Assembly (NCBI GenBank): GCA_902591565.1
Contig: CACJBC010000005.1
Span: 1 to 64,000 of the forward strand
Direction of reading: 5' to 3'
DNA length: 64,000 nucleotides
Source of the DNA: an uncultured SAR86 cluster bacterium
GTDB taxonomy: Bacteria > Pseudomonadota > Gammaproteobacteria > Magnimaribacterales > D2472
Both the position numbers and the translations under genes were made by a program. Below are positions 1 to 64,000 of the stretch, piece after piece. Under the pieces are notes generated by a model. The model made no database searches. It saw nothing but the letters and a program-made list of their open reading frames with translations, and was not told the origin of the DNA. Position 1 is the stretch's first letter; each line of letters starts with the position of its first letter.

Positions 1-2
1 AA

Positions 3-782
3 TTAGTATTAATGGTTGGTACGAACTCAGACTGGGAAACTGAGGGGAATGACAGAATAGATTTTAATCTTCCTGGTAAGCAAAATGAACTTATTGAAAA
101 AGTATTAGAAATAAATCCTAATACAATTATTGTTTTAAATACTGGCTCACCAATCAACATGCCATGGATTAGCAAAGCGAAAGCTGTTATTCAATCATGG
201 TATGCAGGTCAAGAATATGGCAATGCTCTTGTTGATATTTTAACAGGGGCCATAAACCCATCCGGAAAGTTGCCAACAACATTTCCAGTTAACCTCTCAG
301 ATACTCCTGCTTTTAAATCTTATCCCGGAAAAAATTTACAAATGGATTATGATGAAAAATTATTAGTAGGCTATAAATGGTATGACAAGAATTTAGTTGA
401 ACCCCTTTTCCCATTTGGTCACGGCTTATCTTATACAGAATTTGAATATTCCAACTTAAAAATTAAAAGGAATATAAATAATAGTTTTATTTGTTCATAT
501 ATTGTTAAAAACACTGGAGATACTGCCGGTTCTGAGACTTCACAATGTTATGTGCAGCCAAATGAAAGTGATAATGATGAACCAATTAAAACACTTCAGG
601 GTTTCGATAAAACATTTTTAAATCCAGGCGAGTCCAAAGAAATTGAAATTGTGTTATGTAAAAGAAATTTCTCCTCATGGGATTTATCAAAAAACGACTG
701 GGATATTAAATATAAAGAATATGATATTTTAATAGGATCTTCGTCAAGGGATATTAAACTGATTGAAAGAATTAAGTTATAG
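3..782 (+). CDS. Glycoside hydrolase family 3 beta-glucosidase, 3' part
   Basis: This is the C-terminal part of a GH3 enzyme that removes glucose-type sugars from the non-reducing end of glycosides. The frame is open from the window edge, so the N-terminal (beta/alpha)8 domain lies outside. Visible are the GH3 C-domain motif with residues SDWETEG and DR followed by LPGKQNELI (the region that carries the acid/base Glu in the family), the WYAGQEYGNALVDILTG and NPSGKLPTTFP blocks, the PFGHGLSYT motif, and a C-terminal fibronectin III-like domain. The gene converges with the fused oxidoreductase gene on the other strand and overlaps it by 11 bp. The nearby GPH symporter suggests import and breakdown of a glycoside. 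Substrate is unknown. Confidence 0.93.
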   Translation, partial: LVLMVGTNSDWETEGNDRIDFNLPGKQNELIEKVLEINPNTIIVLNTGSPINMPWISKAKAVIQSWYAGQEYGNALVDILTGAINPSGKLPTTFPVNLSDTPAFKSYPGKNLQMDYDEKLLVGYKWYDKNLVEPLFPFGHGLSYTEFEYSNLKIKRNINNSFICSYIVKNTGDTAGSETSQCYVQPNESDNDEPIKTLQGFDKTFLNPGESKEIEIVLCKRNFSSWDLSKNDWDIKYKEYDILIGSSSRDIKLIERIKL

Positions 783-2775
783 TTAGTAGTTTAATTTCTG
801 CATCTGATAAATTAATGCTCGTAGCAAAAATAGAACTATTTAATTCATTTATAGTTCTGGGCCCAATAAGCGGAAATATTTTCCTTGAAGATTGAATTAC
901 GTACGCAAGAGCTATCTCAATTGGTTCAATATTTCTTTCAGCTGCAATGTTAAAACAAATCTCCCTTTTTTTTAGATTTGCTTCGCTATACCAAACTCTT
1001 TTTTCTTCATCTATAGATGGATTTGAAAAATGACCACTTGTAGCTATTTCTTTTTTCTTAATAAAAAAACCTCTTGCAGTGCTTGACCACGGAAACAACA
1101 TAATATTATTTTGATCAATATAATCTAAAAAATTATTATCAATAGCTACACATCCAGGCCAAACAGGATCAATCATTTCTGCAAGACTAAAATTATTGCT
1201 TAAGACAGTGAAAGGTTCTTTGTTTTCGTTAGAAGCAATGTCTCTGGCTTGCTTAAATCTTTCTAGCGTCCAATTAGATGCCCCGATTTTATGAATGAGA
1301 CCTTCAGCTTTAATCTGGTCAAGAGCATCAACAAATTCAGATGCTGGTATATCGTTGTTATCTCTATGGAGGCAATAAATATCTATTTTATCAAGATTTA
1401 ATCTTTCTAATGATTTAATGATTTGAGGTTTAATGCACTCGGGTTTGCAATCTGGTGTATGGGCTCCTTTTCCCAAAACTATAATTTCATCTTGAATACC
1501 TCTAGAATTAATCCAATTTCCTAAATATTTATCCCCCATACCATTGTTGTAAATATATGCTGTATCAAATACTCTGCCTCCTGCTCCATAAAAATAATCA
1601 AACATTGCAAAAGCATGAATCTCTGAAGTTTGATTATCGCAACCAAGGGCTAATCTAGAAAAATCTTTATCAAATCCATCAATTTTTACTTCTTCAAGTC
1701 TTTTGTTTTGAGTGGAAAAAAACTTTGATTTAATAAGATGTGAATTCTCTTTTAATTCATGAGGACATTTAATGCCAAGCTCTTTTCTCCATTTATCAAG
1801 CCATAACATTATGCTTTGAGAATCAGCATGAGAGATTAAATCAGATTCTAATTTGTTGTTAAGAATGCATTCAGAAGCATGATCAATTTCTCTTGTAAAA
1901 AGTCCAACCTCATCATTGTAAGAAATTTCATCAACAAGTTTATTTTTTGAATAAACTTTAATTGAAGAATATCCGTCTTGAAATTGACCACAGTGCCATG
2001 GTTGGCTAACACTTAACTTATAGTCGCCACTAATAATTTCTAAATTATTTTCATATTCCTCATTGATAGCACATGAAATATTAGCTTCAATATTTTCTGA
2101 AAATAAAATACGAGCTTTTGAATTACTATCAACACCAGTCTCATCTAGATTGCCAATAGCCTCTATACTTATTGGATCTGCATATGGTTTATTTAATATA
2201 CGTCCTGCTAATAATTTACTCATTGATAATGGGTAGCAGCCAACGTCCATAATAGCTCCGCCTCCCAATATGGGGTTTCTTAGTCTATGGTCTTTGGGTA
2301 TTTCTGCTTGAAAGCCAAACGAAGAATTAATTTCTACTTTTTCATCAGTACCACATAAGCGCTCAATATTTTTAAGAATGTTAAAAGTTTGTGGGTGTGT
2401 TCTGTACATATAAGCTTCCATTAAGAAAACTCCATGATCTTTAGCCAGTCCAAATAGGACCATACTTTCAATATGGTTCATTGCGATTGGCTTTTCACAT
2501 AGGACATGTTTGTTGTTATTTATTGCTTTCAATGCATATTCAAAATGTGAACTGTGAGGTGTTGCAATATAAATTGCATCTATTACGGTTGATGCAACTA
2601 GTTCACCAATATCATTTATACCAGTAATATGGAATTTCTGAGAAAATGTTTGAAGTGTCTCTTTATTTCTTCCAAAAACAGAAATTAACTCTGAATGATT
2701 GCAATGCTTTATTGAATGCGCGAAAGCGTTGGCTATTGAGCCAGTCCCAATAATGCCCCATCTAACCTTAGACAT
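772..2775 (-). CDS. Two-domain oxidoreductase: Gfo/Idh/MocA domain fused to aldo/keto reductase
   Basis: A 667-residue protein with two complete enzyme domains that are normally separate genes. Residues about 1-335 form a Gfo/Idh/MocA NAD(P)-dependent sugar oxidoreductase: the Rossmann motif GIIGTGSIA at the N-terminus, the LCEKPIAMN motif near residue 95 with the catalytic-region Lys, and GGGAIMDVGCYP. Residues about 370-667 form an aldo/keto reductase with the catalytic Asp and Tyr in FDTAYIY (about 402-408), Lys in LGKGAH (about 434) and His in CLHRDN (about 469), followed by the GASNW and PLIGPRT motifs. The frame is uninterrupted across the junction. It overlaps the transporter gene upstream by 8 bp, so the two are probably co-transcribed. 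The likely role is stepwise redox of a sugar or cyclitol; the substrate is not visible. Confidence 0.9.
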   Translation of the reverse strand: MSKVRWGIIGTGSIANAFAHSIKHCNHSELISVFGRNKETLQTFSQKFHITGINDIGELVASTVIDAIYIATPHSSHFEYALKAINNNKHVLCEKPIAMNHIESMVLFGLAKDHGVFLMEAYMYRTHPQTFNILKNIERLCGTDEKVEINSSFGFQAEIPKDHRLRNPILGGGAIMDVGCYPLSMSKLLAGRILNKPYADPISIEAIGNLDETGVDSNSKARILFSENIEANISCAINEEYENNLEIISGDYKLSVSQPWHCGQFQDGYSSIKVYSKNKLVDEISYNDEVGLFTREIDHASECILNNKLESDLISHADSQSIMLWLDKWRKELGIKCPHELKENSHLIKSKFFSTQNKRLEEVKIDGFDKDFSRLALGCDNQTSEIHAFAMFDYFYGAGGRVFDTAYIYNNGMGDKYLGNWINSRGIQDEIIVLGKGAHTPDCKPECIKPQIIKSLERLNLDKIDIYCLHRDNNDIPASEFVDALDQIKAEGLIHKIGASNWTLERFKQARDIASNENKEPFTVLSNNFSLAEMIDPVWPGCVAIDNNFLDYIDQNNIMLFPWSSTARGFFIKKKEIATSGHFSNPSIDEEKRVWYSEANLKKREICFNIAAERNIEPIEIALAYVIQSSRKIFPLIGPRTINELNSSIFATSINLSDAEIKLLTIT

Positions 2776-4129
2776 TTTTTAGCTTGCTTAAATTAATCTC
2801 ATCAATCAACTTTTTATGGAACTCTCTATCAATTGGGTAAAAATATACCAAAACAAAACTTATAAAAACTCCAATAAGAGGAATGAGTGACATTAAATTT
2901 TTTAAGGATTCTAAGGTTTGCTCAGTCTGAATTTCATTAGGTTCAAAACCTATCTTCGTTAGTATTATTCCTAAAATTACTGCAGCAAATGCTATTGCTC
3001 CTTTTTGAGCAAAAGTCATAAAACCATACAATGACGACTCAGTTCTTATGCCAGTCTTCCATTCACCATATTCAATTGTATCTGGGAGCATTGACCAAAA
3101 TAAAACACCAGTGGCACCATTAGCAAAACCAATAAAAATAAGGATAAACAGAAGCTCTATAAATCCTGTAATTGGATAAAAATAAAAAAAAGTGAAGCCC
3201 ATAAATAAACATGCCATTGAAATCATCCATGTATATTTCTTACCTATAAATATTGTCAAGAAAGCCCAAAAGAATATTCCAATAAAAGTTGATGCATTTA
3301 GAAATCCTAATAATAGTCCCTGATATTCATGAAGATTTAACGCATATTTAATAAAATATATCAGATTATTATTAAACATTAGAAAAGTCGAAATTAAAAA
3401 AAGAATAGCAAAAAATACTATCCAAAATGGGTAATTACTTGCGACTGACTTAGAGACATTTCTAAAACTGGGTAAATCTTTTTTGCTATATTTAAAAGGT
3501 CTTTCTCTAACATATTTCACTGTAATTGAAAGAATTATTACTGCAGCAAAACCAGCAATTAAACCAAGAACCAAGAAACCAGTAGCCTCTTCGCCTGAAC
3601 CAAGCAAAAAAACAAGTGGAAAACCAAGAAAAGTAATCGTAGTTGTTCCAAGAGATGCAAAAAGCATTCTTCCAGTTGTAAGCTTTGTTCTTTCATCACT
3701 ATCATCTGTAATCCTTGCCGTTAATGAGGAATAAGGAACACTAACAATAGTGAAACAAGTTCTATGAATTAAATTCACCAATAATAGAAAAATAAATAAA
3801 AACAGGCCCTCATATGGAGGTACCCATAGAAGTAGAGCAAATGATAAAGCTAATGGGATAGAACCATAATAAATATAAGGTCTATAACTTCCCATTTTTG
3901 TTCTAGTTCTCTCAGCTATATAACCCATAAAAGGATCTGTTACAGCATCCCAAGCAATTCCTAAAGCATAAATCCAGCCTGCCATTAATGGTGAGATTCC
4001 AACTACATCGGTATAAAAATATAATAGATAAAAACCTACCCCGCTCCAATAAAGACATATTGCATAATCACCAATTCCATATGCAGCCCTAAGTTTGTTA
4101 GTTTGAAGTAAATGTAAAACTCTATTCAT
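2768..4129 (-). CDS. GPH-family sugar:cation symporter (MelB-like MFS)
   Basis: A 453-residue inner-membrane protein with about twelve hydrophobic segments. The N-terminus resembles the glycoside-pentoside-hexuronide:cation symporter family: YGIGDYA near residue 17, YFYTDVVGISPLMAG, and the loop DAVTDPFMGYIAERTRTKMGSYRPYI with the cation-site and loop 2-3 residues typical of MelB-like proteins. These proteins bring in sugars with H+ or Na+. Its stop overlaps the start of the fused oxidoreductase, and a GH3 glucosidase lies just beyond, so this is probably the uptake step for that small catabolic locus. Some GPH homologues also occur in marine Bacteroidetes and gammaproteobacteria beside glycoside hydrolases. 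The specific sugar cannot be told from sequence. Confidence 0.88.
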   Translation of the reverse strand: MNRVLHLLQTNKLRAAYGIGDYAICLYWSGVGFYLLYFYTDVVGISPLMAGWIYALGIAWDAVTDPFMGYIAERTRTKMGSYRPYIYYGSIPLALSFALLLWVPPYEGLFLFIFLLLVNLIHRTCFTIVSVPYSSLTARITDDSDERTKLTTGRMLFASLGTTTITFLGFPLVFLLGSGEEATGFLVLGLIAGFAAVIILSITVKYVRERPFKYSKKDLPSFRNVSKSVASNYPFWIVFFAILFLISTFLMFNNNLIYFIKYALNLHEYQGLLLGFLNASTFIGIFFWAFLTIFIGKKYTWMISMACLFMGFTFFYFYPITGFIELLFILIFIGFANGATGVLFWSMLPDTIEYGEWKTGIRTESSLYGFMTFAQKGAIAFAAVILGIILTKIGFEPNEIQTEQTLESLKNLMSLIPLIGVFISFVLVYFYPIDREFHKKLIDEINLSKLKNV

Positions 4130-4211
4130 TTAAAATTATTTAATCGCTAAAGTTTCTAATGTATATGAAAAATATATGTATTGCATGCATAAAATATGTA
4201 AGACTAGTCCT

Positions 4212-5117
4212 ATGGACTATAGGGAAGGATATTCAGAGCATAACGGAGTAAGAATATTTTATAGAGATTATGGGCCAAAAGAGGCTACACCAGTTCTTTT
4301 AGTTCATGGGTTGGGAGCTCAGTTAGTGCATTGGCCAGAACACTTAATTAATTTTCTTTTACAGAATAACTTTAGGCCTATTACTTTTGATAATAGAGAT
4401 TCTGGTTTATCAACAAGATTTAAAAAGAAACCATCTATCGTTTTTGGCTACCTAAGATATTTTTTTCGATTACCAATTAAGTCTGAGTATAGCTTGAATG
4501 ATATGGCTGAGGACGGTATAAAGCTTTTAGATCACTTAGGAATTGAAAAAGCACATATCTTAGGAACATCAATGGGTGGAATGATAAGCCAAATTATTTG
4601 TGCTAAGTATCCTGATCGAATAAAGACATTTACTTTGATTGCCTCCACAGCTTCTGTGCCCAGTCCTTTGAATGGAGCTTCAAAAGAAGTTAGAGAGATG
4701 ATGGTTAATAGGTCAAAAACTATTAACCCAACTATGGATCAGGTCTATCAAAGAGAATTAAAGTGGGTTGGTCTAATTGGTATGGAAGGAAAAGATATAG
4801 ATACTCCAAAATTTAGAGAAGATACTATAAATAATTTTAATAGAATTAAAGATGTTAAAGACGGTTTTGGATATGCCCGACAATTGACTGCGATACTTTC
4901 TTCAAAAAACAGAATAAAAAAAGTTAAATCTATAAAAGCAAAAACGCTTTTAATTCATGGACAAGAGGATCCAGTGCTTAAAGTAGAAAACTCTAAATTT
5001 ATGAACAAACTTATTCCAAATAGTAATCTGATAGTTATTTCTAATATGAGGCACTTGATTGAAGAAGAAATTTTGGATCAGTTTAAAGATAAATTAAAGA
5101 TTCATCTTAGCTCTTAA
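4212..5117 (+). CDS. Alpha/beta hydrolase
   Basis: A serine hydrolase of the alpha/beta fold. Visible are the oxyanion motif LLVHGLGAQ, the strand FDNRDSGLS, the nucleophile elbow GTSMGG, the acid in LLIHGQEDPV and the His in NMRHLIEEE, so the Ser-Asp-His triad is complete. An in-frame start lies 36 bp further upstream at 4176, but the 12 added residues (rich in Cys and Met) look unlike the family, so the start giving MDYREGYSEHNGVRIFYRDYG is preferred; neither has a strong ribosome binding site. It is transcribed divergently from the GPH transporter and converges with the lhgO-like gene, overlapping it by 11 bp. Ester or peptide substrate is unknown. Confidence 0.85.
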   Translation: MDYREGYSEHNGVRIFYRDYGPKEATPVLLVHGLGAQLVHWPEHLINFLLQNNFRPITFDNRDSGLSTRFKKKPSIVFGYLRYFFRLPIKSEYSLNDMAEDGIKLLDHLGIEKAHILGTSMGGMISQIICAKYPDRIKTFTLIASTASVPSPLNGASKEVREMMVNRSKTINPTMDQVYQRELKWVGLIGMEGKDIDTPKFREDTINNFNRIKDVKDGFGYARQLTAILSSKNRIKKVKSIKAKTLLIHGQEDPVLKVENSKFMNKLIPNSNLIVISNMRHLIEEEILDQFKDKLKIHLSS

Positions 5118-6204
5118 TTAATTTAGTTACATACTCTCCGATTGATAAACAGCTAGTCACTCCTGGACTTTCGATGCCTTGAATATTAATAAGTCCATCA
5201 ATACCGTGAACCGTACTATCAATAATTGAGAAATCTCTCATTTTTTCATTATGATTTTGTATTTTAGGCCTAATACCTACATAATCTGGATAAAGTTTAC
5301 TTGAATCTATTTCGGGCCAATAACTTTTAATAGAATTTAGAAAATTATCTTTTAAACTTTCATCAAAAGTGAAATCTATCTCTTCAACCCATGATATATC
5401 TGGACCGAATCTGATCTGACCAGAAAGATCAAAGCCAACATGCAAGCCTGAAGAATATTCATTTGCAAGTGGATAAATTAAATTATTAAAAGGATGTTTG
5501 CCGCTATATTTAAAGTAATGTCCTTTAGCATACTTTACTGACTTAATATGCCTATCATCTAGAACATCTATTTTTTTTGAAATTACATCAGAATAAAGAC
5601 CAGATGCATTTATAAGATATCTCGTCTCTATTGAAAATTCATCGCCGTCATTGCATAAAATATGAAATCCAGATTTTTTCTTGCTGGCAGAAACAAATTT
5701 AGTCTTATATGAAATCAATCCATGGCTGTGTTGAATATCTCCCTCTAATGCAGATATCAATTCAGGCACATCAATAATTCCAGAATTGGGTGAGTAAATT
5801 GCTGCTTCAATAATAAGCTCAGGATAAATCTCTTTAATTGTTTTTGTAGAAAGAAAATCTAATGGAACAGAATTTTCAATACCTTTTTCATATATATTTT
5901 GAAGTTTATCAACATCTTCATTGCATGTAGCAATAATATATTTACCAATTTTTTTGTGGTTAATTCTTTTATGCTTTGCATACTCATAAAGAATTTTGTT
6001 CCCTGAGATGCAGAATTTAGTTTTAAGAGAATGTTTTGGATAGTATATTCCAGCATGAATGACTCCAGAATTTCTTGAAGAGATACCTTCTCCAGCTCTG
6101 GATTCTTGTTCAAGCACTACTACAGAAAAACCTCGCTCACTGCAAAATTTTGCAATAGATAAGCCTACGACACCTGCGCCAACTATTGTGACGTCAAACA
6201 TCAT
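5107..6204 (-). CDS. lhgO: L-2-hydroxyglutarate oxidase/dehydrogenase-like FAD enzyme
   Basis: An FAD-dependent oxidoreductase of the DAO family, closest in overall layout to LhgO, which oxidises L-2-hydroxyglutarate to 2-oxoglutarate and passes electrons to the membrane quinone pool. The FAD dinucleotide motif VGAGVVGLS is at the N-terminus, followed by EQESRAGEGISSRNSGVIHAG (the conserved SRNSGV-HAGIYY block of this family), a GATGH-like strand INASGLYSD, and the C-terminal GIESPGVTSCLSIGEYV FAD-binding block. The start chosen is the ATG pair at 6204; an in-frame TTG 15 bp upstream is possible. About 366 residues is slightly short of the usual 400. Some members oxidise other 2-hydroxyacids or amino acids. 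Confidence 0.8.
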   Translation of the reverse strand: MMFDVTIVGAGVVGLSIAKFCSERGFSVVVLEQESRAGEGISSRNSGVIHAGIYYPKHSLKTKFCISGNKILYEYAKHKRINHKKIGKYIIATCNEDVDKLQNIYEKGIENSVPLDFLSTKTIKEIYPELIIEAAIYSPNSGIIDVPELISALEGDIQHSHGLISYKTKFVSASKKKSGFHILCNDGDEFSIETRYLINASGLYSDVISKKIDVLDDRHIKSVKYAKGHYFKYSGKHPFNNLIYPLANEYSSGLHVGFDLSGQIRFGPDISWVEEIDFTFDESLKDNFLNSIKSYWPEIDSSKLYPDYVGIRPKIQNHNEKMRDFSIIDSTVHGIDGLINIQGIESPGVTSCLSIGEYVTKLIKS

Positions 6205-6274
6205 ACTGGCTAAAAGCAAAGCTCATATAATAATTCTGCCATAATATCTCTTCAAAGCATGATAATTTTCATAC

Positions 6275-6300
6275 AAATAAAAAGAGCCCATAAGGGCTCT
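6275..6300 (-). terminator. Rho-independent terminator after the DmdA-like gene
   Basis: Seven-base stem AGAGCCC/GGGCTCT (6283-6289 with 6294-6300) around a four-base loop. Read on the minus strand it is followed by a T-rich tract (complement of 6275-6282). It sits 26 bp beyond the stop of the minus-strand DmdA-like gene, so it should end that single-gene transcript before lhgO. It is the clearest intrinsic terminator in the window. Confidence 0.85.
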
Positions 6301-6325
6301 AAACATTATTAAATTATGTATTTAA

Positions 6326-7630
6326 TTAGTCAGCATAATCCAATCCTTTGGCAGCTTGCACCTCTCGTTTATTTGGGTTAACTGACTCTCTAAATGGAAC
6401 ATCTACAATCTCAGCATCAACGGGAACTCCTGACTCAACGGAATATTCATCTGGCAATTTAACTTTAAATTTTGTTCCTACCTCAGATTGGTCCCATGGA
6501 ACCCATGCAAGAGCAATATTAGTCTCTAGTTCAGGTGACCACCATGGAGAGGTTACATAGCCAACTTCATTATCTTCTGTATCTGTGACAAGCCAAAAAT
6601 CAGGAGCATAGTCTGTGATTTCTTTTCCGCCAAGGGTAATGCCTACCATTTTCATTTTAAATGGGGCCTTATCTTCATCAATAATTGCTCTTTGTCTTTC
6701 AAGTTCCTCTTTCCCAATGTAATCAGATTTTTTGTTTCTAGGAACTTGATAGCTTAAATTAACTTGAAATGGAGATGTCTCATGATCTAAGTCTTGTCCC
6801 CATGATAAAATGCCTGCAGCAATTCTTCTATGGTGAGCTGGTGCTATTACCATTAGACCAAATTCTTCACCAGCTTCAAGAACAGCATTCCACATTTTTT
6901 CAGCATTTTCATGAGCATCACGCACATAAATTTCGTATCCTTTTTCTCCAGTAAAACCAGTTTGACTAATAACACAATCAGCTCCACCAACCTTAGTCTC
7001 CATTAAGCCATAATATGGAATTTCTCTCAGCTCTTCTCCAGCCAATTTGGCCATTAAATCCTCTGATAAGGGGCCTTGAATTTGCACAGGGCAAACATCA
7101 ATTTCATCAATTTCAACATTATATTTTTTAGCAACATTTACTCCTTGTAGCCAAAGTAAAAGATCACTATCTGAAATAGAAAACCAAAACTCATCTGCCG
7201 ATAATCTTAATAAAACTGGGTCATTAAGAATTCCACCTTTTTCATTACATAAAATTGCATATTTGCCGTGCATAGGCTCAATTTTTGTAGCATCACGAGT
7301 AATAACATAATCAGTAAATGCCTCTGCATCAGGGCCCTTAACTCTTATTTGCCTCTCAACAGCAACATTCCACATGGTTACTCTGTTAACAAGAGCATCA
7401 TACTCAACCATAGCTCCACCATCTTCTGGTTTTACATAACCTCTTGGATGATAAATACGATTATATACTGTTGCTCTCCAACAACCTGCCTCATGTGAAA
7501 GATGCCAAAATGGCGATTTCCTTACTCTTGTAGAAATTAATAACTCAGTTTTAGTTCGTCCGCTTTGTCTTAAGTTTATTGGGACGACTCTATCACTTTG
7601 GTCTACATTTGGATGATTAGGATGTGTCAT
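6326..7630 (-). CDS. GcvT-family aminomethyltransferase-like protein, probable DmdA-like demethylase
   Basis: A 434-residue member of the GcvT (glycine cleavage T) superfamily, which uses tetrahydrofolate to accept one-carbon groups. The gene stands alone with its own terminator and without gcvH or gcvP beside it, so it is probably not the glycine-cleavage T protein. The N-terminal phrase STRVRKSPFWHLSHEAG, the YNRIYHPRGY block, the central RQIRVKGPDA and DYVITRD segments, and the folate-site-like GGILNDPVLLRLSADEFW and QTGFTGEKGYEIYV resemble the DmdA branch, which demethylates dimethylsulfoniopropionate to methylmercaptopropionate in marine bacteria. DmdA is usually about 370 residues, so this one is longer. 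Other GcvT-like demethylases (glycine betaine, dimethylglycine) remain possible. Transcribed divergently from the DUF411 gene across a 173-bp AT-rich gap. Confidence 0.72.
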   Translation of the reverse strand: MTHPNHPNVDQSDRVVPINLRQSGRTKTELLISTRVRKSPFWHLSHEAGCWRATVYNRIYHPRGYVKPEDGGAMVEYDALVNRVTMWNVAVERQIRVKGPDAEAFTDYVITRDATKIEPMHGKYAILCNEKGGILNDPVLLRLSADEFWFSISDSDLLLWLQGVNVAKKYNVEIDEIDVCPVQIQGPLSEDLMAKLAGEELREIPYYGLMETKVGGADCVISQTGFTGEKGYEIYVRDAHENAEKMWNAVLEAGEEFGLMVIAPAHHRRIAAGILSWGQDLDHETSPFQVNLSYQVPRNKKSDYIGKEELERQRAIIDEDKAPFKMKMVGITLGGKEITDYAPDFWLVTDTEDNEVGYVTSPWWSPELETNIALAWVPWDQSEVGTKFKVKLPDEYSVESGVPVDAEIVDVPFRESVNPNKREVQAAKGLDYAD

Positions 7631-7803
7631 ATTTACCCCCCATGTAAATTATTAACATTTACCAAATTAAACGACATTTTTTTATCTTTGTAAATCAAAA
7701 TATTTTGGTAATTTTTACATAAAAAATTCGAAAAATTTTTACTATAAAAAGTTAAAATAAATTACTATTATTAAAATAAATAAATAATTACTTGGTCAAT
7801 TCT

Positions 7804-8274
7804 ATGAATAAAAAACATCTTCAATTAGTAATATTTTCATTAGCTCTATTGATGTTCCAACAGAAATCTATTGCTAATACAGATATTAAAACAATGCTAC
7901 TAACTCATAAAACACCAACATGTGGCTGTTGTAAAGAATGGGTTAAGCATGCAAAAGATAATGGTTTCAATGTTCATACTCAAGACCATAAAAACCTAGA
8001 AGATATTAAAAAAATGTATGCTATAAAACCAGAATACAGGTCTTGTCATACAACAGTTTCTACTAACGGATTTATCTTCGAAGGCCATATACCGGTAAAA
8101 TACATAACTCAATTTTTATCAGAAGATCATCCTAATGCTATAGGCCTGTCTGTCCCAGGAATGCCGATGGGATCACCTGGTATGGAGTTTGATGATAGAT
8201 TCACTCCTTATGATATTCTTATTTTATTTAATGATGGTTCTAGTAAGGTTTATGCAGAAATCTTAAGTAAATAA
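7804..8274 (+). CDS. DUF411 family secreted metal-binding protein
   Basis: A 157-residue exported protein. The N-terminus (KKHLQLVIFSLALLMF, then a probable cleavage near SIANT) is a signal peptide, so it should act in the periplasm. It carries the DUF411 core: the THKTPTCGCCKEWVKH motif with three Cys, the YRSCHTTV motif, a GHIPV segment and GLSVPGMPMGSPGME with clustered Met. DUF411 proteins are often found in copper-resistance regions, and Cys/Met placement suits Cu or another soft metal; the role is not proven. The ATG at 7804 is chosen over an in-frame TTG at 7792. It converges with the tandem DsbA-like gene with a 19-bp gap and has no visible terminator. Confidence 0.85.
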   Translation: MNKKHLQLVIFSLALLMFQQKSIANTDIKTMLLTHKTPTCGCCKEWVKHAKDNGFNVHTQDHKNLEDIKKMYAIKPEYRSCHTTVSTNGFIFEGHIPVKYITQFLSEDHPNAIGLSVPGMPMGSPGMEFDDRFTPYDILILFNDGSSKVYAEILSK

Positions 8275-8293
8275 GAATAAGATGAATTAATGT

Positions 8294-9643
8294 CTAAAAA
8301 TTAGTTCTTCTATAAATCTCTTCTTTTATAAGCCACATTCTGTCCTGACCCCAAACAAAATATGGATTTTTATCATTTGAATCAGTTATTTTGAAACTTG
8401 GAACACCCCAACAATTACCTGAGTACATATCTTTTAGATTATTATCTAAAACTTTTTTCCAATTATTGCTCCCAAGTTTTTTAGAAATAATATTCCAATC
8501 AAGGCCTAACTTTTTTACCGTATCCTTTAAATACTCATCCTTACCAATATTAACGCCATCATAAAATGATGCTATTAGTAATTCATTAATATATTCAAAA
8601 CCTTTTCCTGCCTCATCAATAATAGGAAATAAAGAATAAGCTTTTCTGGCTGGCTTTCCTATTGGAGAATAAATCTTACCAATGGGATTATTCTTCTTAA
8701 GTCCTTCTCTAGCTGCATCAGAAATAAGATATTTAGCTTTAAAATTTGGAATATTCATTTTACGCATTAGCATTGGTAAAACTGGCTTGGTTATTAAATT
8801 AATTGGGTAATCAGTACATATTTCTCTTACCCCTTTAATGCTTACAAAAGTATATGGACTGTTTAAAGATGGATAGTAATAAAGATTAAATTTAGTTTTA
8901 CTTTCAAGCTTTTGTGGTGCTTTTATTAAAGGTATGCACATTGATTCATGTGTAGGATCTTTTCTTAATCCTAATTCATCTAGCCTTTCCTCTAAGTAGT
9001 TAATTCGATCAACTCCCCAATAAAGCTCTTTTCCATAATAAAAAGCTGATCCAAAATAGTAATCTTTCTCATTTCTTAAGGTATTACCTTGTTCTAATCT
9101 TTTAATAACTGTATCAGGGCTTGCTTGATATTTGAGGGCAAGCTCTTCTAAAGATTTTTGATCATGAAGCCATAGCAATTTACTAACTTTTTTAGCAATA
9201 GCTACAAAATCTGTTTCGTCTACTGCAGTCAAAATCGAGTTTGCTAAATTGACTAAGTTTTTTTTAGGGTATGAATTTGATGAGAATTCAACCCCATAAT
9301 AATGTGCAATACGGTTTACATCTCTTAAACAATAGTCAGTGTACAAAGTTGGTTCGTGAATAGTTTCTGGATTTTCTTCACCAACCAAAATATTCTTTAA
9401 AACCACATCATACGATGAAATAATTTTATCCACGTATTCAATTGTTAAGGCTGAATATGGATCATCAACTTTATGGAAATAAATTACTGTATGTGGCGCA
9501 GATAATTTTTGTCTTTCAGCTTCAAATTTAACTCGCGCCTCTTTTACAAGTTCATAGCTTGCATAAGTATTCATAAATTTATTTCTTAACTTGGCAAAAA
9601 TTGTACGGCGAGACATAAAGCTTCTTAAAAATTTTGAAATCAT
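8294..9643 (-). CDS. Tandem DsbA/2-hydroxychromene-2-carboxylate isomerase-like protein
   Basis: A 449-residue protein that appears to hold two DsbA-fold (HCCA isomerase/kappa GST-like) domains. The first begins near residue 51 with TVIYFHKVDDPYSAL and the second near residue 248 with FNLYYYPSLNSPYTFVSI; each has the aromatic-strand-then-Pro-Tyr layout of this family. The second ends with NCWGVPSFKI and a YFVWGQDRMWLI segment, matching the cis-Pro GVP and FWGQDR signature of HCCA isomerases. There is no CXXC disulfide motif, so a glutathione-type isomerase or transferase role is more likely than a disulfide one. No close neighbours share its operon. The single-domain relative at 40487-41092 is a paralogue in this window. 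Confidence 0.75.
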   Translation of the reverse strand: MISKFLRSFMSRRTIFAKLRNKFMNTYASYELVKEARVKFEAERQKLSAPHTVIYFHKVDDPYSALTIEYVDKIISSYDVVLKNILVGEENPETIHEPTLYTDYCLRDVNRIAHYYGVEFSSNSYPKKNLVNLANSILTAVDETDFVAIAKKVSKLLWLHDQKSLEELALKYQASPDTVIKRLEQGNTLRNEKDYYFGSAFYYGKELYWGVDRINYLEERLDELGLRKDPTHESMCIPLIKAPQKLESKTKFNLYYYPSLNSPYTFVSIKGVREICTDYPINLITKPVLPMLMRKMNIPNFKAKYLISDAAREGLKKNNPIGKIYSPIGKPARKAYSLFPIIDEAGKGFEYINELLIASFYDGVNIGKDEYLKDTVKKLGLDWNIISKKLGSNNWKKVLDNNLKDMYSGNCWGVPSFKITDSNDKNPYFVWGQDRMWLIKEEIYRRTNF

Positions 9644-9749
9644 GTTACTTCGTTTGATATTTACTCAAATAAAAGAATGCCACAATTGGGTTATATAACA
9701 AAACTTTTGAACTATTGATTTATGAGCAATTTCTGTGCAAATTAAAGAA

Positions 9750-11051
9750 TTATTTACTATTCAAATAATCTTTTAAAGCAAGTTTGTCAGCTTTCAAATC
9801 AGCCATAAAAGCATTAAAAAGTTTTTGCTCTTGGTTAGGCATAAGCCCTTTGGCCATATTTTTAATTTGCTGATAAAACCATGCCATTGAAGCAAATGCA
9901 TTGATTACTTTTATTAAAGTAAATGGGCTTGAAGGAGATAATATGGATGGCCCTAAGGATAGAGTTTTCTCAAAACTTGGTAATGTTTCTAACTCTCCAG
10001 ATATCATTTTTTTTATGCAATATGGGTCTGCACATAGAGGCCTGCCAATACCAACTATTTGGCAAACATTACTTTGTAAAGCATCATTAATACCTTCCCT
10101 AGTTCTGAAACCACCTGTAACCATCAAAGGTATAGAAACTGCTTTTCTAATATCTTGAGCATATTCAAGAAAATAAGCCTCGCGAGCAATGGTACTTTCT
10201 TTTCTTTTTTCACTTCTTTTAGCGTTAATAGATGCTTCTACACCAATAAGCTTAGGCTGTTCGTATGTTCCTCCAGAAATTTCAATAATATCTACTCCTG
10301 CATTTTCTAGCATTTGGGCTACCTTTATACTCTCATCTGGACTGAATCCACCTTTCTGAAAGTCTGCAGAATTTAATTTAACTGAAATAGGAAAATCTTC
10401 ACCAACTTCTTGTCTACATCTCTTAATAATTTCTAAATGAATTCTTGCTCTATTTTCTATGCTGCCGCCCCATGCATCAGTTCTATTATTAATGTCTGGT
10501 GATAAAAATTCAGATAAAAGATATCCATGAGCAGAATGAAATTGCACACCGGTAAAACCTGTATCCCTTGCTATTTTTGCAGCAAAAACAAATCTATCAA
10601 TTAAATCAAGAATATCTTCCTCAGTCATAGGTGTTGGGGTACCAAAATTCTTACCAGGAATCTTTAGTCCAATATCTGAAGGCGCCAGGGGTGAAGAATT
10701 TATTTCACCAGGCGTTTGTCTACCAGCATGAGAGATTTGCATCCATAATTGTGTATTGTTTTTTGTTCCTGCTCTTGCCCATGTATTTAAAGCGTCAAGT
10801 TGATCTTTATAATTATTTTGATCTATCGCAACATTTGCTGGTCCTTCAAGATTTCTTCGGTCAACTTGAACATTTCCAGTAAGAGAAATACCTATATTGC
10901 CCTCTGCCCATCTCTCGTAAAGATTTGCATGACCTTGATGTGCAAGATTATTACCTTTAGCAATACGTTCTGTCATTGCTGCTTTGCAAACTCGATTTTT
11001 GATAACCTGACCACAAGGCAAAGTAAAAGATTCATTTATTAAATTTTGCAT
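9750..11051 (-). CDS. NADH:flavin oxidoreductase, old yellow enzyme family
   Basis: A 433-residue FMN-dependent ene-reductase-type enzyme with a TIM barrel. Motifs are the N-terminal NRVCKAAMTE, the WMQISHAGRQTPGE block, GVQFHSAHGYLLSEFLSP with the substrate-site His, and RTDAWGGSIENRAR, ending with VTGGFRT and VGIGRPLCADP, which bind the FMN phosphate. A C-terminal tail of about 60 residues follows the barrel. There is no iron-sulfur and no second Rossmann domain, so it is of the simple OYE type and not the 2,4-dienoyl-CoA reductase type. It probably reduces activated C=C bonds. It lies just outside the tRNA-fragment end of the island and may be the native neighbour of the tRNA gene. Confidence 0.92.
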   Translation of the reverse strand: MQNLINESFTLPCGQVIKNRVCKAAMTERIAKGNNLAHQGHANLYERWAEGNIGISLTGNVQVDRRNLEGPANVAIDQNNYKDQLDALNTWARAGTKNNTQLWMQISHAGRQTPGEINSSPLAPSDIGLKIPGKNFGTPTPMTEEDILDLIDRFVFAAKIARDTGFTGVQFHSAHGYLLSEFLSPDINNRTDAWGGSIENRARIHLEIIKRCRQEVGEDFPISVKLNSADFQKGGFSPDESIKVAQMLENAGVDIIEISGGTYEQPKLIGVEASINAKRSEKRKESTIAREAYFLEYAQDIRKAVSIPLMVTGGFRTREGINDALQSNVCQIVGIGRPLCADPYCIKKMISGELETLPSFEKTLSLGPSILSPSSPFTLIKVINAFASMAWFYQQIKNMAKGLMPNQEQKLFNAFMADLKADKLALKDYLNSK

Positions 11052-11132
11052 TAAGCTTCCCCTGAATATTAGATTACAAATTAGATGATTCTATTAGAGA
11101 TTTCAATAGAAAAAGATTTTTAAACGCATTCA

Positions 11133-11183
11133 TAAATGGTGGGCCCGGGAGGACTCGAACCTCCAACCAATGGATTATGAGTC
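11133..11183 (-). repeat. 51-bp direct repeat: truncated 3' part of tRNA-Ile2(CAU), putative att site
   Basis: These 51 bases match 16360-16410 at 50 positions; the only difference is one A/G in the variable region (11165 versus 16392). They span from the anticodon stem-loop through the T arm, acceptor strand and CCA end, plus four flanking bases. The D arm and 5' acceptor strand are missing, so this is not a working tRNA. It lies in the same orientation as the intact tRNA, as expected for the displaced end left by site-specific integration. It begins 20 bp beyond the stop of the agt gene. Confidence 0.93.
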
Positions 11184-11203
11184 ACCTATTTATCTTAAAT
11201 GCC

Positions 11204-12211
11204 TTAAGCGGCAATTTCTTTTTTATTTTTTATAGGGCTTAAGGCTTCTAGAAACTGATTAGTTACCTTTTTCCATGAGTGCTTTTCAGCAAATCTAATG
11301 CAAGAATTAGAGTTAACCTTGATTGCTTCATGTATTGCATATTCGAGATCGTCAGATAAATATCCATTCAAATTATTTTGAATTAAATCTATTGGGCCAG
11401 TCACAGGATATGCAGCTACAGGAGTTCCACATGCTAAAGATTCAATCATCACAATTCCATAGGTATCTGTCTTTGACGGAAAAACGAAGCATGAAGCTCC
11501 GGAATACCATTGTGCTAGATCTTCTTTATACTTATAACCAAGAAAAAGTGCGTCTGGATATTTGCTTTTAAGTTGTGATAACTGGGGTCCTTTACCAATA
11601 ACTACCTTTTTTAAATGAGATTTTATTTTTAAAAAATCTTCAATGCTTTTTTCATGAGAAACCCTTCCAACATAAAGCAAATAATCATAATCTACTGGAG
11701 AAGTTCTTGGCTTAAAAATATCTAAATCTATAGCTCTACTCCAAGTCTTAAGATTTTTAAAACCTCTTTGAATTAATTCATCTTTCTGTGAAGATGTATT
11801 TACAAGTGTATTTATGGCTCCACTATGAAACCATTTTAAATAGCTATAGGTGATTTCAATAGGAAAACTTATTCTTGCCTTGAGATATTCTGGAAATTTA
11901 GTATGGATAGCTGAGGTAAATTTTATTTTATGTTTTTTACACAATATTCTTGCTCTAAGACCTAATGGTCCCTCTGTTGCAATATGGATAGCGTCATAAG
12001 TTTCATCAAGAATGAAGTTTTTTAACTGATTGGTCTCAATGGCTATATTAATTTCGTGATAACCTGGTAAGGGTATTGATTTAAATAAGCTTGGTTCTAC
12101 GATATCAGCTTGATAGCCTGCTTTCGCCAATTCTTTGGTAACGTTTGATAGTGTAGTAACAACTCCATTAACCTGAGGATGCCATGCATCTGTAATTATT
12201 AAAATTTTCAT
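11204..12211 (-). CDS. agt: GT4 glycosyltransferase, Agt-like glycolipid synthase for phosphate limitation
   Basis: A 335-residue GT-B enzyme of family GT4. The N-terminus has ITDAWHPQVNGVVTTL, the nucleotide-sugar domain has the strand LLYVGRVSHEKSIEDFL and the segment FVFPSKTDTYGIVMIESLACGTPVAAY with the ExxxxxE-type donor-site residues. The nearest characterised relatives by layout are the Agt enzymes that glycosylate diacylglycerol to mono-glycosyl or glucuronosyl lipids, and mannosyltransferases of the MgtA/PimB type. It starts 2 bp after the plcP stop, so the two are co-translated. Agt paired with PlcP is the known gene pair for replacing phospholipids with phosphorus-free glycolipids. 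The sugar donor is not predictable here. The stop lies 20 bp from the att-like repeat. Confidence 0.87.
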   Translation of the reverse strand: MKILIITDAWHPQVNGVVTTLSNVTKELAKAGYQADIVEPSLFKSIPLPGYHEINIAIETNQLKNFILDETYDAIHIATEGPLGLRARILCKKHKIKFTSAIHTKFPEYLKARISFPIEITYSYLKWFHSGAINTLVNTSSQKDELIQRGFKNLKTWSRAIDLDIFKPRTSPVDYDYLLYVGRVSHEKSIEDFLKIKSHLKKVVIGKGPQLSQLKSKYPDALFLGYKYKEDLAQWYSGASCFVFPSKTDTYGIVMIESLACGTPVAAYPVTGPIDLIQNNLNGYLSDDLEYAIHEAIKVNSNSCIRFAEKHSWKKVTNQFLEALSPIKNKKEIAA

Positions 12212-12213
12212 AA

Positions 12214-12999
12214 CTAAGAGGCTCTTAATAACTTAATTTCTTGATTTTCAATTGCAGCCCAATCAATCAACTTAAATTGTCCGTTATGGTCCTCAACTAA
12301 AGCAGTTACAGATTCAACCCAGTCACCAGTATTAAAATAATCTATGCCATCAATTAATTTAATTTCTGCTTTATGAATATGGCCACAAACTATTCCATCA
12401 AAACCTCTAGATTTACACTCTTTGACTAAGCTTTCCTCATAATCAGAAGCTTTATTGACTAATTGTTTTGCTTTATCTTTTAAATACTTCGATAAAGACC
12501 AATGTCCATAACCAAGTCTTGCTCGAAAATAATTTAGTATTTTATTGAGAGATAATAAAACGGTATAAATTTTGTCACCAAGTATTGATAAATGACGACC
12601 ATATCTAGTAACTATATCAAACTGATCTCCATGAATAATTAAAAGTTTTTTACCTTTAACTGAAACATACTCATACTCTTCTATAAGCTCAATATTTCCA
12701 AGATTCAATGGCTGATAAAGCCTTAAAAGATCATCATGATTTCCAGTAATATATTTTACTTTGGTTCCATTTTTAGACATTGATAATATATTTCTAATTA
12801 CATCTACATGTTCTTGAGGCCAATAAAGCTTAGATTTTAGTCTCCAACAATCAATAATATCCCCAACTAAAAAAAGATTTTCGCATTCATGCTTCTTTAA
12901 AAAATTATATAAAGATTTTGCCTGACAGCCTTTAGAGCCAAGATGAATATCGGAAAGAAATATTGATTTGTATTTTATCATTGAAACATTATGTTTCAT
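12214..12999 (-). CDS. plcP: PlcP-type phospholipase C (calcineurin-like metallophosphoesterase)
   Basis: A 261-residue cytoplasmic metallophosphoesterase related to LpxH but of the PlcP type, which removes the phosphate head group from phospholipids to give diacylglycerol during phosphate starvation. Metal-site motifs are SDIHLGSKGCQA, GDIIDCWRL, TGNHDDLL, a HGDQFD His and CGHIHKAEI, and the C-terminal NTGDWVESVTALVE matches the PlcP consensus. The KGCQAKSL, YWPQEH and GHWSLSKYLK phrases are also PlcP-like and separate it from LpxH. A ribosome binding site AGGA stands 9-12 bases before the ATG. A 252-bp AT-rich gap upstream (13000-13251) should hold the promoter. I could not recognise a clear Pho box there. 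Product feeds the Agt enzyme encoded 2 bp downstream. Confidence 0.88.
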   Translation of the reverse strand: MKHNVSMIKYKSIFLSDIHLGSKGCQAKSLYNFLKKHECENLFLVGDIIDCWRLKSKLYWPQEHVDVIRNILSMSKNGTKVKYITGNHDDLLRLYQPLNLGNIELIEEYEYVSVKGKKLLIIHGDQFDIVTRYGRHLSILGDKIYTVLLSLNKILNYFRARLGYGHWSLSKYLKDKAKQLVNKASDYEESLVKECKSRGFDGIVCGHIHKAEIKLIDGIDYFNTGDWVESVTALVEDHNGQFKLIDWAAIENQEIKLLRAS

Positions 13000-13251
13000 G
13001 TGTATTTCATCCTAATTACATTTGTGTAAAAATTTAAGAACTTTTTTTAAAGGTTGATAAATTTTAAAATAGAAATCCATAACACGACATAATCAAAAAA
13101 TTAGTTATATCTAGCGAATATCTCACAATTTCTCTCCAAAAAAATTATTCGAAATCGTGATGATTAAACAAAAATTTTGTTAAATCTAGATTGAGATAAT
13201 GTAAATTAATGCAAATTTTTTGAAATTAATTGTGATTAAAATAACTTTTAA

Positions 13252-14847
13252 CTAATTATTAATTTTAATAGGTTGATTATGTTTAATATCAAAAACAGGT
13301 GATTCAAAATTCTTATAATCATAAGATTTTACTGTTGATACGTATTTATAAATAACTCTTGCACTTTCTTTTTGTAGTGACAAAAGAGCATAACCTTTAA
13401 AAGAACTATTTGTATAAATTAAATTATCGTTTTCGTCTAGATATTGATTATCGATTTGGTTGGCATAATCTCCAAATAAATCAACTCCATTTGGCGATGA
13501 TATCGATGGAGCCCCTATCTCGATGCCTATAAAATTTTCTTTATGGTCATATAAGTTAGATAGCCAAGATGAATGAGTATCGCCAGCTAAAATAATATTT
13601 GATTGTGAGTTCTGAATTATTTTATAAAATTTTTCTCTTTCTTTTGGATAACCATCCCACTGATCAGTATTCCAAGGTAGTTTTTTTCCAGCTAGTTGTA
13701 GATATATGTGCATATATTCGGGAACTAATGATTTATCAATTTTTTTAAGTGCATCAGGCAAATATTGAGGTCCAATTAATATTTGCTGACCAAATATTGA
13801 CCACTTGTACTTCTTATCAAGTGTATTTTTAATCCAGTTAAATTGTTTATTACCTAAAAGTTTTCTTGGTTTTTTTAGAGCCTTTTTATAGGATTCATAT
13901 TCAAACACACCGTCTGCAAAAAAATCATTTATATCCAGTTGTTTATCTCTTGAGATCAGTCTTGTATCTAACATTAATAATTGAAATAAGTTTCCTACCT
14001 CAAAACTTCTCCAAATATTTGTTTTATTATTGCTTTCTCTTATCGGCATCCATTCATAATAGGCTTTTAAGGCGTTTATCTTTCTGCTAAGAAAACTTCC
14101 TTCATTTATTGAATGATTTTCTGCTCCGCTTTTCCACGTATTATTAGTAAACTCATGATCATCCCAAACAACAATCATTGGTTTGTTTTTATGCAGCAAC
14201 TGTAGGTCTTGATCTGTTTTGTATTGAGCATGTCTAAGCCTGTAATCTTTTAGAGAAATTAGCTCATTTGATGGAATACTAACTCTATTTAATTCATTTG
14301 AATTCTCAGATGCATAGCCATCTTTTTCGTATTCATATAAGTAGTCACCTAAGTGAAGAACAAGATCAATATCTTTATTTTTAGCTATCTCCTTATAAGC
14401 ATTAAAAAATCCAGCGGGATAATTTGAGCAACTGCAAAATGCTATATTAAAAAGATCTGGATTGTGAATAGGCAAGGTAATAGTGGAACCAACAGGAGAA
14501 AAGTAATTATTACAAATGAATCTATAAAAAATTTGCGTACCGTTGTATTTTTTAGGAATTCTTACGTCAACCTTTACAGTAAAATCTTTATAAGCTAAAG
14601 CTTTTGCTTTTCCTGAAGATATAATTTTTTGAAAGTTTTTGTCATCTGATATCTCCCAATTCACATTAATTGATGTATTAGAGATTTTTGTTATTCGCGT
14701 CCAAATGATTACATTCGTATTTGTAGGATCACCACTTGCAACTCCATGATTGAATAATATTTTTTCGTTGTTATTACTTGAACTTAGCCTAAAACTAAAA
14801 AAAGTTAATAAGAAAGTAAAAAATTTTAGAAATGATCTTCTTTGCAT
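13252..14847 (-). CDS. phoD: PhoD-family alkaline phosphatase/phosphodiesterase, Tat-exported
   Basis: A secreted metallophosphatase of the PhoD type, which frees phosphate from organic esters using Ca and Fe. The start chosen gives MQRRSFLKFFTF, a twin-arginine signal; a GTG 39 bp upstream is in frame but would only add residues before it. After the signal comes the PhoD N-terminal domain (FNHGVASGDPTNTNVIIWTRI), then the metal motifs FCSCSNY, LHLGDYLYEY, VVWDDHEFTNN, and LAGDTHSSWLS. Tat export fits folding with metals in the cytoplasm. The gene is divergent from the aquaporin gene across an 85-bp gap. It is the second phosphate-acquisition gene of the island beside plcP-agt. The exact substrate (monoester or diester) is not visible. 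Confidence 0.93.
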   Translation of the reverse strand: MQRRSFLKFFTFLLTFFSFRLSSSNNNEKILFNHGVASGDPTNTNVIIWTRITKISNTSINVNWEISDDKNFQKIISSGKAKALAYKDFTVKVDVRIPKKYNGTQIFYRFICNNYFSPVGSTITLPIHNPDLFNIAFCSCSNYPAGFFNAYKEIAKNKDIDLVLHLGDYLYEYEKDGYASENSNELNRVSIPSNELISLKDYRLRHAQYKTDQDLQLLHKNKPMIVVWDDHEFTNNTWKSGAENHSINEGSFLSRKINALKAYYEWMPIRESNNKTNIWRSFEVGNLFQLLMLDTRLISRDKQLDINDFFADGVFEYESYKKALKKPRKLLGNKQFNWIKNTLDKKYKWSIFGQQILIGPQYLPDALKKIDKSLVPEYMHIYLQLAGKKLPWNTDQWDGYPKEREKFYKIIQNSQSNIILAGDTHSSWLSNLYDHKENFIGIEIGAPSISSPNGVDLFGDYANQIDNQYLDENDNLIYTNSSFKGYALLSLQKESARVIYKYVSTVKSYDYKNFESPVFDIKHNQPIKINN

Positions 14848-14932
14848 ATTTTCTTTTATATCTTGATTTTGTGAAAATAATGTCACAATAAGGTGTTAGT
14901 TTATAAATTAATTTTTATACATAAAGGAAATC

Positions 14933-15571
14933 ATGAACATACAAAAATATTTTTCTGAGTTTATTGGTACAGGATTTTTATTTGCAGCAGTAGTAGGATC
15001 TGGGATTATGGGTCAAAACTTGAGCCCTAATAATGATGGAGTTATTCTTTTGACCAATACAATAGCTACAGTTTTTGCACTTTATTTTTTGATTGTTACT
15101 TTTCAAAAATATAGCGCTAACTTCAATCCTGTTGTTTCAATGGTAATGTTTTTAAATGGCAGATTATCTTTCAAAGACCTAATTATTTATGCTTTTTTAC
15201 AAATAATTGGAGCAACACTTGGGGTTTTATTAGTAAACTATTTATTTGGCCTGGATGTAATTCAATTTTCAGTTAATCAAAGATCTGGAGCAAATATTTT
15301 TGTAAGCGAAATTTTTGCAACATTTGGATTGATCTTAATTATCTTGATTTCATCTTCTAAAAATATAGCCTCATCAGTTGCAGCGTATATCGGAGCAGCA
15401 TACTGGTTTACATCTTCAACATCATTTGCAAACCCCGCAGCATCAATAAGCAGAATGTTTTCTGATACTTTTGCGGGCATAAGTCCAGAAAATGTTTTTT
15501 TATTTTGTATTGCTCAGTGTATTGGAGGAATATTAGCCTATGCATTATATAAACAAATTTATTTAAAGTAG
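14933..15571 (+). CDS. Aquaporin (MIP family), AqpS-like
   Basis: A 212-residue membrane channel with six hydrophobic segments and the two half-helix motifs of the MIP family: the first as NFNPVVS (Asn-Pro-Val in place of the usual Asn-Pro-Ala) and the second as SFANPAAS followed by ISRMFSDTFAGI, with the selectivity-filter Arg. The phrase TSSTSFANPA with SRxxSDTFAGI resembles the AqpS-like proteins found in bacterial ars operons, where they let arsenite out after arsenate has been reduced. In a phosphate-starvation island this is plausible because arsenate enters through phosphate transporters. Glycerol or water transport are alternatives. AAAGGAAA just before the ATG is a strong ribosome binding site. 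Confidence 0.85.
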   Translation: MNIQKYFSEFIGTGFLFAAVVGSGIMGQNLSPNNDGVILLTNTIATVFALYFLIVTFQKYSANFNPVVSMVMFLNGRLSFKDLIIYAFLQIIGATLGVLLVNYLFGLDVIQFSVNQRSGANIFVSEIFATFGLILIILISSSKNIASSVAAYIGAAYWFTSSTSFANPAASISRMFSDTFAGISPENVFLFCIAQCIGGILAYALYKQIYLK

Positions 15572-15749
15572 TTTAAAAAATTTATAGAGTAGATCCCAAC
15601 TACGCCTTAAAGGAATTCATGCACTAAAATAAGCCCAGACAATTTTTAGTTCCTAGTGACACAATTTAATTCAAAATTTTTACACTAACTTAACAGTAAA
15701 GATACACATCCGAGATTAAATATAGTTCTTGTTATTTACGGAATAATAA

Positions 15750-16172
15750 ATGAAATCTTTTGTATTTATTTCTTTTACAATTTTTTCTTCATTAATATTT
15801 TCACATGAAATCAAGACTGTAATTGTTGAATTGAATGGCATGGATTTTGTAAATGATGATTTAACATATGGCAATCAAATACTTTGGATCCCTGAGATTG
15901 ATGAAGAAGTTGTAGCATCTGGAAGCGTTCAAGGTTTTTTAGCTAGGTACAAAAAAGGTGATTATCTTGATCCAGAAAAAGGCTTTGATGATAAAGAGCA
16001 AAGATGGAGTCATCTTCCTAATTTAAGTTTGTATTTTGATGAGCCGGCATTTATTTATCTTAGTCATGGTAATGGATATGTGAGACTTTCTTATCAATCA
16101 CAAGTAAGCATACAGCAAATGATTGATTACACCTCTGGCAGGAAGTTAAAAATAGTTATTCACAAAGATTGA
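15750..16172 (+). CDS. Small exported protein of unknown function
   Basis: A 140-residue protein I do not recognise. A signal peptide (MKSFVFISFTIFSSLIFS) is followed at once by HEIKTVIVELNGMDFVND, so the mature protein begins with a His-Glu that could bind metal. The rest is mixed, with many aromatic and acidic residues, LSLYFDEPAFIYLSHGNGYVRLS, and no Cys. No transmembrane segment follows the signal, so a periplasmic or surface location is likely. It is the last gene of the island before the tRNA and is followed by the 12-bp hairpin at 16276-16329. A phosphate-related role is guessed only from position. Confidence 0.7.
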   Translation: MKSFVFISFTIFSSLIFSHEIKTVIVELNGMDFVNDDLTYGNQILWIPEIDEEVVASGSVQGFLARYKKGDYLDPEKGFDDKEQRWSHLPNLSLYFDEPAFIYLSHGNGYVRLSYQSQVSIQQMIDYTSGRKLKIVIHKD

Positions 16173-16275
16173 TAGCCAATTTCGTTTAATTCACAAATTT
16201 ATACCAAAACGTAACTTGAATAACACATTGGTAAGTTTTAATGAGAAAGTAAGTTGATTAATGCAGTTTACATAC

Positions 16276-16329
16276 TACGGCAGCAGGGCAAACTACCCGC
16301 TCTACCATGCTACAAATCCTGCTGTCGTA
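16276..16329 (+). terminator. Long-stem hairpin near island end, possible terminator with tRNA-like core
   Basis: A 12-bp stem (16276-16287 with 16318-16329, one G.U pair on the plus strand) encloses a 30-base loop. On the plus strand it is followed by CCCC and a run of five T, which would suit termination of the small exported-protein gene. The minus-strand loop contains GGTAGAGC, the common D-arm octamer of tRNAs, but no T arm or anticodon arm, so it is not a complete tRNA. The long loop is unusual for an intrinsic terminator. Between 16173 and 16363 I see nothing else. Confidence 0.45.
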
Positions 16330-16359
16330 TCCCCTTTTTCAAAAAACAGAGTCAGCTTT

Positions 16360-16410
16360 TAAATGGTGGGCCCGGGAGGACTCGAACCTCCGACCAATGG
16401 ATTATGAGTC
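16360..16410 (-). repeat. Direct repeat, tRNA-side copy of the att-like sequence
   Basis: Partner of 11133-11183, with 50 of 51 positions identical. This copy lies inside the intact tRNA-Ile2(CAU) and covers its anticodon loop to CCA end. It marks the tRNA-proximal boundary of the putative island. Confidence 0.93.
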
Positions 16411-16440
16411 CACTGCTCTAACCAACTGAGCTACAGGCCC
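16364..16440 (-). tRNA. tRNA-Ile2 (anticodon CAU)
   Basis: A complete 77-nt cloverleaf: the acceptor stem pairs GGGCCTG with CGGGCCC, the D arm has TAGCTCAGTTGGTTAGAGC, the anticodon stem-loop GGACTCATAATCC shows CAU, and the T loop is GTTCGAG. The CCA end is encoded. The acceptor stem, discriminator A and anticodon arm match the Ile2 type, in which the C is converted to lysidine to read AUA, better than elongator Met. It sits just downstream of rpoD on the same strand, as in other gammaproteobacteria. A perfect TATAAT stands 28 bp upstream, so it has its own promoter. Confidence 0.9.
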
Positions 16441-16467
16441 TTTAAATTCTTAAATTCAGAGCGATTC

Positions 16468-16497
16468 ATTATATAAGATAAAAAAATTTAAGGAAGT
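16468..16497 (-). promoter_or_regulatory. Probable sigma-70 promoter of tRNA-Ile2
   Basis: Read on the minus strand, a perfect TATAAT -10 box lies at 16468-16473, about 28 bases before the tRNA 5' end. A weak -35 element (TTCCTT or CTTCCT) stands 16-17 bases further upstream. It is on the rpoD side of the tRNA, outside the putative island, so it would have survived integration. Confidence 0.55.
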
Positions 16498-16539
16498 ATA
16501 CTTGTCCCTAGATTTAGTCGTATAAATGAGTTAATGAAT

Positions 16540-18354
16540 TTATTCGTCTAGAAAGCTTTTTAAATGACTTGATCGACTTGGATGTCTTAGTTTTCTTAAA
16601 GCTTTTGCTTCAATCTGACGAATTCTTTCTCTTGTAACATCAAACTGTTTACCGACTTCTTCAAGTGTATGATCAGTATTCATTCCAATGCCAAACCTCA
16701 TTCTGAGTACCTTAGCTTCTCTGGCTGTTAATGATGCTAAGACATCATCAGTGGCAAAATGTAAACTTTCTTCAGTTGCATTTTCTAGTGGCGATTCAAT
16801 AACTGTGTCTTCAATGAAATCACCTAGGCTTGAATCTTCATCATCACCTATAGGTGTTTCAGTTGAAATTGGTTCTTTTGCAATTTTTAAAACTTTACGA
16901 ACTTTATCTTCTGGCATATCAAGCTCTTTGCTTAACTCTTCAGGTGTTGGTTCTCTTCCCATGTCTTGCATCATTTGTCGAGATACTCTATTGAGTTTGT
17001 TGATTGTCTCAATCATATGAACTGGTATTCTAATTGTTCTTGCTTGGTCAGCGATAGATCTTGTAATAGCTTGCCTAATCCACCAAGTTGCGTATGTAGA
17101 AAATTTATAGCCTCTTCTATATTCAAATTTATCAACAGCTTTCATAAGACCAATGTTTCCCTCTTGGATAAGATCTAAAAATTGGAGTCCTCTGTTCGTA
17201 TATTTTTTAGCTATTGAAATAACAAGCCTAAGGTTTGCTTCAACCATGTCTTTTTTAGCTCTTCTCATCTTGGTTTCGCCCATAGACATGCTTCTATTAA
17301 TTTCTTTAATTTCTTTAACGCTGAGTCCAACTCTTTGCTCAAGATCAATAATATCTTTTTGAGCAATGATTACATCCTGTTTTACTTTCTCTAGAAGGTC
17401 TTTCTTATATTTCTTTTCCTTCATGAGAGAATCTACCCATCTGACTTTTGTTAAGTTTTCAGCATAGCTCGCTAAAAAGTCTTTTCTTGGCATGCGCGCA
17501 TTTCTTACGAGCTGTTCTTGTATAGCTTTCTCTTTTTCTCTAATTCTACTCAAACCTGATCTTGCTATAGTTGCAATATCATCAAACATTCTTGGACTAA
17601 ACTTAAGGAACTGAAATATTTCACTTAATTTTTTGAATTCAGCATTAGCTTCTTTTGAGTGTCTACCTTTAGATTCAATAACTTTTTGAGTCTTATTATA
17701 TTGACGCTTCAAATTTGTCATTCTTCTCTGGACTTCCTGCATATCTGGACCTGAAGATGCTTCTTCATCAGACTCTTCAGCTGCTTCAGCTTCTTCTTTT
17801 GCTCTTTGACTTCCAGGGCCAGCAGATGGAACTTCTTCCATCTCTTCTAAGAACCCTGTTAGAAAATCATTAATTTTTTTCTCGCCATCTTTTACCATTT
17901 GATGATATTCAATGACGTACTCAACGGTTTTAGGATAATAGACGCTTGCAGAAAGGAGATCTCTCATGCCTTCTTCTATTCTTTTTGCAATCTCAATCTC
18001 ACCTTCACGAGTCAATAGATCAACAGTTCCCATTTCTCTCATGTACATTCGAACAGGATCAGTTGTTCTACCTGTTTCATTCTCAACAGCTGCAAGGGCT
18101 TCAGCAGCTTGCTCAAGGGCAATATCGTCTGAATCTTCAGACTCAGCAAGTAATAAATCATCTGCATCCGGAGCAGTTTCATGAACTTGCAGACCTAAAT
18201 CATTGATCATTCCAATTATTTCATCAACCTGGTCAGGATCAGATATGTCTTCAGGCAAATGATCATTAACATCTGCATAAGTTAAGTAACCTTGCTCTCT
18301 TCCCTTTTCAATAAGTTCGGCTATCTTTGAACCTTTTTTACTTAGTTTATCCAC
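16540..18354 (-). CDS. rpoD: Primary sigma factor RpoD (sigma-70)
   Basis: A 604-residue housekeeping sigma factor that directs RNA polymerase to most promoters. Present in order are region 1.1 (acidic, residues 1-80), region 1.2 ([16 protein letters not shown]), a non-conserved acidic insert near residues 170-205, region 2 with [59 protein letters not shown], region 3 ([16 protein letters not shown]), and region 4 with the helix-turn-helix [20 protein letters not shown]. It follows dnaG on the same strand with a 58-bp gap. In E. coli rpsU, dnaG and rpoD form one operon, but here rpsU is 34 kb away. Confidence 0.99.
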
Positions 18355-18412
18355 GAATTCTTGTACTCCAAATGTATTAGCTCTATTTGGTGATGAATTT
18401 CATTATTTCAAT

Positions 18413-20188
18413 CTATTTAGAGCTTAAATTTTTTAATAAAATCTGATCTTCTTCTGACATTACATCCTTTTTAAGGATTATCTGTTGTAGTTCTCTTTTT
18501 TCAGCAGATGTTATTTCCTGCATATTATACTTTTCTTTTAATATTTCCTGCCTATCTTTTTCAGATTTTGAAATTATGCCAATACAATCAATAAGCATTT
18601 TTTTTGCATTTTCCTCTGATAGTTTTATCTCAGAAACTAATGCTTCTCCAAATAGATTTTTTATTTTTTCATTTTCTATTTGTTCAAAAAGTATTGAAGG
18701 TGAAGCCATTGGATTATCTTTATAAAAGTTTCTAACATCATGTAAAAATAAAAATTTTGAATCTTTTGTAATTAGATTAAAAGATCTTTCATCCGCTAAC
18801 TTAGGATATTGAATTAAAACTGTAAAAACGCCCAATACTGACTTTCTAATGACAGACGCTGGAACTTTTTTTACTGGTTCTTCTTGTTTTACATTTTCTG
18901 GAACTATATTAACAACGCCATTAAGTAATTTTCTAAAATCTAAATCACAAATATGCCCAATCTCACTAATATAAGCCTCTCTTAATATTGGATTTACGAT
19001 TTTATCAACTAGAGGAACTGCAAACTGAGCAACTCTTGACCTTCCCTCAATTGATGAGAGATCGTCTTCCTTTTTGATGGTATCCAAAAAGTATTCTGAA
19101 AAAGAGATAGCTTCATCTGCTAGCTTTAAAAAGGCATCTTTGCCTTTATTTTTTATAAAACTATCAGGATCATCACCAGGCTTTAAAAATATAAAGCTCA
19201 TTCGCACATCCTCTCTAAGTAATGGTAAAGCATTTTCAACTGCTCTCCACGATGCCTTTTGACCAGCCTCGTCTCCATCAAACACAACAAAAATATCATT
19301 GGTATAACTTAGAATTTTGCGAAGTTGTTCTGGAGTAAAAGCGGTACCAGAGGAAGCAATAGCATTTTTTATTCCGTATTGATGTAGTCCAATGACATCC
19401 ATGTAGCCCTCAACTAAAAAGAGAGCCTTAGGTCTTTTTTCTATGAGTCTTGCTTCATAGAGACCATAAAGCTCATATTTTTTCTTGTAAGTTTTTGTTT
19501 CAGGTGAATTTAAATATTTTGCTTGATTGTCTTTATCAGCAATTAGTCTTCCTCCAAAGGCTATATGCTCTCCTTTAATATTTCTTATTGGGAACATCAA
19601 TCTATCCCTGAAACGATCGTACATCTCCCCATTATCATTAGTTCCAAAAAGACCAGAATCTTCTAGATCATTTTGGTTATATTGTGGAGACAAGATGCTA
19701 TAGAGGGATGGATTTTTTTCAATTGAATAGCCTAACTCAAAAAATTTTGCAGTTTCACCACTTATCCCCCTTGCTTTTAAATAGTCAACTGCATCTTTTC
19801 CTTTAGGCCCCTTTAGTTGGTCTTTAAAAATTTCAGTTGCCTTAGCATTTATGCTAATAGCATCTGATAAATCTATTGGCTTTTCTTGTTTCGGCACTTC
19901 CATGCCGACAGAAGCAGCTAATAGTTCAACTGATTCCATAAAATCAATACCATCATATTCTCTTAAAAAGTTAATAGCATTCCCTGAAGCTTTACAGGCA
20001 AAGCAATGATAGGAACCCGTTTCTTCATATACTACAAATGATGGTGTTTTCTCATTACCATCACCATGAAAGGGGCACTTAGCTTTATATCGACCTCCAG
20101 ATCGCTCAAGCTGAACTCTTCTATTGATAATATCAACAATACTCACCGTAGAAAGTAGTCGGTCAATAAAACTTGATGGTATAGACAT
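18413..20188 (-). CDS. dnaG: DNA primase
   Basis: Makes RNA primers for DNA replication. The 591-residue protein has an N-terminal zinc-binding CHC2-type domain (CPFHGDGNEKTPSF, then CFACKASG), the catalytic core with a RFRDRLMFPI strand and TOPRIM domain (LFLVEGYMDVI, VFDGDEAG, LKPGDDPDSF), and a C-terminal region that should bind DnaB helicase. It ends 58 bp before rpoD and begins 5 bp after ruvX, so all run in one direction. Confidence 0.99.
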   Translation of the reverse strand: MSIPSSFIDRLLSTVSIVDIINRRVQLERSGGRYKAKCPFHGDGNEKTPSFVVYEETGSYHCFACKASGNAINFLREYDGIDFMESVELLAASVGMEVPKQEKPIDLSDAISINAKATEIFKDQLKGPKGKDAVDYLKARGISGETAKFFELGYSIEKNPSLYSILSPQYNQNDLEDSGLFGTNDNGEMYDRFRDRLMFPIRNIKGEHIAFGGRLIADKDNQAKYLNSPETKTYKKKYELYGLYEARLIEKRPKALFLVEGYMDVIGLHQYGIKNAIASSGTAFTPEQLRKILSYTNDIFVVFDGDEAGQKASWRAVENALPLLREDVRMSFIFLKPGDDPDSFIKNKGKDAFLKLADEAISFSEYFLDTIKKEDDLSSIEGRSRVAQFAVPLVDKIVNPILREAYISEIGHICDLDFRKLLNGVVNIVPENVKQEEPVKKVPASVIRKSVLGVFTVLIQYPKLADERSFNLITKDSKFLFLHDVRNFYKDNPMASPSILFEQIENEKIKNLFGEALVSEIKLSEENAKKMLIDCIGIISKSEKDRQEILKEKYNMQEITSAEKRELQQIILKKDVMSEEDQILLKNLSSK

Positions 20189-20193
20189 ATTTA

Positions 20194-20583
20194 TTAATTT
20201 TCACTCAGCCAATTATCAATCAGTATTTTTGCAGCCTGTGCATCTACTAGATCAGTTTTTAATTCTATAAGATTTTGTCTTGCTTCAAAACTTGTTAATC
20301 TTTCGTCTATGTATTCACACGGGATATTGGTAATTTTTTTTAACTTTTTAAAAAAAATATCAACTTTCTTCATCATATCACTATCTGTTCCATCCATATT
20401 TAAAGGCTTGCCAACTAGAATAAGTTCAGGCCTCCACTCTTCGACTATAGATTGAATGCTATTCCAGTTTATTTTGTTATTTTTATTAAAAACAATCTCA
20501 AGCGGTGATGAGGTTCTGGTTTTTGTCTGCCCCACTGCGACACCAATCTTTTTTATACCGAAATCAAAGGATACAATTTGCAT
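20194..20583 (-). CDS. ruvX: Pre-16S rRNA nuclease / RuvX (YqgF family)
   Basis: A 129-residue YqgF-fold nuclease that trims the 5' end of 16S rRNA precursors and was first described as a Holliday junction resolvase. The start chosen gives MQIVSFDFGIKKIGVAVG with the catalytic Asp; it overlaps the stop of the tonB-like gene by one base (TAATG), which suggests translational coupling. An in-frame start 21 bp upstream would add residues that overlap tonB. Further motifs are LVGKPLNMDGT, YIDERLTSFEA and DAQAAKILIDNWL. It is in the usual gammaproteobacterial group with gshB and tonB, but yqgE is absent from its normal place. Confidence 0.95.
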   Translation of the reverse strand: MQIVSFDFGIKKIGVAVGQTKTRTSSPLEIVFNKNNKINWNSIQSIVEEWRPELILVGKPLNMDGTDSDMMKKVDIFFKKLKKITNIPCEYIDERLTSFEARQNLIELKTDLVDAQAAKILIDNWLSEN

Positions 20584-21209
20584 TATCTTGGGGTGAAATT
20601 CCAATCTCTAATTATTTCTAGAATACCGTACTCATTTATCATCTTTGGATCAAATGGAGCAAAAGGAGCTGCTCTTTCAAGAATGTCTATTGCCATTTTG
20701 TCGACATAAACATTTCCTGAAGAGATTAAGATTTCTGATTTTATAAGATTTCCAAATGAATCTATTGTTGCCATTACTTGAACCTTGCTATCTATATATT
20801 CAATATCATTTGCAGCTATTAGCTCATCTCCAACAGACTCGATTTCCCTTTGCCATAAATTTAAATACATTGCTTCTTCATTGGTAACAGTAGAGTTTGC
20901 TTGAAGTTTTTTTACCTTTTGAGCTTGGTATATTTTTCTTTCTACTTTTTTGGTAAAGGTACCCTCTTTGGAATTATTTGATTTAAAAGTATTGTTTACA
21001 GATTCATTTAATTCACCAATAGAATCCTGAGAAGAATTTGCAAATTTAACATTAATAATTGGCGATTCATCTATAAGTGGTATTTTATAAAAAGTGGTAA
21101 ATGTAACTCCAAAAATAAGTATTGTATGGAAAAATATAGACAATAAAAAAGATTTATTGAGTGTTAAAGACCTTTTACTAACTCTTTGATTTGCCAATAT
21201 CGAACTCAT
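20583..21209 (-). CDS. TonB-family energy transducer
   Basis: A 208-residue protein with an N-terminal transmembrane anchor (residues about 20-40) and a TonB C-terminal domain (about 125-208) containing SKVQVMATIDSFGNLIKSEILISSG, VDKMAIDILERAAPFAPF and RDWNFTPR. The proline-rich spacer usual in TonB is missing; the linker is Ser/Asn/Lys rich. TonB proteins pass proton-motive force to outer-membrane receptors. This homologue sits next to gshB in many gammaproteobacteria and may be a specialised transducer. It overlaps gshB and ruvX by 4 and 1 bases. Confidence 0.85.
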   Translation of the reverse strand: MSSILANQRVSKRSLTLNKSFLLSIFFHTILIFGVTFTTFYKIPLIDESPIINVKFANSSQDSIGELNESVNNTFKSNNSKEGTFTKKVERKIYQAQKVKKLQANSTVTNEEAMYLNLWQREIESVGDELIAANDIEYIDSKVQVMATIDSFGNLIKSEILISSGNVYVDKMAIDILERAAPFAPFDPKMINEYGILEIIRDWNFTPR

Positions 21210-22132
21210 AGTTTAGAAAAATATTCTTGTATTGGATTTTTGCCAGACTGCTTGTATATTTCTCTTGCGCATGTAGGGCTTGTTATATTAATTTCAGTCA
21301 AATAGTCGCCAATCATATCTATACCAGCAAAATTTATTCCTTTAGAAACAAGAAATTTTCCAACAATCTCTGCAACATTTTTTTGTCTTTCATTAATATC
21401 CATCACAACGCCCTTGCCACCAGCTGCTAAATTACCTTTAAAGCTCTCACCCTGTGGTATTCTTGCTAGAGTCTTTTCAAAAGGTTTTCCATGAATAACT
21501 AGGATTCTAAAATCTCCTTGATAAATTTCAGGAATGAATTCTTGTACTACAATCTGAGTGGTCTCATCTTCTGTCATGTCCAATAAAATATCTAAGTTTT
21601 CCTCTTCCATGTCCTCCATTTTAAAAATAGATTCACCACCCATACCATCCAAAGGCTTAACAATAATAATTTCATGATTAGCTTGGAAATTAATTACTTT
21701 TTCAAGATTTGATGTAACTAATGTTCTAGGAATAAACTCTTTGAAATGAAGTGCAAATATTTTTTCATTGAACTCTTTAATAGAGTTTGGCTTATTAAAT
21801 ATATTTGCTCCTTGTGTCTCTGCAAGACCTAATAAATGAAGAGCGTTAATGTAATCAATATCTACTGGAGGATCTTTCCTCATAAAGGTATACAAAAATT
21901 CTGAAACCTGAATTCGTTCTTTTCTGATTCCTTCAACTTGGCTTGCTCCGATCTCAATTATATTTCGAGCATCAACAAAAACATAACCCTCATCAGAATA
22001 TAAGTGCTTCATTTCTGCTTGATAAACTTTGTAACCAAACGAAATAGCCTCTTCCATCATAAACACAGATGTATCTTTACTAGGCTTCAGTTCTTTCATC
22101 GGATCTGTGATGAAGAGTACTTTTTTAGTCAT
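21206..22132 (-). CDS. gshB: Glutathione synthetase
   Basis: Joins gamma-glutamylcysteine and glycine, using ATP, to give glutathione. The 308-residue ATP-grasp protein has the N-terminal segment LFITDPMKELKPSKDTS, the MRKDPPVDIDYINALHLL block, the ATP-grasp motifs IIVKPLDGMGGESIF and GDFRILVIHGKPF, and the terminal FAGIDMIGDYLTEINITSPTCARE. It lies between rsmE and tonB in the common gammaproteobacterial order and overlaps tonB by 4 bases. Confidence 0.97.
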   Translation of the reverse strand: MTKKVLFITDPMKELKPSKDTSVFMMEEAISFGYKVYQAEMKHLYSDEGYVFVDARNIIEIGASQVEGIRKERIQVSEFLYTFMRKDPPVDIDYINALHLLGLAETQGANIFNKPNSIKEFNEKIFALHFKEFIPRTLVTSNLEKVINFQANHEIIIVKPLDGMGGESIFKMEDMEEENLDILLDMTEDETTQIVVQEFIPEIYQGDFRILVIHGKPFEKTLARIPQGESFKGNLAAGGKGVVMDINERQKNVAEIVGKFLVSKGINFAGIDMIGDYLTEINITSPTCAREIYKQSGKNPIQEYFSKL

Positions 22133-22134
22133 TA

Positions 22135-22866
22135 TTAAATCTTATCAAAATGGTTTTGAATTAAAGATGCTATCACAAGAGGCGCTGTTTCTGCTCTAAG
22201 AATATTTTTTGATATCAGTTTAAAGCTAAAATCTTTTTCGTGCATATGATTAATTTCAGATTCTGAGAATCCGGACTCTGCTCCAGTTATTATAAAAATA
22301 TTATTTGATTTAACTGAACTAACATCAAAAATATCACTTGCTTCAATATCAAATACATATTTTGTTGAACTTTGATCAAGTTTTTTTGTAGCGTCACCTA
22401 GTGAAGATACAAAGCTTGTAATTGGTAAAAAATTTGAACCGCACTGCTTACAGGCTGAAATAATAACTTCTCCAGATTTGCTATAAATTTTTGATAAATC
22501 TTTTTTTGCAATACTTTGATCAATTAAATCAGGCTTATAAAAAATGAATTCCGTAGCTCCAATTTCGCATAGCTTCTGAATCATAAAATGAAAATTTTCT
22601 TTCTTAATAAATGGCAGTATAAAACCAAGTCTATTGATTGGAGCTTTACTTGTTTTTATATCAGAAACTCTTTCAAGAGAAACTGAATATCTATTAGATT
22701 CTAATATCTTACAAATTGCAGAAGAACCATGACCATCAAATACTTCAACTTCGTCATTAACATCTAATCTAAGCACTTTTGTTAAGTGCAGTGATTGAGC
22801 CTGATCTATTTTAAAGACATTATTTGTTTCTGATACTAATTTACAATATATTCTATGGATTCTCAC
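22135..22866 (-). CDS. rsmE: 16S rRNA (uracil1498-N3)-methyltransferase
   Basis: A SPOUT-fold methyltransferase that methylates U1498 of 16S rRNA. The 243-residue protein has an N-terminal PUA-like domain and a knotted C-terminal domain with FILPFIKKENFHFMIQKLCEIGATEF, SACKQCGSNFLP, FIITGAESGFSESEI and ILRAETAPLVIASL, the SAM-binding knot. It is the first gene of the rsmE-gshB-tonB-ruvX-dnaG-rpoD strand run and is divergent from the histidine phosphatase gene by 30 bp. Confidence 0.96.
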   Translation of the reverse strand: MRIHRIYCKLVSETNNVFKIDQAQSLHLTKVLRLDVNDEVEVFDGHGSSAICKILESNRYSVSLERVSDIKTSKAPINRLGFILPFIKKENFHFMIQKLCEIGATEFIFYKPDLIDQSIAKKDLSKIYSKSGEVIISACKQCGSNFLPITSFVSSLGDATKKLDQSSTKYVFDIEASDIFDVSSVKSNNIFIITGAESGFSESEINHMHEKDFSFKLISKNILRAETAPLVIASLIQNHFDKI

Positions 22867-22896
22867 AATATCATTATAGCTATAGGTTGAAGATAA

Positions 22897-23460
22897 ATGT
22901 CAGAGATAAATCTTTTATTAGTAAGGCATGGAGAAGCTTCAGAAAGTTGGGGCAAGCATCCAGACCCTGGTTTAAGCGAATTAGGCATTAAACAATCAGC
23001 ATCATTGATAAATAATGAGATGCTGAAGTCACTAGATTCATACAATTTTGTATCAAGCCCAAAATCAAGAGCAAAAATGACAGCAGAACCATTGATTAAA
23101 AAATTTAATAAGGAATTGATAATAAATAATGCTTACTCTGAGATTCCATCAGATGATATTGATAATTCTCAAAAAAAAGCTTGGCTAACAAACATTATGC
23201 ATACCGAAATCAGAGATTTGCCTGATTCTATACTAAATTGGAGAGATGCTATTATAAAGGATTCTCTCAATGTTTCGCTCAATACAATTGTATTTACCCA
23301 TTTCATGGTTATTAATGCCTTAGTAGGTTCACTTCTTAAAAATAATGTGCTCATGTACTTTTATCCTAATTACGTATCTGTAACTAAAATTACTTTTGAG
23401 AATAAAGAGGTTAAAAGCATCTCTCTTGGCGATGAGAAAAAAACTATAATAAATCTCTAA
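22897..23460 (+). CDS. Histidine phosphatase family protein
   Basis: A 187-residue protein of the branch-1 histidine phosphatase family (phosphoglycerate mutase/SixA fold). The catalytic RHGE motif is in LLLVRHGEASESWG, followed by GLSELGIKQ, the Arg in SSPKSRAKMTAEPL, and the second catalytic His in VFTHFMVINALVG. There is no signal peptide. Substrate is unknown; SixA-like protein phosphatases and small-molecule phosphatases are both possible. It begins 30 bp from rsmE in the opposite direction and precedes fis by 67 bp. Confidence 0.85.
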   Translation: MSEINLLLVRHGEASESWGKHPDPGLSELGIKQSASLINNEMLKSLDSYNFVSSPKSRAKMTAEPLIKKFNKELIINNAYSEIPSDDIDNSQKKAWLTNIMHTEIRDLPDSILNWRDAIIKDSLNVSLNTIVFTHFMVINALVGSLLKNNVLMYFYPNYVSVTKITFENKEVKSISLGDEKKTIINL

Positions 23461-23527
23461 AAATCTATTGAGCAATTTTTAAACAACTGTAAACTGATAT
23501 TTCTTCTTATTAATTTTATAAATTCAT

Positions 23528-23794
23528 TTGGGAAATAAAAAGAAATCATTTGATAGCTATTCTAAAAAACCACTAAAGGATGAGGTTAGAAAAGCTATGA
23601 AAAGATATTTCAAGCAACTAGATCAAAAAAATATGCCCATTGATGTTTATCAACTTGTGCTGAATGAAGTCGAGCCCCCGCTTTTAGATGCAGTGATGAA
23701 ATTTGCTAATAATAATCAGTCAAAAAGTGCAAGAATCCTTGGAATGAATAGAACAACCCTTAGAACAAAATTAAAAAAATATAATATTAAATAA
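23528..23794 (+). CDS. fis: DNA-binding protein Fis
   Basis: A nucleoid-associated regulator that bends DNA and activates rRNA, tRNA and recombination sites. The 88-residue protein carries the Fis core: an N-terminal dimer region and the C-terminal helix-turn-helix NNQSKSARILGMNRTTLRTKLKKYNI. The start is a TTG, because an in-frame stop lies 9 bases upstream and no nearby ATG fits; it is about 10 residues shorter than E. coli Fis. dusB, which often precedes fis, is not adjacent. Its stop overlaps purH by one base, so Fis and purine synthesis are probably co-expressed. Confidence 0.93.
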   Translation: MGNKKKSFDSYSKKPLKDEVRKAMKRYFKQLDQKNMPIDVYQLVLNEVEPPLLDAVMKFANNNQSKSARILGMNRTTLRTKLKKYNIK

Positions 23795-25335
23795 TGCATT
23801 CAATAAAGCCAAAAACAGCACTCATAAGTCTCTCAGATAAATCAGGTCTAGAGGAACTGATTAAATTTCTAGTTTCAAAAGAAGTAAAAATGCTTTCTAC
23901 AGGCGGTACCTACAAAGCAATAAAAGAAATTACATCTGAAGTTGTCGAGGTTTCTGACTTTACTGGATTTGAAGAGATGATGGATGGAAGAGTTAAAACT
24001 TTGCATCCAAAAATTCATGCTGGGATCCTTGCAAGACGTGATCAAGATATGGATGTTCTTCAAGAGAGAGGCTATGAGCTGATTGATTTAGTTGTAGTTA
24101 ACCTTTACCCATTTAAAGAAACGATTGCCCAAGATTGTTCTTTTGATGAGGCAATTGAAAAAATAGATATTGGCGGTCCAACTATGATTAGGTCAGCTGC
24201 CAAAAATTTTAAGGACGTTGCTGTTGTATCAAACCCTTCTGATTATTCAAGGTTAATTGAGGAATGGGAAAATGGTGATGGCATTTCATATGACTTTAGA
24301 AAAGAATTATCTCAAAAAGTATTTGAGACAATGGCTGATTACAACCTTTCTATCTCAAATTATCTAAAAGAAGAATCTGATAACTTAATACCGAATTATA
24401 GTTTTGAGAAAAGTTCTTCTTTAAGATATGGCGAAAACCCTCATCAAACGGCAAACCTTTTTACCTTCTCTAATTTGCAACACAAAAACATCGCTAATGC
24501 TGACATCTTGCAAGGCAAAGAATTATCCTATAACAATATAGTAGACGCTGATGCGGCATGGGAGTGTGTTCGAGCATTTGATGATCCGGCATGCGTAATT
24601 ATTAAACATGCAAATCCTTGCGGAGTTGCAGAATCAGATGATATCTATAGTGCCTATGATTTAGCATTTAAAACCGATCCAACATCAGCATTTGGTGGAA
24701 TCATTGCATTAAATAGAACATTAGATACAAAAACAGCTAAAGAAATAAATACTAGGCAATTCGTTGAAGTTATTTTGGCAACTGATTATGAAGAAGGTGC
24801 ATTGGCTGAATTTGCTAAAAAGAAAAATGTTAGAGTTCTCAAAGTTGATCTTGAGCAAGATAATCCCTATCCAGGAATGATTAAAAAAGTATCTGGAGGA
24901 ATTCTAATTCAATCAGATGATAGCTATGTTGTTCCTAGAGAAGACTTAAAATGTGTAACAAAAAGAGAACCAACACCAGAAGAATTAAATGATCTAATGT
25001 TTGCTTGGAGGGTTGCTAAATTTGTTAAGAGTAATGCCATAGTTTATGTAAAAAACCGACAGACAATAGGTATTGGTGCTGGCCAAATGAGCAGAGTTAT
25101 TAGTGCTGATATTGCGAACTTAAAAGCTAAAGAAGAAGGGTTAGAGGTTAAAGGTGCTTCTATGGCTTCTGATGCATTTTTTCCTTTTAGAGATGGCATA
25201 GATAAGGCTGCTTCAAGTGGAATCTCTTCAATCATTCAGCCTGGCGGATCCATAAGAGATGATGAAGTAATTGCAGCTGCAAATGAAAACGACATCGCGA
25301 TGGTATTCACAAGCACAAGACACTTTAGACACTAA
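23794..25335 (+). CDS. purH: Bifunctional AICAR transformylase / IMP cyclohydrolase
   Basis: Performs the last two steps of IMP synthesis: AICAR to FAICAR with 10-formyl-THF, then ring closure to IMP. The 513-residue protein starts with the MGS-like cyclohydrolase domain (ALISLSDKSGLEELI, STGGTYKAI, GRVKTLHPKIHAGIL, NLYPFKET), followed by the transformylase domain with SLRYGENPHQ, IIKHANPCGVA, SAFGGIIALN and the C-terminal DAFFPFRDGID, IQPGGSIRD and TRHFRH. Its start and stop each overlap the neighbouring gene by one base (TAATG). Confidence 0.99.
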   Translation: MHSIKPKTALISLSDKSGLEELIKFLVSKEVKMLSTGGTYKAIKEITSEVVEVSDFTGFEEMMDGRVKTLHPKIHAGILARRDQDMDVLQERGYELIDLVVVNLYPFKETIAQDCSFDEAIEKIDIGGPTMIRSAAKNFKDVAVVSNPSDYSRLIEEWENGDGISYDFRKELSQKVFETMADYNLSISNYLKEESDNLIPNYSFEKSSSLRYGENPHQTANLFTFSNLQHKNIANADILQGKELSYNNIVDADAAWECVRAFDDPACVIIKHANPCGVAESDDIYSAYDLAFKTDPTSAFGGIIALNRTLDTKTAKEINTRQFVEVILATDYEEGALAEFAKKKNVRVLKVDLEQDNPYPGMIKKVSGGILIQSDDSYVVPREDLKCVTKREPTPEELNDLMFAWRVAKFVKSNAIVYVKNRQTIGIGAGQMSRVISADIANLKAKEEGLEVKGASMASDAFFPFRDGIDKAASSGISSIIQPGGSIRDDEVIAAANENDIAMVFTSTRHFRH

Positions 25336-26603
25336 TGAAAGTTCTAGTCATTGGCTCAGGAGGGAGAGAACATGCTCTAGCATGGAAGTCCTCACAAGAT
25401 GAGGCAGTGACTAAAGTTTTTGTCTGTCCGGGTAACGCTGGGACAGCGTTAGAAGAAAAGTTAGAAAATATTTCGCTTGATTTAAATAACTTTGAAGAAA
25501 TAGCAGATTTTTGCAAGAACGAAAATATTGCTCTTGTAATTATTGGTCCTGAACAGCCTCTTGTTATGGGTATGACTGATTTTCTTCAAGCCAATGATAT
25601 CAATACTTTTGGTCCCTCTGAAGCAGCTGCGCAACTTGAAGGCTCAAAAACATTCTCAAAAGATTTCTTTATTAAATATGGGATACCTACTGCGGGCTAT
25701 GCAGCTTTTGATTCATATGATGCAGCACTTACTCATCTTAATGAGATCGAATATCCAACCGTGGTTAAAGCTGATGGTTTAGCTGCAGGTAAGGGTGTAA
25801 TTATTTGTAATTCAAAAGAAGAAGCAGTGAATGCGCTCGATAGTATATTTAAAGATCAAACATTTGGTGAGGCTGGTAGTAGTGTTGTAATCGAAGATTT
25901 TTTGGAGGGAGAGGAAGCTAGTTTTATTGCTGTTGTAAGTAAGGACAAAATTATACCTTTAGCAACCAGCCAAGATCATAAAGCTGTAGGTGAAGGTGAT
26001 GTTGGTCTAAATACAGGCGGCATGGGTGCATACTCCCCTGCTCCAATTGTGGATGAAACTATTCATCAAAAAATTATTAATGAGGTTATGAAACCAACAA
26101 TGCATGGCCTTATTTCTGAAGGATCACCCTACTTAGGATTTCTATATGCAGGTTTAATGATTAAGAATGGTGAAATAAAAGTTTTAGAATTTAACTGCAG
26201 ATTTGGGGATCCTGAAACTCAACCAATTTTATTGAGACTCAAATCAAGCTTGGTGGAACTCTGCCTGGCCGCAATAAATGACGAGCTCGAATCTCATCAG
26301 ATTGAATGGACTGAAAAACATTCTTGTGGAGTTGTAATTGCATCGAAAGGTTATCCTGAAAGTTATGAATCTAATAAATTGGTTTCACTTCCTAAAAATA
26401 GCGAAAGTGAAACAAAACTATTTCACGCTGGAACTAAACTTTCTAATAAAGAGGTTTTAACCTCTGGTGGAAGAGTTTTTTGTGCAACAGCTCTAGGTGA
26501 CAACTTGAAGGAAGCGCAAGCGAAAGCATATAATCTTGTTGACCAAGTATCCTTTGAGGGTGCTTTTTGTAGAAGAGATATTGGTTTTAAAGGAATTAAA
26601 TGA
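25335..26603 (+). CDS. purD: Phosphoribosylamine-glycine ligase
   Basis: Joins phosphoribosylamine and glycine, using ATP, in purine synthesis. The 422-residue ATP-grasp enzyme shows VLVIGSGGREHALAWK at the N-terminus, IGPEQPLVMG, the ATP-grasp segment VVKADGLAAGKGVIIC, QDHKAVGEGDVGLNTGGMGAYSPAP, and EFNCRFGDPETQ with metal ligands. It overlaps purH by one base and coq7 by four (ATGA), so the fis-purH-purD-coq7 group is one transcription and translation unit. Confidence 0.99.
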   Translation: MKVLVIGSGGREHALAWKSSQDEAVTKVFVCPGNAGTALEEKLENISLDLNNFEEIADFCKNENIALVIIGPEQPLVMGMTDFLQANDINTFGPSEAAAQLEGSKTFSKDFFIKYGIPTAGYAAFDSYDAALTHLNEIEYPTVVKADGLAAGKGVIICNSKEEAVNALDSIFKDQTFGEAGSSVVIEDFLEGEEASFIAVVSKDKIIPLATSQDHKAVGEGDVGLNTGGMGAYSPAPIVDETIHQKIINEVMKPTMHGLISEGSPYLGFLYAGLMIKNGEIKVLEFNCRFGDPETQPILLRLKSSLVELCLAAINDELESHQIEWTEKHSCGVVIASKGYPESYESNKLVSLPKNSESETKLFHAGTKLSNKEVLTSGGRVFCATALGDNLKEAQAKAYNLVDQVSFEGAFCRRDIGFKGIK

Positions 26604-27235
26604 GCTTAATTAATAACATTGTTAATGAATTTGATATAGCATTAAAAACACTGTCAAATAAAAAATCAGGAACTGGAAGATCTTATCCTGCAGATAATAT
26701 TGAAACTAATAATGAGAGTCTTACTCAGAATGAAAAAGAACGATCTGTACAGATGATGAGAGTTAATCTTGCAGGAGAAGTGGCTGCACAAGCTTTATAC
26801 AGAGGCCAAGCGTTTGTATGTAAAGATCAAAAAATTAAAGAACATTTAATTGAAGCGGGAGAAGAAGAAACAGATCATCTGGTTTGGTGTAAAAAAAGAT
26901 TAGATGAGCTTGATGGTAAAGGTTCGTTACTAAATCCAATTTGGTATGCGGGCTCCTTTGCTATAGGTGCAATTTTTGGTAGGTATGGAGAAAAGGTCAG
27001 CTTAGGTTTTGTTGAAGAGACTGAAAAACAAGTAGTGGTTCATTTAGATAAACACCTCAATAAAATATCTTCAAAAGATAAAGCAACAATAGAAATACTA
27101 AAAACTATGCGTGAAGATGAAGATACCCATGCCCAACAAGCAGTAGAGAACGGTGGAGAAGAATTAGAGATACCTACAAAAAAGATTATGAAATACACCG
27201 CAAAGGTTATGACATCTACAAGTGCTCATATCTAA
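26600..27235 (+). CDS. coq7: 2-polyprenyl-3-methyl-6-methoxy-1,4-benzoquinone hydroxylase
   Basis: A di-iron monooxygenase that adds a late hydroxyl group in ubiquinone synthesis. The 211-residue protein has the two ferritin-like iron motifs: NLAGEVAAQALYRGQ with GEEETDHLVWC, and EETEKQVVVHL with REDEDTHAQQA. It marks an aerobic organism. The start overlaps the purD stop by four bases. In other gammaproteobacteria coq7 lies close to trpC; here the two are separated by the defence-like cassette. Confidence 0.97.
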   Translation: MSLINNIVNEFDIALKTLSNKKSGTGRSYPADNIETNNESLTQNEKERSVQMMRVNLAGEVAAQALYRGQAFVCKDQKIKEHLIEAGEEETDHLVWCKKRLDELDGKGSLLNPIWYAGSFAIGAIFGRYGEKVSLGFVEETEKQVVVHLDKHLNKISSKDKATIEILKTMREDEDTHAQQAVENGGEELEIPTKKIMKYTAKVMTSTSAHI

Positions 27236-27265
27236 AAAATCTATCTCTCATACTAGTAAGAAAAT

Positions 27266-27697
27266 ATGAAAAAAATAATCCTATGTGATATTGATGGAAC
27301 TATTGCCAACAATGATCACCGTCAACATTTTCTTGAAGGCAAAAAAGATTGGGATGGATTTTTTTCAGAGTTAATAAATGATGAGCCAATTTTTCCAATC
27401 ATTAATAAAGTAATCGATGAATATAAAGCTGGTATAGACATAGTTTTTCTTACAGGAAGACCAGAAAAATATCGCTATAGTACAAGCTTATGGTTAAAAG
27501 AATATTTTAATTTTGAGCTAAAAGTTTTGATGAGAAAAAATAATGATAAGAATAATAAATTAAAAGTTAAAAAAGAAATTTTTGAATCCAATTTTGAAGC
27601 AGACCAAATTCTTTATTGTATAGACAATGATGAGGAGCTTCTGAAACAATGGCAGGAAATTGGCTTAAAAACAATTAATGCTAATGAATTTAAATAA
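27266..27697 (+). CDS. HAD-family phosphatase, PNKP 3'-phosphatase-like
   Basis: A 143-residue HAD phosphatase. HAD motif I is LCDIDGTIANNDHR, motif II is FLTGRPEKYR, and the acidic pair of motif IV is in YCIDNDEELL. The DIDGT-xx-N-x-R and TGRPE arrangement resembles the phosphatase half of T4 polynucleotide kinase, which removes 3' phosphates from nucleic acid ends, but a small-molecule role is possible. It starts 30 bp after coq7 and ends 4 bp from the DGQHR gene on the other strand, so it could belong to either block. No kinase domain is attached. Confidence 0.8.
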   Translation: MKKIILCDIDGTIANNDHRQHFLEGKKDWDGFFSELINDEPIFPIINKVIDEYKAGIDIVFLTGRPEKYRYSTSLWLKEYFNFELKVLMRKNNDKNNKLKVKKEIFESNFEADQILYCIDNDEELLKQWQEIGLKTINANEFK

Positions 27698-27701
27698 ATT
27701 G

Positions 27702-30392
27702 TTAGCTGTTAATTGCCTCGTCAACCTTTCTTTTATCTAGCTCGAGAGTTTCATGAACGCTTAAAAGCATTTCTTTGAATTTTTTTTCATAATCATCAAA
27801 TAAATCTTTTTTTGAACCTAATAATGCTTCAAGCTTATTTATTCCCGGCATATGTGTCTCGTCTAAACTCTCACCAGTACCATAGTTTCTAAATTCATAA
27901 AAGGTGTCTATATATTTAGTCCCCTCTTTCCAAATATCATCTGTATCTTTTGGCTTTGCATCTTTATTAATTTTTTTGTCTCCGGGCAGAATAAGCAAAT
28001 TTTTATATATAAAATCAATAGTATCTTCTATTTGTTCTTTGGCAGAACTTTGAGAACTAGAAAGCTTGGGCACTGACTTTCTTATTAGTTCTGGACAAGA
28101 AAGTAACAATGATAAATCTTTGCCTTCAATCATTTCAAAAGCAGATACTTCATCATAATTAGCTCCTGCTTTTTCAACCTCACTTTGAAAGTCTATCCAA
28201 TCTTTTTTATAGCCAGTTTTGACTTTTATTGTTTTTCCATTAATACGCATTTCATACTCATCTTTTTTATGCAGATTATTTGGAACAATTAAGGCATTCC
28301 ATGGATCGCCGTTGAGATGAGCTTTTCTAGCGAATAATGCCTGAATGAGAAGTTTCATCATATTATGATATCTTCTCCCTTTAATGTCCCTTGTTTTTTT
28401 AGTAAGTTTTTTTATTTTGTTAGGGTAAGTTGAAATTTCTCTAAGCATGCCTTTACGCCATTTATCAAGAACTTCCATTTCCTCTTTGCTTCTTTCAGGA
28501 TCTCCTATCAAGGTTAATCTTGCTTCATCATGTTGATCAATTAACTCTGGATGTTTTTTTGAAAGATATCTGTATACCATATATGCGGTAGCTTGTTTTG
28601 CTCCAGATGCTCCTTTTTCATAAAAACCTGGATTTAGGGTTTTTGTTGATAGCTCTTTAGGATCATCATTTTTTATACCATTGGCTAGTGTTTGGAAATA
28701 TTGTTTACATGCATCAGAAATATCTTCAACATCTGGCCTATCAGATTTTGTCACAACAGATGTTGCCCTATCTATAACGCCGAGCAAACCACCAAAAACT
28801 ATGTTTTGTAAGAAACCTTCCTTGCCAGCTTTTTTTTCAGCAGCAGATGGCTTGAACCATAAAGATTCATTTTTTTTCATAACTATATTTAATAAATTAA
28901 TGATGTGATCGGAAACTAATTTTGAGCATTCTTCTAAATCTTCCCAATTCTTGGCACCGTTTTTACTCCAGAAATAAGACTTATGATAATTGAGTTCCCC
29001 GCCAAGAAAGCTCATAGATAATATATTAGTTTGTATATCCTTTGGACTAAGTCCGCCCCTTGATCCTTCACCATCTGCACGATTAATCTTTTTGTAAACA
29101 CTAGAATTAACATTATCTCTAAGATTAAACACAATCGAATTTGCTAAATTTCTTAAAAATACTTTCTGTGAAGCATACTGTATTTCCATAATAAGTGCCG
29201 GTGATATTGGTTGTGCTTTTTCATTAACTTCTAAAAACATATCCGCCTCTTCTGATGGGCTCATCCCATCAAAAACCGTTACTATTAAACGATGAGTTTC
29301 TCTTACGCTGCCAGGTTTTTTTTCTATGCCTGTATAACTAAATAACCTATGCTGTCCATCAATAACATGAAAAGTTCCTGGACAAGCATCAAACTTTAAA
29401 ACTCCAACAGATTTCCCCATACCTTTTTCGTTATCTTTGATTGGATTCTTCTCCCACACCAATTTAGATGCTCCTCTATAGCTAACTAAAATATTATTTG
29501 GAAAAGGATTTTGATTTTCGCTAAGCCAGTTAGAGATATCTTTAACTCTACCTTTTTTTAATAACCTTTGATAATACTCAGTAGTTCGATCATCTTCATC
29601 AAAAATTAATGATTTTGCTTGGTGGGATACTGTAGATATCTTCAACATTTCATCTGGTGATATTGAAAAAGTATAAACATCATGTTTTTTATTTTTGCCA
29701 GATTTTGAATGGAAAGAATCTATAGACGTCTTAGTTCCATAGTCTGGCTTATCTTTTCTAAAAAATCCTAAAAGTTGGATATATGCAAATTCAGGACTTT
29801 GACTTTCTTTTCTAACAGTATCTATATAGTTTCTATATTTTTCAGAAAATAAAATTATTTGATGTTTTGATAAAAATTCTTTGTGATCTTTATTTGAAGA
29901 GTTAAAACCTTTTGAGCACACCATGTGAAGAGGGATTAAGGTATCATCACCAAATAACTCCTTAATTCTTAAATCTTTATATGTACGCAGACCATTAACA
30001 TCTTTTGTTCTATCCATTAACTCTGAATGACTCAGATTGCCTTTGGTGGCCTTGCATTCAATAATAAATATATGGCGATCAAATATTACTACAATATCTG
30101 TTTGAGGTTTTTCTTTATATGCTTCAACTATCTCATCATTTACCTTTGGGGCATTTTTATTAGATATCTTAGAAAGATCAAAAATTGCTGAGTGATTTAG
30201 ATTGCTAATATATTTTGGTTTAAGCTCAAGAAAAAAATTCCAAATTTCCAATTCAAATCTATAGCCGTGAATATTTGGAAGTCTTGATTTAGATTTCAAC
30301 CAGGCTCTTTTTTTAAACCTTATCTCCTCAAGTCTAATCTCATCTGTTGCATCTACGAGCCAACCTTTTAATTCATCTTTAATTTCAATCAT
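27702..30392 (-). CDS. PD-(D/E)XK-like nuclease fused to DGQHR (DndB-like) domain
   Basis: An 896-residue protein that I do not match to a named system. Residues about 40-210 resemble a PD-(D/E)XK nuclease: Glu47, Asp99 (QTDIVVIF), and the pair Glu112-Cys-Lys114 in FIIECKATKG, spaced like a restriction active site. Residues about 240-560 hold the DGQHR motif (345-349, in FHVIDGQHRLFSYTG), the signature of DndB/ParB-related proteins, with FLEVNEKAQPISPALI following, as in DGQHR proteins. The C-terminal third is unassigned. A Dam-type methyltransferase starts 13 bp away on the other strand and an SF2 helicase follows. I infer a modification-dependent defence nuclease or regulator. The gene is AT-rich like its neighbours. 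Confidence 0.8.
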   Translation of the reverse strand: MIEIKDELKGWLVDATDEIRLEEIRFKKRAWLKSKSRLPNIHGYRFELEIWNFFLELKPKYISNLNHSAIFDLSKISNKNAPKVNDEIVEAYKEKPQTDIVVIFDRHIFIIECKATKGNLSHSELMDRTKDVNGLRTYKDLRIKELFGDDTLIPLHMVCSKGFNSSNKDHKEFLSKHQIILFSEKYRNYIDTVRKESQSPEFAYIQLLGFFRKDKPDYGTKTSIDSFHSKSGKNKKHDVYTFSISPDEMLKISTVSHQAKSLIFDEDDRTTEYYQRLLKKGRVKDISNWLSENQNPFPNNILVSYRGASKLVWEKNPIKDNEKGMGKSVGVLKFDACPGTFHVIDGQHRLFSYTGIEKKPGSVRETHRLIVTVFDGMSPSEEADMFLEVNEKAQPISPALIMEIQYASQKVFLRNLANSIVFNLRDNVNSSVYKKINRADGEGSRGGLSPKDIQTNILSMSFLGGELNYHKSYFWSKNGAKNWEDLEECSKLVSDHIINLLNIVMKKNESLWFKPSAAEKKAGKEGFLQNIVFGGLLGVIDRATSVVTKSDRPDVEDISDACKQYFQTLANGIKNDDPKELSTKTLNPGFYEKGASGAKQATAYMVYRYLSKKHPELIDQHDEARLTLIGDPERSKEEMEVLDKWRKGMLREISTYPNKIKKLTKKTRDIKGRRYHNMMKLLIQALFARKAHLNGDPWNALIVPNNLHKKDEYEMRINGKTIKVKTGYKKDWIDFQSEVEKAGANYDEVSAFEMIEGKDLSLLLSCPELIRKSVPKLSSSQSSAKEQIEDTIDFIYKNLLILPGDKKINKDAKPKDTDDIWKEGTKYIDTFYEFRNYGTGESLDETHMPGINKLEALLGSKKDLFDDYEKKFKEMLLSVHETLELDKRKVDEAINS

Positions 30393-30399
30393 TTATAAT
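30371..30399 (+). promoter_or_regulatory. Candidate promoter for the Dam-type gene, predicting leaderless mRNA
   Basis: A perfect TATAAT lies at 30394-30399, inside the 13-bp gap between two divergent genes and only 6 bases before the Dam start codon at 30406. A poor -35-like ATTCAT stands 17 bases upstream at 30371-30376, inside the DGQHR coding sequence. Transcription from here would begin at or near the ATG, giving a leaderless message. There is no ribosome binding site before the ATG, which fits. Confidence 0.4.
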
Positions 30400-30405
30400 T
30401 TGCTT

Positions 30406-31185
30406 ATGATTATAAAGTGGGCTGGCTCAAAAAAATGGTTGTTCAAGAGACATCCACACTTATTTACTATTAAATATAATACATACTTTGAGCCCTTTTT
30501 GGGAGGCGGTTCAATTTTTTTTCTATTGAGGCCAAAGAATGCATGTATCTCTGATATTAATGAGCATTTAATAAATTGTTTTAAAGCATTAAAAGAGGAC
30601 CCAAAAAGCTTATATCTTGATGTAAAAAAACTTATCGATAGTCATTCTGAGGAAACATATTATTTACGAAGAGATGAATTCAACAGATCTCCCAAGCCTG
30701 AATTATTTCTTTATTTAAATAGAACCTGTTATAACGGTATTTATAGAGAAAATAGCTCTGGGAAATTTAATGTACCTGTTGGCAAAAGAAGTTCATCATG
30801 GCTGCCTTTTAGTCAAGATGATTTTGTTTATTTTTCAGAAGTTCTTTCAAATGCAAATATCAAACAACAAAGTTTTTTAGATACTTTAAGTGGTGTTAAG
30901 GAAAATGATTTCATATATGTGGATCCGCCATATATCAAAGAAAATTCATTCAGAGAGTATGGAAAAGACGTTTTCTCGCCGGATGATTTGGGCGATTTGG
31001 TGAGTAAGTTAAATGAGTTATCAAAAAATAATAAAATACTATTTTCAAATTTTGATCTTCCTAATGTTAGGGAATTATTTGTTGGGCCACAATGGAAATT
31101 CCAATCTGTAGAACAAGCTACAAATATTTCTGGTACCAAGAAGGGAAGAACGAAAATGAAAGAAGTGCTGATATATAATTACTGA
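30406..31185 (+). CDS. Dam-type (D12 class) DNA N6-adenine methyltransferase
   Basis: A 259-residue adenine methyltransferase of the D12 class. Motif X-like KWAGSKKWL is at the N-terminus, the SAM motif I is FEPFLGGGSIFF, the NRTCYNGIYRENSSGKFNVP block matches the Dam family, and the catalytic motif IV DPPY is in FIYVDPPYIKENSF. The ATG at 30406 is preferred over TTG at 30400. It probably methylates a short adenine-containing site; the target cannot be read from sequence. It is divergent from the nuclease-DGQHR gene by 13 bp and overlaps the helicase gene end by 7 bp, a very tight three-gene unit. Confidence 0.93.
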   Translation: MIIKWAGSKKWLFKRHPHLFTIKYNTYFEPFLGGGSIFFLLRPKNACISDINEHLINCFKALKEDPKSLYLDVKKLIDSHSEETYYLRRDEFNRSPKPELFLYLNRTCYNGIYRENSSGKFNVPVGKRSSSWLPFSQDDFVYFSEVLSNANIKQQSFLDTLSGVKENDFIYVDPPYIKENSFREYGKDVFSPDDLGDLVSKLNELSKNNKILFSNFDLPNVRELFVGPQWKFQSVEQATNISGTKKGRTKMKEVLIYNY

Positions 31186-32351
31186 GCTTTCATCTGCTGC
31201 CATTTAATAGGCACGCCCTCAAGCTTATACCTATTGGATTCTTCTCTTAATTTATCAAACTCGGTTTTAGAGGAATATACAGTAACTATTAACGCATTTT
31301 GCTTATTAGCTGTGATTCTTAGTACCCTCCCCATTCTTTGGATTCTTTGTCTTTTAGATGATGAAGCGCTAAGTATCATTGCTCCATCTGCTTCTGGCAT
31401 ATCAAATCCCTCATCAAGAGCTGTACAACTAACCAGAACATTTAAATTCCCATTTTTAAAATTATTTAAATTTTCTTCCCTTTCAGCGTTGTCCAAGTCA
31501 GTATTATAAATTGCTGATTTATATCCTTTGGTATTAATAATTTCATTAAACTCTTTTGCTTGTTTTTTATTCTCGGTGAACACAATCCAACTATCTCTTT
31601 TATGTTTTTGCAGTAATTCAATTCCGAAAGGAATTCTATTTTTAGAATTTTTTACCATTCTAGCTCTATTAAAAATTAACATTTTTAAAGGATAGTCATT
31701 CATATCATTTCCACCTATGGTGGCTGCTCTTCTTTGAATGCTTTTTGTAAACTTCTTATATTTTTCCTCTTCATCCTGAGTCATAGCTGCATAGGCATAT
31801 AAAAGTTTGAAGTTAACTATTACTTCATCTTCTCTTGCATCTATATAGTCATAATCAAAGATAATGTCTCCAAGTATTTTTCTAATAATGATATAAAAAT
31901 TATCGTCGTAATCTCTTTCAGGTGTTGCCGAAAGGCCTAAAGTTGCGTGCCAATTATTGGTTAGAATTTCTCCCCTTTTTTCAGTACCAATTTTGTGACA
32001 CTCATCAACAATAAGAAGAGTTTTTGATGCATCAAATTGTTCAATAATATTTTTTACAGAATCAATGGTGGATATATTTATTCTTGAGAGATGTTCTAAA
32101 TGTTCTCCACCTCCGTTTAAAGCAATGTTTTTCTCATTAAAATCTTTTTGTAATCCTTCATACCATTGATCTAGTAAAGCTATGGATGGAACGACAATAA
32201 AAATTGAATGGTCTTTGTTTTCTTCTAGATACTTAGCTAGGCAATGAATGGCAAAAACTGTTTTACCACCCCCCGTAACTACTTTAACAATACCTCTTTT
32301 TTTTGCCCACCATAGGGGAAATGCTTTTGCTTGCCACTCTCTTAGCTTCAA
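31179..32351 (-). CDS. Superfamily 2 DEAD/DEAH-box helicase
   Basis: A 390-residue SF2 helicase, close in layout to the helicases of restriction and defence systems. Motifs: the LREWQ Q-like motif at residue 3, Walker A VTGGGKTV at about 26-33, VVPSIALLDQW (Ia), Walker B as VDECH, SATPERD (III), VLVSCTALDEGFDMPEADGAMIL (V) and QRIQRMGRVLR (VI). No nuclease domain is attached. Its start overlaps the trpC stop by four bases (ATGA), so translation is probably coupled to the trp operon. It converges with the methyltransferase gene, overlapping it by 7 bp, and is about 0.8 kb from the DGQHR nuclease. Confidence 0.94.
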   Translation of the reverse strand: MKLREWQAKAFPLWWAKKRGIVKVVTGGGKTVFAIHCLAKYLEENKDHSIFIVVPSIALLDQWYEGLQKDFNEKNIALNGGGEHLEHLSRINISTIDSVKNIIEQFDASKTLLIVDECHKIGTEKRGEILTNNWHATLGLSATPERDYDDNFYIIIRKILGDIIFDYDYIDAREDEVIVNFKLLYAYAAMTQDEEEKYKKFTKSIQRRAATIGGNDMNDYPLKMLIFNRARMVKNSKNRIPFGIELLQKHKRDSWIVFTENKKQAKEFNEIINTKGYKSAIYNTDLDNAEREENLNNFKNGNLNVLVSCTALDEGFDMPEADGAMILSASSSKRQRIQRMGRVLRITANKQNALIVTVYSSKTEFDKLREESNRYKLEGVPIKWQQMKAQ

Positions 32352-33097
32352 GCAAAATCTCCTCTCATCAGGCTCTCGCCAATAAGAAATACGTGAATGT
32401 TATTTTCTTTGAGTAAATCAATATCGGATTGATTTTTAATGCCAGACTCAGCAACAAAAATATTATCTGCTTGAAATTCTTCCCTAAGATTAATGGAATT
32501 ATTTAGATCAACCTCAAAGGTTTTTAGATTTCTATTATTTACTCCAATAATGGCATTCTTATGAGCCTGAACTCTTTTTAACTCATCTAAATCATGCACT
32601 TCAATTAAGTAATCTAGCTCCAATTCTTCTGCTAAATTAACAAAATCTTTTATTTGAACATCATCAAGAACACTTGCTATAAGAAGAATGCAATCGGCGC
32701 CTATTAATTTAGCTTCATAAATTTGATACTCATCTACCATAAAGTCTTTTCTTAGTATTGGCAGATTGGTTATCTTTTTTACTTCCTTAAGGTATTCAAC
32801 ACTTCCTTGAAAGTAATCTTCTTCAGTAAGAATTGAGAGCGCTGAAGCACCAAAGGACTCATATTCTTTTGCTTTTTTAACTGGATCAAAATTGGTGTCT
32901 ATTATGCCTGCGCTGGGCGAAGCTTTTTTTATTTCTGCAATGACGGCCTGGTCTTTGCCAATTATATTATTCTTAAAATTTGCTTTAGGAAGCTGTGTTT
33001 TTTTTAGTTGATCCAAAATATTTTCAACAGGTAAGTCTATCTTTTTTTGGACTAATTTTGTCTTAGTGTTTTCTACAATTTCATCAAGAATAGTCAT
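32348..33097 (-). CDS. trpC: Indole-3-glycerol phosphate synthase
   Basis: Closes the ring of CdRP to indole-3-glycerol phosphate in tryptophan synthesis. The 249-residue TIM barrel has IAEIKKASPSAGII with the catalytic Lys, ILTEEDYFQGS, LPILRKDFMVDEYQI, LIEVHDLDEL, IGVNNRNLKTFEVD and VAESGI. It is not fused to TrpF. It overlaps trpD by one base. Its stop overlaps the helicase start, which places a defence-type gene at the end of the trp operon. Confidence 0.98.
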   Translation of the reverse strand: MTILDEIVENTKTKLVQKKIDLPVENILDQLKKTQLPKANFKNNIIGKDQAVIAEIKKASPSAGIIDTNFDPVKKAKEYESFGASALSILTEEDYFQGSVEYLKEVKKITNLPILRKDFMVDEYQIYEAKLIGADCILLIASVLDDVQIKDFVNLAEELELDYLIEVHDLDELKRVQAHKNAIIGVNNRNLKTFEVDLNNSINLREEFQADNIFVAESGIKNQSDIDLLKENNIHVFLIGESLMRGDFA

Positions 33098-34107
33098 TAG
33101 ATATTTGAAACCCTTACATAGGCTGCTAATTTGTCAGCAGCTTTTCCATTATTCATTAAATCAAATGATAGCTCTACTCCCTCACTTATTGAGTCTACCT
33201 TTCTCGCAATATAAAGAGCTGCACCTGAATTGAGAGCAATCATATCTTGAACTGCAGATTTTTCTCCAGCAAAAGCTTCTTGCACCATCCTTAAACTTTC
33301 TTCAGATGATTGAGCAGCAATATCCTCAAATGGAGCAGAGGCTATTCCAAAATCTTCAGGACATATTGCATATTCATTTATTTTAAAATCTTTGTATTCG
33401 GATACATTCGTAGGGCCGGTTATACTTATTTCATCCAAACCATCTTCCCCATGAACTACCATGACATGCTCCATGTCTAAATTTTTTGCAACTCTTGAAA
33501 AGGTACTTAAAAGATTATTGTCATAAACTCCGATTATTTGTCTTCTTGCCCCACAGGGGTTGGTGTGTGGTCCCAATAAATTAAAGATTGTTTTCTTGCC
33601 TATTCGTTGTCTTGCTGGCATTACGTATTTCATTGATTCATGGTGCAAGGGTGCAAAAAGAAAGATAAAGCCAACCTGATTAAACACATTGAGCAATTTA
33701 TTTCTATCGTGAGTTATGTCTGCGCCAGCTTCTGTTAGAAAGTCAGCGCTACCAGATTTACTAGAAATGGCTTTATTTCCATGTTTTGTTATCGATGCTC
33801 CGCCAGCAGCAGCAACAAAAGATGAAGCGGTTGAGCAATTAAAAGTATGGAGTCCGGTTCCTCCGGTACCACAGGTGTCTATATGAGTTCCATCCCCTAT
33901 ATCAAACTTAAGAGATTTTTCTCTCATAACGGTAGCTGCAGCTGTTATTTCTGGCTCTTGAATCCCTTTTTCATTTAAGGCTAAAAGAAAACTTTCTATG
34001 TCATTATCTTCGACTTCACCACACATAATGTGATTTACAACATCCTGCATTTCTTGATTTGAAAGATCTTCCTTTCTACTTAATTTGTTAAGAATCTCCT
34101 TAATCAT
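33097..34107 (-). CDS. trpD: Anthranilate phosphoribosyltransferase
   Basis: Transfers phosphoribose from PRPP to anthranilate. The 336-residue protein has DTCGTGGTGLHTFNCSTASSFVAAAGG (PRPP site), KHGNKAISSKSGSADFLTEAG, the segment GRQRIGKKTIFNLLGPHTNP and VHGEDGLDE. It overlaps trpG by four bases and trpC by one. The trp genes run in the order E-G-D-C. Confidence 0.98.
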   Translation of the reverse strand: MIKEILNKLSRKEDLSNQEMQDVVNHIMCGEVEDNDIESFLLALNEKGIQEPEITAAATVMREKSLKFDIGDGTHIDTCGTGGTGLHTFNCSTASSFVAAAGGASITKHGNKAISSKSGSADFLTEAGADITHDRNKLLNVFNQVGFIFLFAPLHHESMKYVMPARQRIGKKTIFNLLGPHTNPCGARRQIIGVYDNNLLSTFSRVAKNLDMEHVMVVHGEDGLDEISITGPTNVSEYKDFKINEYAICPEDFGIASAPFEDIAAQSSEESLRMVQEAFAGEKSAVQDMIALNSGAALYIARKVDSISEGVELSFDLMNNGKAADKLAAYVRVSNI

Positions 34108-34667
34108 AACTCTAAAAAATTTTTAATAAGCTTCATGCCGTGCCCTGTTTCAATAGATTCAGGATGAAATTGAACTCCATAAATTGGTTTATCTTTATGT
34201 TCAATTGCCATAATAACATCTGGGTTTTCTTCTAATACTGCAGTAATTTCAAGCTGGTTTGGCAGAGAATCTTTTTCTATTACAAGACTATGATAACGAA
34301 CCACCGAATAAGGGCTCTCTATGCCATTAAAAATACCTTCCTGATTGTGTGAAATTTTAGATAACTTTCCATGAATAATTTCTGGCGCTTTTATAATTTT
34401 GCCTCCGAAAGCAGCACCTATAGATTGATGTCCAAGACATACTCCAAGTATTGGAACTTTTGCTTCTTGAATTAACTTTACAGATATTCCCGCTTCATTT
34501 GGCGTACAAGGTCCTGGTGAAATTACTATTTTTTCTGGATTTAGGTCCTCAATTCCTTCTATTGAAATTTCATCATTTCTAACAACTAATACTTCCTTAC
34601 CACATTCACCCACATAGTGGACAAGGTTATATGTGAAACTATCATAATTATCTATTACTAATATCAT
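34104..34667 (-). CDS. trpG: Anthranilate synthase glutamine amidotransferase component
   Basis: Supplies ammonia from glutamine to TrpE. The 187-residue class I amidotransferase has the triad Cys in LGVCLGHQSIGAAFGG and His/Glu in VQFHPESI, with the starting DNYDSFTYNLVHY. It may also serve folate synthesis as PabA. It overlaps trpE and trpD by four bases each. Confidence 0.98.
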   Translation of the reverse strand: MILVIDNYDSFTYNLVHYVGECGKEVLVVRNDEISIEGIEDLNPEKIVISPGPCTPNEAGISVKLIQEAKVPILGVCLGHQSIGAAFGGKIIKAPEIIHGKLSKISHNQEGIFNGIESPYSVVRYHSLVIEKDSLPNQLEITAVLEENPDVIMAIEHKDKPIYGVQFHPESIETGHGMKLIKNFLEL

Positions 34668-36130
34668 GAGATCATTTCCAGCGCGTCTATAAAGGCTTTA
34701 GATTTTTGAATACATTCCAACCATTCATTTTCTGGGACTGAGTCAGCAACTATTCCAGCGCCAGCACCTACATGAATTTTGTTATCTTTTATAACAGCAG
34801 TTCTTATGGCAATTGCTGTATCTATATTCCCATTCCAAGAAATATATCCTATAGCACCACCGTATATACCTCTTGAACTGGGTTCTAATTCATTGATTAT
34901 TTCCATAGCTCTAATTTTCGGCGCACCAGATAATGTCCCCGCTGGCAATGAAGCTTTTAGCGCGTCAAGATAATTGAGATCCTTCGAAAGAGTGCCTTCT
35001 ACATTTGAGACTATATGCATGACATGAGAATATTTTTCAATAACCATTTTATCTGTCACTTTTACTGAGCCTATTTCTGAAACTCTACCAACATCATTTC
35101 TTCCTAAATCAATGAGCATAAGGTGCTCAGCCAACTCTTTTGGATCATTTAACAAGTCTTCTTCATTTTGTTTATCTTCTTCTAAGTCCTTACCCCTCTT
35201 TCTTGTTCCAGCAATTGGCCTTAGAGTCAATTTAGTATCTTCAAGTCTCACCAAAATCTCAGGTGAAGATCCCACCACTTGGCACTCTTCAAGGTCTAGG
35301 TAGTACATATAGGGAGAAGGATTAAGCTTTCTAATGGCTCTATATAAATGAAAAGGATCTAAATCAAACTTAGAGTAAAAATCCTGAGCAAGGACAACCT
35401 GAAATACATCACCTTCTTTAATATAATTTTTTATTGTATTTACAGCATCTAGGTATTCTTCTTTTTTAAAATTTGATTCAAATTTCATAGAGCCCTTTGG
35501 TTCTTTAAATTTTAATTCTTCTAAATTAGAACTAGATGAAAAGTATGCCTTCATTTCATTAATTTGTTCTTGAACAACATCATATGAATGTTTGGCTGGG
35601 TCAGCATTAAAAATAACTTGAGCAGAATTATTAAAATTGTCGTATACAACTAATTGCTCTGCTTTAACTAAAAAAATTTCAGGCATATGTTTGTTAAATT
35701 TAGATCCCTTGGATGAAAGATCTGAAATTCTTTTTTCAGCGTATCGTGCACTTTCATATGCAAAAAAACCTACGAACCCGCCATGAAATCTTGGTAAATC
35801 AATAACATTAGGTGATTTAAAACTTGATGTAATTTTCTGTATCTCGCCCAATGGGTCATCTGAAGTAATAGAAGTTACCTTGTTACTATTCTTTAATTCA
35901 ACAACATTTCCAGTAACCTTTATAGTATCTGAGCAATTAAACCCAATGATTGAGTACTGTGACCACCTATCTCCACCTTCAACAGACTCAAGTAGAAATG
36001 TATTATTCTTTTTTGATACCTGAGAATATAAAGTTAAGGGTGTTTGATTTTCAACCGGCAAGCTCTCAACAACAGGAATAATATTAAATCCTGAATCAAT
36101 ATGTGCTTGAAACTCTTCCTTACTTAGCAT
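34664..36130 (-). CDS. trpE: Anthranilate synthase component I
   Basis: Makes anthranilate from chorismate and ammonia. The 488-residue protein has a regulatory N-terminus with the feedback-site-like LLESVEGGDRWSQYSIIG (the LLES element), and the chorismate-binding core with GDVFQVVLAQ, SSPEILVRLED, IAGTRKRG, DLGRNDVGRV, LPAGTLSGAPKIRAMEIINELEP and the terminal IVADSVPENEWLEC. There is no trp leader peptide or attenuator, since trpE begins inside the end of the upstream DUF192 gene (11-bp overlap). Confidence 0.98.
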   Translation of the reverse strand: MLSKEEFQAHIDSGFNIIPVVESLPVENQTPLTLYSQVSKKNNTFLLESVEGGDRWSQYSIIGFNCSDTIKVTGNVVELKNSNKVTSITSDDPLGEIQKITSSFKSPNVIDLPRFHGGFVGFFAYESARYAEKRISDLSSKGSKFNKHMPEIFLVKAEQLVVYDNFNNSAQVIFNADPAKHSYDVVQEQINEMKAYFSSSSNLEELKFKEPKGSMKFESNFKKEEYLDAVNTIKNYIKEGDVFQVVLAQDFYSKFDLDPFHLYRAIRKLNPSPYMYYLDLEECQVVGSSPEILVRLEDTKLTLRPIAGTRKRGKDLEEDKQNEEDLLNDPKELAEHLMLIDLGRNDVGRVSEIGSVKVTDKMVIEKYSHVMHIVSNVEGTLSKDLNYLDALKASLPAGTLSGAPKIRAMEIINELEPSSRGIYGGAIGYISWNGNIDTAIAIRTAVIKDNKIHVGAGAGIVADSVPENEWLECIQKSKAFIDALEMIS

Positions 36131-36569
36131 TTTGTATAACTGCGTTTATGTTAATAAAGTCGCCAACATGAAATCCATTTTTTTTAAACCAGCCTTTATT
36201 TACTTCTAATGCATATAAAACAGGCTTTTTAGAGCATACTGACTTCCTTGATAAGGGCACCATATCATAAATACCTATTATTTCACCTGTATCTTTGATA
36301 TAAGCAACACTTAATGGTATTGATGTGTTCCTCATCCACATACATTGAATTTTTTTTCTGTCCCAAGCAAAAATCATACCGCTATCATCGGGAAGACTTT
36401 TCCTATACATTAAGCCAATTTTTCTATCTTCTGGGCTAGAAACAACTTCTATTTGTGATAAATATTTTTCTAAAAAGATAAAGCCTTCACTTTCATCAGA
36501 AATATTTAAAGAAATTAAAAAAGAAAGACTAAGTAATTTGAGCGCGGAGCGTGCTAATAGTCTGCTCAT
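36120..36569 (-). CDS. DUF192 family exported protein
   Basis: A 149-residue protein with an N-terminal hydrophobic segment ([12 protein letters not shown]) that is probably a signal, then the DUF192 core: [57 protein letters not shown], and [21 protein letters not shown]. These proteins are widespread and of unknown role. The first 41 bp lie inside rpe, and the stop lies inside trpE. It occupies the position where gph stands in the pseudomonad rpe-gph-trpE order. Confidence 0.85.
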
Positions 36570-37197
36570 AATTATCAGTATTAAAGATAGCTGATCCAGC
36601 TACAAATGTATCAGCTCCAGCTTTTGCTGCAAGATTAATAGTATCGTTATTAATTCCGCCATCAACCTCAAGACGAATATCTTTACCTGTTTCATCTATC
36701 ATTTTTCTAACTTTTTCTATTTTATCTAAAGAACTATGAATAAATGATTGACCCCCAAACCCAGGATTGACACTCATTATTAAAACTAAATCTAGATCTT
36801 CGATTACGTTTTCTAATATATCTAGAGAAGATGCTGGATTGAAAACTAAGCCAGCTTTGCAATCTTGATCTTTTATTGCATGAATTGATCTATGAACATG
36901 CTTTGAAGCTTCAGGATGAAAACTAATCAGATCAGCTCCAGCTTTTATAAAACTTTGTGCTAATTCATCAACAGGATCTATCATTAAGTGAACATCAATA
37001 AATTCTTTTACACCAAAATCCCTTAAGGATTTACATACCATAGGTCCAATAGTTAAATTGGGCACATAATGATTATCCATAACATCAAAATGTATCCAAT
37101 CTGCCCCAGCATTAAGAACATTTACAACTTCTTCACCTAGCGTTGCAAAATTAGCAGAGAGAATTGATGGTGCAATAATATATTTACTTTCACTCAT
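36529..37197 (-). CDS. rpe: Ribulose-phosphate 3-epimerase
   Basis: Interconverts ribulose 5-phosphate and xylulose 5-phosphate in the pentose phosphate pathway, giving precursors for PRPP. The 222-residue TIM barrel has [54 protein letters not shown], and [10 protein letters not shown] with VAGSAIF. It ends inside the DUF192 gene and lies 3 bp from murU. Confidence 0.98.
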
Positions 37198-37200
37198 GAG

Positions 37201-37872
37201 TTAATTTTCGTCTTTATAGGTTTTATTAGCAAGCTCTAAACGATCAATAGTACCAGTATCTATCCAAGTAGAGTCTGTAAATTCACCGGTAACTTTATTT
37301 TTTTGAACGTACTCAACAAGTATAGATTTCCATATATCAAATGGCGCATCTTCTATTTTTAATTCATCAAATATTATTGGGTTGATAATCGATATGCCGC
37401 TCCATGTGCATTCATTTAAATTATTGCTAATGAATACTTCATCAGCATTAATTGAAAAATCTCCATCAACATTGTGATCGGGATTCTCTACACCAATCAA
37501 ATGAGCAATATCAACATCTTGCCTTATATCCTTTAAATTGATTTGATGATAAATGTCAGCATTAATAAGCAAAAAGGGATCTTTTCCAAGCAACCCAATA
37601 GCATTAAGAACTCCCCCTCCCGTTCCAAGAGGAATTTCTTCTTCAGAAAAACTAATATTTGCGTTTGGGAAAATCTCTAAAACGTGTTTTTTGATCATGC
37701 TTCCAAGATAGGAGACATTAATTATAATGTCATTGAATCCCGCAGCTAATAAAGCATTTATATTTCTTTCGATGAGGGACTCATTGCCAATTTTTAATAA
37801 TGGCTTTGGTACATTTTCTGTAAGGGGCATCATTCTTTTGCCATATCCGGCTGCGAGAATCATAGCTTTCAT
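37201..37872 (-). CDS. murU: N-acetylmuramate alpha-1-phosphate uridylyltransferase
   Basis: A 223-residue nucleotidyltransferase that turns MurNAc 1-phosphate into UDP-MurNAc in cell-wall sugar recycling. The NTP motif is MILAAGYGKRMMPLT at the N-terminus, with PKPLLKIGNESLI, LGTGGGVLNA, INADIYHQ and the C-terminal WIDTGTIDRLE. Its start overlaps amgK by four bases. The pair lies close to lptD, as in Pseudomonas putida, where AmgK and MurU form the fosfomycin-bypassing recycling route. A mannose-1-phosphate guanylyltransferase role is the alternative. Confidence 0.9.
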   Translation of the reverse strand: MKAMILAAGYGKRMMPLTENVPKPLLKIGNESLIERNINALLAAGFNDIIINVSYLGSMIKKHVLEIFPNANISFSEEEIPLGTGGGVLNAIGLLGKDPFLLINADIYHQINLKDIRQDVDIAHLIGVENPDHNVDGDFSINADEVFISNNLNECTWSGISIINPIIFDELKIEDAPFDIWKSILVEYVQKNKVTGEFTDSTWIDTGTIDRLELANKTYKDEN

Positions 37873-38828
37873 AAAGCCTCTAACTCCTTATGTAGTTTTG
37901 GCATAACAGCAGAACTTAAATGCTCTTTTAAGGACATAAATTCATCATTGGGTATTAAAGTAATTAAATTTTCAAGAATTCCAGGTAAATCCTTTAATCT
38001 AAAAGTTCTATTATCCTGAATATATAAATTGCTAAGGGTGCCTAAAATTCTCATATTACGTTGAATACCGCCCCACCTTAACCATTCATTAACATCTTTA
38101 ACAGAAACATCTAACTGCAAACACTGAACGTAATGTTTGAGAGCGTTATCAATTAATTGATCAGAATAAGAAATATAGTGGTCTACTATTATTCCAGCTA
38201 AATCTATACCAACAGGGCCAATGCATAAATCCTGAAAATCTATTACTGCAATTTCATTACTAGAATCTACCATTAGGTTTCTTCTTTCAAAATCAAAATG
38301 GCAATTCATCCATGGTTGTTCGGATAATTTAGAAAAGGCTCTGGCTTGAAGATTTTCTAGCTCCTTTAATTTTTCACAAGATAAAAATTTTTCTAAAAAA
38401 ATAGATTGAATTGTTTCCATTTGCATCATCAAAGATTCTTCATCAAGTTTATCTATTTGAGGAATATGAGCTGTTTGAATTTTAGATAGAATCTCAACTG
38501 ACTGCTTCAGCAGTTCAGGGTTTTCATTGAGATCAATATCTATTAAGCATTTATCTCCTAGATCTTCTTGAACAATTACTCCAACAGCTTGATTAGCCAA
38601 AATAATTTCAGGAGAATTAATGCTTAGGTTTGTAAAAAAATTTGATACATGAAGAAATTTAGTATGGTTATCTTTTTTTGGATCGAGATAGCACATAACC
38701 AAAGACTCTTCCTTATCAAAATATAATCTATAATACTCTCTTCCGCTTGCCTCAAGCTTTAAAATATCAACATCAATGGCATTAAGGCCAGTTTTTTTTG
38801 CTAGTTCTAATGCTGCTTCTTTATTCAA
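37869..38828 (-). CDS. amgK: Anomeric MurNAc/GlcNAc kinase
   Basis: A 319-residue aminoglycoside-phosphotransferase-fold kinase that phosphorylates MurNAc at the anomeric carbon. Visible are MCYLDPKKDNH in the N-lobe, VIVQEDLGDKCLIDI, the Brenner-type catalytic loop NCHFDFERRNLMV and the metal Asp in IDFQDLCIGPVGIDLAGI. It forms a pair with murU (four-base overlap) and starts one base after the SDR gene stop. Assignment rests mainly on the pairing and on position near lptD. Confidence 0.9.
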   Translation of the reverse strand: MNKEAALELAKKTGLNAIDVDILKLEASGREYYRLYFDKEESLVMCYLDPKKDNHTKFLHVSNFFTNLSINSPEIILANQAVGVIVQEDLGDKCLIDIDLNENPELLKQSVEILSKIQTAHIPQIDKLDEESLMMQMETIQSIFLEKFLSCEKLKELENLQARAFSKLSEQPWMNCHFDFERRNLMVDSSNEIAVIDFQDLCIGPVGIDLAGIIVDHYISYSDQLIDNALKHYVQCLQLDVSVKDVNEWLRWGGIQRNMRILGTLSNLYIQDNRTFRLKDLPGILENLITLIPNDEFMSLKEHLSSAVMPKLHKELEAL

Positions 38829-39686
38829 TTAACTATTTTTAACTTCATCTGGTACAGGAGTGTCATCAGGAACAAAGAAGTCAGGCATGAGCTCCCCATA
38901 CGGAACATTAGCATATTGTGAAAAATCTGTTACTCCAGCTTCATGAAGAACTAAGTCATCAATACAAAAATTTCCAGTAAAGGTCTTAGAATCTTTAGTT
39001 AAAATTTCATATGCAGCATCAGCCATAATATCTACATTTCTAGATAGTCTCATAATTTCATCACCACCAAGATGATTTTGAACTGCAGCAGTTGCTATTG
39101 CTGTTCTAGGCCAAAGAGCATTGACAGCTATACCTCTATCAGCAAATTCTTGAGCCATACCCAGAACACACATGCTCATGGTGTATTTAGCCATTGAGTA
39201 TGCAACAGTGCCAGCAAACCATTTTGGGTGCATATCTAAAGGCGGAGATAAATTTAGAATATGAGGATTTGATGCCTTCTCTAAATGCGGTAAACAATAT
39301 TTACTTACCATATAGGTGCCTCTTCCATTAATTTGATGCATGAGATCATATCGTTTCATTTCTGTATCTTTGACATTTGTTAACTGGATTGCAGAAGCAT
39401 TGTTAATACAAATATCTATGCCGCCAAAATGATCAACCGCTTTATTTATAGCATCTCGAACATTGTCTTCGCTTCTAATATCACAAATAATGGGCAAGGC
39501 ATCTCCACCCGCCTCAACAATTTCATCTGCAGCTGTATATATAGTCCCAGGTAATTTTGGATGTGGGTCAGCAGTTTTTGCTGCTATCACAATTTTAGCG
39601 CCATCTTGAGCTGCTTTTTTTGCCATAGCCAAACCAATACCTCTGCTGCCACCAGATATAAATATAACTTTGTCTTTTAAACTCAT
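38829..39686 (-). CDS. Short-chain dehydrogenase, HSDL2-like
   Basis: A 285-residue NAD(P)-dependent oxidoreductase. Cofactor motif FISGGSRGIGLAMA at the N-terminus, ICINNASAI, and the catalytic YSMAK of VAYSMAKYTMSMC. The cofactor-to-substrate segment AAKTADPHPKLPGTIYTAADEIVEAGGDALPIICDIR is typical of the HSDL2-type branch, often linked to fatty-acid or terpenoid metabolism. No sterol carrier domain is attached. It precedes amgK by one base and follows another SDR gene by 17 bp. Confidence 0.88.
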   Translation of the reverse strand: MSLKDKVIFISGGSRGIGLAMAKKAAQDGAKIVIAAKTADPHPKLPGTIYTAADEIVEAGGDALPIICDIRSEDNVRDAINKAVDHFGGIDICINNASAIQLTNVKDTEMKRYDLMHQINGRGTYMVSKYCLPHLEKASNPHILNLSPPLDMHPKWFAGTVAYSMAKYTMSMCVLGMAQEFADRGIAVNALWPRTAIATAAVQNHLGGDEIMRLSRNVDIMADAAYEILTKDSKTFTGNFCIDDLVLHEAGVTDFSQYANVPYGELMPDFFVPDDTPVPDEVKNS

Positions 39687-39703
39687 AACTTCTTCCTTAA
39701 TTA

Positions 39704-40444
39704 TTAAAACTTTTCCATATATGGCCTTAAATCTAATTCATGGGTCCATGCACTTCTGTGTTGAGTATGAACAAACCAATAAGCATCAGCAATAGCCTCT
39801 GGTTGAAGGATACCGTCTTTTTCCTTGAGAGCATATATATCAGGAAAAGTTTCTTTAATAAAAGCAGTATCTATTGCGCCATCAATTACAAAATGTGCAA
39901 CATGAATTCCCTGAGGTCCTAATTCTCTTGCCATACTTTGAGCTAATGCTCTAAGAGCAAATTTAGCACTTGAAAAAGCAGAAAAACCAGAACTCCCTCT
40001 CATAGAAGCTGTGGCACCTGTAAAAAATATACTGCCTCTGTTTCTTTTTTTCATGTACTTTGCGGCCTCTCTACCAGAAAGAAAACCTCCAAAAGCTGCC
40101 ATCTCCCATACTTTTCTAAAAACTCTTGAGGTCGTTTCTTCAATTGGAAAAAAAACATTTGCACCAGGATTAAAAATTACTACATCAATAGGAGCAACTT
40201 CCTCTTCTACTTGCTTAAATAAACCTTGAATAGATTCTTCTTCTCTTGCATCAACTCCAAAACATTTGATCCATCCATCTATTTCTTTAATATCATTTTC
40301 AAGTTTTTTGAATTTATCTAAATTACCTGGTCTTCTTACAGCACAAACTTTGTAACCACCTAAAGCGAATTTCTTACAAAGCGCTGATCCTGTTGCATCT
40401 CCAGCGCCTATAATAATTGCAGAATATTTTGAAAAATCTGTCAT
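39704..40444 (-). CDS. Short-chain dehydrogenase with altered catalytic tyrosine
   Basis: A 246-residue SDR-fold protein. The cofactor motif is IIGAGDATGSALC (the TGxxxGxG pattern is changed) and FNPGA stands in place of the usual NNAG. The Tyr of the YxxxK catalytic pair is replaced by Phe157 (AFSSAK, Lys161). The conserved FALRALAQSMARELGPQGIHVAH follows. Loss of the Tyr means it may not be a standard dehydrogenase. It is divergent from the HCCA-like gene by 42 bp and upstream of the second SDR gene in the same operon. Confidence 0.85.
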   Translation of the reverse strand: MTDFSKYSAIIIGAGDATGSALCKKFALGGYKVCAVRRPGNLDKFKKLENDIKEIDGWIKCFGVDAREEESIQGLFKQVEEEVAPIDVVIFNPGANVFFPIEETTSRVFRKVWEMAAFGGFLSGREAAKYMKKRNRGSIFFTGATASMRGSSGFSAFSSAKFALRALAQSMARELGPQGIHVAHFVIDGAIDTAFIKETFPDIYALKEKDGILQPEAIADAYWFVHTQHRSAWTHELDLRPYMEKF

Positions 40445-40486
40445 ATCGTTGTTTAATTGTTTTTACCTTACAAAATTGTAACTCAA

Positions 40487-41092
40487 ATGATAGTTGACTT
40501 TATATATGACGTCGCCACACCTAATGGCTACCTTGCGCACAAAGTTATACCTGAATTTGAAAAAAGAACAAATACATCATTTAATTATATCCCTTGTCTT
40601 GCTGGAGGAATATTTAAACTTACTAACAATACTCCACCTCTAATAGCTAATGCAGATGTGAAAAATAAAGCAGATTATTTTTTTATTGAAATGAATAGAT
40701 TTATACAAAAACATAAACTTGATCAGTTTAAAAATAATTCTTATTTCCCTCAAAACTCTTTGCTAATTCAAAGAGGAGCAATTGCTGCTAAAAAGCTTAA
40801 TATTTTTAAAGAATATGTTGAATGTACTATGTCAGGAATGTGGGAAAAAAATTTAAATATTCAAGAAAAAGAAGTTCTTGAGCAGGCCCTTAAAAAGGAC
40901 GGAATAGACCATACAAAAATTTTTGAGATTATCGAGACCAAGGAGTGCAAAGATGAACTAATTGCTAATACCTCTTGGGCAGTTGAAAAAGGTGCTTTCG
41001 GTATCCCAACTTTTTTAATCGATGATCAAATCTTTTTTGGAAAAGATCATATGTATCAACTTGAAGAATATATAAATTCAAAAAAAGAATAG
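40487..41092 (+). CDS. 2-hydroxychromene-2-carboxylate isomerase / DsbA-family protein
   Basis: A 201-residue DsbA-fold protein. The N-terminal DFIYDVATPNGYLAHKVIP, the helix region, and the C-terminal AVEKGAFGIPTFLIDDQIFFGKDHMYQLEEYI match the HCCA isomerase/kappa-class glutathione transferase family, with the cis-Pro in GIPTF and the FFGKDH motif. There is no CXXC. The ATG at 40487 is used, because the in-frame TTG at 40457 adds residues not seen in the family. It is a single-domain relative of the tandem protein at 8294-9643. It is divergent from the altered SDR and upstream of lptD by 49 bp. Confidence 0.87.
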   Translation: MIVDFIYDVATPNGYLAHKVIPEFEKRTNTSFNYIPCLAGGIFKLTNNTPPLIANADVKNKADYFFIEMNRFIQKHKLDQFKNNSYFPQNSLLIQRGAIAAKKLNIFKEYVECTMSGMWEKNLNIQEKEVLEQALKKDGIDHTKIFEIIETKECKDELIANTSWAVEKGAFGIPTFLIDDQIFFGKDHMYQLEEYINSKKE

Positions 41093-41141
41093 AACTTTTC
41101 TTAAAATACTCTTTCAAAGCTATGAGGTATAGAATAGAAAG

Positions 41142-43493
41142 ATGAAAAAATTACATCTCCTGCCTGTTTTATTAGGCGCAATTTTTTCAATCCATTCAAA
41201 TGGAGACTTTTTGGTGGATGATGTTCTTGTTCAATCTAAAGAAAATACTCTTTCATGTATTTCCTATCTTTCAAATGTTGGGAAAGTTAAAAAAAATGAA
41301 GATTTAGAAATAAATTCTGATAAATTTCAAATTACTGATGACAAAAGATTAGTTTTGTATGGGAATGTTTCGCTGGATTTTCCTGAAGGACTTTTAAAAG
41401 CACAAAATGCTGAGCTAGATAGAGATAATGGAAAAGTAAAATTTTCAAATTCTGGAGAAATTTTCCTTACAAATTTTTATTTTAAATCTGAAGATGGGTA
41501 TTTAAATAAAGATGATAATTCTATTGCTCTTAGTAAAGGCATTGCATTTTCACAAGAAAGAAATCTAGTTTTTAATTTTGATAGCTTAGAGGGCAATCTT
41601 GATGAAACTATAAATTTACTTGATGCTTCTATGTCATCTTGCTCGAATCCTGAAAAAGGCTGGTTGCTTCAAGCTGATGAGATAGCCCTAAATTCTATGA
41701 CAAATAGAGGTTTGGCAAAAAATATAAAAATCAAAGCAGCCGGTTCGACAATTTTTGCATTCCCTTATGTTCCATTTGCTACTTCAGATGAGCGAATGAG
41801 TGGTTTTTTGGAGCCATCAATATCTTATTCTTCAGATGGCATTGATTTAATGATTCCCTATTACAAAGTCATTTCCAATAAGTCGGATATCACATTTGCT
41901 CCAAGACATATTGCTAAAAGAGGTTTGGGTCTTGAGATTAATTACAGGGAAATTCATGGAAAAAATAACAATTTCAGAAATCTAGATGTCATATATTTTA
42001 ATAAAGACGATGAATTTAAAGAAGAAACTTTAAATTCTAATTCTTCTAGATGGATATATAAATTTAATGATGTACTAAATTTAAATCATTCAACTATAAG
42101 TATTGATTGGTCAAAATCTTCAGATGACCTAATTTTAAGAGATATACCTGGAGATTTAACATCATTTGGCAACAGAAGGATTCAAAACTTGAATCAAAAT
42201 ATCTCCATTCAAACAAGATTTAAAAATACAAAGCTAACAATAGAACATCAAGCCTACCAGTCACTTAACCCTATTCTCACAAATGGATATAAAAAATCGC
42301 CTGCTCTAAATATAAAATACAGAAAAAATATAAATGGATTTTTCATTTCTGAAAATTTAGATATCGCAACATTTAAGGCTAATACGATTCATGGATATTT
42401 TGGCTATCAAACAATGGACAATAATTACTTAAGATTAATTGAAAATCCTGATGAGGGTCAAAGAATTTTTTCAGACCTTAGTGTATCTAAAATTTTTAAT
42501 ATAAATGGTTTCAATGTCCTATCAAAAATTGGCATAAAAAGTGTTGACTATAGTCTTTCTCACTCATTAAAAAAGACTCAAACTGTCAACGTACCAAATG
42601 CTCTTATAGATATGAGCTCTATTTATGTTAATAACAACGGTTCTTCAATCAATGTCTTAAAGCCAAGACTTATCTTTGGTTATACAGCCTACAGAAATCA
42701 AGAGAACAACCCTATCTTTGATAGTAATGAGATATCTCCAAATAATGAGTTATTTATTAATGATAGATTTTCAGGAATGGATAGAATTGGAGATCAAAGC
42801 TTTTACACACTAAGTATTGATTACTCCAAAATAAAAAAAGGAATGAAAAAGGCATCTTTAAATATTTCAAAGAAATATTATCTTAAAGAGAGAAAGGTAT
42901 GGATTAGTCCAACAATGAACTCAATGAACCAAATGGATTCTATGATGGAAATGAATATGGACGAGGGCCCTATGGTAATAATGGCTTCATGGATGCCAAG
43001 CATGAATACAATGATTATGGGTTATGGTAGCTATATCAAAGATCAAAAAAAAATGCCTCTTGGTGGAATTACTCTAAAGCATAAACTTAAATCAGGTGAT
43101 ATAGGTTATGCTCACCGATTCAGAAGAATGGCTGGTGATTTCAATATCGAAATGGATTATTCAGAAGTTTTTGCAGATATCAGTATGAGTCCAAATTTTA
43201 AATTTATTGCAAGGCTTAAAAGAGATCATAGCTCTAACCAGAATATAGAGAGTCTTGTGGGCATAGAATATGAAAATTGTTGTCTAGCATTAAGAATTAC
43301 TGGATCTGACAGGAATTTTTCTAAATTTCACCAAAATGAGGAAATTGTGTATCAATACCTTCAAGATGCATGGGATAATAGAATCGCTATTGAGAATAAG
43401 GGCAGGATTAATTTTGAATTCGAATTAAAAGGACTTAATTCTTCTTTTGATAAAATGAATAAATTATTTAAAAGCTCTTTATTTAATTATTAA
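41142..43493 (+). CDS. lptD: LPS-assembly protein LptD
   Basis: The outer-membrane beta-barrel that inserts lipopolysaccharide into the outer leaflet together with LptE. The 783-residue precursor starts with a signal peptide, then the N-terminal OstA/LptA-like domain (ITDDKRLVLYGNVSLDFPEGLLKA), and a long barrel. Four Cys occur in the E. coli-like order: one near the N-terminus (SCISYLSN), one in SSCSNPEKGW and the adjacent pair in ENCCLALRI, so the disulfide relay is probably kept. A methionine-rich stretch lies at about residues 590-625. It opens the lptD-surA-pdxA-rsmA-apaH operon, the usual gammaproteobacterial order. Confidence 0.96.
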   Translation: MKKLHLLPVLLGAIFSIHSNGDFLVDDVLVQSKENTLSCISYLSNVGKVKKNEDLEINSDKFQITDDKRLVLYGNVSLDFPEGLLKAQNAELDRDNGKVKFSNSGEIFLTNFYFKSEDGYLNKDDNSIALSKGIAFSQERNLVFNFDSLEGNLDETINLLDASMSSCSNPEKGWLLQADEIALNSMTNRGLAKNIKIKAAGSTIFAFPYVPFATSDERMSGFLEPSISYSSDGIDLMIPYYKVISNKSDITFAPRHIAKRGLGLEINYREIHGKNNNFRNLDVIYFNKDDEFKEETLNSNSSRWIYKFNDVLNLNHSTISIDWSKSSDDLILRDIPGDLTSFGNRRIQNLNQNISIQTRFKNTKLTIEHQAYQSLNPILTNGYKKSPALNIKYRKNINGFFISENLDIATFKANTIHGYFGYQTMDNNYLRLIENPDEGQRIFSDLSVSKIFNINGFNVLSKIGIKSVDYSLSHSLKKTQTVNVPNALIDMSSIYVNNNGSSINVLKPRLIFGYTAYRNQENNPIFDSNEISPNNELFINDRFSGMDRIGDQSFYTLSIDYSKIKKGMKKASLNISKKYYLKERKVWISPTMNSMNQMDSMMEMNMDEGPMVIMASWMPSMNTMIMGYGSYIKDQKKMPLGGITLKHKLKSGDIGYAHRFRRMAGDFNIEMDYSEVFADISMSPNFKFIARLKRDHSSNQNIESLVGIEYENCCLALRITGSDRNFSKFHQNEEIVYQYLQDAWDNRIAIENKGRINFEFELKGLNSSFDKMNKLFKSSLFNY

Positions 43494-43502
43494 TAAAAAC
43501 TT

Positions 43503-44744
43503 ATGAAACGATTTACCTTTATTACAACATTTTTTTTATCATCTAGTCTTTTTTCTGCAATTGAAATATTGGATAGAGTAGCTGTTATTGTTGATGACGG
43601 AATAATAATGGAGTCTCAAGTCAAAAGAGAGCTTGAAGATATAATCAGTAGATATGATCAACAAAATATTCCTAAGCCAGATATATCAATTCTGAGAGAG
43701 CAAGTTATTGAAAGCTTAATAATTGAAGAGCTGCAATTACAACTTGCAGTTAGATATGGAATAAAAATTAGCGATGAGGAATTGAACGCTACTATCTCGA
43801 GAATCGCTGCGAATAATAATTACACTCTAGAAGAGTTTATTAGTTTTGTTGAAGAAGATAGTGGTTCTTATATTGATTTTAGAGAAGATGTTAGAAAACA
43901 GATCTTAATACAACGGGTACAAAGAGGCAGAGTTGGAGCTGAAATTGATATTACTGAAAAAGAATTTGCTGCTTTTTTAGAAACCAATGAATCTTTAAGG
44001 GAGCTCGAACCAGACCTCTTGATAAGACAAATATTAGTAAAAAACGAAGATAAAGCCCAAGAGATATATGAAAAAGTGCAAAGCGGTTCCTCTTTCGAGT
44101 CTCTTGCAATAAATGAACCAGCAAATACTTACAAAAAAAATAATGGCTTGATGGAATGGAAAAAGGCAATGGATATGCCTAATCTTTTTGCAACGGCAAT
44201 CAACCTTCAACCAGTTGGCTTTGTTACTCCACCCTTAAAAAGTGGAGCAGGATATCACATTCTTAAAATAGAAGATAAAAAAGGTGCATTCGTACAATAC
44301 GAAGATCAATGGTTAACAAGGCATATATTATTAACACCATCAACTATTCGAGATACTGTTGCTACAAAAAAAGAATTAGAAGGAATTAGACAAAAAATTA
44401 TTGAAGGCCAAGATTTTGCAGAATTGGCAAACAAACACTCTGAAGACCCTGGTTCTGCAAAAAGTGGCGGTGAGTTAGGTTGGCACGGTAAAGGAGTTTT
44501 TGCTGAAGAGTTTGAAAAAGTTATGATTGAAATAGAGCCCGGTACGATTTCAGATATCTTTGAAACTCAATTTGGTTTTCATTTTTTAGAAGTTATTGAT
44601 ACTAGAAATTATGATATGACAAGAGACTTAATTAAAGATCAAGCATATCAGATTTTATATGATAGGAAATTTGATGAAGAGCTTGAAAATACCTTGCGCT
44701 CAATAAGAGCAGAAGCCTTTGTTGAATTCAAAGAACTAGATTGA
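43503..44744 (+). CDS. surA: Periplasmic chaperone and peptidyl-prolyl isomerase SurA
   Basis: A 413-residue periplasmic chaperone for outer-membrane proteins such as LptD. The signal peptide is followed by the SurA N-terminal domain (LDRVAVIVDDGIIMESQVKREL) and two parvulin-type domains. The second one carries RHILLTPS, GQDFAELANKHSEDPGSAKSGGELGWHGKGVFAEEFE and FGFHFLEV, the usual PPIC motifs; the first is more divergent. It sits 9 bp after lptD and overlaps pdxA by four bases. Confidence 0.97.
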   Translation: MKRFTFITTFFLSSSLFSAIEILDRVAVIVDDGIIMESQVKRELEDIISRYDQQNIPKPDISILREQVIESLIIEELQLQLAVRYGIKISDEELNATISRIAANNNYTLEEFISFVEEDSGSYIDFREDVRKQILIQRVQRGRVGAEIDITEKEFAAFLETNESLRELEPDLLIRQILVKNEDKAQEIYEKVQSGSSFESLAINEPANTYKKNNGLMEWKKAMDMPNLFATAINLQPVGFVTPPLKSGAGYHILKIEDKKGAFVQYEDQWLTRHILLTPSTIRDTVATKKELEGIRQKIIEGQDFAELANKHSEDPGSAKSGGELGWHGKGVFAEEFEKVMIEIEPGTISDIFETQFGFHFLEVIDTRNYDMTRDLIKDQAYQILYDRKFDEELENTLRSIRAEAFVEFKELD

Positions 44745-45721
44745 AAAAAATTATATACTCTCCTGGTGAGCCTTCAGGAATTGGGCCGGACCTTATAATT
44801 CAACTTTGTACCTCCAAATTTTGGACAGATATTAAACTTCCTATTGTTTGTCTTGCAGATCCTATATTGCTAGCAGATAGGGCCAGTAAATTAGGCAAAA
44901 AGATCAAGTTATTGCAAATAAATGATTTAAAAAATTTACGAATAAATAAAAAAAATTATATTCAAGTTCTTTGTGTGACTAAATGCAATGACTTAACACC
45001 TGGCAAGCTTTACACATCAAATGCAGATTATGTTTTACAAAATCTAGATTTCGGTATTGATAATGCGCTCAATGATAAAAAAATTGCTCTTGTAACCGGC
45101 CCAATAAGTAAAGAAAACATTATTTCAATTAATAAGAAATTCCAAGGACATACAGAATATATTCAAAAAAAGACTGAAAGCGATGATGTATTAATGTTAC
45201 TCGGCTCAGATAAGCTTAAAGTAGCATTGGCAACAACCCACCTTCCGCTTAAAAATGTTGCAAAAGCTATAACTAAAAAATTAATTATCTCTAAAGCAAA
45301 AATTCTCAATGATGAGCTAAAAAATAAATTTAAAATTAAAAATCCAAAAATTACTCTACTTGGATTAAATCCACATGCTGGAGAAGGAGGAAAAATTGGT
45401 TCAGAAGAAAAAGATATTTTAATACCTGCTGTTAAAGAGTTAAGACGAAAAAAAATTGATATATCCTATCCAAAATCGGCAGATACAGCTTTTACAAAAA
45501 AAATATTAAATGATACTGATGCTTATCTTGGTATGTATCATGATCAAGTTTTGCCAGTTATTAAAGCTCTGAGCTTTGGTTCAACAACTAATATTACCTT
45601 AGGAGTTCCAATTATTAGAACATCTGTTGACCACGGAGTAGCATTAGATATTGCAGGGACTTCAAAATCTGATACATCATCTCTTAAAGAGGCAATAAAA
45701 ATTGCTAAAAAAATAATTTAA
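44741..45721 (+). CDS. pdxA: 4-hydroxythreonine-4-phosphate dehydrogenase
   Basis: Oxidises 4-phosphohydroxy-L-threonine in pyridoxal phosphate synthesis. The 326-residue protein has SPGEPSGIGPDLI at the N-terminus, ALVTGPISKENI, GHTEYIQKKT, ATTHLPLKNV, LGLNPHAGEGGKIGSEE, GMYHDQVLP and IIRTSVDHGVALDIAGT with metal-binding His. The start is a TTG that overlaps the surA stop (TTGA), and the stop overlaps the rsmA start by one base. Confidence 0.97.
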   Translation: MKKIIYSPGEPSGIGPDLIIQLCTSKFWTDIKLPIVCLADPILLADRASKLGKKIKLLQINDLKNLRINKKNYIQVLCVTKCNDLTPGKLYTSNADYVLQNLDFGIDNALNDKKIALVTGPISKENIISINKKFQGHTEYIQKKTESDDVLMLLGSDKLKVALATTHLPLKNVAKAITKKLIISKAKILNDELKNKFKIKNPKITLLGLNPHAGEGGKIGSEEKDILIPAVKELRRKKIDISYPKSADTAFTKKILNDTDAYLGMYHDQVLPVIKALSFGSTTNITLGVPIIRTSVDHGVALDIAGTSKSDTSSLKEAIKIAKKII

Positions 45722-46488
45722 TGATTTCGAGAGATACTAGAAGAAAATTTGGACAAAATTATCTATCTGATCCAGCAATAATTTTTGAGATGGGACAAGC
45801 GATATCGCCGCAGACTAACTCAAATTTTTTTGAAATAGGTCCTGGTATGGGAGCTCTAACAAACGTTTTAAACCAAGATGGTATTTCTATTAAGGCAATT
45901 GATATTGATAAAAATAATATCGACTATCTTTCAAAACAATTTACAGGACCTGCAAAATTTGAATTTTTTCAAGGAGATATTTTATCCACGCCATTAAATT
46001 TTTTAGAAGATAAAAGATACAGAGTAATTGGTAATCTTCCCTACAATATTTCAACTCAAATAATTTTGAAATTTATCGACTGGCATAACGTGATTGAAGA
46101 TATGCATTTTCTTGTTCAAAAAGAAGTAGCAGAAAAAATTAATGGAGTTGTTGGTACAAAAAATTGGGGCAAGCTTTCAGTCAAACTATCTGCATTTTTT
46201 AATATCCAAATTTTATTTGATGTTCCACCTGAGTCTTTTGATATTAAGCCCAAGGTAAACTCAAGCTTTATTAGGCTTTCACCTAAAAAAACTGATATAG
46301 ATGTATCAACTAAAAATAATTTATTTAAAATTATAGATATGTCATTTTCCTCAAGAAGAAAAAATATTAAAAATAATTTAAAAAAAGCTAATCTTGACTG
46401 GGATACATTAGAAATTAATCAAAATCTTAGGCCTGAAGAGGTGTCATTAGAAAATTACTTAAAAATTACAAAGCAGTATCAAGAATAA
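45721..46488 (+). CDS. rsmA: 16S rRNA adenine dimethyltransferase
   Basis: Dimethylates two adjacent adenines near the 3' end of 16S rRNA (KsgA). The 255-residue protein shows RRKFGQNYLSDPAII, FEIGPGMGALTNVL (SAM motif I), VIGNLPYNISTQII (motif IV), MHFLVQKEVAEKI, VPPESFDIKPKVNSSFIRL and FSSRRKNIKNNL. It is coupled to pdxA by a one-base overlap and followed immediately by apaH; apaG, often between them, is missing. Confidence 0.97.
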   Translation: MISRDTRRKFGQNYLSDPAIIFEMGQAISPQTNSNFFEIGPGMGALTNVLNQDGISIKAIDIDKNNIDYLSKQFTGPAKFEFFQGDILSTPLNFLEDKRYRVIGNLPYNISTQIILKFIDWHNVIEDMHFLVQKEVAEKINGVVGTKNWGKLSVKLSAFFNIQILFDVPPESFDIKPKVNSSFIRLSPKKTDIDVSTKNNLFKIIDMSFSSRRKNIKNNLKKANLDWDTLEINQNLRPEEVSLENYLKITKQYQE

Positions 46489-47295
46489 ATGGCGCATTAT
46501 GTAGTTGGTGATGTTCAGGGATGCTTCAAAGAATTAGAAGCGTTATTAAAAAAAATTAAATTTAATAAAGAGATAGACCAATTAATTTTTGCTGGAGATC
46601 TAGTTAATAGAGGTAAAGATTCTCATAAAGTTCTTGAATTCTGTATTAACAATAAAAAATCAGTATCTGGAGTTTTGGGCAATCATGATTTTTATTTACT
46701 CTATCTAATAGAGCATCAAAAAAAAGATAAATCACTTAAAAAAGTTCTTGAATCAAAAAATATAAAGCATTATCAATCGTGGTTAAAAGCCCTTCCTTTA
46801 TTTCTAGAAATTAAAATAAAAGAAACAAACGAGGTTTTTTGGATTTCACATGCAGGCATACCCTTTATTTGGAGCATAGATGATGCAAAAAAATTATCAA
46901 AAGAAGTTCAAGCTTCACTAAAAAATGATGCATCAAATATTCTTGCAAAAATGTGGGGGGATACACCGAAGAAGTGGAACGAAAACTTAAAAGGATATAA
47001 AAGGTTAAGAGTAATTATTAACTACTTTACAAGAATGAGATATTTATCAGAAGATGGATCACTTAGGCTGGATGTAAAAAGTAAAACTGCTAAAAAAGGA
47101 TATATACACTGGTTTAATCAAACAAAATTGAATTTAAAAAATAATGAAAATATAGTTTTTGGGCATTGGGCATCAATAAATGGTAAGACAAATATAGATA
47201 ATATAATTGGGCTTGATACAGGATGCATTTGGGGAAATAAACTTACAGCTATAAGATTGGAAGATAAAAAAATATTTCAAATTAAAAAACAATGA
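46489..47295 (+). CDS. apaH: Symmetrical diadenosine tetraphosphate hydrolase
   Basis: Splits Ap4A into two ADP, and can remove Np4 caps from RNA. The 268-residue metallophosphatase has YVVGDVQGCFKELEALL, FAGDLVNRGKDSHKVLEF, VLGNHDFYLLYL, ISHAGIPFIW and GHWASINGKTNIDNIIGLDTGCIWGNKLTAIRL, all standard for ApaH. It begins directly after rsmA and overlaps cca by four bases. Confidence 0.97.
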   Translation: MAHYVVGDVQGCFKELEALLKKIKFNKEIDQLIFAGDLVNRGKDSHKVLEFCINNKKSVSGVLGNHDFYLLYLIEHQKKDKSLKKVLESKNIKHYQSWLKALPLFLEIKIKETNEVFWISHAGIPFIWSIDDAKKLSKEVQASLKNDASNILAKMWGDTPKKWNENLKGYKRLRVIINYFTRMRYLSEDGSLRLDVKSKTAKKGYIHWFNQTKLNLKNNENIVFGHWASINGKTNIDNIIGLDTGCIWGNKLTAIRLEDKKIFQIKKQ

Positions 47296-48311
47296 AGATA
47301 TATGAAGTTGGTGGAGCTGTTAGAGACGCCCTACTGGATAAAAAAGCTAAAGACAAAGACTGGGTTGTTGTCGGATCTTCGCCAGAAGAAATGGTATCTA
47401 ATGGTTTTACACCCATAGGAAAAGATTTTCCTGTATTCCTTCATCCAACATCAAAAGAAGCATATGCACTTGCAAGAACTGAACGGAAAACTGGTCATGG
47501 CTATCATGGTTTTAATTTCTATTATGGTAAAGAGGTAACGCTAGAAGAAGATCTGTTGAGAAGAGATTTAACAATAAATGCTATGGCAAAGGACTCTGAC
47601 GGGAATATTATTGATCCCTATGGGGGCAGAAATGACATCAAGAAGAAGATATTCAAACACGTATCAGATGCATTCTCAGAAGATCCATTGCGGGCTATTA
47701 GGCTTGCTCGATTCCATACTTATGAACATTTAAAAGATTTTACTATTGATGAGACAACTGAAAAAATGCTCAAAGAAATTGTTAGCTCCGGTGAAATAGC
47801 AAATCTGTCATCTGACAGGATATGGGCTGAGACTGAGAGAGCCTTAACCTCAGAAAATCCAAATATATTTTTTGAGGTGATAATAAAATATGAGCTGCGC
47901 TCCCCCTTCTTTAGTAAATTAAGAGTTCCAATATGTGATACAAGTTCAAATAACCTGGTTCGATGGGCCGAACTTCAAGTCAACAATGACTTTTCTTTAG
48001 GAGACGATCTTCCAGTACCTAATGCGCAAAAAAATGCGTCAGATGTTTTGATGAGCTTAATAAAAATTACCAAAGATATGTCTAGTGAATCACTTATAGA
48101 TTTATTACCTAAGGTTAATATGGAAAGAAATCAGTCACTGATCAGTGACTTATGCAGCCTACCGCATCTTTCAGATTCGAAAGATTTAATATTAAGATTA
48201 TTAACAAATACAATTGAAGCAGATTTTTCTGTTCTTAAAAATATTCCAACTGAGAAAATTTATGAAGAAAAGCATAAAATATATAAAAAAATAGTTAATC
48301 AATCTTTATGA
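47292..48311 (+). CDS. cca: CCA-adding tRNA nucleotidyltransferase
   Basis: Adds or repairs the CCA end of tRNAs. The 339-residue class II enzyme has YEVGGAVRDALL, the catalytic pair in KDKDWVVVGSSPEEM, ARTERKTG, LLRRDLTINAMAKD, DPYGGRNDIKKKIF, FSEDPLRAIRLARF and the later NLSSDRIWAETERAL. It lacks the C-terminal HD phosphohydrolase domain found in E. coli Cca (412 residues). The cca gene is close to apaH and rsmA as in several gammaproteobacteria. Confidence 0.95.
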   Translation: MKIYEVGGAVRDALLDKKAKDKDWVVVGSSPEEMVSNGFTPIGKDFPVFLHPTSKEAYALARTERKTGHGYHGFNFYYGKEVTLEEDLLRRDLTINAMAKDSDGNIIDPYGGRNDIKKKIFKHVSDAFSEDPLRAIRLARFHTYEHLKDFTIDETTEKMLKEIVSSGEIANLSSDRIWAETERALTSENPNIFFEVIIKYELRSPFFSKLRVPICDTSSNNLVRWAELQVNNDFSLGDDLPVPNAQKNASDVLMSLIKITKDMSSESLIDLLPKVNMERNQSLISDLCSLPHLSDSKDLILRLLTNTIEADFSVLKNIPTEKIYEEKHKIYKKIVNQSL

Positions 48312-49036
48312 ATAAAACTATATTAATTACTGGCGCAGCAAAAAGAATAGGTAAAGAAATAGCCTTAACTTTTTCTCAAATGGGGTGGAATATTATTATT
48401 CACTACAATTCTTCAAAAAAGGATGCGCAAGATTTGGCAAATCAAATCAATACTCACAACCCCAACTCTGCAAAAATCATTCAAGCTAATTTAGACATCT
48501 CATCAGATGTTCAAAGATTAGTTGATGAATCTAAATTATTCTTTGATTCAATCGATGTTTTAGTAAACAATGCTTCAACTTTTTATCCAACCCCTATTGA
48601 TGAAATCTCTGAAGAGCATTGGGATAAATTGATTGGAAGTAATCTTAAAGGTCCATTATTTTTAATTCAGGGTCTAAAAGATAAGTTAATTGAGTCGAGG
48701 GGTTCTATAGTAAATATTACGGATACAAATTTAAGCAAAGGCGTTGCAAATTTTTCTATATACGCTTCTGCTAAAGGAGGTTTAGAATCGATAACTAAGG
48801 TTCTTGCAAGAGAATTAGCTCCAGAGGTTAATGTTAATGCAATAGCACCTGGTGCAATGCTTGAGCCACCTGATGTAACTTGGACTGATGAACAAAAGGA
48901 AAAGGTAATAGCTAATATCCCGCTAAAGAAGATGGGATCTGAAAAAGATATTGCTAACACTGTTAAGTTTGTTGTTAGTTCAAAGTATATGACTGGGCAA
49001 GTTATTAAAGTTGATGGAGGAAGATCACTCTCATGA
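48308..49036 (+). CDS. SDR-family pteridine/dihydromonapterin reductase-like (FolM-like)
   Basis: A 242-residue short-chain dehydrogenase. The cofactor motif is LITGAAKRIGKEIALTF with the Arg after the glycine motif that suits NADPH, HYNSSKKDAQDL, VLVNNASTFYPTPI, and the YASAKGGLESITKVLARELAPEVNVNAIAPGAML segment with the catalytic Tyr and Lys. The RIG and HYN features resemble FolM/PTR1 pteridine reductases. A folate or pterin role fits the organism's separate folB and folK genes, but other SDR substrates are possible. It overlaps both neighbours by four bases. Confidence 0.8.
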   Translation: MNKTILITGAAKRIGKEIALTFSQMGWNIIIHYNSSKKDAQDLANQINTHNPNSAKIIQANLDISSDVQRLVDESKLFFDSIDVLVNNASTFYPTPIDEISEEHWDKLIGSNLKGPLFLIQGLKDKLIESRGSIVNITDTNLSKGVANFSIYASAKGGLESITKVLARELAPEVNVNAIAPGAMLEPPDVTWTDEQKEKVIANIPLKKMGSEKDIANTVKFVVSSKYMTGQVIKVDGGRSLS

Positions 49037-50094
49037 CAACCGATGCTCAAAAATATGAAAAAATATTTTCAGGAACAAAAGAAGTTGCTGAAAATTTAAA
49101 AATAGATGCTTCAAAACTTCAACCATGGATTGATGCTCATGTTCCTGGAGCTGGTTCAATAAAATCAATAGAGCAATTTAGGGGCGGTCAATCTAATCCT
49201 ACCTACAAAATTGCCACAGATAATAAAAATCTAGTTCTAAGAAGAAAACCACCGGGTAAGCTTCTGCCTTCAGCCCATGCGGTCGACAGAGAACATAAAG
49301 TCATCACTGCTCTTGGTCAGACTGATGTTCCTGTTCCAAAAACCTACGGTCTTTGTGAGGATGAAGATGTAGCTGGAACCACTTTTTTTGTTATGGATTG
49401 TTTAGATGGGGATATTTATTGGGATCATATGCTCCCCTCACTATCAAAAGAACAAAGGATTAAAGTCTATCAAAGTAAAAATAAAACTCTTGCAGCGCTT
49501 CATAGTGTTGATTACAAAAAAGTTGGATTAGAGGATTATGGTAAACCTGGTAATTATGTCGCAAGGCAGGTTTCAAGATGGTCTAAACAATACAAAGCAT
49601 CTGAGACAGACAATATTGTTGAAATGAATAATCTTATAGAGTGGTTACCAGAAAATATTCCTGATGATGATGAGACTTCAATTGTTCATGGAGACTATCG
49701 CCTAGATAACATGATAATGAAGAACCAAGAAGTCATAGGTGTTCTTGATTGGGAGCTTTCTACTTTAGGTCATCCAATTGCAGACTTTTGCTATCACTGT
49801 CTTACCTGGAGAACAGAGCCACTCTTTTATGATCATACAAAATTAAAAGAAATGGGCATTCCAAATGAAATGGAATACCGCGACATGTACTCTGAAATTA
49901 CTGGAAAAGATTTATCAGCCAATTGGGAATTCTATATGGCCTTCAGCCTATTTAAAGTAGGCGCCATATGCCAGGGCATTCTTGGTAGGGTTAGAGATGG
50001 GACTGCATCAAGCAAGCATGCTGAAGATAGAGGAATGAAAGTCTACCCTCTTTCACAAGGAGCATGGTCAATTGTAGAAAATAACTTTAAATAG
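49033..50094 (+). CDS. Phosphotransferase family protein, ACAD10/11 kinase-like
   Basis: A 353-residue protein of the aminoglycoside phosphotransferase fold. Visible are QFRGGQSNPTYKI (P-loop-like), NLVLRRKPPGKLLPSAHAVDREHKVI, the catalytic loop IVHGDYRLDNMI and VLDWELSTLGHPIADFCYH with metal Asp. It matches the kinase domain found alone in many bacteria and fused to acyl-CoA dehydrogenase in ACAD10/11, which in recent work phosphorylates 4-hydroxy acyl-CoA intermediates. No acyl-CoA dehydrogenase is next to it here. It overlaps the FolM-like gene by four bases and converges with the PepSY gene (8-bp overlap). Confidence 0.85.
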   Translation: MTTDAQKYEKIFSGTKEVAENLKIDASKLQPWIDAHVPGAGSIKSIEQFRGGQSNPTYKIATDNKNLVLRRKPPGKLLPSAHAVDREHKVITALGQTDVPVPKTYGLCEDEDVAGTTFFVMDCLDGDIYWDHMLPSLSKEQRIKVYQSKNKTLAALHSVDYKKVGLEDYGKPGNYVARQVSRWSKQYKASETDNIVEMNNLIEWLPENIPDDDETSIVHGDYRLDNMIMKNQEVIGVLDWELSTLGHPIADFCYHCLTWRTEPLFYDHTKLKEMGIPNEMEYRDMYSEITGKDLSANWEFYMAFSLFKVGAICQGILGRVRDGTASSKHAEDRGMKVYPLSQGAWSIVENNFK

Positions 50095-50698
50095 TTTTTT
50101 TAAAAAAAAGTATTATTCCAGTAATTGAGCTAACTAGGGCAAGAACAGAAAATATCTTTAATAACAAATTATTAATATTGTCTCTATCTCGATAATCCAT
50201 AATATGTAAAGCCCATAAAAGATCCCACGCTCTCCATGAATCAGATCTTATAGCAGCTATATCTCCTGTCATAGAATCAACATAAATATTAATTCCATCA
50301 TCTGTATCAGTAGATACTTTATATATAGGCAGTCGTCTACCCCTGTATTCAACGCCTCTATCAAATTTTTCAATTAAGCTTACACTCAAAGGATTTAACG
50401 ATGTTTTTTCTTTTGCAATTGTTATTGCCTCTTCGGCCGACAACATATCAACTGGAAAATTTTGAGGATGAGTAGAGTATGTTTTTACTCCATTATCATT
50501 TGTTTCAACAATCTCTTGTCCAAGTCTTTTAAAAATTCTGTATTCGGTCTCTAAAGGCAATCGATATTGCTCTCCCCTAACCATCTCAATTTTATTAAAT
50601 GCAAAATAAATTCCAGAGACTGTCCAAAGCAAAAGCTGAATAGCAATAAATATACTCAGATATCTGTGAATCTTTCTAATAGTAAATTTTTTTGCCAT
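50087..50698 (-). CDS. PepSY-domain membrane protein
   Basis: A 203-residue membrane protein with an N-terminal transmembrane helix (residues 12-33, IHRYLSIFIAIQLLLWTVSGIYF region), a periplasmic PepSY-like segment and a C-terminal helix (about 180-200). The IHRYL and LHIMDYRDRDNINN motifs with their His resemble the PepSY-associated transmembrane family (heme- or iron-related membrane reductase relatives). Function is unknown. It converges with the phosphotransferase gene and precedes folK on the minus strand, one base apart. Confidence 0.8.
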   Translation of the reverse strand: MAKKFTIRKIHRYLSIFIAIQLLLWTVSGIYFAFNKIEMVRGEQYRLPLETEYRIFKRLGQEIVETNDNGVKTYSTHPQNFPVDMLSAEEAITIAKEKTSLNPLSVSLIEKFDRGVEYRGRRLPIYKVSTDTDDGINIYVDSMTGDIAAIRSDSWRAWDLLWALHIMDYRDRDNINNLLLKIFSVLALVSSITGIILFFKKTI

Positions 50699-51073
50699 TT
50701 ATAAAACTTCTTTTAGTGGTTCTGATACAAATGAATATTTTTCTATCTCATCACTTTCAAACAATATTTCATCTTCGTCGATTTGAAGAACTATATCAAT
50801 ATCCAATGTTCTAGCACTAAACTTAGGAACATCTCTTTTTCTGCCAGATTTATTTTCAATATCTTTAAGCTTTTCATTAAGTGCATCAAAATTAAGATCG
50901 GACTCACCTGCTACTACTAAATTTAAAAAGTCATCGCCCTCAAATCCTTCGGCTTTAGTTTTGTGAATAGAAGAAAATTTGGTATTTGTTAATATTTTAT
51001 TTAATTGCTCGATAGCAAAAATGATATTTGCTTCAGCATTTATGTTACTTCCTAAGGATAAGAAATATTGCAT
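50699..51073 (-). CDS. folK: 2-amino-4-hydroxy-6-hydroxymethyldihydropteridine pyrophosphokinase
   Basis: Transfers pyrophosphate to 6-hydroxymethyl-dihydropterin in folate synthesis. The 124-residue protein has FLSLGSNINAEANI, the NLVVAG strand, and the signature GRKRDVPKFSARTLDIDIVL with catalytic Arg and Asp residues. It is shorter than the usual 150-170 residues, missing much of the C-terminal end (the HPR and P-H region), but the core is intact. It overlaps folB by one base. Confidence 0.9.
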   Translation of the reverse strand: MQYFLSLGSNINAEANIIFAIEQLNKILTNTKFSSIHKTKAEGFEGDDFLNLVVAGESDLNFDALNEKLKDIENKSGRKRDVPKFSARTLDIDIVLQIDEDEILFESDEIEKYSFVSEPLKEVL

Positions 51074-51420
51074 TATCTATGAATAATTAGGCCTACATCT
51101 TTTGAGCCTCTTATAGCTCCAGGTTTTGATACCCTTACCTTTATTGATTCAACTCCGTATTCATTTTTTACTAAAGATGCTATCCCTTCAGCAAGAGTTT
51201 CTTGAAGTTGAAAAGATGACTCTTCTACAAATTTTATTACGCCTTTTGCAATAGCTTTATAATCGACTGTATCTTCAATTGAATCTGTTGCAGCTGCTTT
51301 TTTACAGTCAAATGGGAACTCTAAATCAATGCTTACCTCTTGTTTAACTTTTCTTTCCCAATCAAATATACCTATGATTGTTTTTACTCGAAGATCTTTT
51401 ATGTAAATAATGTCTTTCAT
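51073..51420 (-). CDS. folB: Dihydroneopterin aldolase
   Basis: Splits 7,8-dihydroneopterin to 6-hydroxymethyl-dihydropterin and glycolaldehyde. The 115-residue protein shows IYIKDLRVKTIIGIFDWERKVKQEV with the substrate-binding segment, DTVDYKAIAKGVIKFVEES, and LAEGIASLVKNEYGVESIKVRVSKPGAIRGSKDVGLII with the catalytic Lys. It overlaps tsaD by four bases and folK by one. Confidence 0.95.
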   Translation of the reverse strand: MKDIIYIKDLRVKTIIGIFDWERKVKQEVSIDLEFPFDCKKAAATDSIEDTVDYKAIAKGVIKFVEESSFQLQETLAEGIASLVKNEYGVESIKVRVSKPGAIRGSKDVGLIIHR

Positions 51421-52421
51421 TTAGTTAATTCACTTAAAGGCCATCTTGCTCTTACATAAGAGGCCTTAGTTTCAATCTTATCAGAAGATCTCAAAGATCC
51501 AACAAAAGCAATCATTGCAGCATTATCACCACAATATTTTAAAGATGGATAAAAAACTCTTATTCCCAATGAATTTTCTAGATCTTTTATGGCAGCACGA
51601 AGTGCTTTGTTAGCAGCAACCCCACCAGCAATAATTACATCAGACCTTCCACTTGCTTCAACAGCTTTTTTAATTTTACATGTTAAAACATCAATAACGG
51701 CTTGCTGAAAAGAAGCGGCTATATCTGCTTTAATCTCATCAGTCATATTTTCAATATCTCTAACGGTATACAAAACTGAAGTTTTTAATCCGCTAAAACT
51801 TAAATCTAGGTTATCGCTATGTATCATAGGCCTAGGAAAATCATAAGCATGAGGATTGCCATTTAAAGCAAGTTTTTCAATATGGGGTCCTCCTGGATAT
51901 GGGAGATCTAGCAATTTTCCAACTTTATCAAAAGCTTCGCCAACAGCATCATCTTGTGATTGGCCTAATATTTCATATGCGCCCCTCTCTTTAACGTCAA
52001 CAATCATGCTATGACCACCACTCACTAAAAGAGAGATATATGGAGTTTGTATTTCTGGAAATTCCATAACTGGGGACATTAAATGTCCTTCTAGATGATT
52101 AATTGGCAATAATGGAATTTGTAGAGCAGCTGATAGACCCTGAGCAAAGCTCTCACCAATTAGCAAAGCTCCCAGTAGTCCTGGTCCTGATGTGTAGGCT
52201 ATTTGATCAATAGTATTAATATCGATATCACCAAGAGCTTCCTTTAGAACCGTTACAATTTTTACACAATGATCTCTTGATGCAAGCTCGGGGACAACGC
52301 CACCATATTCAGCATGCATTTTAATCTGACTAAAAACAGATTCACCAATAATGCCATTTTCAGTATCATATATTGCAATAGCGGTTTCATCGCAAGAAGT
52401 TTCAATTCCTAAAGTTTTCAT
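51417..52421 (-). CDS. tsaD: tRNA N6-threonylcarbamoyladenosine synthase subunit TsaD
   Basis: Transfers the threonylcarbamoyl group to A37 of tRNAs that read ANN codons, together with TsaB and TsaE. The 334-residue ASKHA-fold protein has TLGIETSCDETAIAIYD, VVPELASRDH, SGPGLLGALLIG, NHLEGHLMSPVM with metal-binding His, SGGHSMIVDV, FDKVGKLLDLPYPGGP, and IIAGGVAANKALR. It is divergent from rpsU (60-bp gap), as in most gammaproteobacteria. Confidence 0.98.
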   Translation of the reverse strand: MKTLGIETSCDETAIAIYDTENGIIGESVFSQIKMHAEYGGVVPELASRDHCVKIVTVLKEALGDIDINTIDQIAYTSGPGLLGALLIGESFAQGLSAALQIPLLPINHLEGHLMSPVMEFPEIQTPYISLLVSGGHSMIVDVKERGAYEILGQSQDDAVGEAFDKVGKLLDLPYPGGPHIEKLALNGNPHAYDFPRPMIHSDNLDLSFSGLKTSVLYTVRDIENMTDEIKADIAASFQQAVIDVLTCKIKKAVEASGRSDVIIAGGVAANKALRAAIKDLENSLGIRVFYPSLKYCGDNAAMIAFVGSLRSSDKIETKASYVRARWPLSELTK

Positions 52422-52440
52422 AAATTTTTAATAAAATGTT

Positions 52441-52469
52441 TTGCAAATTTTCTAATTACAGCCTAAACT
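52441..52469 (+). promoter_or_regulatory. Candidate sigma-70 promoter of rpsU
   Basis: TTGCAA at 52441-52446 and TAAACT at 52464-52469 are separated by 17 bases, in the gap between divergent tsaD and rpsU. The predicted start would leave only about 5-7 bases before the rpsU ATG at 52482, and no ribosome binding site is visible, so the message may be nearly leaderless. Confidence 0.45.
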
Positions 52470-52481
52470 ACGCGACACATT

Positions 52482-52700
52482 ATGCCTTCAATTATAATAA
52501 AAGAAACAGAACATTTTGACATTGGTCTTAGAAAGTTCAAGCGTGCCTGCGAAAAAGCAGCAATTGTCCCTGAGATCAGAGCAAGAGAGTTCTATGAAAA
52601 ACCAACTGAAAAAAGAAAGCGTTTAATGGCAGCAGCGGTTAAACGTGCTAGAAAATCAAATAGAAAGTTTTCTTTCCCAAGACAAAGATCTTTTAGATAA
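52482..52700 (+). CDS. rpsU: 30S ribosomal protein S21
   Basis: The 72-residue small-subunit protein S21, which helps place the mRNA 5' region. Its sequence [53 protein letters not shown] fits the family with the basic C-terminus. In E. coli it starts the rpsU-dnaG-rpoD operon, but here it is followed by yqeY and rph, and dnaG-rpoD lie about 32-36 kb away. It is divergent from tsaD. Confidence 0.97.
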
Positions 52701-52702
52701 TC

Positions 52703-53149
52703 TTGACCCTTCTTTCTGAAATTCAATCTGACCTTAAGCAAGCAATGCTTGATAAAGATGATATGATTCGCGACACTTTAAGAATGTTTAAATCTGAAGT
52801 TCAAAAGTTTGAAATTGATAATCAAGAAACTGTTGATGATGCAAAGGCTCTCTCTATTATCAATAAAATGATTAAACAAAGAAATGACTCTATTGCGCAA
52901 TTTACAAATGGCGGTAGATCAGATCTTGCTGAAAAAGAACAGCTTGAAGTTAATGTCTTGTCTAAATATAAGCCAGCGCAGTTAGATGAATCTCAAATTT
53001 CTGAAAAAGTTTCTAGTGCCATTGCAGAATCAGGTGCAACTTCTATGCAAGATATGGGTAAAGTCATGGGTATTCTAAAAAATTCTATCCCAGCTGGAAC
53101 AGCTGATATGGGTATAGTCAGCAAAATTGTTAAAGAGAATTTATCTTAA
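52703..53149 (+). CDS. yqeY: GatB/YqeY domain protein
   Basis: A 148-residue protein of the YqeY family, which shares the C-terminal helical domain of GatB. It has TLLSEIQSDLKQAMLDKDDMIRDTLRMFKSEVQKFEID, KMIKQRNDSIAQFTNGGRSDLAEKEQLEVNVLSKYKP and a terminal ATSMQDMGKVMGILKNSIPAGTADMGIVSKIVKENL. A role with tRNA is assumed from homology but not established. The start is TTG, 2 bp after the rpsU stop, and no ATG fits. Confidence 0.93.
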   Translation: MTLLSEIQSDLKQAMLDKDDMIRDTLRMFKSEVQKFEIDNQETVDDAKALSIINKMIKQRNDSIAQFTNGGRSDLAEKEQLEVNVLSKYKPAQLDESQISEKVSSAIAESGATSMQDMGKVMGILKNSIPAGTADMGIVSKIVKENLS

Positions 53150-53179
53150 TATTTGGATAATCATCCATAGGATCAAATT

Positions 53180-53884
53180 ATGGAAAGAAGCAACGACCGA
53201 AAGCTTAATCAACTAAGAGATATAACGATTGAACCCAATGTTAATATGCATGCCGAAGGCTCTGTATTAGTTTCTTTTGGAAATACAAAAGTAATTTGTA
53301 CAGCTACCATTGATACTAATGTCCCTAGATGGATGAAAGGTAGTGACGAGGGCTGGGTTACTGCAGAATATGGCATGCTTCCTAGATCGACCAATGAAAG
53401 AATGAGTAGAGAAGCTGCAAGAGGTAAGCAAAGCGGCAGAACTCAAGAGATCCAAAGATTAATTGGTAGGTCGCTAAGACAAGCGGTAGATCTAAAATAT
53501 ATTAAAGGAAAAACTATTAATATTGATTGTGATGTAATCCAAGCAGATGGAGGCACCAGAACTGCTTCCATTACAGGCGGTTGTGTCGCATTATTCTTAG
53601 CTTTACAAAATCATCATGACGATAATAGAGCAATTAAGCGACATATAGCTGCAGTTTCATTAGGCATATTAAATGATGAAGTTATCCTTGACCTTGATTA
53701 TAAAGAGGATAGTAATGCTGAAACAGATTTAAACCTTGTTATGACAGAATCGCTTGAAATCATAGAAATTCAGGGCACTGCAGAGGAGGCACCTTTCACA
53801 AAAGATCAATTAAATCAGATGTTAGAGCTTGGAAGTTCTGCTATTACTGATATTATTGAAAAACAAAAAGCCTGTTTGAAATAA
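53180..53884 (+). CDS. rph: Ribonuclease PH
   Basis: A phosphorolytic 3'-5' exoribonuclease that trims tRNA 3' ends. The 234-residue protein has [16 protein letters not shown], the core [48 protein letters not shown] with the phosphate-binding Arg residues, [38 protein letters not shown] and [20 protein letters not shown]. The pairing with pyrE, found here immediately downstream, is the usual gammaproteobacterial one. Confidence 0.98.
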
Positions 53885-54523
53885 GTGGAAGACTATCAAA
53901 AAAAATTTCTTGAATTATCTTTAAATGCCAAAGTTCTAGAATTTGGTGACTTCACACTAAAATCTGGAAGAAAAAGCCCTTATTTTTTTAATGCAGCCAG
54001 AATGCTTAATGGTGGATATCTTTATGAGCTTGCAGAGTGCTACAAACATGCGATTAATGCTGCTAATTTAAAATTTGATTGTATATATGGGCCTGCATAT
54101 AAAGGTATTTTTCTTGGTTCAATAATTGCCATGATTTTTGATAAAGATGGTTTTAAATATCCTTTATCATTTGATCGCAAAGAAATTAAAGATCATGGTG
54201 AGGGTGGAACAATTATTGGCAACAACCCTTCTGGCGATGTTCTTATAGTTGATGATGTCATATCAGCTGGCACTGCTGCTAAAGAATCTATAAAGATGAT
54301 CAAATCAACTGGAGCAACTCCAAAGATAATGGTGGTTGGCTTAGATAGACAAGAAAAAGGAAGCGAAAATCTTTCTGCTAGAAGAGAACTTGAAGAAGAG
54401 TTTGGCATGCAAGTAATATCTATAATTAATTTAGATACTTTGATTACATATTCTCAATCTAACTCAGGTTATGAAACACATCTTGAGAGACTTCAAGGCT
54501 ATAGAAACGAATGGGGGGCATAG
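53885..54523 (+). CDS. pyrE: Orotate phosphoribosyltransferase
   Basis: Joins orotate and PRPP to OMP in pyrimidine synthesis. The 212-residue protein has LKSGRKSPYFFNAARMLNGG, DCIYGPAYKGIFLGSIIAM, SFDRKEIKDHGEGGTIIG and the PRPP loop VLIVDDVISAGTAAKESI. The start is a GTG directly after the rph stop. It ends one base before ribE. Confidence 0.97.
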   Translation: MEDYQKKFLELSLNAKVLEFGDFTLKSGRKSPYFFNAARMLNGGYLYELAECYKHAINAANLKFDCIYGPAYKGIFLGSIIAMIFDKDGFKYPLSFDRKEIKDHGEGGTIIGNNPSGDVLIVDDVISAGTAAKESIKMIKSTGATPKIMVVGLDRQEKGSENLSARRELEEEFGMQVISIINLDTLITYSQSNSGYETHLERLQGYRNEWGA

Positions 54524-55135
54524 ATGTTTTCTGGCATAGTTTCTCACAAGGCAAAAGTATCCAAGGTACAGAATTTTAATGATTTCATTCGCATTCATAT
54601 TTCAACACCAAAAAACTTTAATAACGGCTTAAAAAAAGGTGCTAGCATTTCGGTAAATGGAGTCTGTCTTACATCAAAAGATAATGGTATTACAAATCTT
54701 AAATTTGATGTCATAGAAGAAACATTACTTAAAACCAACTTAAAAAGTATTTCAAAGGGTGACATTGTAAATTTAGAAAGATCAATTAAAGCTTCATCTG
54801 AAATAGGTGGCCATCTTATGTCAGGACATATTCATTTTACTGGAGAGGTAAAAAAAATATTTGAGAAAGAAAATACCAAAGATATAAAAATATCAATTTC
54901 TAAGAATTATTCGGATTATGTCTTAGAGAAAGGTTATATTGGTATTAACGGATGTAGCTTAACCATAGGAAAGGTTTTCAAAAACCAATTTAACATTCAT
55001 CTTATTCCTGAAACCCTTAAAATTACAAATTTAGACAAACTTGAAGAAAAAGATTTAGTGAATATTGAAATTGATCAAACAACTATAGCAATAGTTGATA
55101 CCGTTAAGAAAACCCTAGCTGCTCAAAAATCTTGA
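54524..55135 (+). CDS. ribE: Riboflavin synthase alpha chain
   Basis: Makes riboflavin and a pyrimidinedione from two molecules of lumazine. The 203-residue protein has the signature N-terminus MFSGIV, the SVNGVCLT and RSIKASSEIGGHLMSGHIH segments of the first lumazine-binding repeat and a second repeat with YSDYVLEKGYIGINGCSLTIG and NIHLIPETLKITNL. It begins just after pyrE and converges with pyrB, overlapping it by 21 bp. Confidence 0.95.
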   Translation: MFSGIVSHKAKVSKVQNFNDFIRIHISTPKNFNNGLKKGASISVNGVCLTSKDNGITNLKFDVIEETLLKTNLKSISKGDIVNLERSIKASSEIGGHLMSGHIHFTGEVKKIFEKENTKDIKISISKNYSDYVLEKGYIGINGCSLTIGKVFKNQFNIHLIPETLKITNLDKLEEKDLVNIEIDQTTIAIVDTVKKTLAAQKS

Positions 55136-56020
55136 TAAAACAGCCATTCGGATGGCAACACCATTTGCGATCTGGTTTCTAATTACAGATTGTTCAGACT
55201 GGTACACGCTTTCTGAAATTTCTACATAATTTACAGGCCCAGGATGCATAATGATTGCATCGCCTTTGGCTTGCTCAAGCTTCTCAGATGTAAGTTGATA
55301 TGCTTGTTTGTATTCATCTAGATCAAGATCAAGCGTTTCTTCAAACCTTTCATATTGGATTCTTAGCGTCATAACCACATCTGCATCATGAAGTGCAGCA
55401 TCAAGATCTGGTTCATATCTTCCTAATACAGGATTAGCATATTTTGTAGCCATACTTGGATGGCCACAAAAAGTTAATGAATTAAATGAGAAATTTGAGA
55501 TACCTTCAACAAAAGATGATGTTACCCTCGAGTGATCAAGATCCCCGACAATAACTATATTAAGATCATCTATGGTACCTTTTTGCTCAATTATCGTCAT
55601 TAGATCAATCAAAGCCTGAGTTGGATGAGATATAGAACCCTCTCCTCCATTTATAAATACAATTTCAGGCAAGTATTCTGCTAAATCTCTAATAACTGAT
55701 TCAGGATGTCTTAGCACGCACAAGTCTACACCCATTAAACTTAGCGCATCTACAGTCTCGAAAATTGACTCCCCTTTTTCAATAGATGAATTTGAAATGT
55801 CAAAACCTACTACTGAGCAACCAAGGTTTTTAGCTGCGATTTCAAAAGAGGATTTAGTTCTTGTACTTGGTTCACAAAAAACATTTGCAATAGTTTTATC
55901 CGGAAATAAATCTTCTTTACGAAAAGAGCCGTCATCTTGTTTGAAATTCTTCGCAAACTCTATAAGGTCTAAAATTTCTTTTTTAGATAAATCGCTTATT
56001 GAAAGAAGATTTTTACTCAT
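55115..56020 (-). CDS. pyrB: Aspartate carbamoyltransferase catalytic chain
   Basis: Joins carbamoyl phosphate and aspartate in pyrimidine synthesis. The 301-residue protein has the carbamoyl phosphate motif CEPSTRTKSSFE, the VLRHPESVIRDLAEYLPEIVFINGGEG segment, SHPTQALIDLMTI, VVGDLDHSRVTSSFV, LRIQYERF and MHPGPVNYVEI. The usual Arg of STRTR is Lys here. No pyrI regulatory subunit and no PyrC-like partner gene is adjacent. It overlaps ridA by 8 bp. Confidence 0.97.
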   Translation of the reverse strand: MSKNLLSISDLSKKEILDLIEFAKNFKQDDGSFRKEDLFPDKTIANVFCEPSTRTKSSFEIAAKNLGCSVVGFDISNSSIEKGESIFETVDALSLMGVDLCVLRHPESVIRDLAEYLPEIVFINGGEGSISHPTQALIDLMTIIEQKGTIDDLNIVIVGDLDHSRVTSSFVEGISNFSFNSLTFCGHPSMATKYANPVLGRYEPDLDAALHDADVVMTLRIQYERFEETLDLDLDEYKQAYQLTSEKLEQAKGDAIIMHPGPVNYVEISESVYQSEQSVIRNQIANGVAIRMAVLSRFLSS

Positions 56021-56399
56021 GACTAATTAAAACTGCATCTATTTCCACATTTACTCCAAGCGGTAAAGCTGATACTTCAACTGTTGCTCTTGCCGGATAT
56101 GGTTCTATAAAGTGTTTTTTCATTGACTCATTTACAACTGCAAAATCATCCATATCGGTAATATAAATTGTAAGTTTTACAATATCAGCAAGGGACCCAC
56201 CTGCTTCTTCACATATTGCCGTAAGATTTTTTATTACCTGCTCTGCCTGTTCTTTAATTGATGTATTTATTAAATCTCCGGTTTCAGGATTGATAGCAAT
56301 TTGACCTGACACGAATGTGAATCCACCGGCTGTAACTGCTTGTGAATAAGGTCCAATTGCTTTAGGAGCTTTTTCTGTGAAAATAATTTTTTTTGTCAT
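56013..56399 (-). CDS. ridA: 2-iminobutanoate/2-iminopropanoate deaminase RidA
   Basis: A 128-residue enamine/imine deaminase that removes toxic 2-aminoacrylate from PLP reactions. The sequence KIIFTEKAPKAIGPYSQAVTAGGFTFVSGQIAINPETGDLI, the region NLTAICEEAGGSLADIVKLTIYITDMDDF and the C-terminal PARATVEVSALPLGVNVEIDAVLI match the family, with the Arg and Glu of the active site. The gene is next to pyrB and spoT; in E. coli ridA is beside pyrI. Confidence 0.96.
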   Translation of the reverse strand: MTKKIIFTEKAPKAIGPYSQAVTAGGFTFVSGQIAINPETGDLINTSIKEQAEQVIKNLTAICEEAGGSLADIVKLTIYITDMDDFAVVNESMKKHFIEPYPARATVEVSALPLGVNVEIDAVLISHE

Positions 56400-56458
56400 A
56401 ATATATTATTAAACTTATTTTGATGTGCATTGTAACTAAAATTAGAACTTAGCGTTTA

Positions 56459-58648
56459 TCATTTTTCATTTATTAATCTTACACAGCTTGTTGTTATTTT
56501 TTTTGATCTCACCTTGAGCATAATATTATTAAGCTCTTCAAGATCCTCTACATCTACCTCCAAATCAAAAGAAGCAAATGTGCTATCTATATTTTTTGTA
56601 TTAATTTGTTCGATATTTACACCAGCTTTTGTAAAAACCGAAACAAGATCTGCTAATACGCCCATTTCATCAATTGTGACTACGTTTATCTTAGCGGTAT
56701 AAACATGTGTTTTGGTGCTTTCTGCCCACTTACCAGGGATATATCGAGGATCCTTAGAAATAAATGGTGCAACTTGTTTGCATTTTTTATGATGAATGAC
56801 AATTCCCCTTTCAGTATCTGAATGAGCAATTACAGGATCTTTATATACAGGATTACAACATTTTGCAAAAACAACTGAAACTCCTTCGATATGATTATCA
56901 TGAATAAACACAGGTTTTATTTTCTTGGAATCAGATTCTTTTCTGATTTTTAGACCTGAATAAAATCTTTCAGCAACAATATTACCCGTTCTTTTACCTG
57001 AGCCTAATTCTGTGAGTAGTTTATTTAAGGATGTAACACCTATTGAATCTAGAACTCTCTTCAATGTACTGCCTCGGTAATCTTTTAATGATTTACCAGT
57101 CCTTTGTAATTCAGTTTCCAACATAAATTTACCTGCTTTTCTTGCAGATGAAATCTTTTGACTTCTTAGTTTGGCCCTTATACCACTTCTTGCTTTACTT
57201 GTTACAACAAAGTTTAACCATGCTGGATCTGCTTCAACTTTTTGACTGGATGTAATAATTTCCACAGTTTGACCACTCTCTAATTCAACATTTAGAGGGG
57301 CCTCTCTTCTATTTACCTTACATCCAATAATAGTGTCACCTAGGCCAGTATGAACTTCATAAGCAAAATCAATAGGAGTTGCTCCAGATTTCAAAGCATA
57401 TATATCGCCTTTTGGAGAAAATAAATAAACCTCTTCTGGATCAAGATCTTTTTTAAGAGATTCTGCAAACTCAGTAGGGTTTGAAGATTTTTTTTGAAGA
57501 TCTATTAAACCTGAAAGCCATTTAGTTGCTCGAAGCTCCGTACCTGTTCCTTTGTTATCTTTTATCTTATATCCCCAATGAGCTGCTATGCCCATATCAG
57601 CAGTCTCCCACATGCTTCTAGTTTGAATTTGGACTTCTATTGGGAAAGCATCTAATGCAAGTAAGCTTGTATGAAGGGCTTGATATCCATTAGTTTTTGG
57701 TATTGCTATATAGTCTTTAAACTTATTGTCAATTGGTGAAAAATAATTATGTATTATTCCAAGGGATCTATAACAATCGTCAACTGAATCAACATAAATT
57801 CTAAATCCATAAACATCTAATATTTCTGAAAATGGTTTATGTTTGGATTTAATTTTGCTGTAAATGCTGTAAATATTTTTTTCTCTACCTTTTACCATTG
57901 CATTATCAACACCATTTGATAAAAGTCTTCTTTTGAGATCTTTTCTAATTTTTTGGACTATTTTTTTTCTGCCTCCGCTTGAGGTTTTGATTGCTTTTTT
58001 TAATAATTTAGCCCTCATTGGATGAATGCATTCGAAAGCTATGTCCTCAAGCTCAGCTCTAATATCTTGCATCCCCACCCTTAAAGCCAACGGTCCATAT
58101 AAATCCAAGGTTTCTTTTGATTTTTGTATTTGTTTTTTTCTTGGCATGAACTCTATAGTTCTCATATTATGAAGACGATCACATAATTTAACTAAAATTA
58201 CTCTGACATCATTTGCCATTGCCATTGCCATCTTTTGAAGATTATTGGCATTGCTATCAGCTACATTTTTAAGATCTATCTTTCCAAGCTTACTTACACC
58301 ATCAACAATATGAGCTACATCATTGCCAAATATTTTAGCTAAATTATTTTTTTGAACATTGCAGTCTTCAAGAACATCATGCATTAATGCTGCACATATT
58401 GAATCAGTATCCATCTTCAGATCAACTAGTATTTCTGTGACAGCAACAGGATGTGTAATATAGTCTGATCCGTCTTTTCTTTTTTGACCAGAGTGTGCAT
58501 AAAAAGCAAAAGAATATGCTTTCTGTATCTTTTTAATATCTTTGGAACTTAAATAGTTCTTACAGTTTTTATATAAGGATGGTGGGAGTTTTAAGAGACT
58601 TTTTTCGGAAAAATTGATTAAATGATTTGGGAGAACCGATTCACTCAA
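56459..58648 (-). CDS. spoT: Bifunctional (p)ppGpp synthase/hydrolase
   Basis: The stringent-response enzyme that makes and breaks (p)ppGpp. The 729-residue protein has an HD hydrolase domain (HSGQKRKDGSDYITHPVAV, ALMHDVLEDCN, KLCDRLHNMRT), a synthetase domain (LDVYGFRIYVDSVDDCYRSLG, FKDYIAIPKTNGYQALHTSL), a TGS domain (VYLFSPKGDIYALKSGATPIDFAYEVHT), a zinc-finger-like CCNP segment and a C-terminal ACT domain. Retained HD residues indicate real hydrolase activity. It lies next to rpoZ and gmk, the usual gammaproteobacterial order. No separate RelA is in the window. Confidence 0.98.
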   Translation of the reverse strand: MSESVLPNHLINFSEKSLLKLPPSLYKNCKNYLSSKDIKKIQKAYSFAFYAHSGQKRKDGSDYITHPVAVTEILVDLKMDTDSICAALMHDVLEDCNVQKNNLAKIFGNDVAHIVDGVSKLGKIDLKNVADSNANNLQKMAMAMANDVRVILVKLCDRLHNMRTIEFMPRKKQIQKSKETLDLYGPLALRVGMQDIRAELEDIAFECIHPMRAKLLKKAIKTSSGGRKKIVQKIRKDLKRRLLSNGVDNAMVKGREKNIYSIYSKIKSKHKPFSEILDVYGFRIYVDSVDDCYRSLGIIHNYFSPIDNKFKDYIAIPKTNGYQALHTSLLALDAFPIEVQIQTRSMWETADMGIAAHWGYKIKDNKGTGTELRATKWLSGLIDLQKKSSNPTEFAESLKKDLDPEEVYLFSPKGDIYALKSGATPIDFAYEVHTGLGDTIIGCKVNRREAPLNVELESGQTVEIITSSQKVEADPAWLNFVVTSKARSGIRAKLRSQKISSARKAGKFMLETELQRTGKSLKDYRGSTLKRVLDSIGVTSLNKLLTELGSGKRTGNIVAERFYSGLKIRKESDSKKIKPVFIHDNHIEGVSVVFAKCCNPVYKDPVIAHSDTERGIVIHHKKCKQVAPFISKDPRYIPGKWAESTKTHVYTAKINVVTIDEMGVLADLVSVFTKAGVNIEQINTKNIDSTFASFDLEVDVEDLEELNNIMLKVRSKKITTSCVRLINEK

Positions 58649-58668
58649 ATTAGCTCTCCAAAATTCAT

Positions 58669-58938
58669 TTACTCGACTGTTTCACTATTTTCAGTACCTG
58701 GAGCTGCAAATCCATCTAACAATAAATCTTCCTCTAGAGTTCTATCGAGTGTTTCTTTGTCAAGAAGTCCTGCCTCAATTTCTCTAAGTGCAACTAATGT
58801 TGGTTTATCATTATCCCACTCAACTAATGGATCTCTACTGGTTGTTGTAAGCTGTCTTGCTCTTTTTGAAGCCATGATAATGAGATCAAATCTACTGGGT
58901 ATAACTTGTAAACAATCTTCTACTGTAATTCTTGCCAT
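58669..58938 (-). CDS. rpoZ: RNA polymerase omega subunit
   Basis: An 89-residue omega subunit that helps assemble beta-prime. It has [28 protein letters not shown] with the ppGpp-site residues at the N-terminus, [23 protein letters not shown] and an acidic C-terminus. It lies 20 bp before spoT and 41 bp after gmk on the same strand. Its presence beside spoT fits (p)ppGpp binding at the omega/beta-prime site. Confidence 0.97.
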
Positions 58939-58979
58939 ATAATTTCTCCTAGGGAGCGTATTCTATTTCTAATAGAGCA

Positions 58980-59597
58980 TTAAGACAACATATCTCTTAA
59001 TATCTTAATCTTTATTTTATCCTTATTTTTAATTAATTTTCCATTAATGATAATGTTAACAATTTCTTTATAGGCCTGATCAAAGTTGTCATTAAGCACT
59101 CTAAAATTAAACTCTTCTGCATACTTTATTTCTTCTTTTGCATTTTTCAGTCGTGTTCCTATTACATTCTCTGAATCCAGACCTCTTTTTAACAGTCTTT
59201 TTTCTAACTCCTCGATGCTTGGTGGAATAATAAATATTGAAGTGTGATCAATGCCGTCTCTTTGTATTAACTTAAAACCCTGAACATCAATATCACAAAT
59301 TACATTTATGCCTTTACTTAATTTCTCATCAATATATTTACGCAAAGTACCGTATTGATAATTATGTACAAGTGCATATTCTATAAAAGCATCATCTTCC
59401 TTCATTGAGTTAAACTCATTTTCAGTTACAAAAAAATAATGCTTGCCATCAACCTCGCCCTCTCTTGGCGATCTTGTTGTTGCTGATATTGATAATTCAA
59501 TATTTTCAAAATTATTAATAATCTTTTGAATCAAAGAAGACTTGCCTGCTCCAGAAGGTGCTGAAATGACAAATAGCTGTCCGATTTTACTATTCAA
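58980..59597 (-). CDS. gmk: Guanylate kinase
   Basis: Phosphorylates GMP to GDP. The 205-residue P-loop kinase has FVISAPSGAGKSSLIQKI, the GMP-binding ATTRSPREGEVDGKHYFFVTENEF, VHNYQYGTLRKYI, CDIDVQGFKLIQ and IIPPSIEELEKRLLKRG. It overlaps yicC by 8 bases. Confidence 0.98.
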   Translation of the reverse strand: MNSKIGQLFVISAPSGAGKSSLIQKIINNFENIELSISATTRSPREGEVDGKHYFFVTENEFNSMKEDDAFIEYALVHNYQYGTLRKYIDEKLSKGINVICDIDVQGFKLIQRDGIDHTSIFIIPPSIEELEKRLLKRGLDSENVIGTRLKNAKEEIKYAEEFNFRVLNDNFDQAYKEIVNIIINGKLIKNKDKIKIKILRDMLS

Positions 59598-60441
59598 TAT
59601 TCTGAGCCTGCTCTCGCATTTCCTCTACTAATAGTTTCATATCTAAAGCAATCTGCTTATAACTTGGAGCATCCAATTTAACCGATAAGGTACTAGTTTC
59701 TCTAAATAATTCCTGCAAAATAAAATCTATTTTTTTTCCACTACAACTCTTAGATATCAACTCTTTCTTTAAAGATATAGTATGAAAATTTATTCTCTCA
59801 ATTTCCTCTGCAACATCATGCTTTAGTGCTAGTAATGCAACCTCTTGTGCAAGTCTCTCGTTATCAACTGTTTCACATAAATTTTTAACTTTCTTTAAAA
59901 GAGATTGAGATCTTATTTTTAATAATTTTTTATTTGAAGTTTCCAGCTTAGCTACATGTTTGTTAATTTTATTTATTTTGATTAAGAACAATTTTTTTAT
60001 TTTTTCTCCTTCTAATGCTCTGCTCGATAGAAAATTTTTAAAAGCTTCCTTAAAAACTTTTTTTATAGCATTTTGATTTGTTTGGATTTTTTGTTCTGTC
60101 TTAATTATTCCAGGTATATCTTTAATATCTGTAAAAGCCAGATTCTTTACTTCTAAGCATCCAATTTTGTCTATTGATTTTTGCAGATTTTTTACAGACT
60201 TGCTATTAATTGTATAAAGGTTGCTAGATGGAAATTTCAACCTTAATCTTATATCTACAGTACTTCTTCTAACTTTTTTACTTACTGTACCTCTTATAAA
60301 AAGGTCTAACTCATTACTGATATCATTAGGCTTAATAGAGATATCTAAAAATCTATTATTGACTGATTTAATCTCGCAGTAAATTTCTGTCTCTTTATTT
60401 GTTTGCTTTGAATCCCCAAAGCCGGTCATGCTTGATGTCAT
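59590..60441 (-). CDS. yicC: YicC family protein
   Basis: A 283-residue protein of the YicC family, an endoribonuclease with an unusual fold recently linked to small-RNA decay. It shows SSMTGFGDSKQ, IKSVNNRFLDISIKPNDIS, and the C-terminal DVAEEIERINFHTISLKKELISKSCSGKKIDFILQELFRETSTLSVK with the acidic residues of the domain. It is linked to gmk, and in many gammaproteobacteria to rph. Long central coiled segments are rich in Lys and Asn. Confidence 0.95.
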   Translation of the reverse strand: MTSSMTGFGDSKQTNKETEIYCEIKSVNNRFLDISIKPNDISNELDLFIRGTVSKKVRRSTVDIRLRLKFPSSNLYTINSKSVKNLQKSIDKIGCLEVKNLAFTDIKDIPGIIKTEQKIQTNQNAIKKVFKEAFKNFLSSRALEGEKIKKLFLIKINKINKHVAKLETSNKKLLKIRSQSLLKKVKNLCETVDNERLAQEVALLALKHDVAEEIERINFHTISLKKELISKSCSGKKIDFILQELFRETSTLSVKLDAPSYKQIALDMKLLVEEMREQAQNIE

Positions 60442-60487
60442 AGGTTTATTGTATTTTGCCTAGAGTTTTTGTTCTAGTTTAATTGTT

Positions 60488-61156
60488 TTAAAAATTAAAT
60501 CCTGTTTTCTTTAACTTGGCGTTTCCAATTGTTTTTTCTGAAGAAAGAATTTTTGAGTCCTCAGCGCAATTAATAATATTAGTTTGACTGTTTTTAGATT
60601 GATATTCCATAAAATGAGCTATGATTTTTGCAGCTTGATCTCTATGTAATTTGTTATGTGTGATTTTATTTGATTGGCTGTCATACAAACCTGAGAACCT
60701 AAGAATAGTAAGCTTAGGTCCATATATTTTAGACAAAGCTGATTCATATTTCATAATTAGCTCTCCTCTGTAATCGGATGGCATTTCTTTAGATGATTCA
60801 TCAACAAGGCCTTTATGGCTACTGCCATAAACCCTAGTGGAAGATACTGCAATAACTCTGTTAATATTGGCACTTGATAGTAAATTCAAAATATTTTGTG
60901 TTGCTAATACAAAACCTTCTACGTAACCTTTCTCATCAAGACTGCTAGGCTTTGGAATTATAATTACTGAATCAAAATTTTTGACTTTCAAATCAACCAT
61001 CTTGTCTGATAGCCAATCCCAGTTAATTTTATTTATGTTTTGGTTATCAGAGTCGTTTCTTGATATGGCATAAATAGATATAAATTCCGTTCCAAGAACT
61101 TTGGTCAACCTTTTAGCAATATCTCCATAGCCTATTATTAGGATATTTTTTCGCAT
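60488..61156 (-). CDS. NAD(P)-dependent epimerase/dehydratase-like protein
   Basis: A 222-residue Rossmann-fold protein with LIIGYGDIAKRLTKVLG as the N-terminal dinucleotide motif, VIAVSSTRVYGSSHKG and LTILRFSGLYD, as in the extended SDR epimerase family (YeeZ-like). The central YRGELIMKYESAL does not have a normal YxxxK. It is shorter than sugar epimerases (about 300). The substrate is unknown. It has its own gap on both sides. Confidence 0.78.
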   Translation of the reverse strand: MRKNILIIGYGDIAKRLTKVLGTEFISIYAISRNDSDNQNINKINWDWLSDKMVDLKVKNFDSVIIIPKPSSLDEKGYVEGFVLATQNILNLLSSANINRVIAVSSTRVYGSSHKGLVDESSKEMPSDYRGELIMKYESALSKIYGPKLTILRFSGLYDSQSNKITHNKLHRDQAAKIIAHFMEYQSKNSQTNIINCAEDSKILSSEKTIGNAKLKKTGFNF

Positions 61157-61171
61157 TTGTTAATTTTACAC

Positions 61172-61199
61172 ATGATCCAGAGAAGAATCTCTGGATCAT
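61172..61199. other. Perfect 12-bp inverted repeat between hppA and the epimerase-like gene
   Basis: A 12-bp perfect stem (61172-61183 with 61188-61199, four-base loop) in the 59-bp gap just after the hppA stop. There is no T run on either side, so it is not a typical intrinsic terminator. It may protect the hppA transcript end or block read-through. Confidence 0.5.
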
Positions 61200-61215
61200 T
61201 GTTATATAAGAAAAA

Positions 61216-63198
61216 TTAAATGCTTAAGAGTGGTGCAATAACTAAACTTACGATCGCCATAACATTTATTAAAATATTCATGGACGGACCTGATGTGTCT
61301 TTAAATGGATCGCCAACAGTATCACCAACAACTGCTGCAGCATGCGTTTCAGAGCCTTTGCCACCAAAGTTACCCTTTTCAACAAATTTCTTTGCGTTAT
61401 CCCATGCTCCACCAGCATTAGCCATCATAAGAGCAAGCGATACACAGCCAAGAAGGCCTCCAGCTAACATACCTCCAAGTGCTTGTGCTCCGAGACCAAA
61501 ACCAATAATTGCTGGCATTGATACTGCAATTATTCCTGGCCATACCATTTTTTTTAAAGCAGCCTCGGTAGCAATTTCAACACATTTTTCTGAATCAGGT
61601 TCTGCTGTCCCTTCCATTAATCCAGATATTTCTCTAAACTGCCTTCTGATTTCATTTATCATTTCAAAAGCAGCATCACCAACAGCCGTCATTGTTATTG
61701 AAGAAACCAAGAAAGGTATACAAACTCCAATAAACATTCCAACTAAAACAATTGGCTCTGTTAGAGCTAATGTAAATGAAGGGTTTTCAGCACTTACTAC
61801 AGCTGAAAAAGCCGAGATTATCGCTAGAGCAGCTAGTGCAGCGGCTCCAATTGCAAAACCTTTTCCAATTGCAGCAGTGGTATTTCCCAATTCATCTAGT
61901 GAATCAGTTATTTCTCTGACCTCTTCACCCATTCCTGACATTTCAGCAATGCCGCCAGCATTATCTGCAACAGGCCCATATGCATCGATTGCCATAGTGA
62001 TACCTACTGTTGCTAGCATGCCAACTGCAGCAATTCCAACACCATAAATACCTGATAATTGAGTAGAGACAAGTATAATTCCAGCTAAAATTACAATTGG
62101 AATCACAACAGATTGCATTCCAACTGATAGTCCTGAAATCATCACTGTTGCAGAACCAGTTTCTCCTGATTCAGCAATTTTCTTAACAGGGCTACCACCT
62201 GTGTAATATTCTGTAATGAGTCCAATTAAAACTCCTCCAACGGCTCCTGCTATAACGCACCACCAAACATTCATTGCAACTTCTTCAAAAGAGGCAATAA
62301 TAAAATAAGCCATCGCAACAAATATTACTGGGGCCAAAAGAGTTCCAGACCTCAAGGCGCTTGCAGGTGCTTTTGCAGATTGAAGTTTAACTATAAATAT
62401 TCCTAAAATAGATGCAATCAAACCAGTTGATGCTAATGCTAAGGGAAGCATCATCATATCTTGATTTCCAAGGGTATATGCTATTGCTATAGAAGCAATC
62501 ATAGAACCACAATATGACTCAAATATATCAGAGCCCATTCCAGCAACGTCACCAACATTATCACCAACATTATCAGCGATAACGCCGGGGTTTCTTGGAT
62601 CATCTTCAGGAATTCCAGCTTCAATCTTACCGACAAGATCAGCTCCAACATCTGCACTTTTTGTGAAGATTCCACCACCTACTCTTGAAAATAGAGCAAC
62701 CACAGACGCTCCCATTGCAAAACCTTCTAGTTTATGAGGATCAATACCAGCTGGCACATAAAAATAATATAAAGCTCCTAAACCTATTAAACCCAATGAC
62801 GCGACACATAACCCCATTATTGAACCACCATAAAATGAGACTGATAAAGCTGCAGCAGGACCATCTTTTTGTGCTGCTGTTGCTGTTCTAACATTCGCTT
62901 TTGTGGCTGCATACATGCCTATAAAGCCAGCAACTGAGGAACAAATAGCTCCAACAACTATGGATATTGCTGTATAAGGCCCTAACGCAAACCAAGCTAA
63001 AAGCACTATTACAACAATAAAAATTGTTAAATATTTATACTCAGTTTTCATAAAAGCAAGCGCTCCAGCATGAATCTGATCACCTATCTTTTTTACTTTA
63101 TCTTCGCCGTCTGGATATTTCATCACAAGCATATACACAAGTGCTGCTGCTAGCATTCCAACAACGCCTAAGACTGGTGGTAAGAGTAAACTATTCAT
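61216..63198 (-). CDS. hppA: Membrane-bound pyrophosphatase (K+-dependent type)
   Basis: A 660-residue membrane ion pump driven by PPi. About 16 transmembrane segments are visible. The catalytic [66 protein letters not shown] and [14 protein letters not shown] motifs carry the Mg-PPi-binding Asp residues. The GNTTAA element near residues 434-439 has Ala where K+-independent proteins have Lys, so it should be K+-dependent and may pump Na+ or H+. It can recover energy from PPi made in biosynthesis, useful in low-nutrient seawater. It stands alone between the epimerase-like and symporter genes. Confidence 0.97.
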
Positions 63199-63263
63199 TG
63201 ATTAATCCCCATTTAAAAAAGATGCATTCTAGCAAATTATTGAATAAAAGACTTTGTTTTTAT

Positions 63264-64000
63264 TTATTTATCGAATAAATTTTTATCAATTAGGTTTTCT
63301 GAATTAGCAACAATACATGCGACAGCAGCATCACCAGTTACATTAACCGAAGTGCGTAGCATGTCTAAGATTCTATCAACAGCTAAAATTATTCCTATGG
63401 CCTCAAGTGGTAAGCCAAATTGCTGCAAAATAATTACTAAAGTTATTGTTCCTGCTGAAGGAACAGCTGCAGTACCAATCGAAGTTACTACAGCTAAAAT
63501 AACAACTTGAATGTATTGAAAGAGTGTTAAATCTATTCCTGACATCTGTGCGATGAAAACTGTAGCCATGCCTTGCATGATTGCAGTTCCATCCATATTT
63601 ATTGTAGCTCCTACTGGAATAACAAAAGAGGAAACGTTTTTATTTACGCCTAAATCATTTTGAACAGTTTTTAGTGTTACAGGTATGGTTGCTGCGCTAG
63701 AAGATGTAGAAAAAGCAAATATAGCAACGTCTTTCATTTTCCTATAGAAAGTAAGTAAACTTAAATTAGTAAATAACTTAAGAATAACTGAATACGTAAA
63801 GATTGCATGAATTAACAATACTATTATTAGCAAAAGTACGTATTTAAATGCCTCTTGAAAAATATCTAAACCGTCTGTAATAACAAATTTACCAATTAAA
63901 CAGAAAACACCAATAGGTGCAAAAGATATAACCATTATCACAAGTTGCATAAACACAGTATTTAGTTTTTCAAAAGCTTCACTAAAGTTGTTTGTAAGAT
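63264..64000 (-). CDS. Dicarboxylate/amino acid:cation symporter (DAACS), 3' part
   Basis: The C-terminal part of a Na+ or H+-coupled symporter for glutamate, aspartate or dicarboxylates; the frame is open to the window edge. The serine-rich hairpin AFSTSSSAATIPVTL, the GATINMDGTAIMQG helix, VTSIGTAAVPSAGTITLVIILQQFGLP and DRILDMLRTSVNVTGDA motifs with the substrate Asp/Arg are standard for the GltP/DctA family. The exact substrate cannot be told. Confidence 0.95.
   Translation of the reverse strand, partial: LTNNFSEAFEKLNTVFMQLVIMVISFAPIGVFCLIGKFVITDGLDIFQEAFKYVLLLIIVLLIHAIFTYSVILKLFTNLSLLTFYRKMKDVAIFAFSTSSSAATIPVTLKTVQNDLGVNKNVSSFVIPVGATINMDGTAIMQGMATVFIAQMSGIDLTLFQYIQVVILAVVTSIGTAAVPSAGTITLVIILQQFGLPLEAIGIILAVDRILDMLRTSVNVTGDAAVACIVANSENLIDKNLFDK

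What the first reader, a model, noticed from the sequence alone, without database searches (positions are those of the whole stretch)
11133..16440. Phosphate-stress island bounded by a 51-bp tRNA-Ile2 repeat
The 3' part of tRNA-Ile2(CAU) is duplicated at both ends of a 5.2-kb block in the same orientation, with 50 of 51 bases the same. That is the expected trace of integration at a tRNA 3' end. The cargo, agt-plcP, phoD, an aquaporin and a small secreted protein, fits life under phosphate scarcity. No integrase is inside, so it may be moved in trans or be a stripped remnant. Nutrient-cargo elements anchored in tRNAs have been described in marine cyanobacteria; I know of no description in this lineage.
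Basis: partly seen in the sequence, partly recalled or inferred. Interest (0 to 1): 0.82.

Follow-up and report, generated by a model that had tools for sequence, protein, structure and literature searches.

The report
SAR86 phosphorus island at tRNA-Ile2 hotspot
In SAR86, an abundant uncultured ocean bacterium, one tRNA gene beside rpoD is a docking site where small foreign gene blocks insert and swap, and in this genome the block carries genes that probably help the cell live with little phosphate.

Summary
A tRNA-Ile2(CAU) gene (16364-16440, minus) lies beside rpoD. A 47-nt 3' piece of it (11137-11183) sits 5.2 kb downstream in the same orientation, inside a 51-bp repeat (50/51). Between them lie a glycosyltransferase, a PlcP-like phosphoesterase, PhoD, an aquaporin and a small secreted protein; there is no integrase.

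Relatives (SAR86) show a true insertion hotspot. Several have the empty site (tRNA 44-80 bp from the OYE gene). At least nine further inserts in the order are bounded by tRNA-Ile2 and its 3' fragment, with different cargo. Six genomes carry a second type, with a 5' fragment upstream. Nearly all fragment borders fall at the anticodon loop (nt 33-39), as for tyrosine integrases. One relative keeps an element with a complete integrase; another keeps only an integrase remnant beside phytase/TonB cargo, so stripping happens.

Cargo moves laterally: one cargo gene is 91% identical between two SAR86 families whose flanking genes are 33-65% identical. The window's own island is older than its split from its nearest relative.

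The kind (tRNA-anchored island) is known. New, as far as held papers show: the lineage, the integrase-free 1-7 kb inserts, and a recurring phosphorus/phospholipid cargo.

The parts
16364..16440 (-). tRNA-Ile2(CAU), complete; element boundary on the rpoD side
   Evidence: ARAGORN; Rfam tRNA 75.5 bits; present in 94 of 107 family genomes at E<=1e-12
11137..11183 (-). displaced 3' fragment of tRNA-Ile2 (nt 31-77, one mismatch); boundary on the OYE side
16402..16408 (-). inferred crossover core CTCATAA (anticodon loop, nt 33-39) in the tRNA
   Evidence: border comparison of 3' and 5' fragments; inference
11175..11181 (-). inferred crossover core CTCATAA in the fragment
   Evidence: inference
11184..16363 (.). 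integrase-free island between fragment and tRNA
   Evidence: empty sites in relatives
11204..12211 (-). GT4 glycosyltransferase (agt-like, by position after plcP)
   Evidence: Pfam; best NCBIfam match, far below cut-off, is a monoglucosyldiacylglycerol synthase
12214..12999 (-). PlcP-like calcineurin-family phosphoesterase
   Evidence: Pfam; weak LpxH-type matches
13252..14886 (-). PhoD-type alkaline phosphatase; likely true start at ATG 14847 (MQRRSFLK twin-arginine-like signal)
   Evidence: Pfam 3.6e-96; PDB 9uya and 2yeq
14870..14887 (+). Pho-box-like site TGTGAAAATAATGTCACA in the divergent phoD/aquaporin promoter
   Evidence: only perfect match to the pattern in 64 kb, but the pattern was drawn from it and the number of matches is no more than chance; conserved in G015
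14933..15571 (+). MIP channel (aquaporin family), substrate unknown
   Evidence: Pfam 1.3e-15
15750..16172 (+). 140-aa secreted protein of unknown function; 86% identical homologue beside phoD in G018
9750..11051 (-). OYE-family oxidoreductase, right-hand neighbour (flank)
   Evidence: Pfam; follows the tRNA directly in empty sites
16540..18354 (-). rpoD, left-hand neighbour (flank)
   Evidence: Pfam

Best explanation
The tRNA-Ile2(CAU) gene behind rpoD is an integration hotspot of SAR86. Tyrosine-recombinase elements cross over in its anticodon loop. Each brings a replacement half of the tRNA and leaves the displaced half at its other end (3' fragment downstream, or 5' fragment upstream). Integrase genes are then lost and useful cargo stays. 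The window holds such an integrase-free island, built from two modules (aquaporin-phoD and plcP-glycosyltransferase) plus a small secreted protein gene. Its cargo most likely serves life under phosphate scarcity: PhoD frees phosphate from esters; the PlcP-like enzyme splits membrane phospholipid; the glycosyltransferase rebuilds a sugar lipid. Shown: hotspot, empty sites, borders, lateral movement of cargo at this site, a decayed integrase in one relative. Inferred: recombinase action at this insert, enzyme functions, phosphate control.
For: Repeat and orientation. Empty sites and joined-flank alignment. Different cargo bounded by tRNA and 3' fragment in G003, G025, G055, G026, G028, G087, G068, G124, G071/G078, G092. 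3' borders at nt 30-36 in nine of ten distinct inserts, 5' borders at nt 39-40 in all six. No wrong-configuration fragments. 5'-type left end in 6 of 203 genomes, 4 genera, always beside this tRNA; reversed control 0. Element with integrase in G012; decayed integrase beside phytase/TonB cargo in G005. Lateral movement: G025/G055 dS 0.21 against 1.4 or more in flanks; window/G004 cargo dS 0.36-0.50 against 0.91 or more. Plausible phosphorus roles and Pho-box-like site.
Against: No integrase or decayed integrase was found in the window island, and its ends do not resemble those of the other elements. G004 carries the plcP module without a fragment. Cargo shared with G015 looks inherited, not recently moved. 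Several other inserts carry cargo unrelated to phosphorus. The control with another tRNA was inconclusive.
Confidence: 0.8

Rival explanations
1. Homologous recombination (for example uptake of relatives' DNA) swaps the segment between conserved flanks; the tRNA fragments are scars of ancient events and no recombinase is involved in present-day exchange.
For: rpoD and the next gene have raised dS against core background in the window/G015 pair, so the flank was exchanged. G004 has the plcP module without a fragment. G100 has three complete tRNA copies with duplicated neighbours.
Against: Fragment borders cluster at the anticodon loop and fragments occur only in the right configuration. The G025/G055 cargo gene moved between families whose flanks are far too divergent for easy homologous exchange.
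Confidence: 0.2
2. The islands are still mobile: integrase-free cassettes with attachment ends are moved in trans by integrases of other elements or phages.
For: Near-identical cargo and right ends in two families without an integrase inside. Recurring left-end sequence in several 3'-type inserts (G025, G055, G026, G124, G121). An intact integrase element exists at the same tRNA (G012).
Against: No carrier found in viral collections. The intact integrase belongs to the 5'-type element. The window's ends match none of the others and its genome lacks a candidate integrase.
Confidence: 0.2
3. The repeat is a chance or local tRNA duplication with no island.
For: tRNA fragments can arise by duplication; one fragment alone does not prove integration.
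Against: Empty sites, other fragment-bounded cargo at the same place and no wrong-orientation fragments in 69 loci.
Confidence: 0.02

Closest known systems
tRNA genomic islands of the Islander kind (PMC4383910)
   Same: Complete tRNA at one end, displaced fragment at the other, same orientation, anticodon-centred crossover; Islander lists 3760 3'-fragment, 159 5'-fragment and 2083 anticodon-centred islands.
   Different: No integrase inside; Islander rejects islands without an integrase or under 2 kb, so most of these inserts would be discarded. Both fragment types occur at one tRNA within one order.
Tycheposons (described in Prochlorococcus; in Methylophilaceae, PMC10872708)
   Same: Marine streamlined hosts, tRNA-anchored, nutrient cargo, tRNA-Met(cat) among the tRNAs used.
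   Different: Tycheposons are described with a tyrosine recombinase; the window island has none. The original paper is not held, so its full definition was not checked.
plcP-agt lipid-remodelling loci of marine heterotrophs (PMC4796936)
   Same: Glycosyltransferase directly downstream of plcP; PlcP in SAR86 already reported.
   Different: No mobile or tRNA-bounded setting was found in the passages read; here the pair sits on a tRNA-bounded island with phoD and an aquaporin.
phnCDEubiE operon in Pelagibacterales (PMC12416821)
   Same: Phosphorus cargo, laterally moved in marine plankton, next to tRNA and tyrosine recombinases.
   Different: Other lineage, other cargo (phosphonate uptake), recombinase genes adjacent.

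Membership tests
tRNA-anchored genomic island | complete tRNA plus displaced fragment in correct order and orientation | tested here: met
tRNA-anchored genomic island | empty site in relatives | tested here: met
tRNA-anchored genomic island | integrase gene inside (Islander filter) | tested here: not met
   so it is a tRNA island in anatomy, not an Islander-type complete island
tRNA-anchored genomic island | crossover at a known tRNA sub-site (anticodon loop) | tested here: met
tycheposon | tyrosine recombinase in the element | tested here: not met
   none in the window island; present in G012's element. It works like one in anchoring and cargo but is not filed as one.
tycheposon | tRNA at one border and nutrient cargo | tested here: met
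tycheposon | size 4-200 kb | tested here: met
   5.2 kb; several sister inserts are smaller
Pho-regulated lipid remodelling locus | plcP followed by glycosyltransferase | tested here: met
   arrangement as in PMC4796936
Pho-regulated lipid remodelling locus | Pho box before plcP | tested here: inconclusive
   perfect pattern match only in the phoD/aquaporin promoter
Pho-regulated lipid remodelling locus | induction by phosphate starvation | not testable with these tools
   needs culture or transcript data

The most novel reading that the evidence does not exclude
SAR86 populations share a pool of very small, integrase-free gene cassettes that dock in either direction at one tRNA anticodon loop, moved in trans by rare helper elements, and phosphorus genes are over-represented because phosphate scarcity selects them.
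Probability: 0.25. Interest if true: 0.78.

Novelty: new variant of a known kind. Interest (0 to 1): 0.6.

Why it matters
SAR86 is among the commonest uncultured surface-ocean bacteria, and how such streamlined cells gain local adaptations is open. A single defined docking site with empty, occupied, stripped and integrase-bearing states, many in single cells, makes the question testable: one can read the insert at tRNA-Ile2 in metagenomes and compare it with phosphate. Small integrase-free islands like these are discarded by the published Islander search rules, so they may be widely overlooked.

Tried and rejected
(1) That the window island shares element ends with the 3'-type inserts of G025/G055: not significant for G000 or G015. 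(2) That G000-G015 cargo is a recent transfer because it is closer than rpoD: rejected once 19 core genes gave a background dS near 0.3. (3) Pattern search for the 3'-type left end over 203 genomes: about as many hits as the reversed control, so only the hits beside the tRNA count. (4) Control with tRNA-Arg: list truncated before fragment-level E-values, inconclusive. (5) Viral carriers: none for the element end, integrase or phoD; one weak aquaporin hit. (6) RNA families: HPnc0260 and plastid ycf2 matches overlap the tRNA or its fragment below gathering score, read as artefacts. (7) Hairpin at about 16267-16332: no copy in any of 252 loci except the window's own, no strong fold. (8) Defence genes among unknown cargo: none.

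Full report
Check of the observation. The window holds one tRNA, 16364-16440 on the minus strand, anticodon CAT, 100 bp from rpoD (16540-18354). A 51-bp direct repeat, 50 of 51 identical, lies at 11133-11183 and 16360-16410. The left copy is nt 31-77 of the tRNA. The tRNA reads toward lower coordinates, so the fragment lies downstream of its 3' end in the same orientation. Cargo between the two: glycosyltransferase 11204-12211, calcineurin-like phosphoesterase 12214-12999, PhoD 13252-14886, MIP channel 14933-15571, and a 140-aa secreted protein 15750-16172 without family. No recombinase lies inside, and the held genome (1.07 Mb, 83% complete) has only two ~300-aa Phage_integrase-domain genes, XerC/XerD-sized.

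Lineage. A look-up with the neighbouring OYE gene returns mainly SAR86 cluster records, many of them single-cell genomes.

Empty sites. In relatives the order rpoD - tRNA-Ile2 - OYE is kept, and in G005, G006, G007 (two contigs), G009, G012, G016 and G035 the tRNA ends 44-80 bp before OYE. Joining the window's left flank through tRNA nt 32 to the fragment from nt 33 restores a tRNA with one mismatch and gives one continuous alignment to these loci, e.g. 79% over 345 bp with G007. Other occupied/empty pairs: G003 and G002, 88% over 247 bp; G028 and G032; G087 and G080, G071/G078 and G086/G076 by gene order.

A hotspot with many cargoes. In 65 loci with enough downstream sequence the first downstream gene belongs to 35 different clusters. 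Fragment-bounded 3'-type inserts: window; G003 PS decarboxylase and CDP-alcohol phosphatidyltransferase; G026 PAP2 and EptA/B-like (tRNA and fragment on separate contigs); G028 purple acid phosphatase; G025 and, in another family, G055 a membrane protein without Pfam family; G087 CobW; G124 CobW and DUF411; G068 a GST-family protein; G071/G078 FecR/TPR/cadherin-like genes (separate contigs); G092 MarC. Unbounded but at the site: G015 aquaporin-PhoD-ELM1-like-plcP, G004 plcP-glycosyltransferase, G118 purple acid phosphatase. Phosphorus or phospholipid genes thus occur in four of the ten distinct 3'-bounded inserts and in the G005 phytase/TonB insert. This was noticed after the fact and not tested against a genome background; most phoD and plcP copies in SAR86 lie elsewhere.

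Borders. The 3' fragments begin at tRNA nt 30-36 in nine of ten distinct inserts (nt 19 in G087). Six genomes of four genera have the mirror image: a 5' fragment ending at nt 39 or 40, then a conserved left end (CCTTGCTACAACTCTAAACCCCCATTCCTACAATG), then cargo or not, and in those not cut by a contig end a complete tRNA. The overlap of both kinds is the anticodon loop CTCATAA, nt 33-39, the usual 7-bp crossover of tyrosine integrases in tRNA genes (PMC8371274). No fragment above noise was found in a wrong position or strand.

The recombinase. G012's 7.2-kb 5'-type element carries a 474-aa protein beside the tRNA with integrase matches (phrog_1 7.6e-15) and a 191-aa Phage_integrase protein. Among 107 family genomes the first is complete only there. 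G005, whose element right end matches, retains just about 50 N-terminal residues with a stop, between its TonB-phytase cargo and the tRNA. That is direct evidence of integrase loss with cargo kept. The window island's own recombinase is unknown.

Lateral movement. The G025/G055 cargo gene has aa identity 91% and dS 0.21, while RpoD (72% over the part compared, 65% over 591 codons) and fourteen further flanking genes have aa 33-65% and dS of 1.4 or more. Between the window and G004, plcP and the glycosyltransferase have dS 0.36-0.50, against 0.91 or more for nine right-flank genes and 1.62 for rpoD. Between the window and G015 the cargo (0.35-0.42) equals the background of core genes (mostly 0.1-0.55), so there the island is inherited. 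In that pair rpoD (1.0) and the gene next to it (0.51) are raised, so the flank itself was exchanged.

How it likely works. Integration at the anticodon loop is inferred from borders and configuration. Function is inferred from families: PhoD as a secreted phosphatase (PDB relatives 2yeq and 9uya); PlcP plus glycosyltransferase as in marine lipid remodelling (PMC4796936); the aquaporin's substrate is unknown. A Pho-box-like site lies 23 bp before the probable phoD start and 45 bp before the aquaporin gene, conserved in G015; it is only a lead, since the pattern was drawn from it.

Against the literature. tRNA islands with 3' and 5' fragments and anticodon-centred sites are known (PMC4383910); tycheposons are the nearest nutrient-cargo elements (PMC10872708) but carry a recombinase. 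A tRNA- and recombinase-linked phosphonate operon was reported in Pelagibacterales (PMC12416821). Searches of the held library found no description for SAR86; most subscription papers are missing from it. I place it as a new variant of a known kind.

Noticed in passing
L138:1539-8905 (G012): A 7.2-kb 5'-type element with a 474-aa integrase, a 191-aa catalytic-domain-only tyrosine recombinase and several unknown proteins, one with an HUH-like THAHIQVK motif; no viral or phage relative of the integrase found.
   Followed up: partly
L136:5353-5642 (G005): Decayed integrase N-terminus beside TonB-receptor and phytase genes, directly left of tRNA-Ile2.
   Followed up: partly
L148:10004-10996 and L160:11045-12013 (G025, G055): Membrane protein without Pfam, NCBIfam or PADLOC match, 91% identical between two SAR86 families; in G025 the insert is followed by a second copy of the same left end, i.e. 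tandem inserts.
   Followed up: yes
L070, L071, L073, L074, L075, L082: In another SAR86 family phoD lies between tRNA-Asp and tRNA-Val genes, about 80 bp from each: perhaps a second tRNA-linked site for phoD.
   Followed up: no
L178 (G100): Three complete tRNA-Ile2 copies in 4.4 kb, with DUF411 and GcvT-like genes repeated between them: tandem duplication at the hotspot.
   Followed up: no
window 16540-20188: dS to G015 climbs toward the tRNA (about 0.2-0.3, then 0.51, then about 1.0 in rpoD), a sign of homologous exchange of the hotspot flank.
   Followed up: partly
window 16267-16332: Imperfect inverted repeat (TACGGCAGCAGG / CCTGCTGTCGTA) with a tRNA D-arm-like stretch between its arms; absent from all fetched relatives, no Rfam match.
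   Followed up: partly
L141 (G018): OYE, phoD, the small secreted protein and a distant plcP lie together away from rpoD and the tRNA, so OYE itself may travel with this cargo.
   Followed up: no
relatives, between rpoD and tRNA (e.g. L138:798-1436): A YrbL-family gene lies between rpoD and the tRNA in many relatives but is missing in the window genome and others, leaving 6-103 bp.
   Followed up: no
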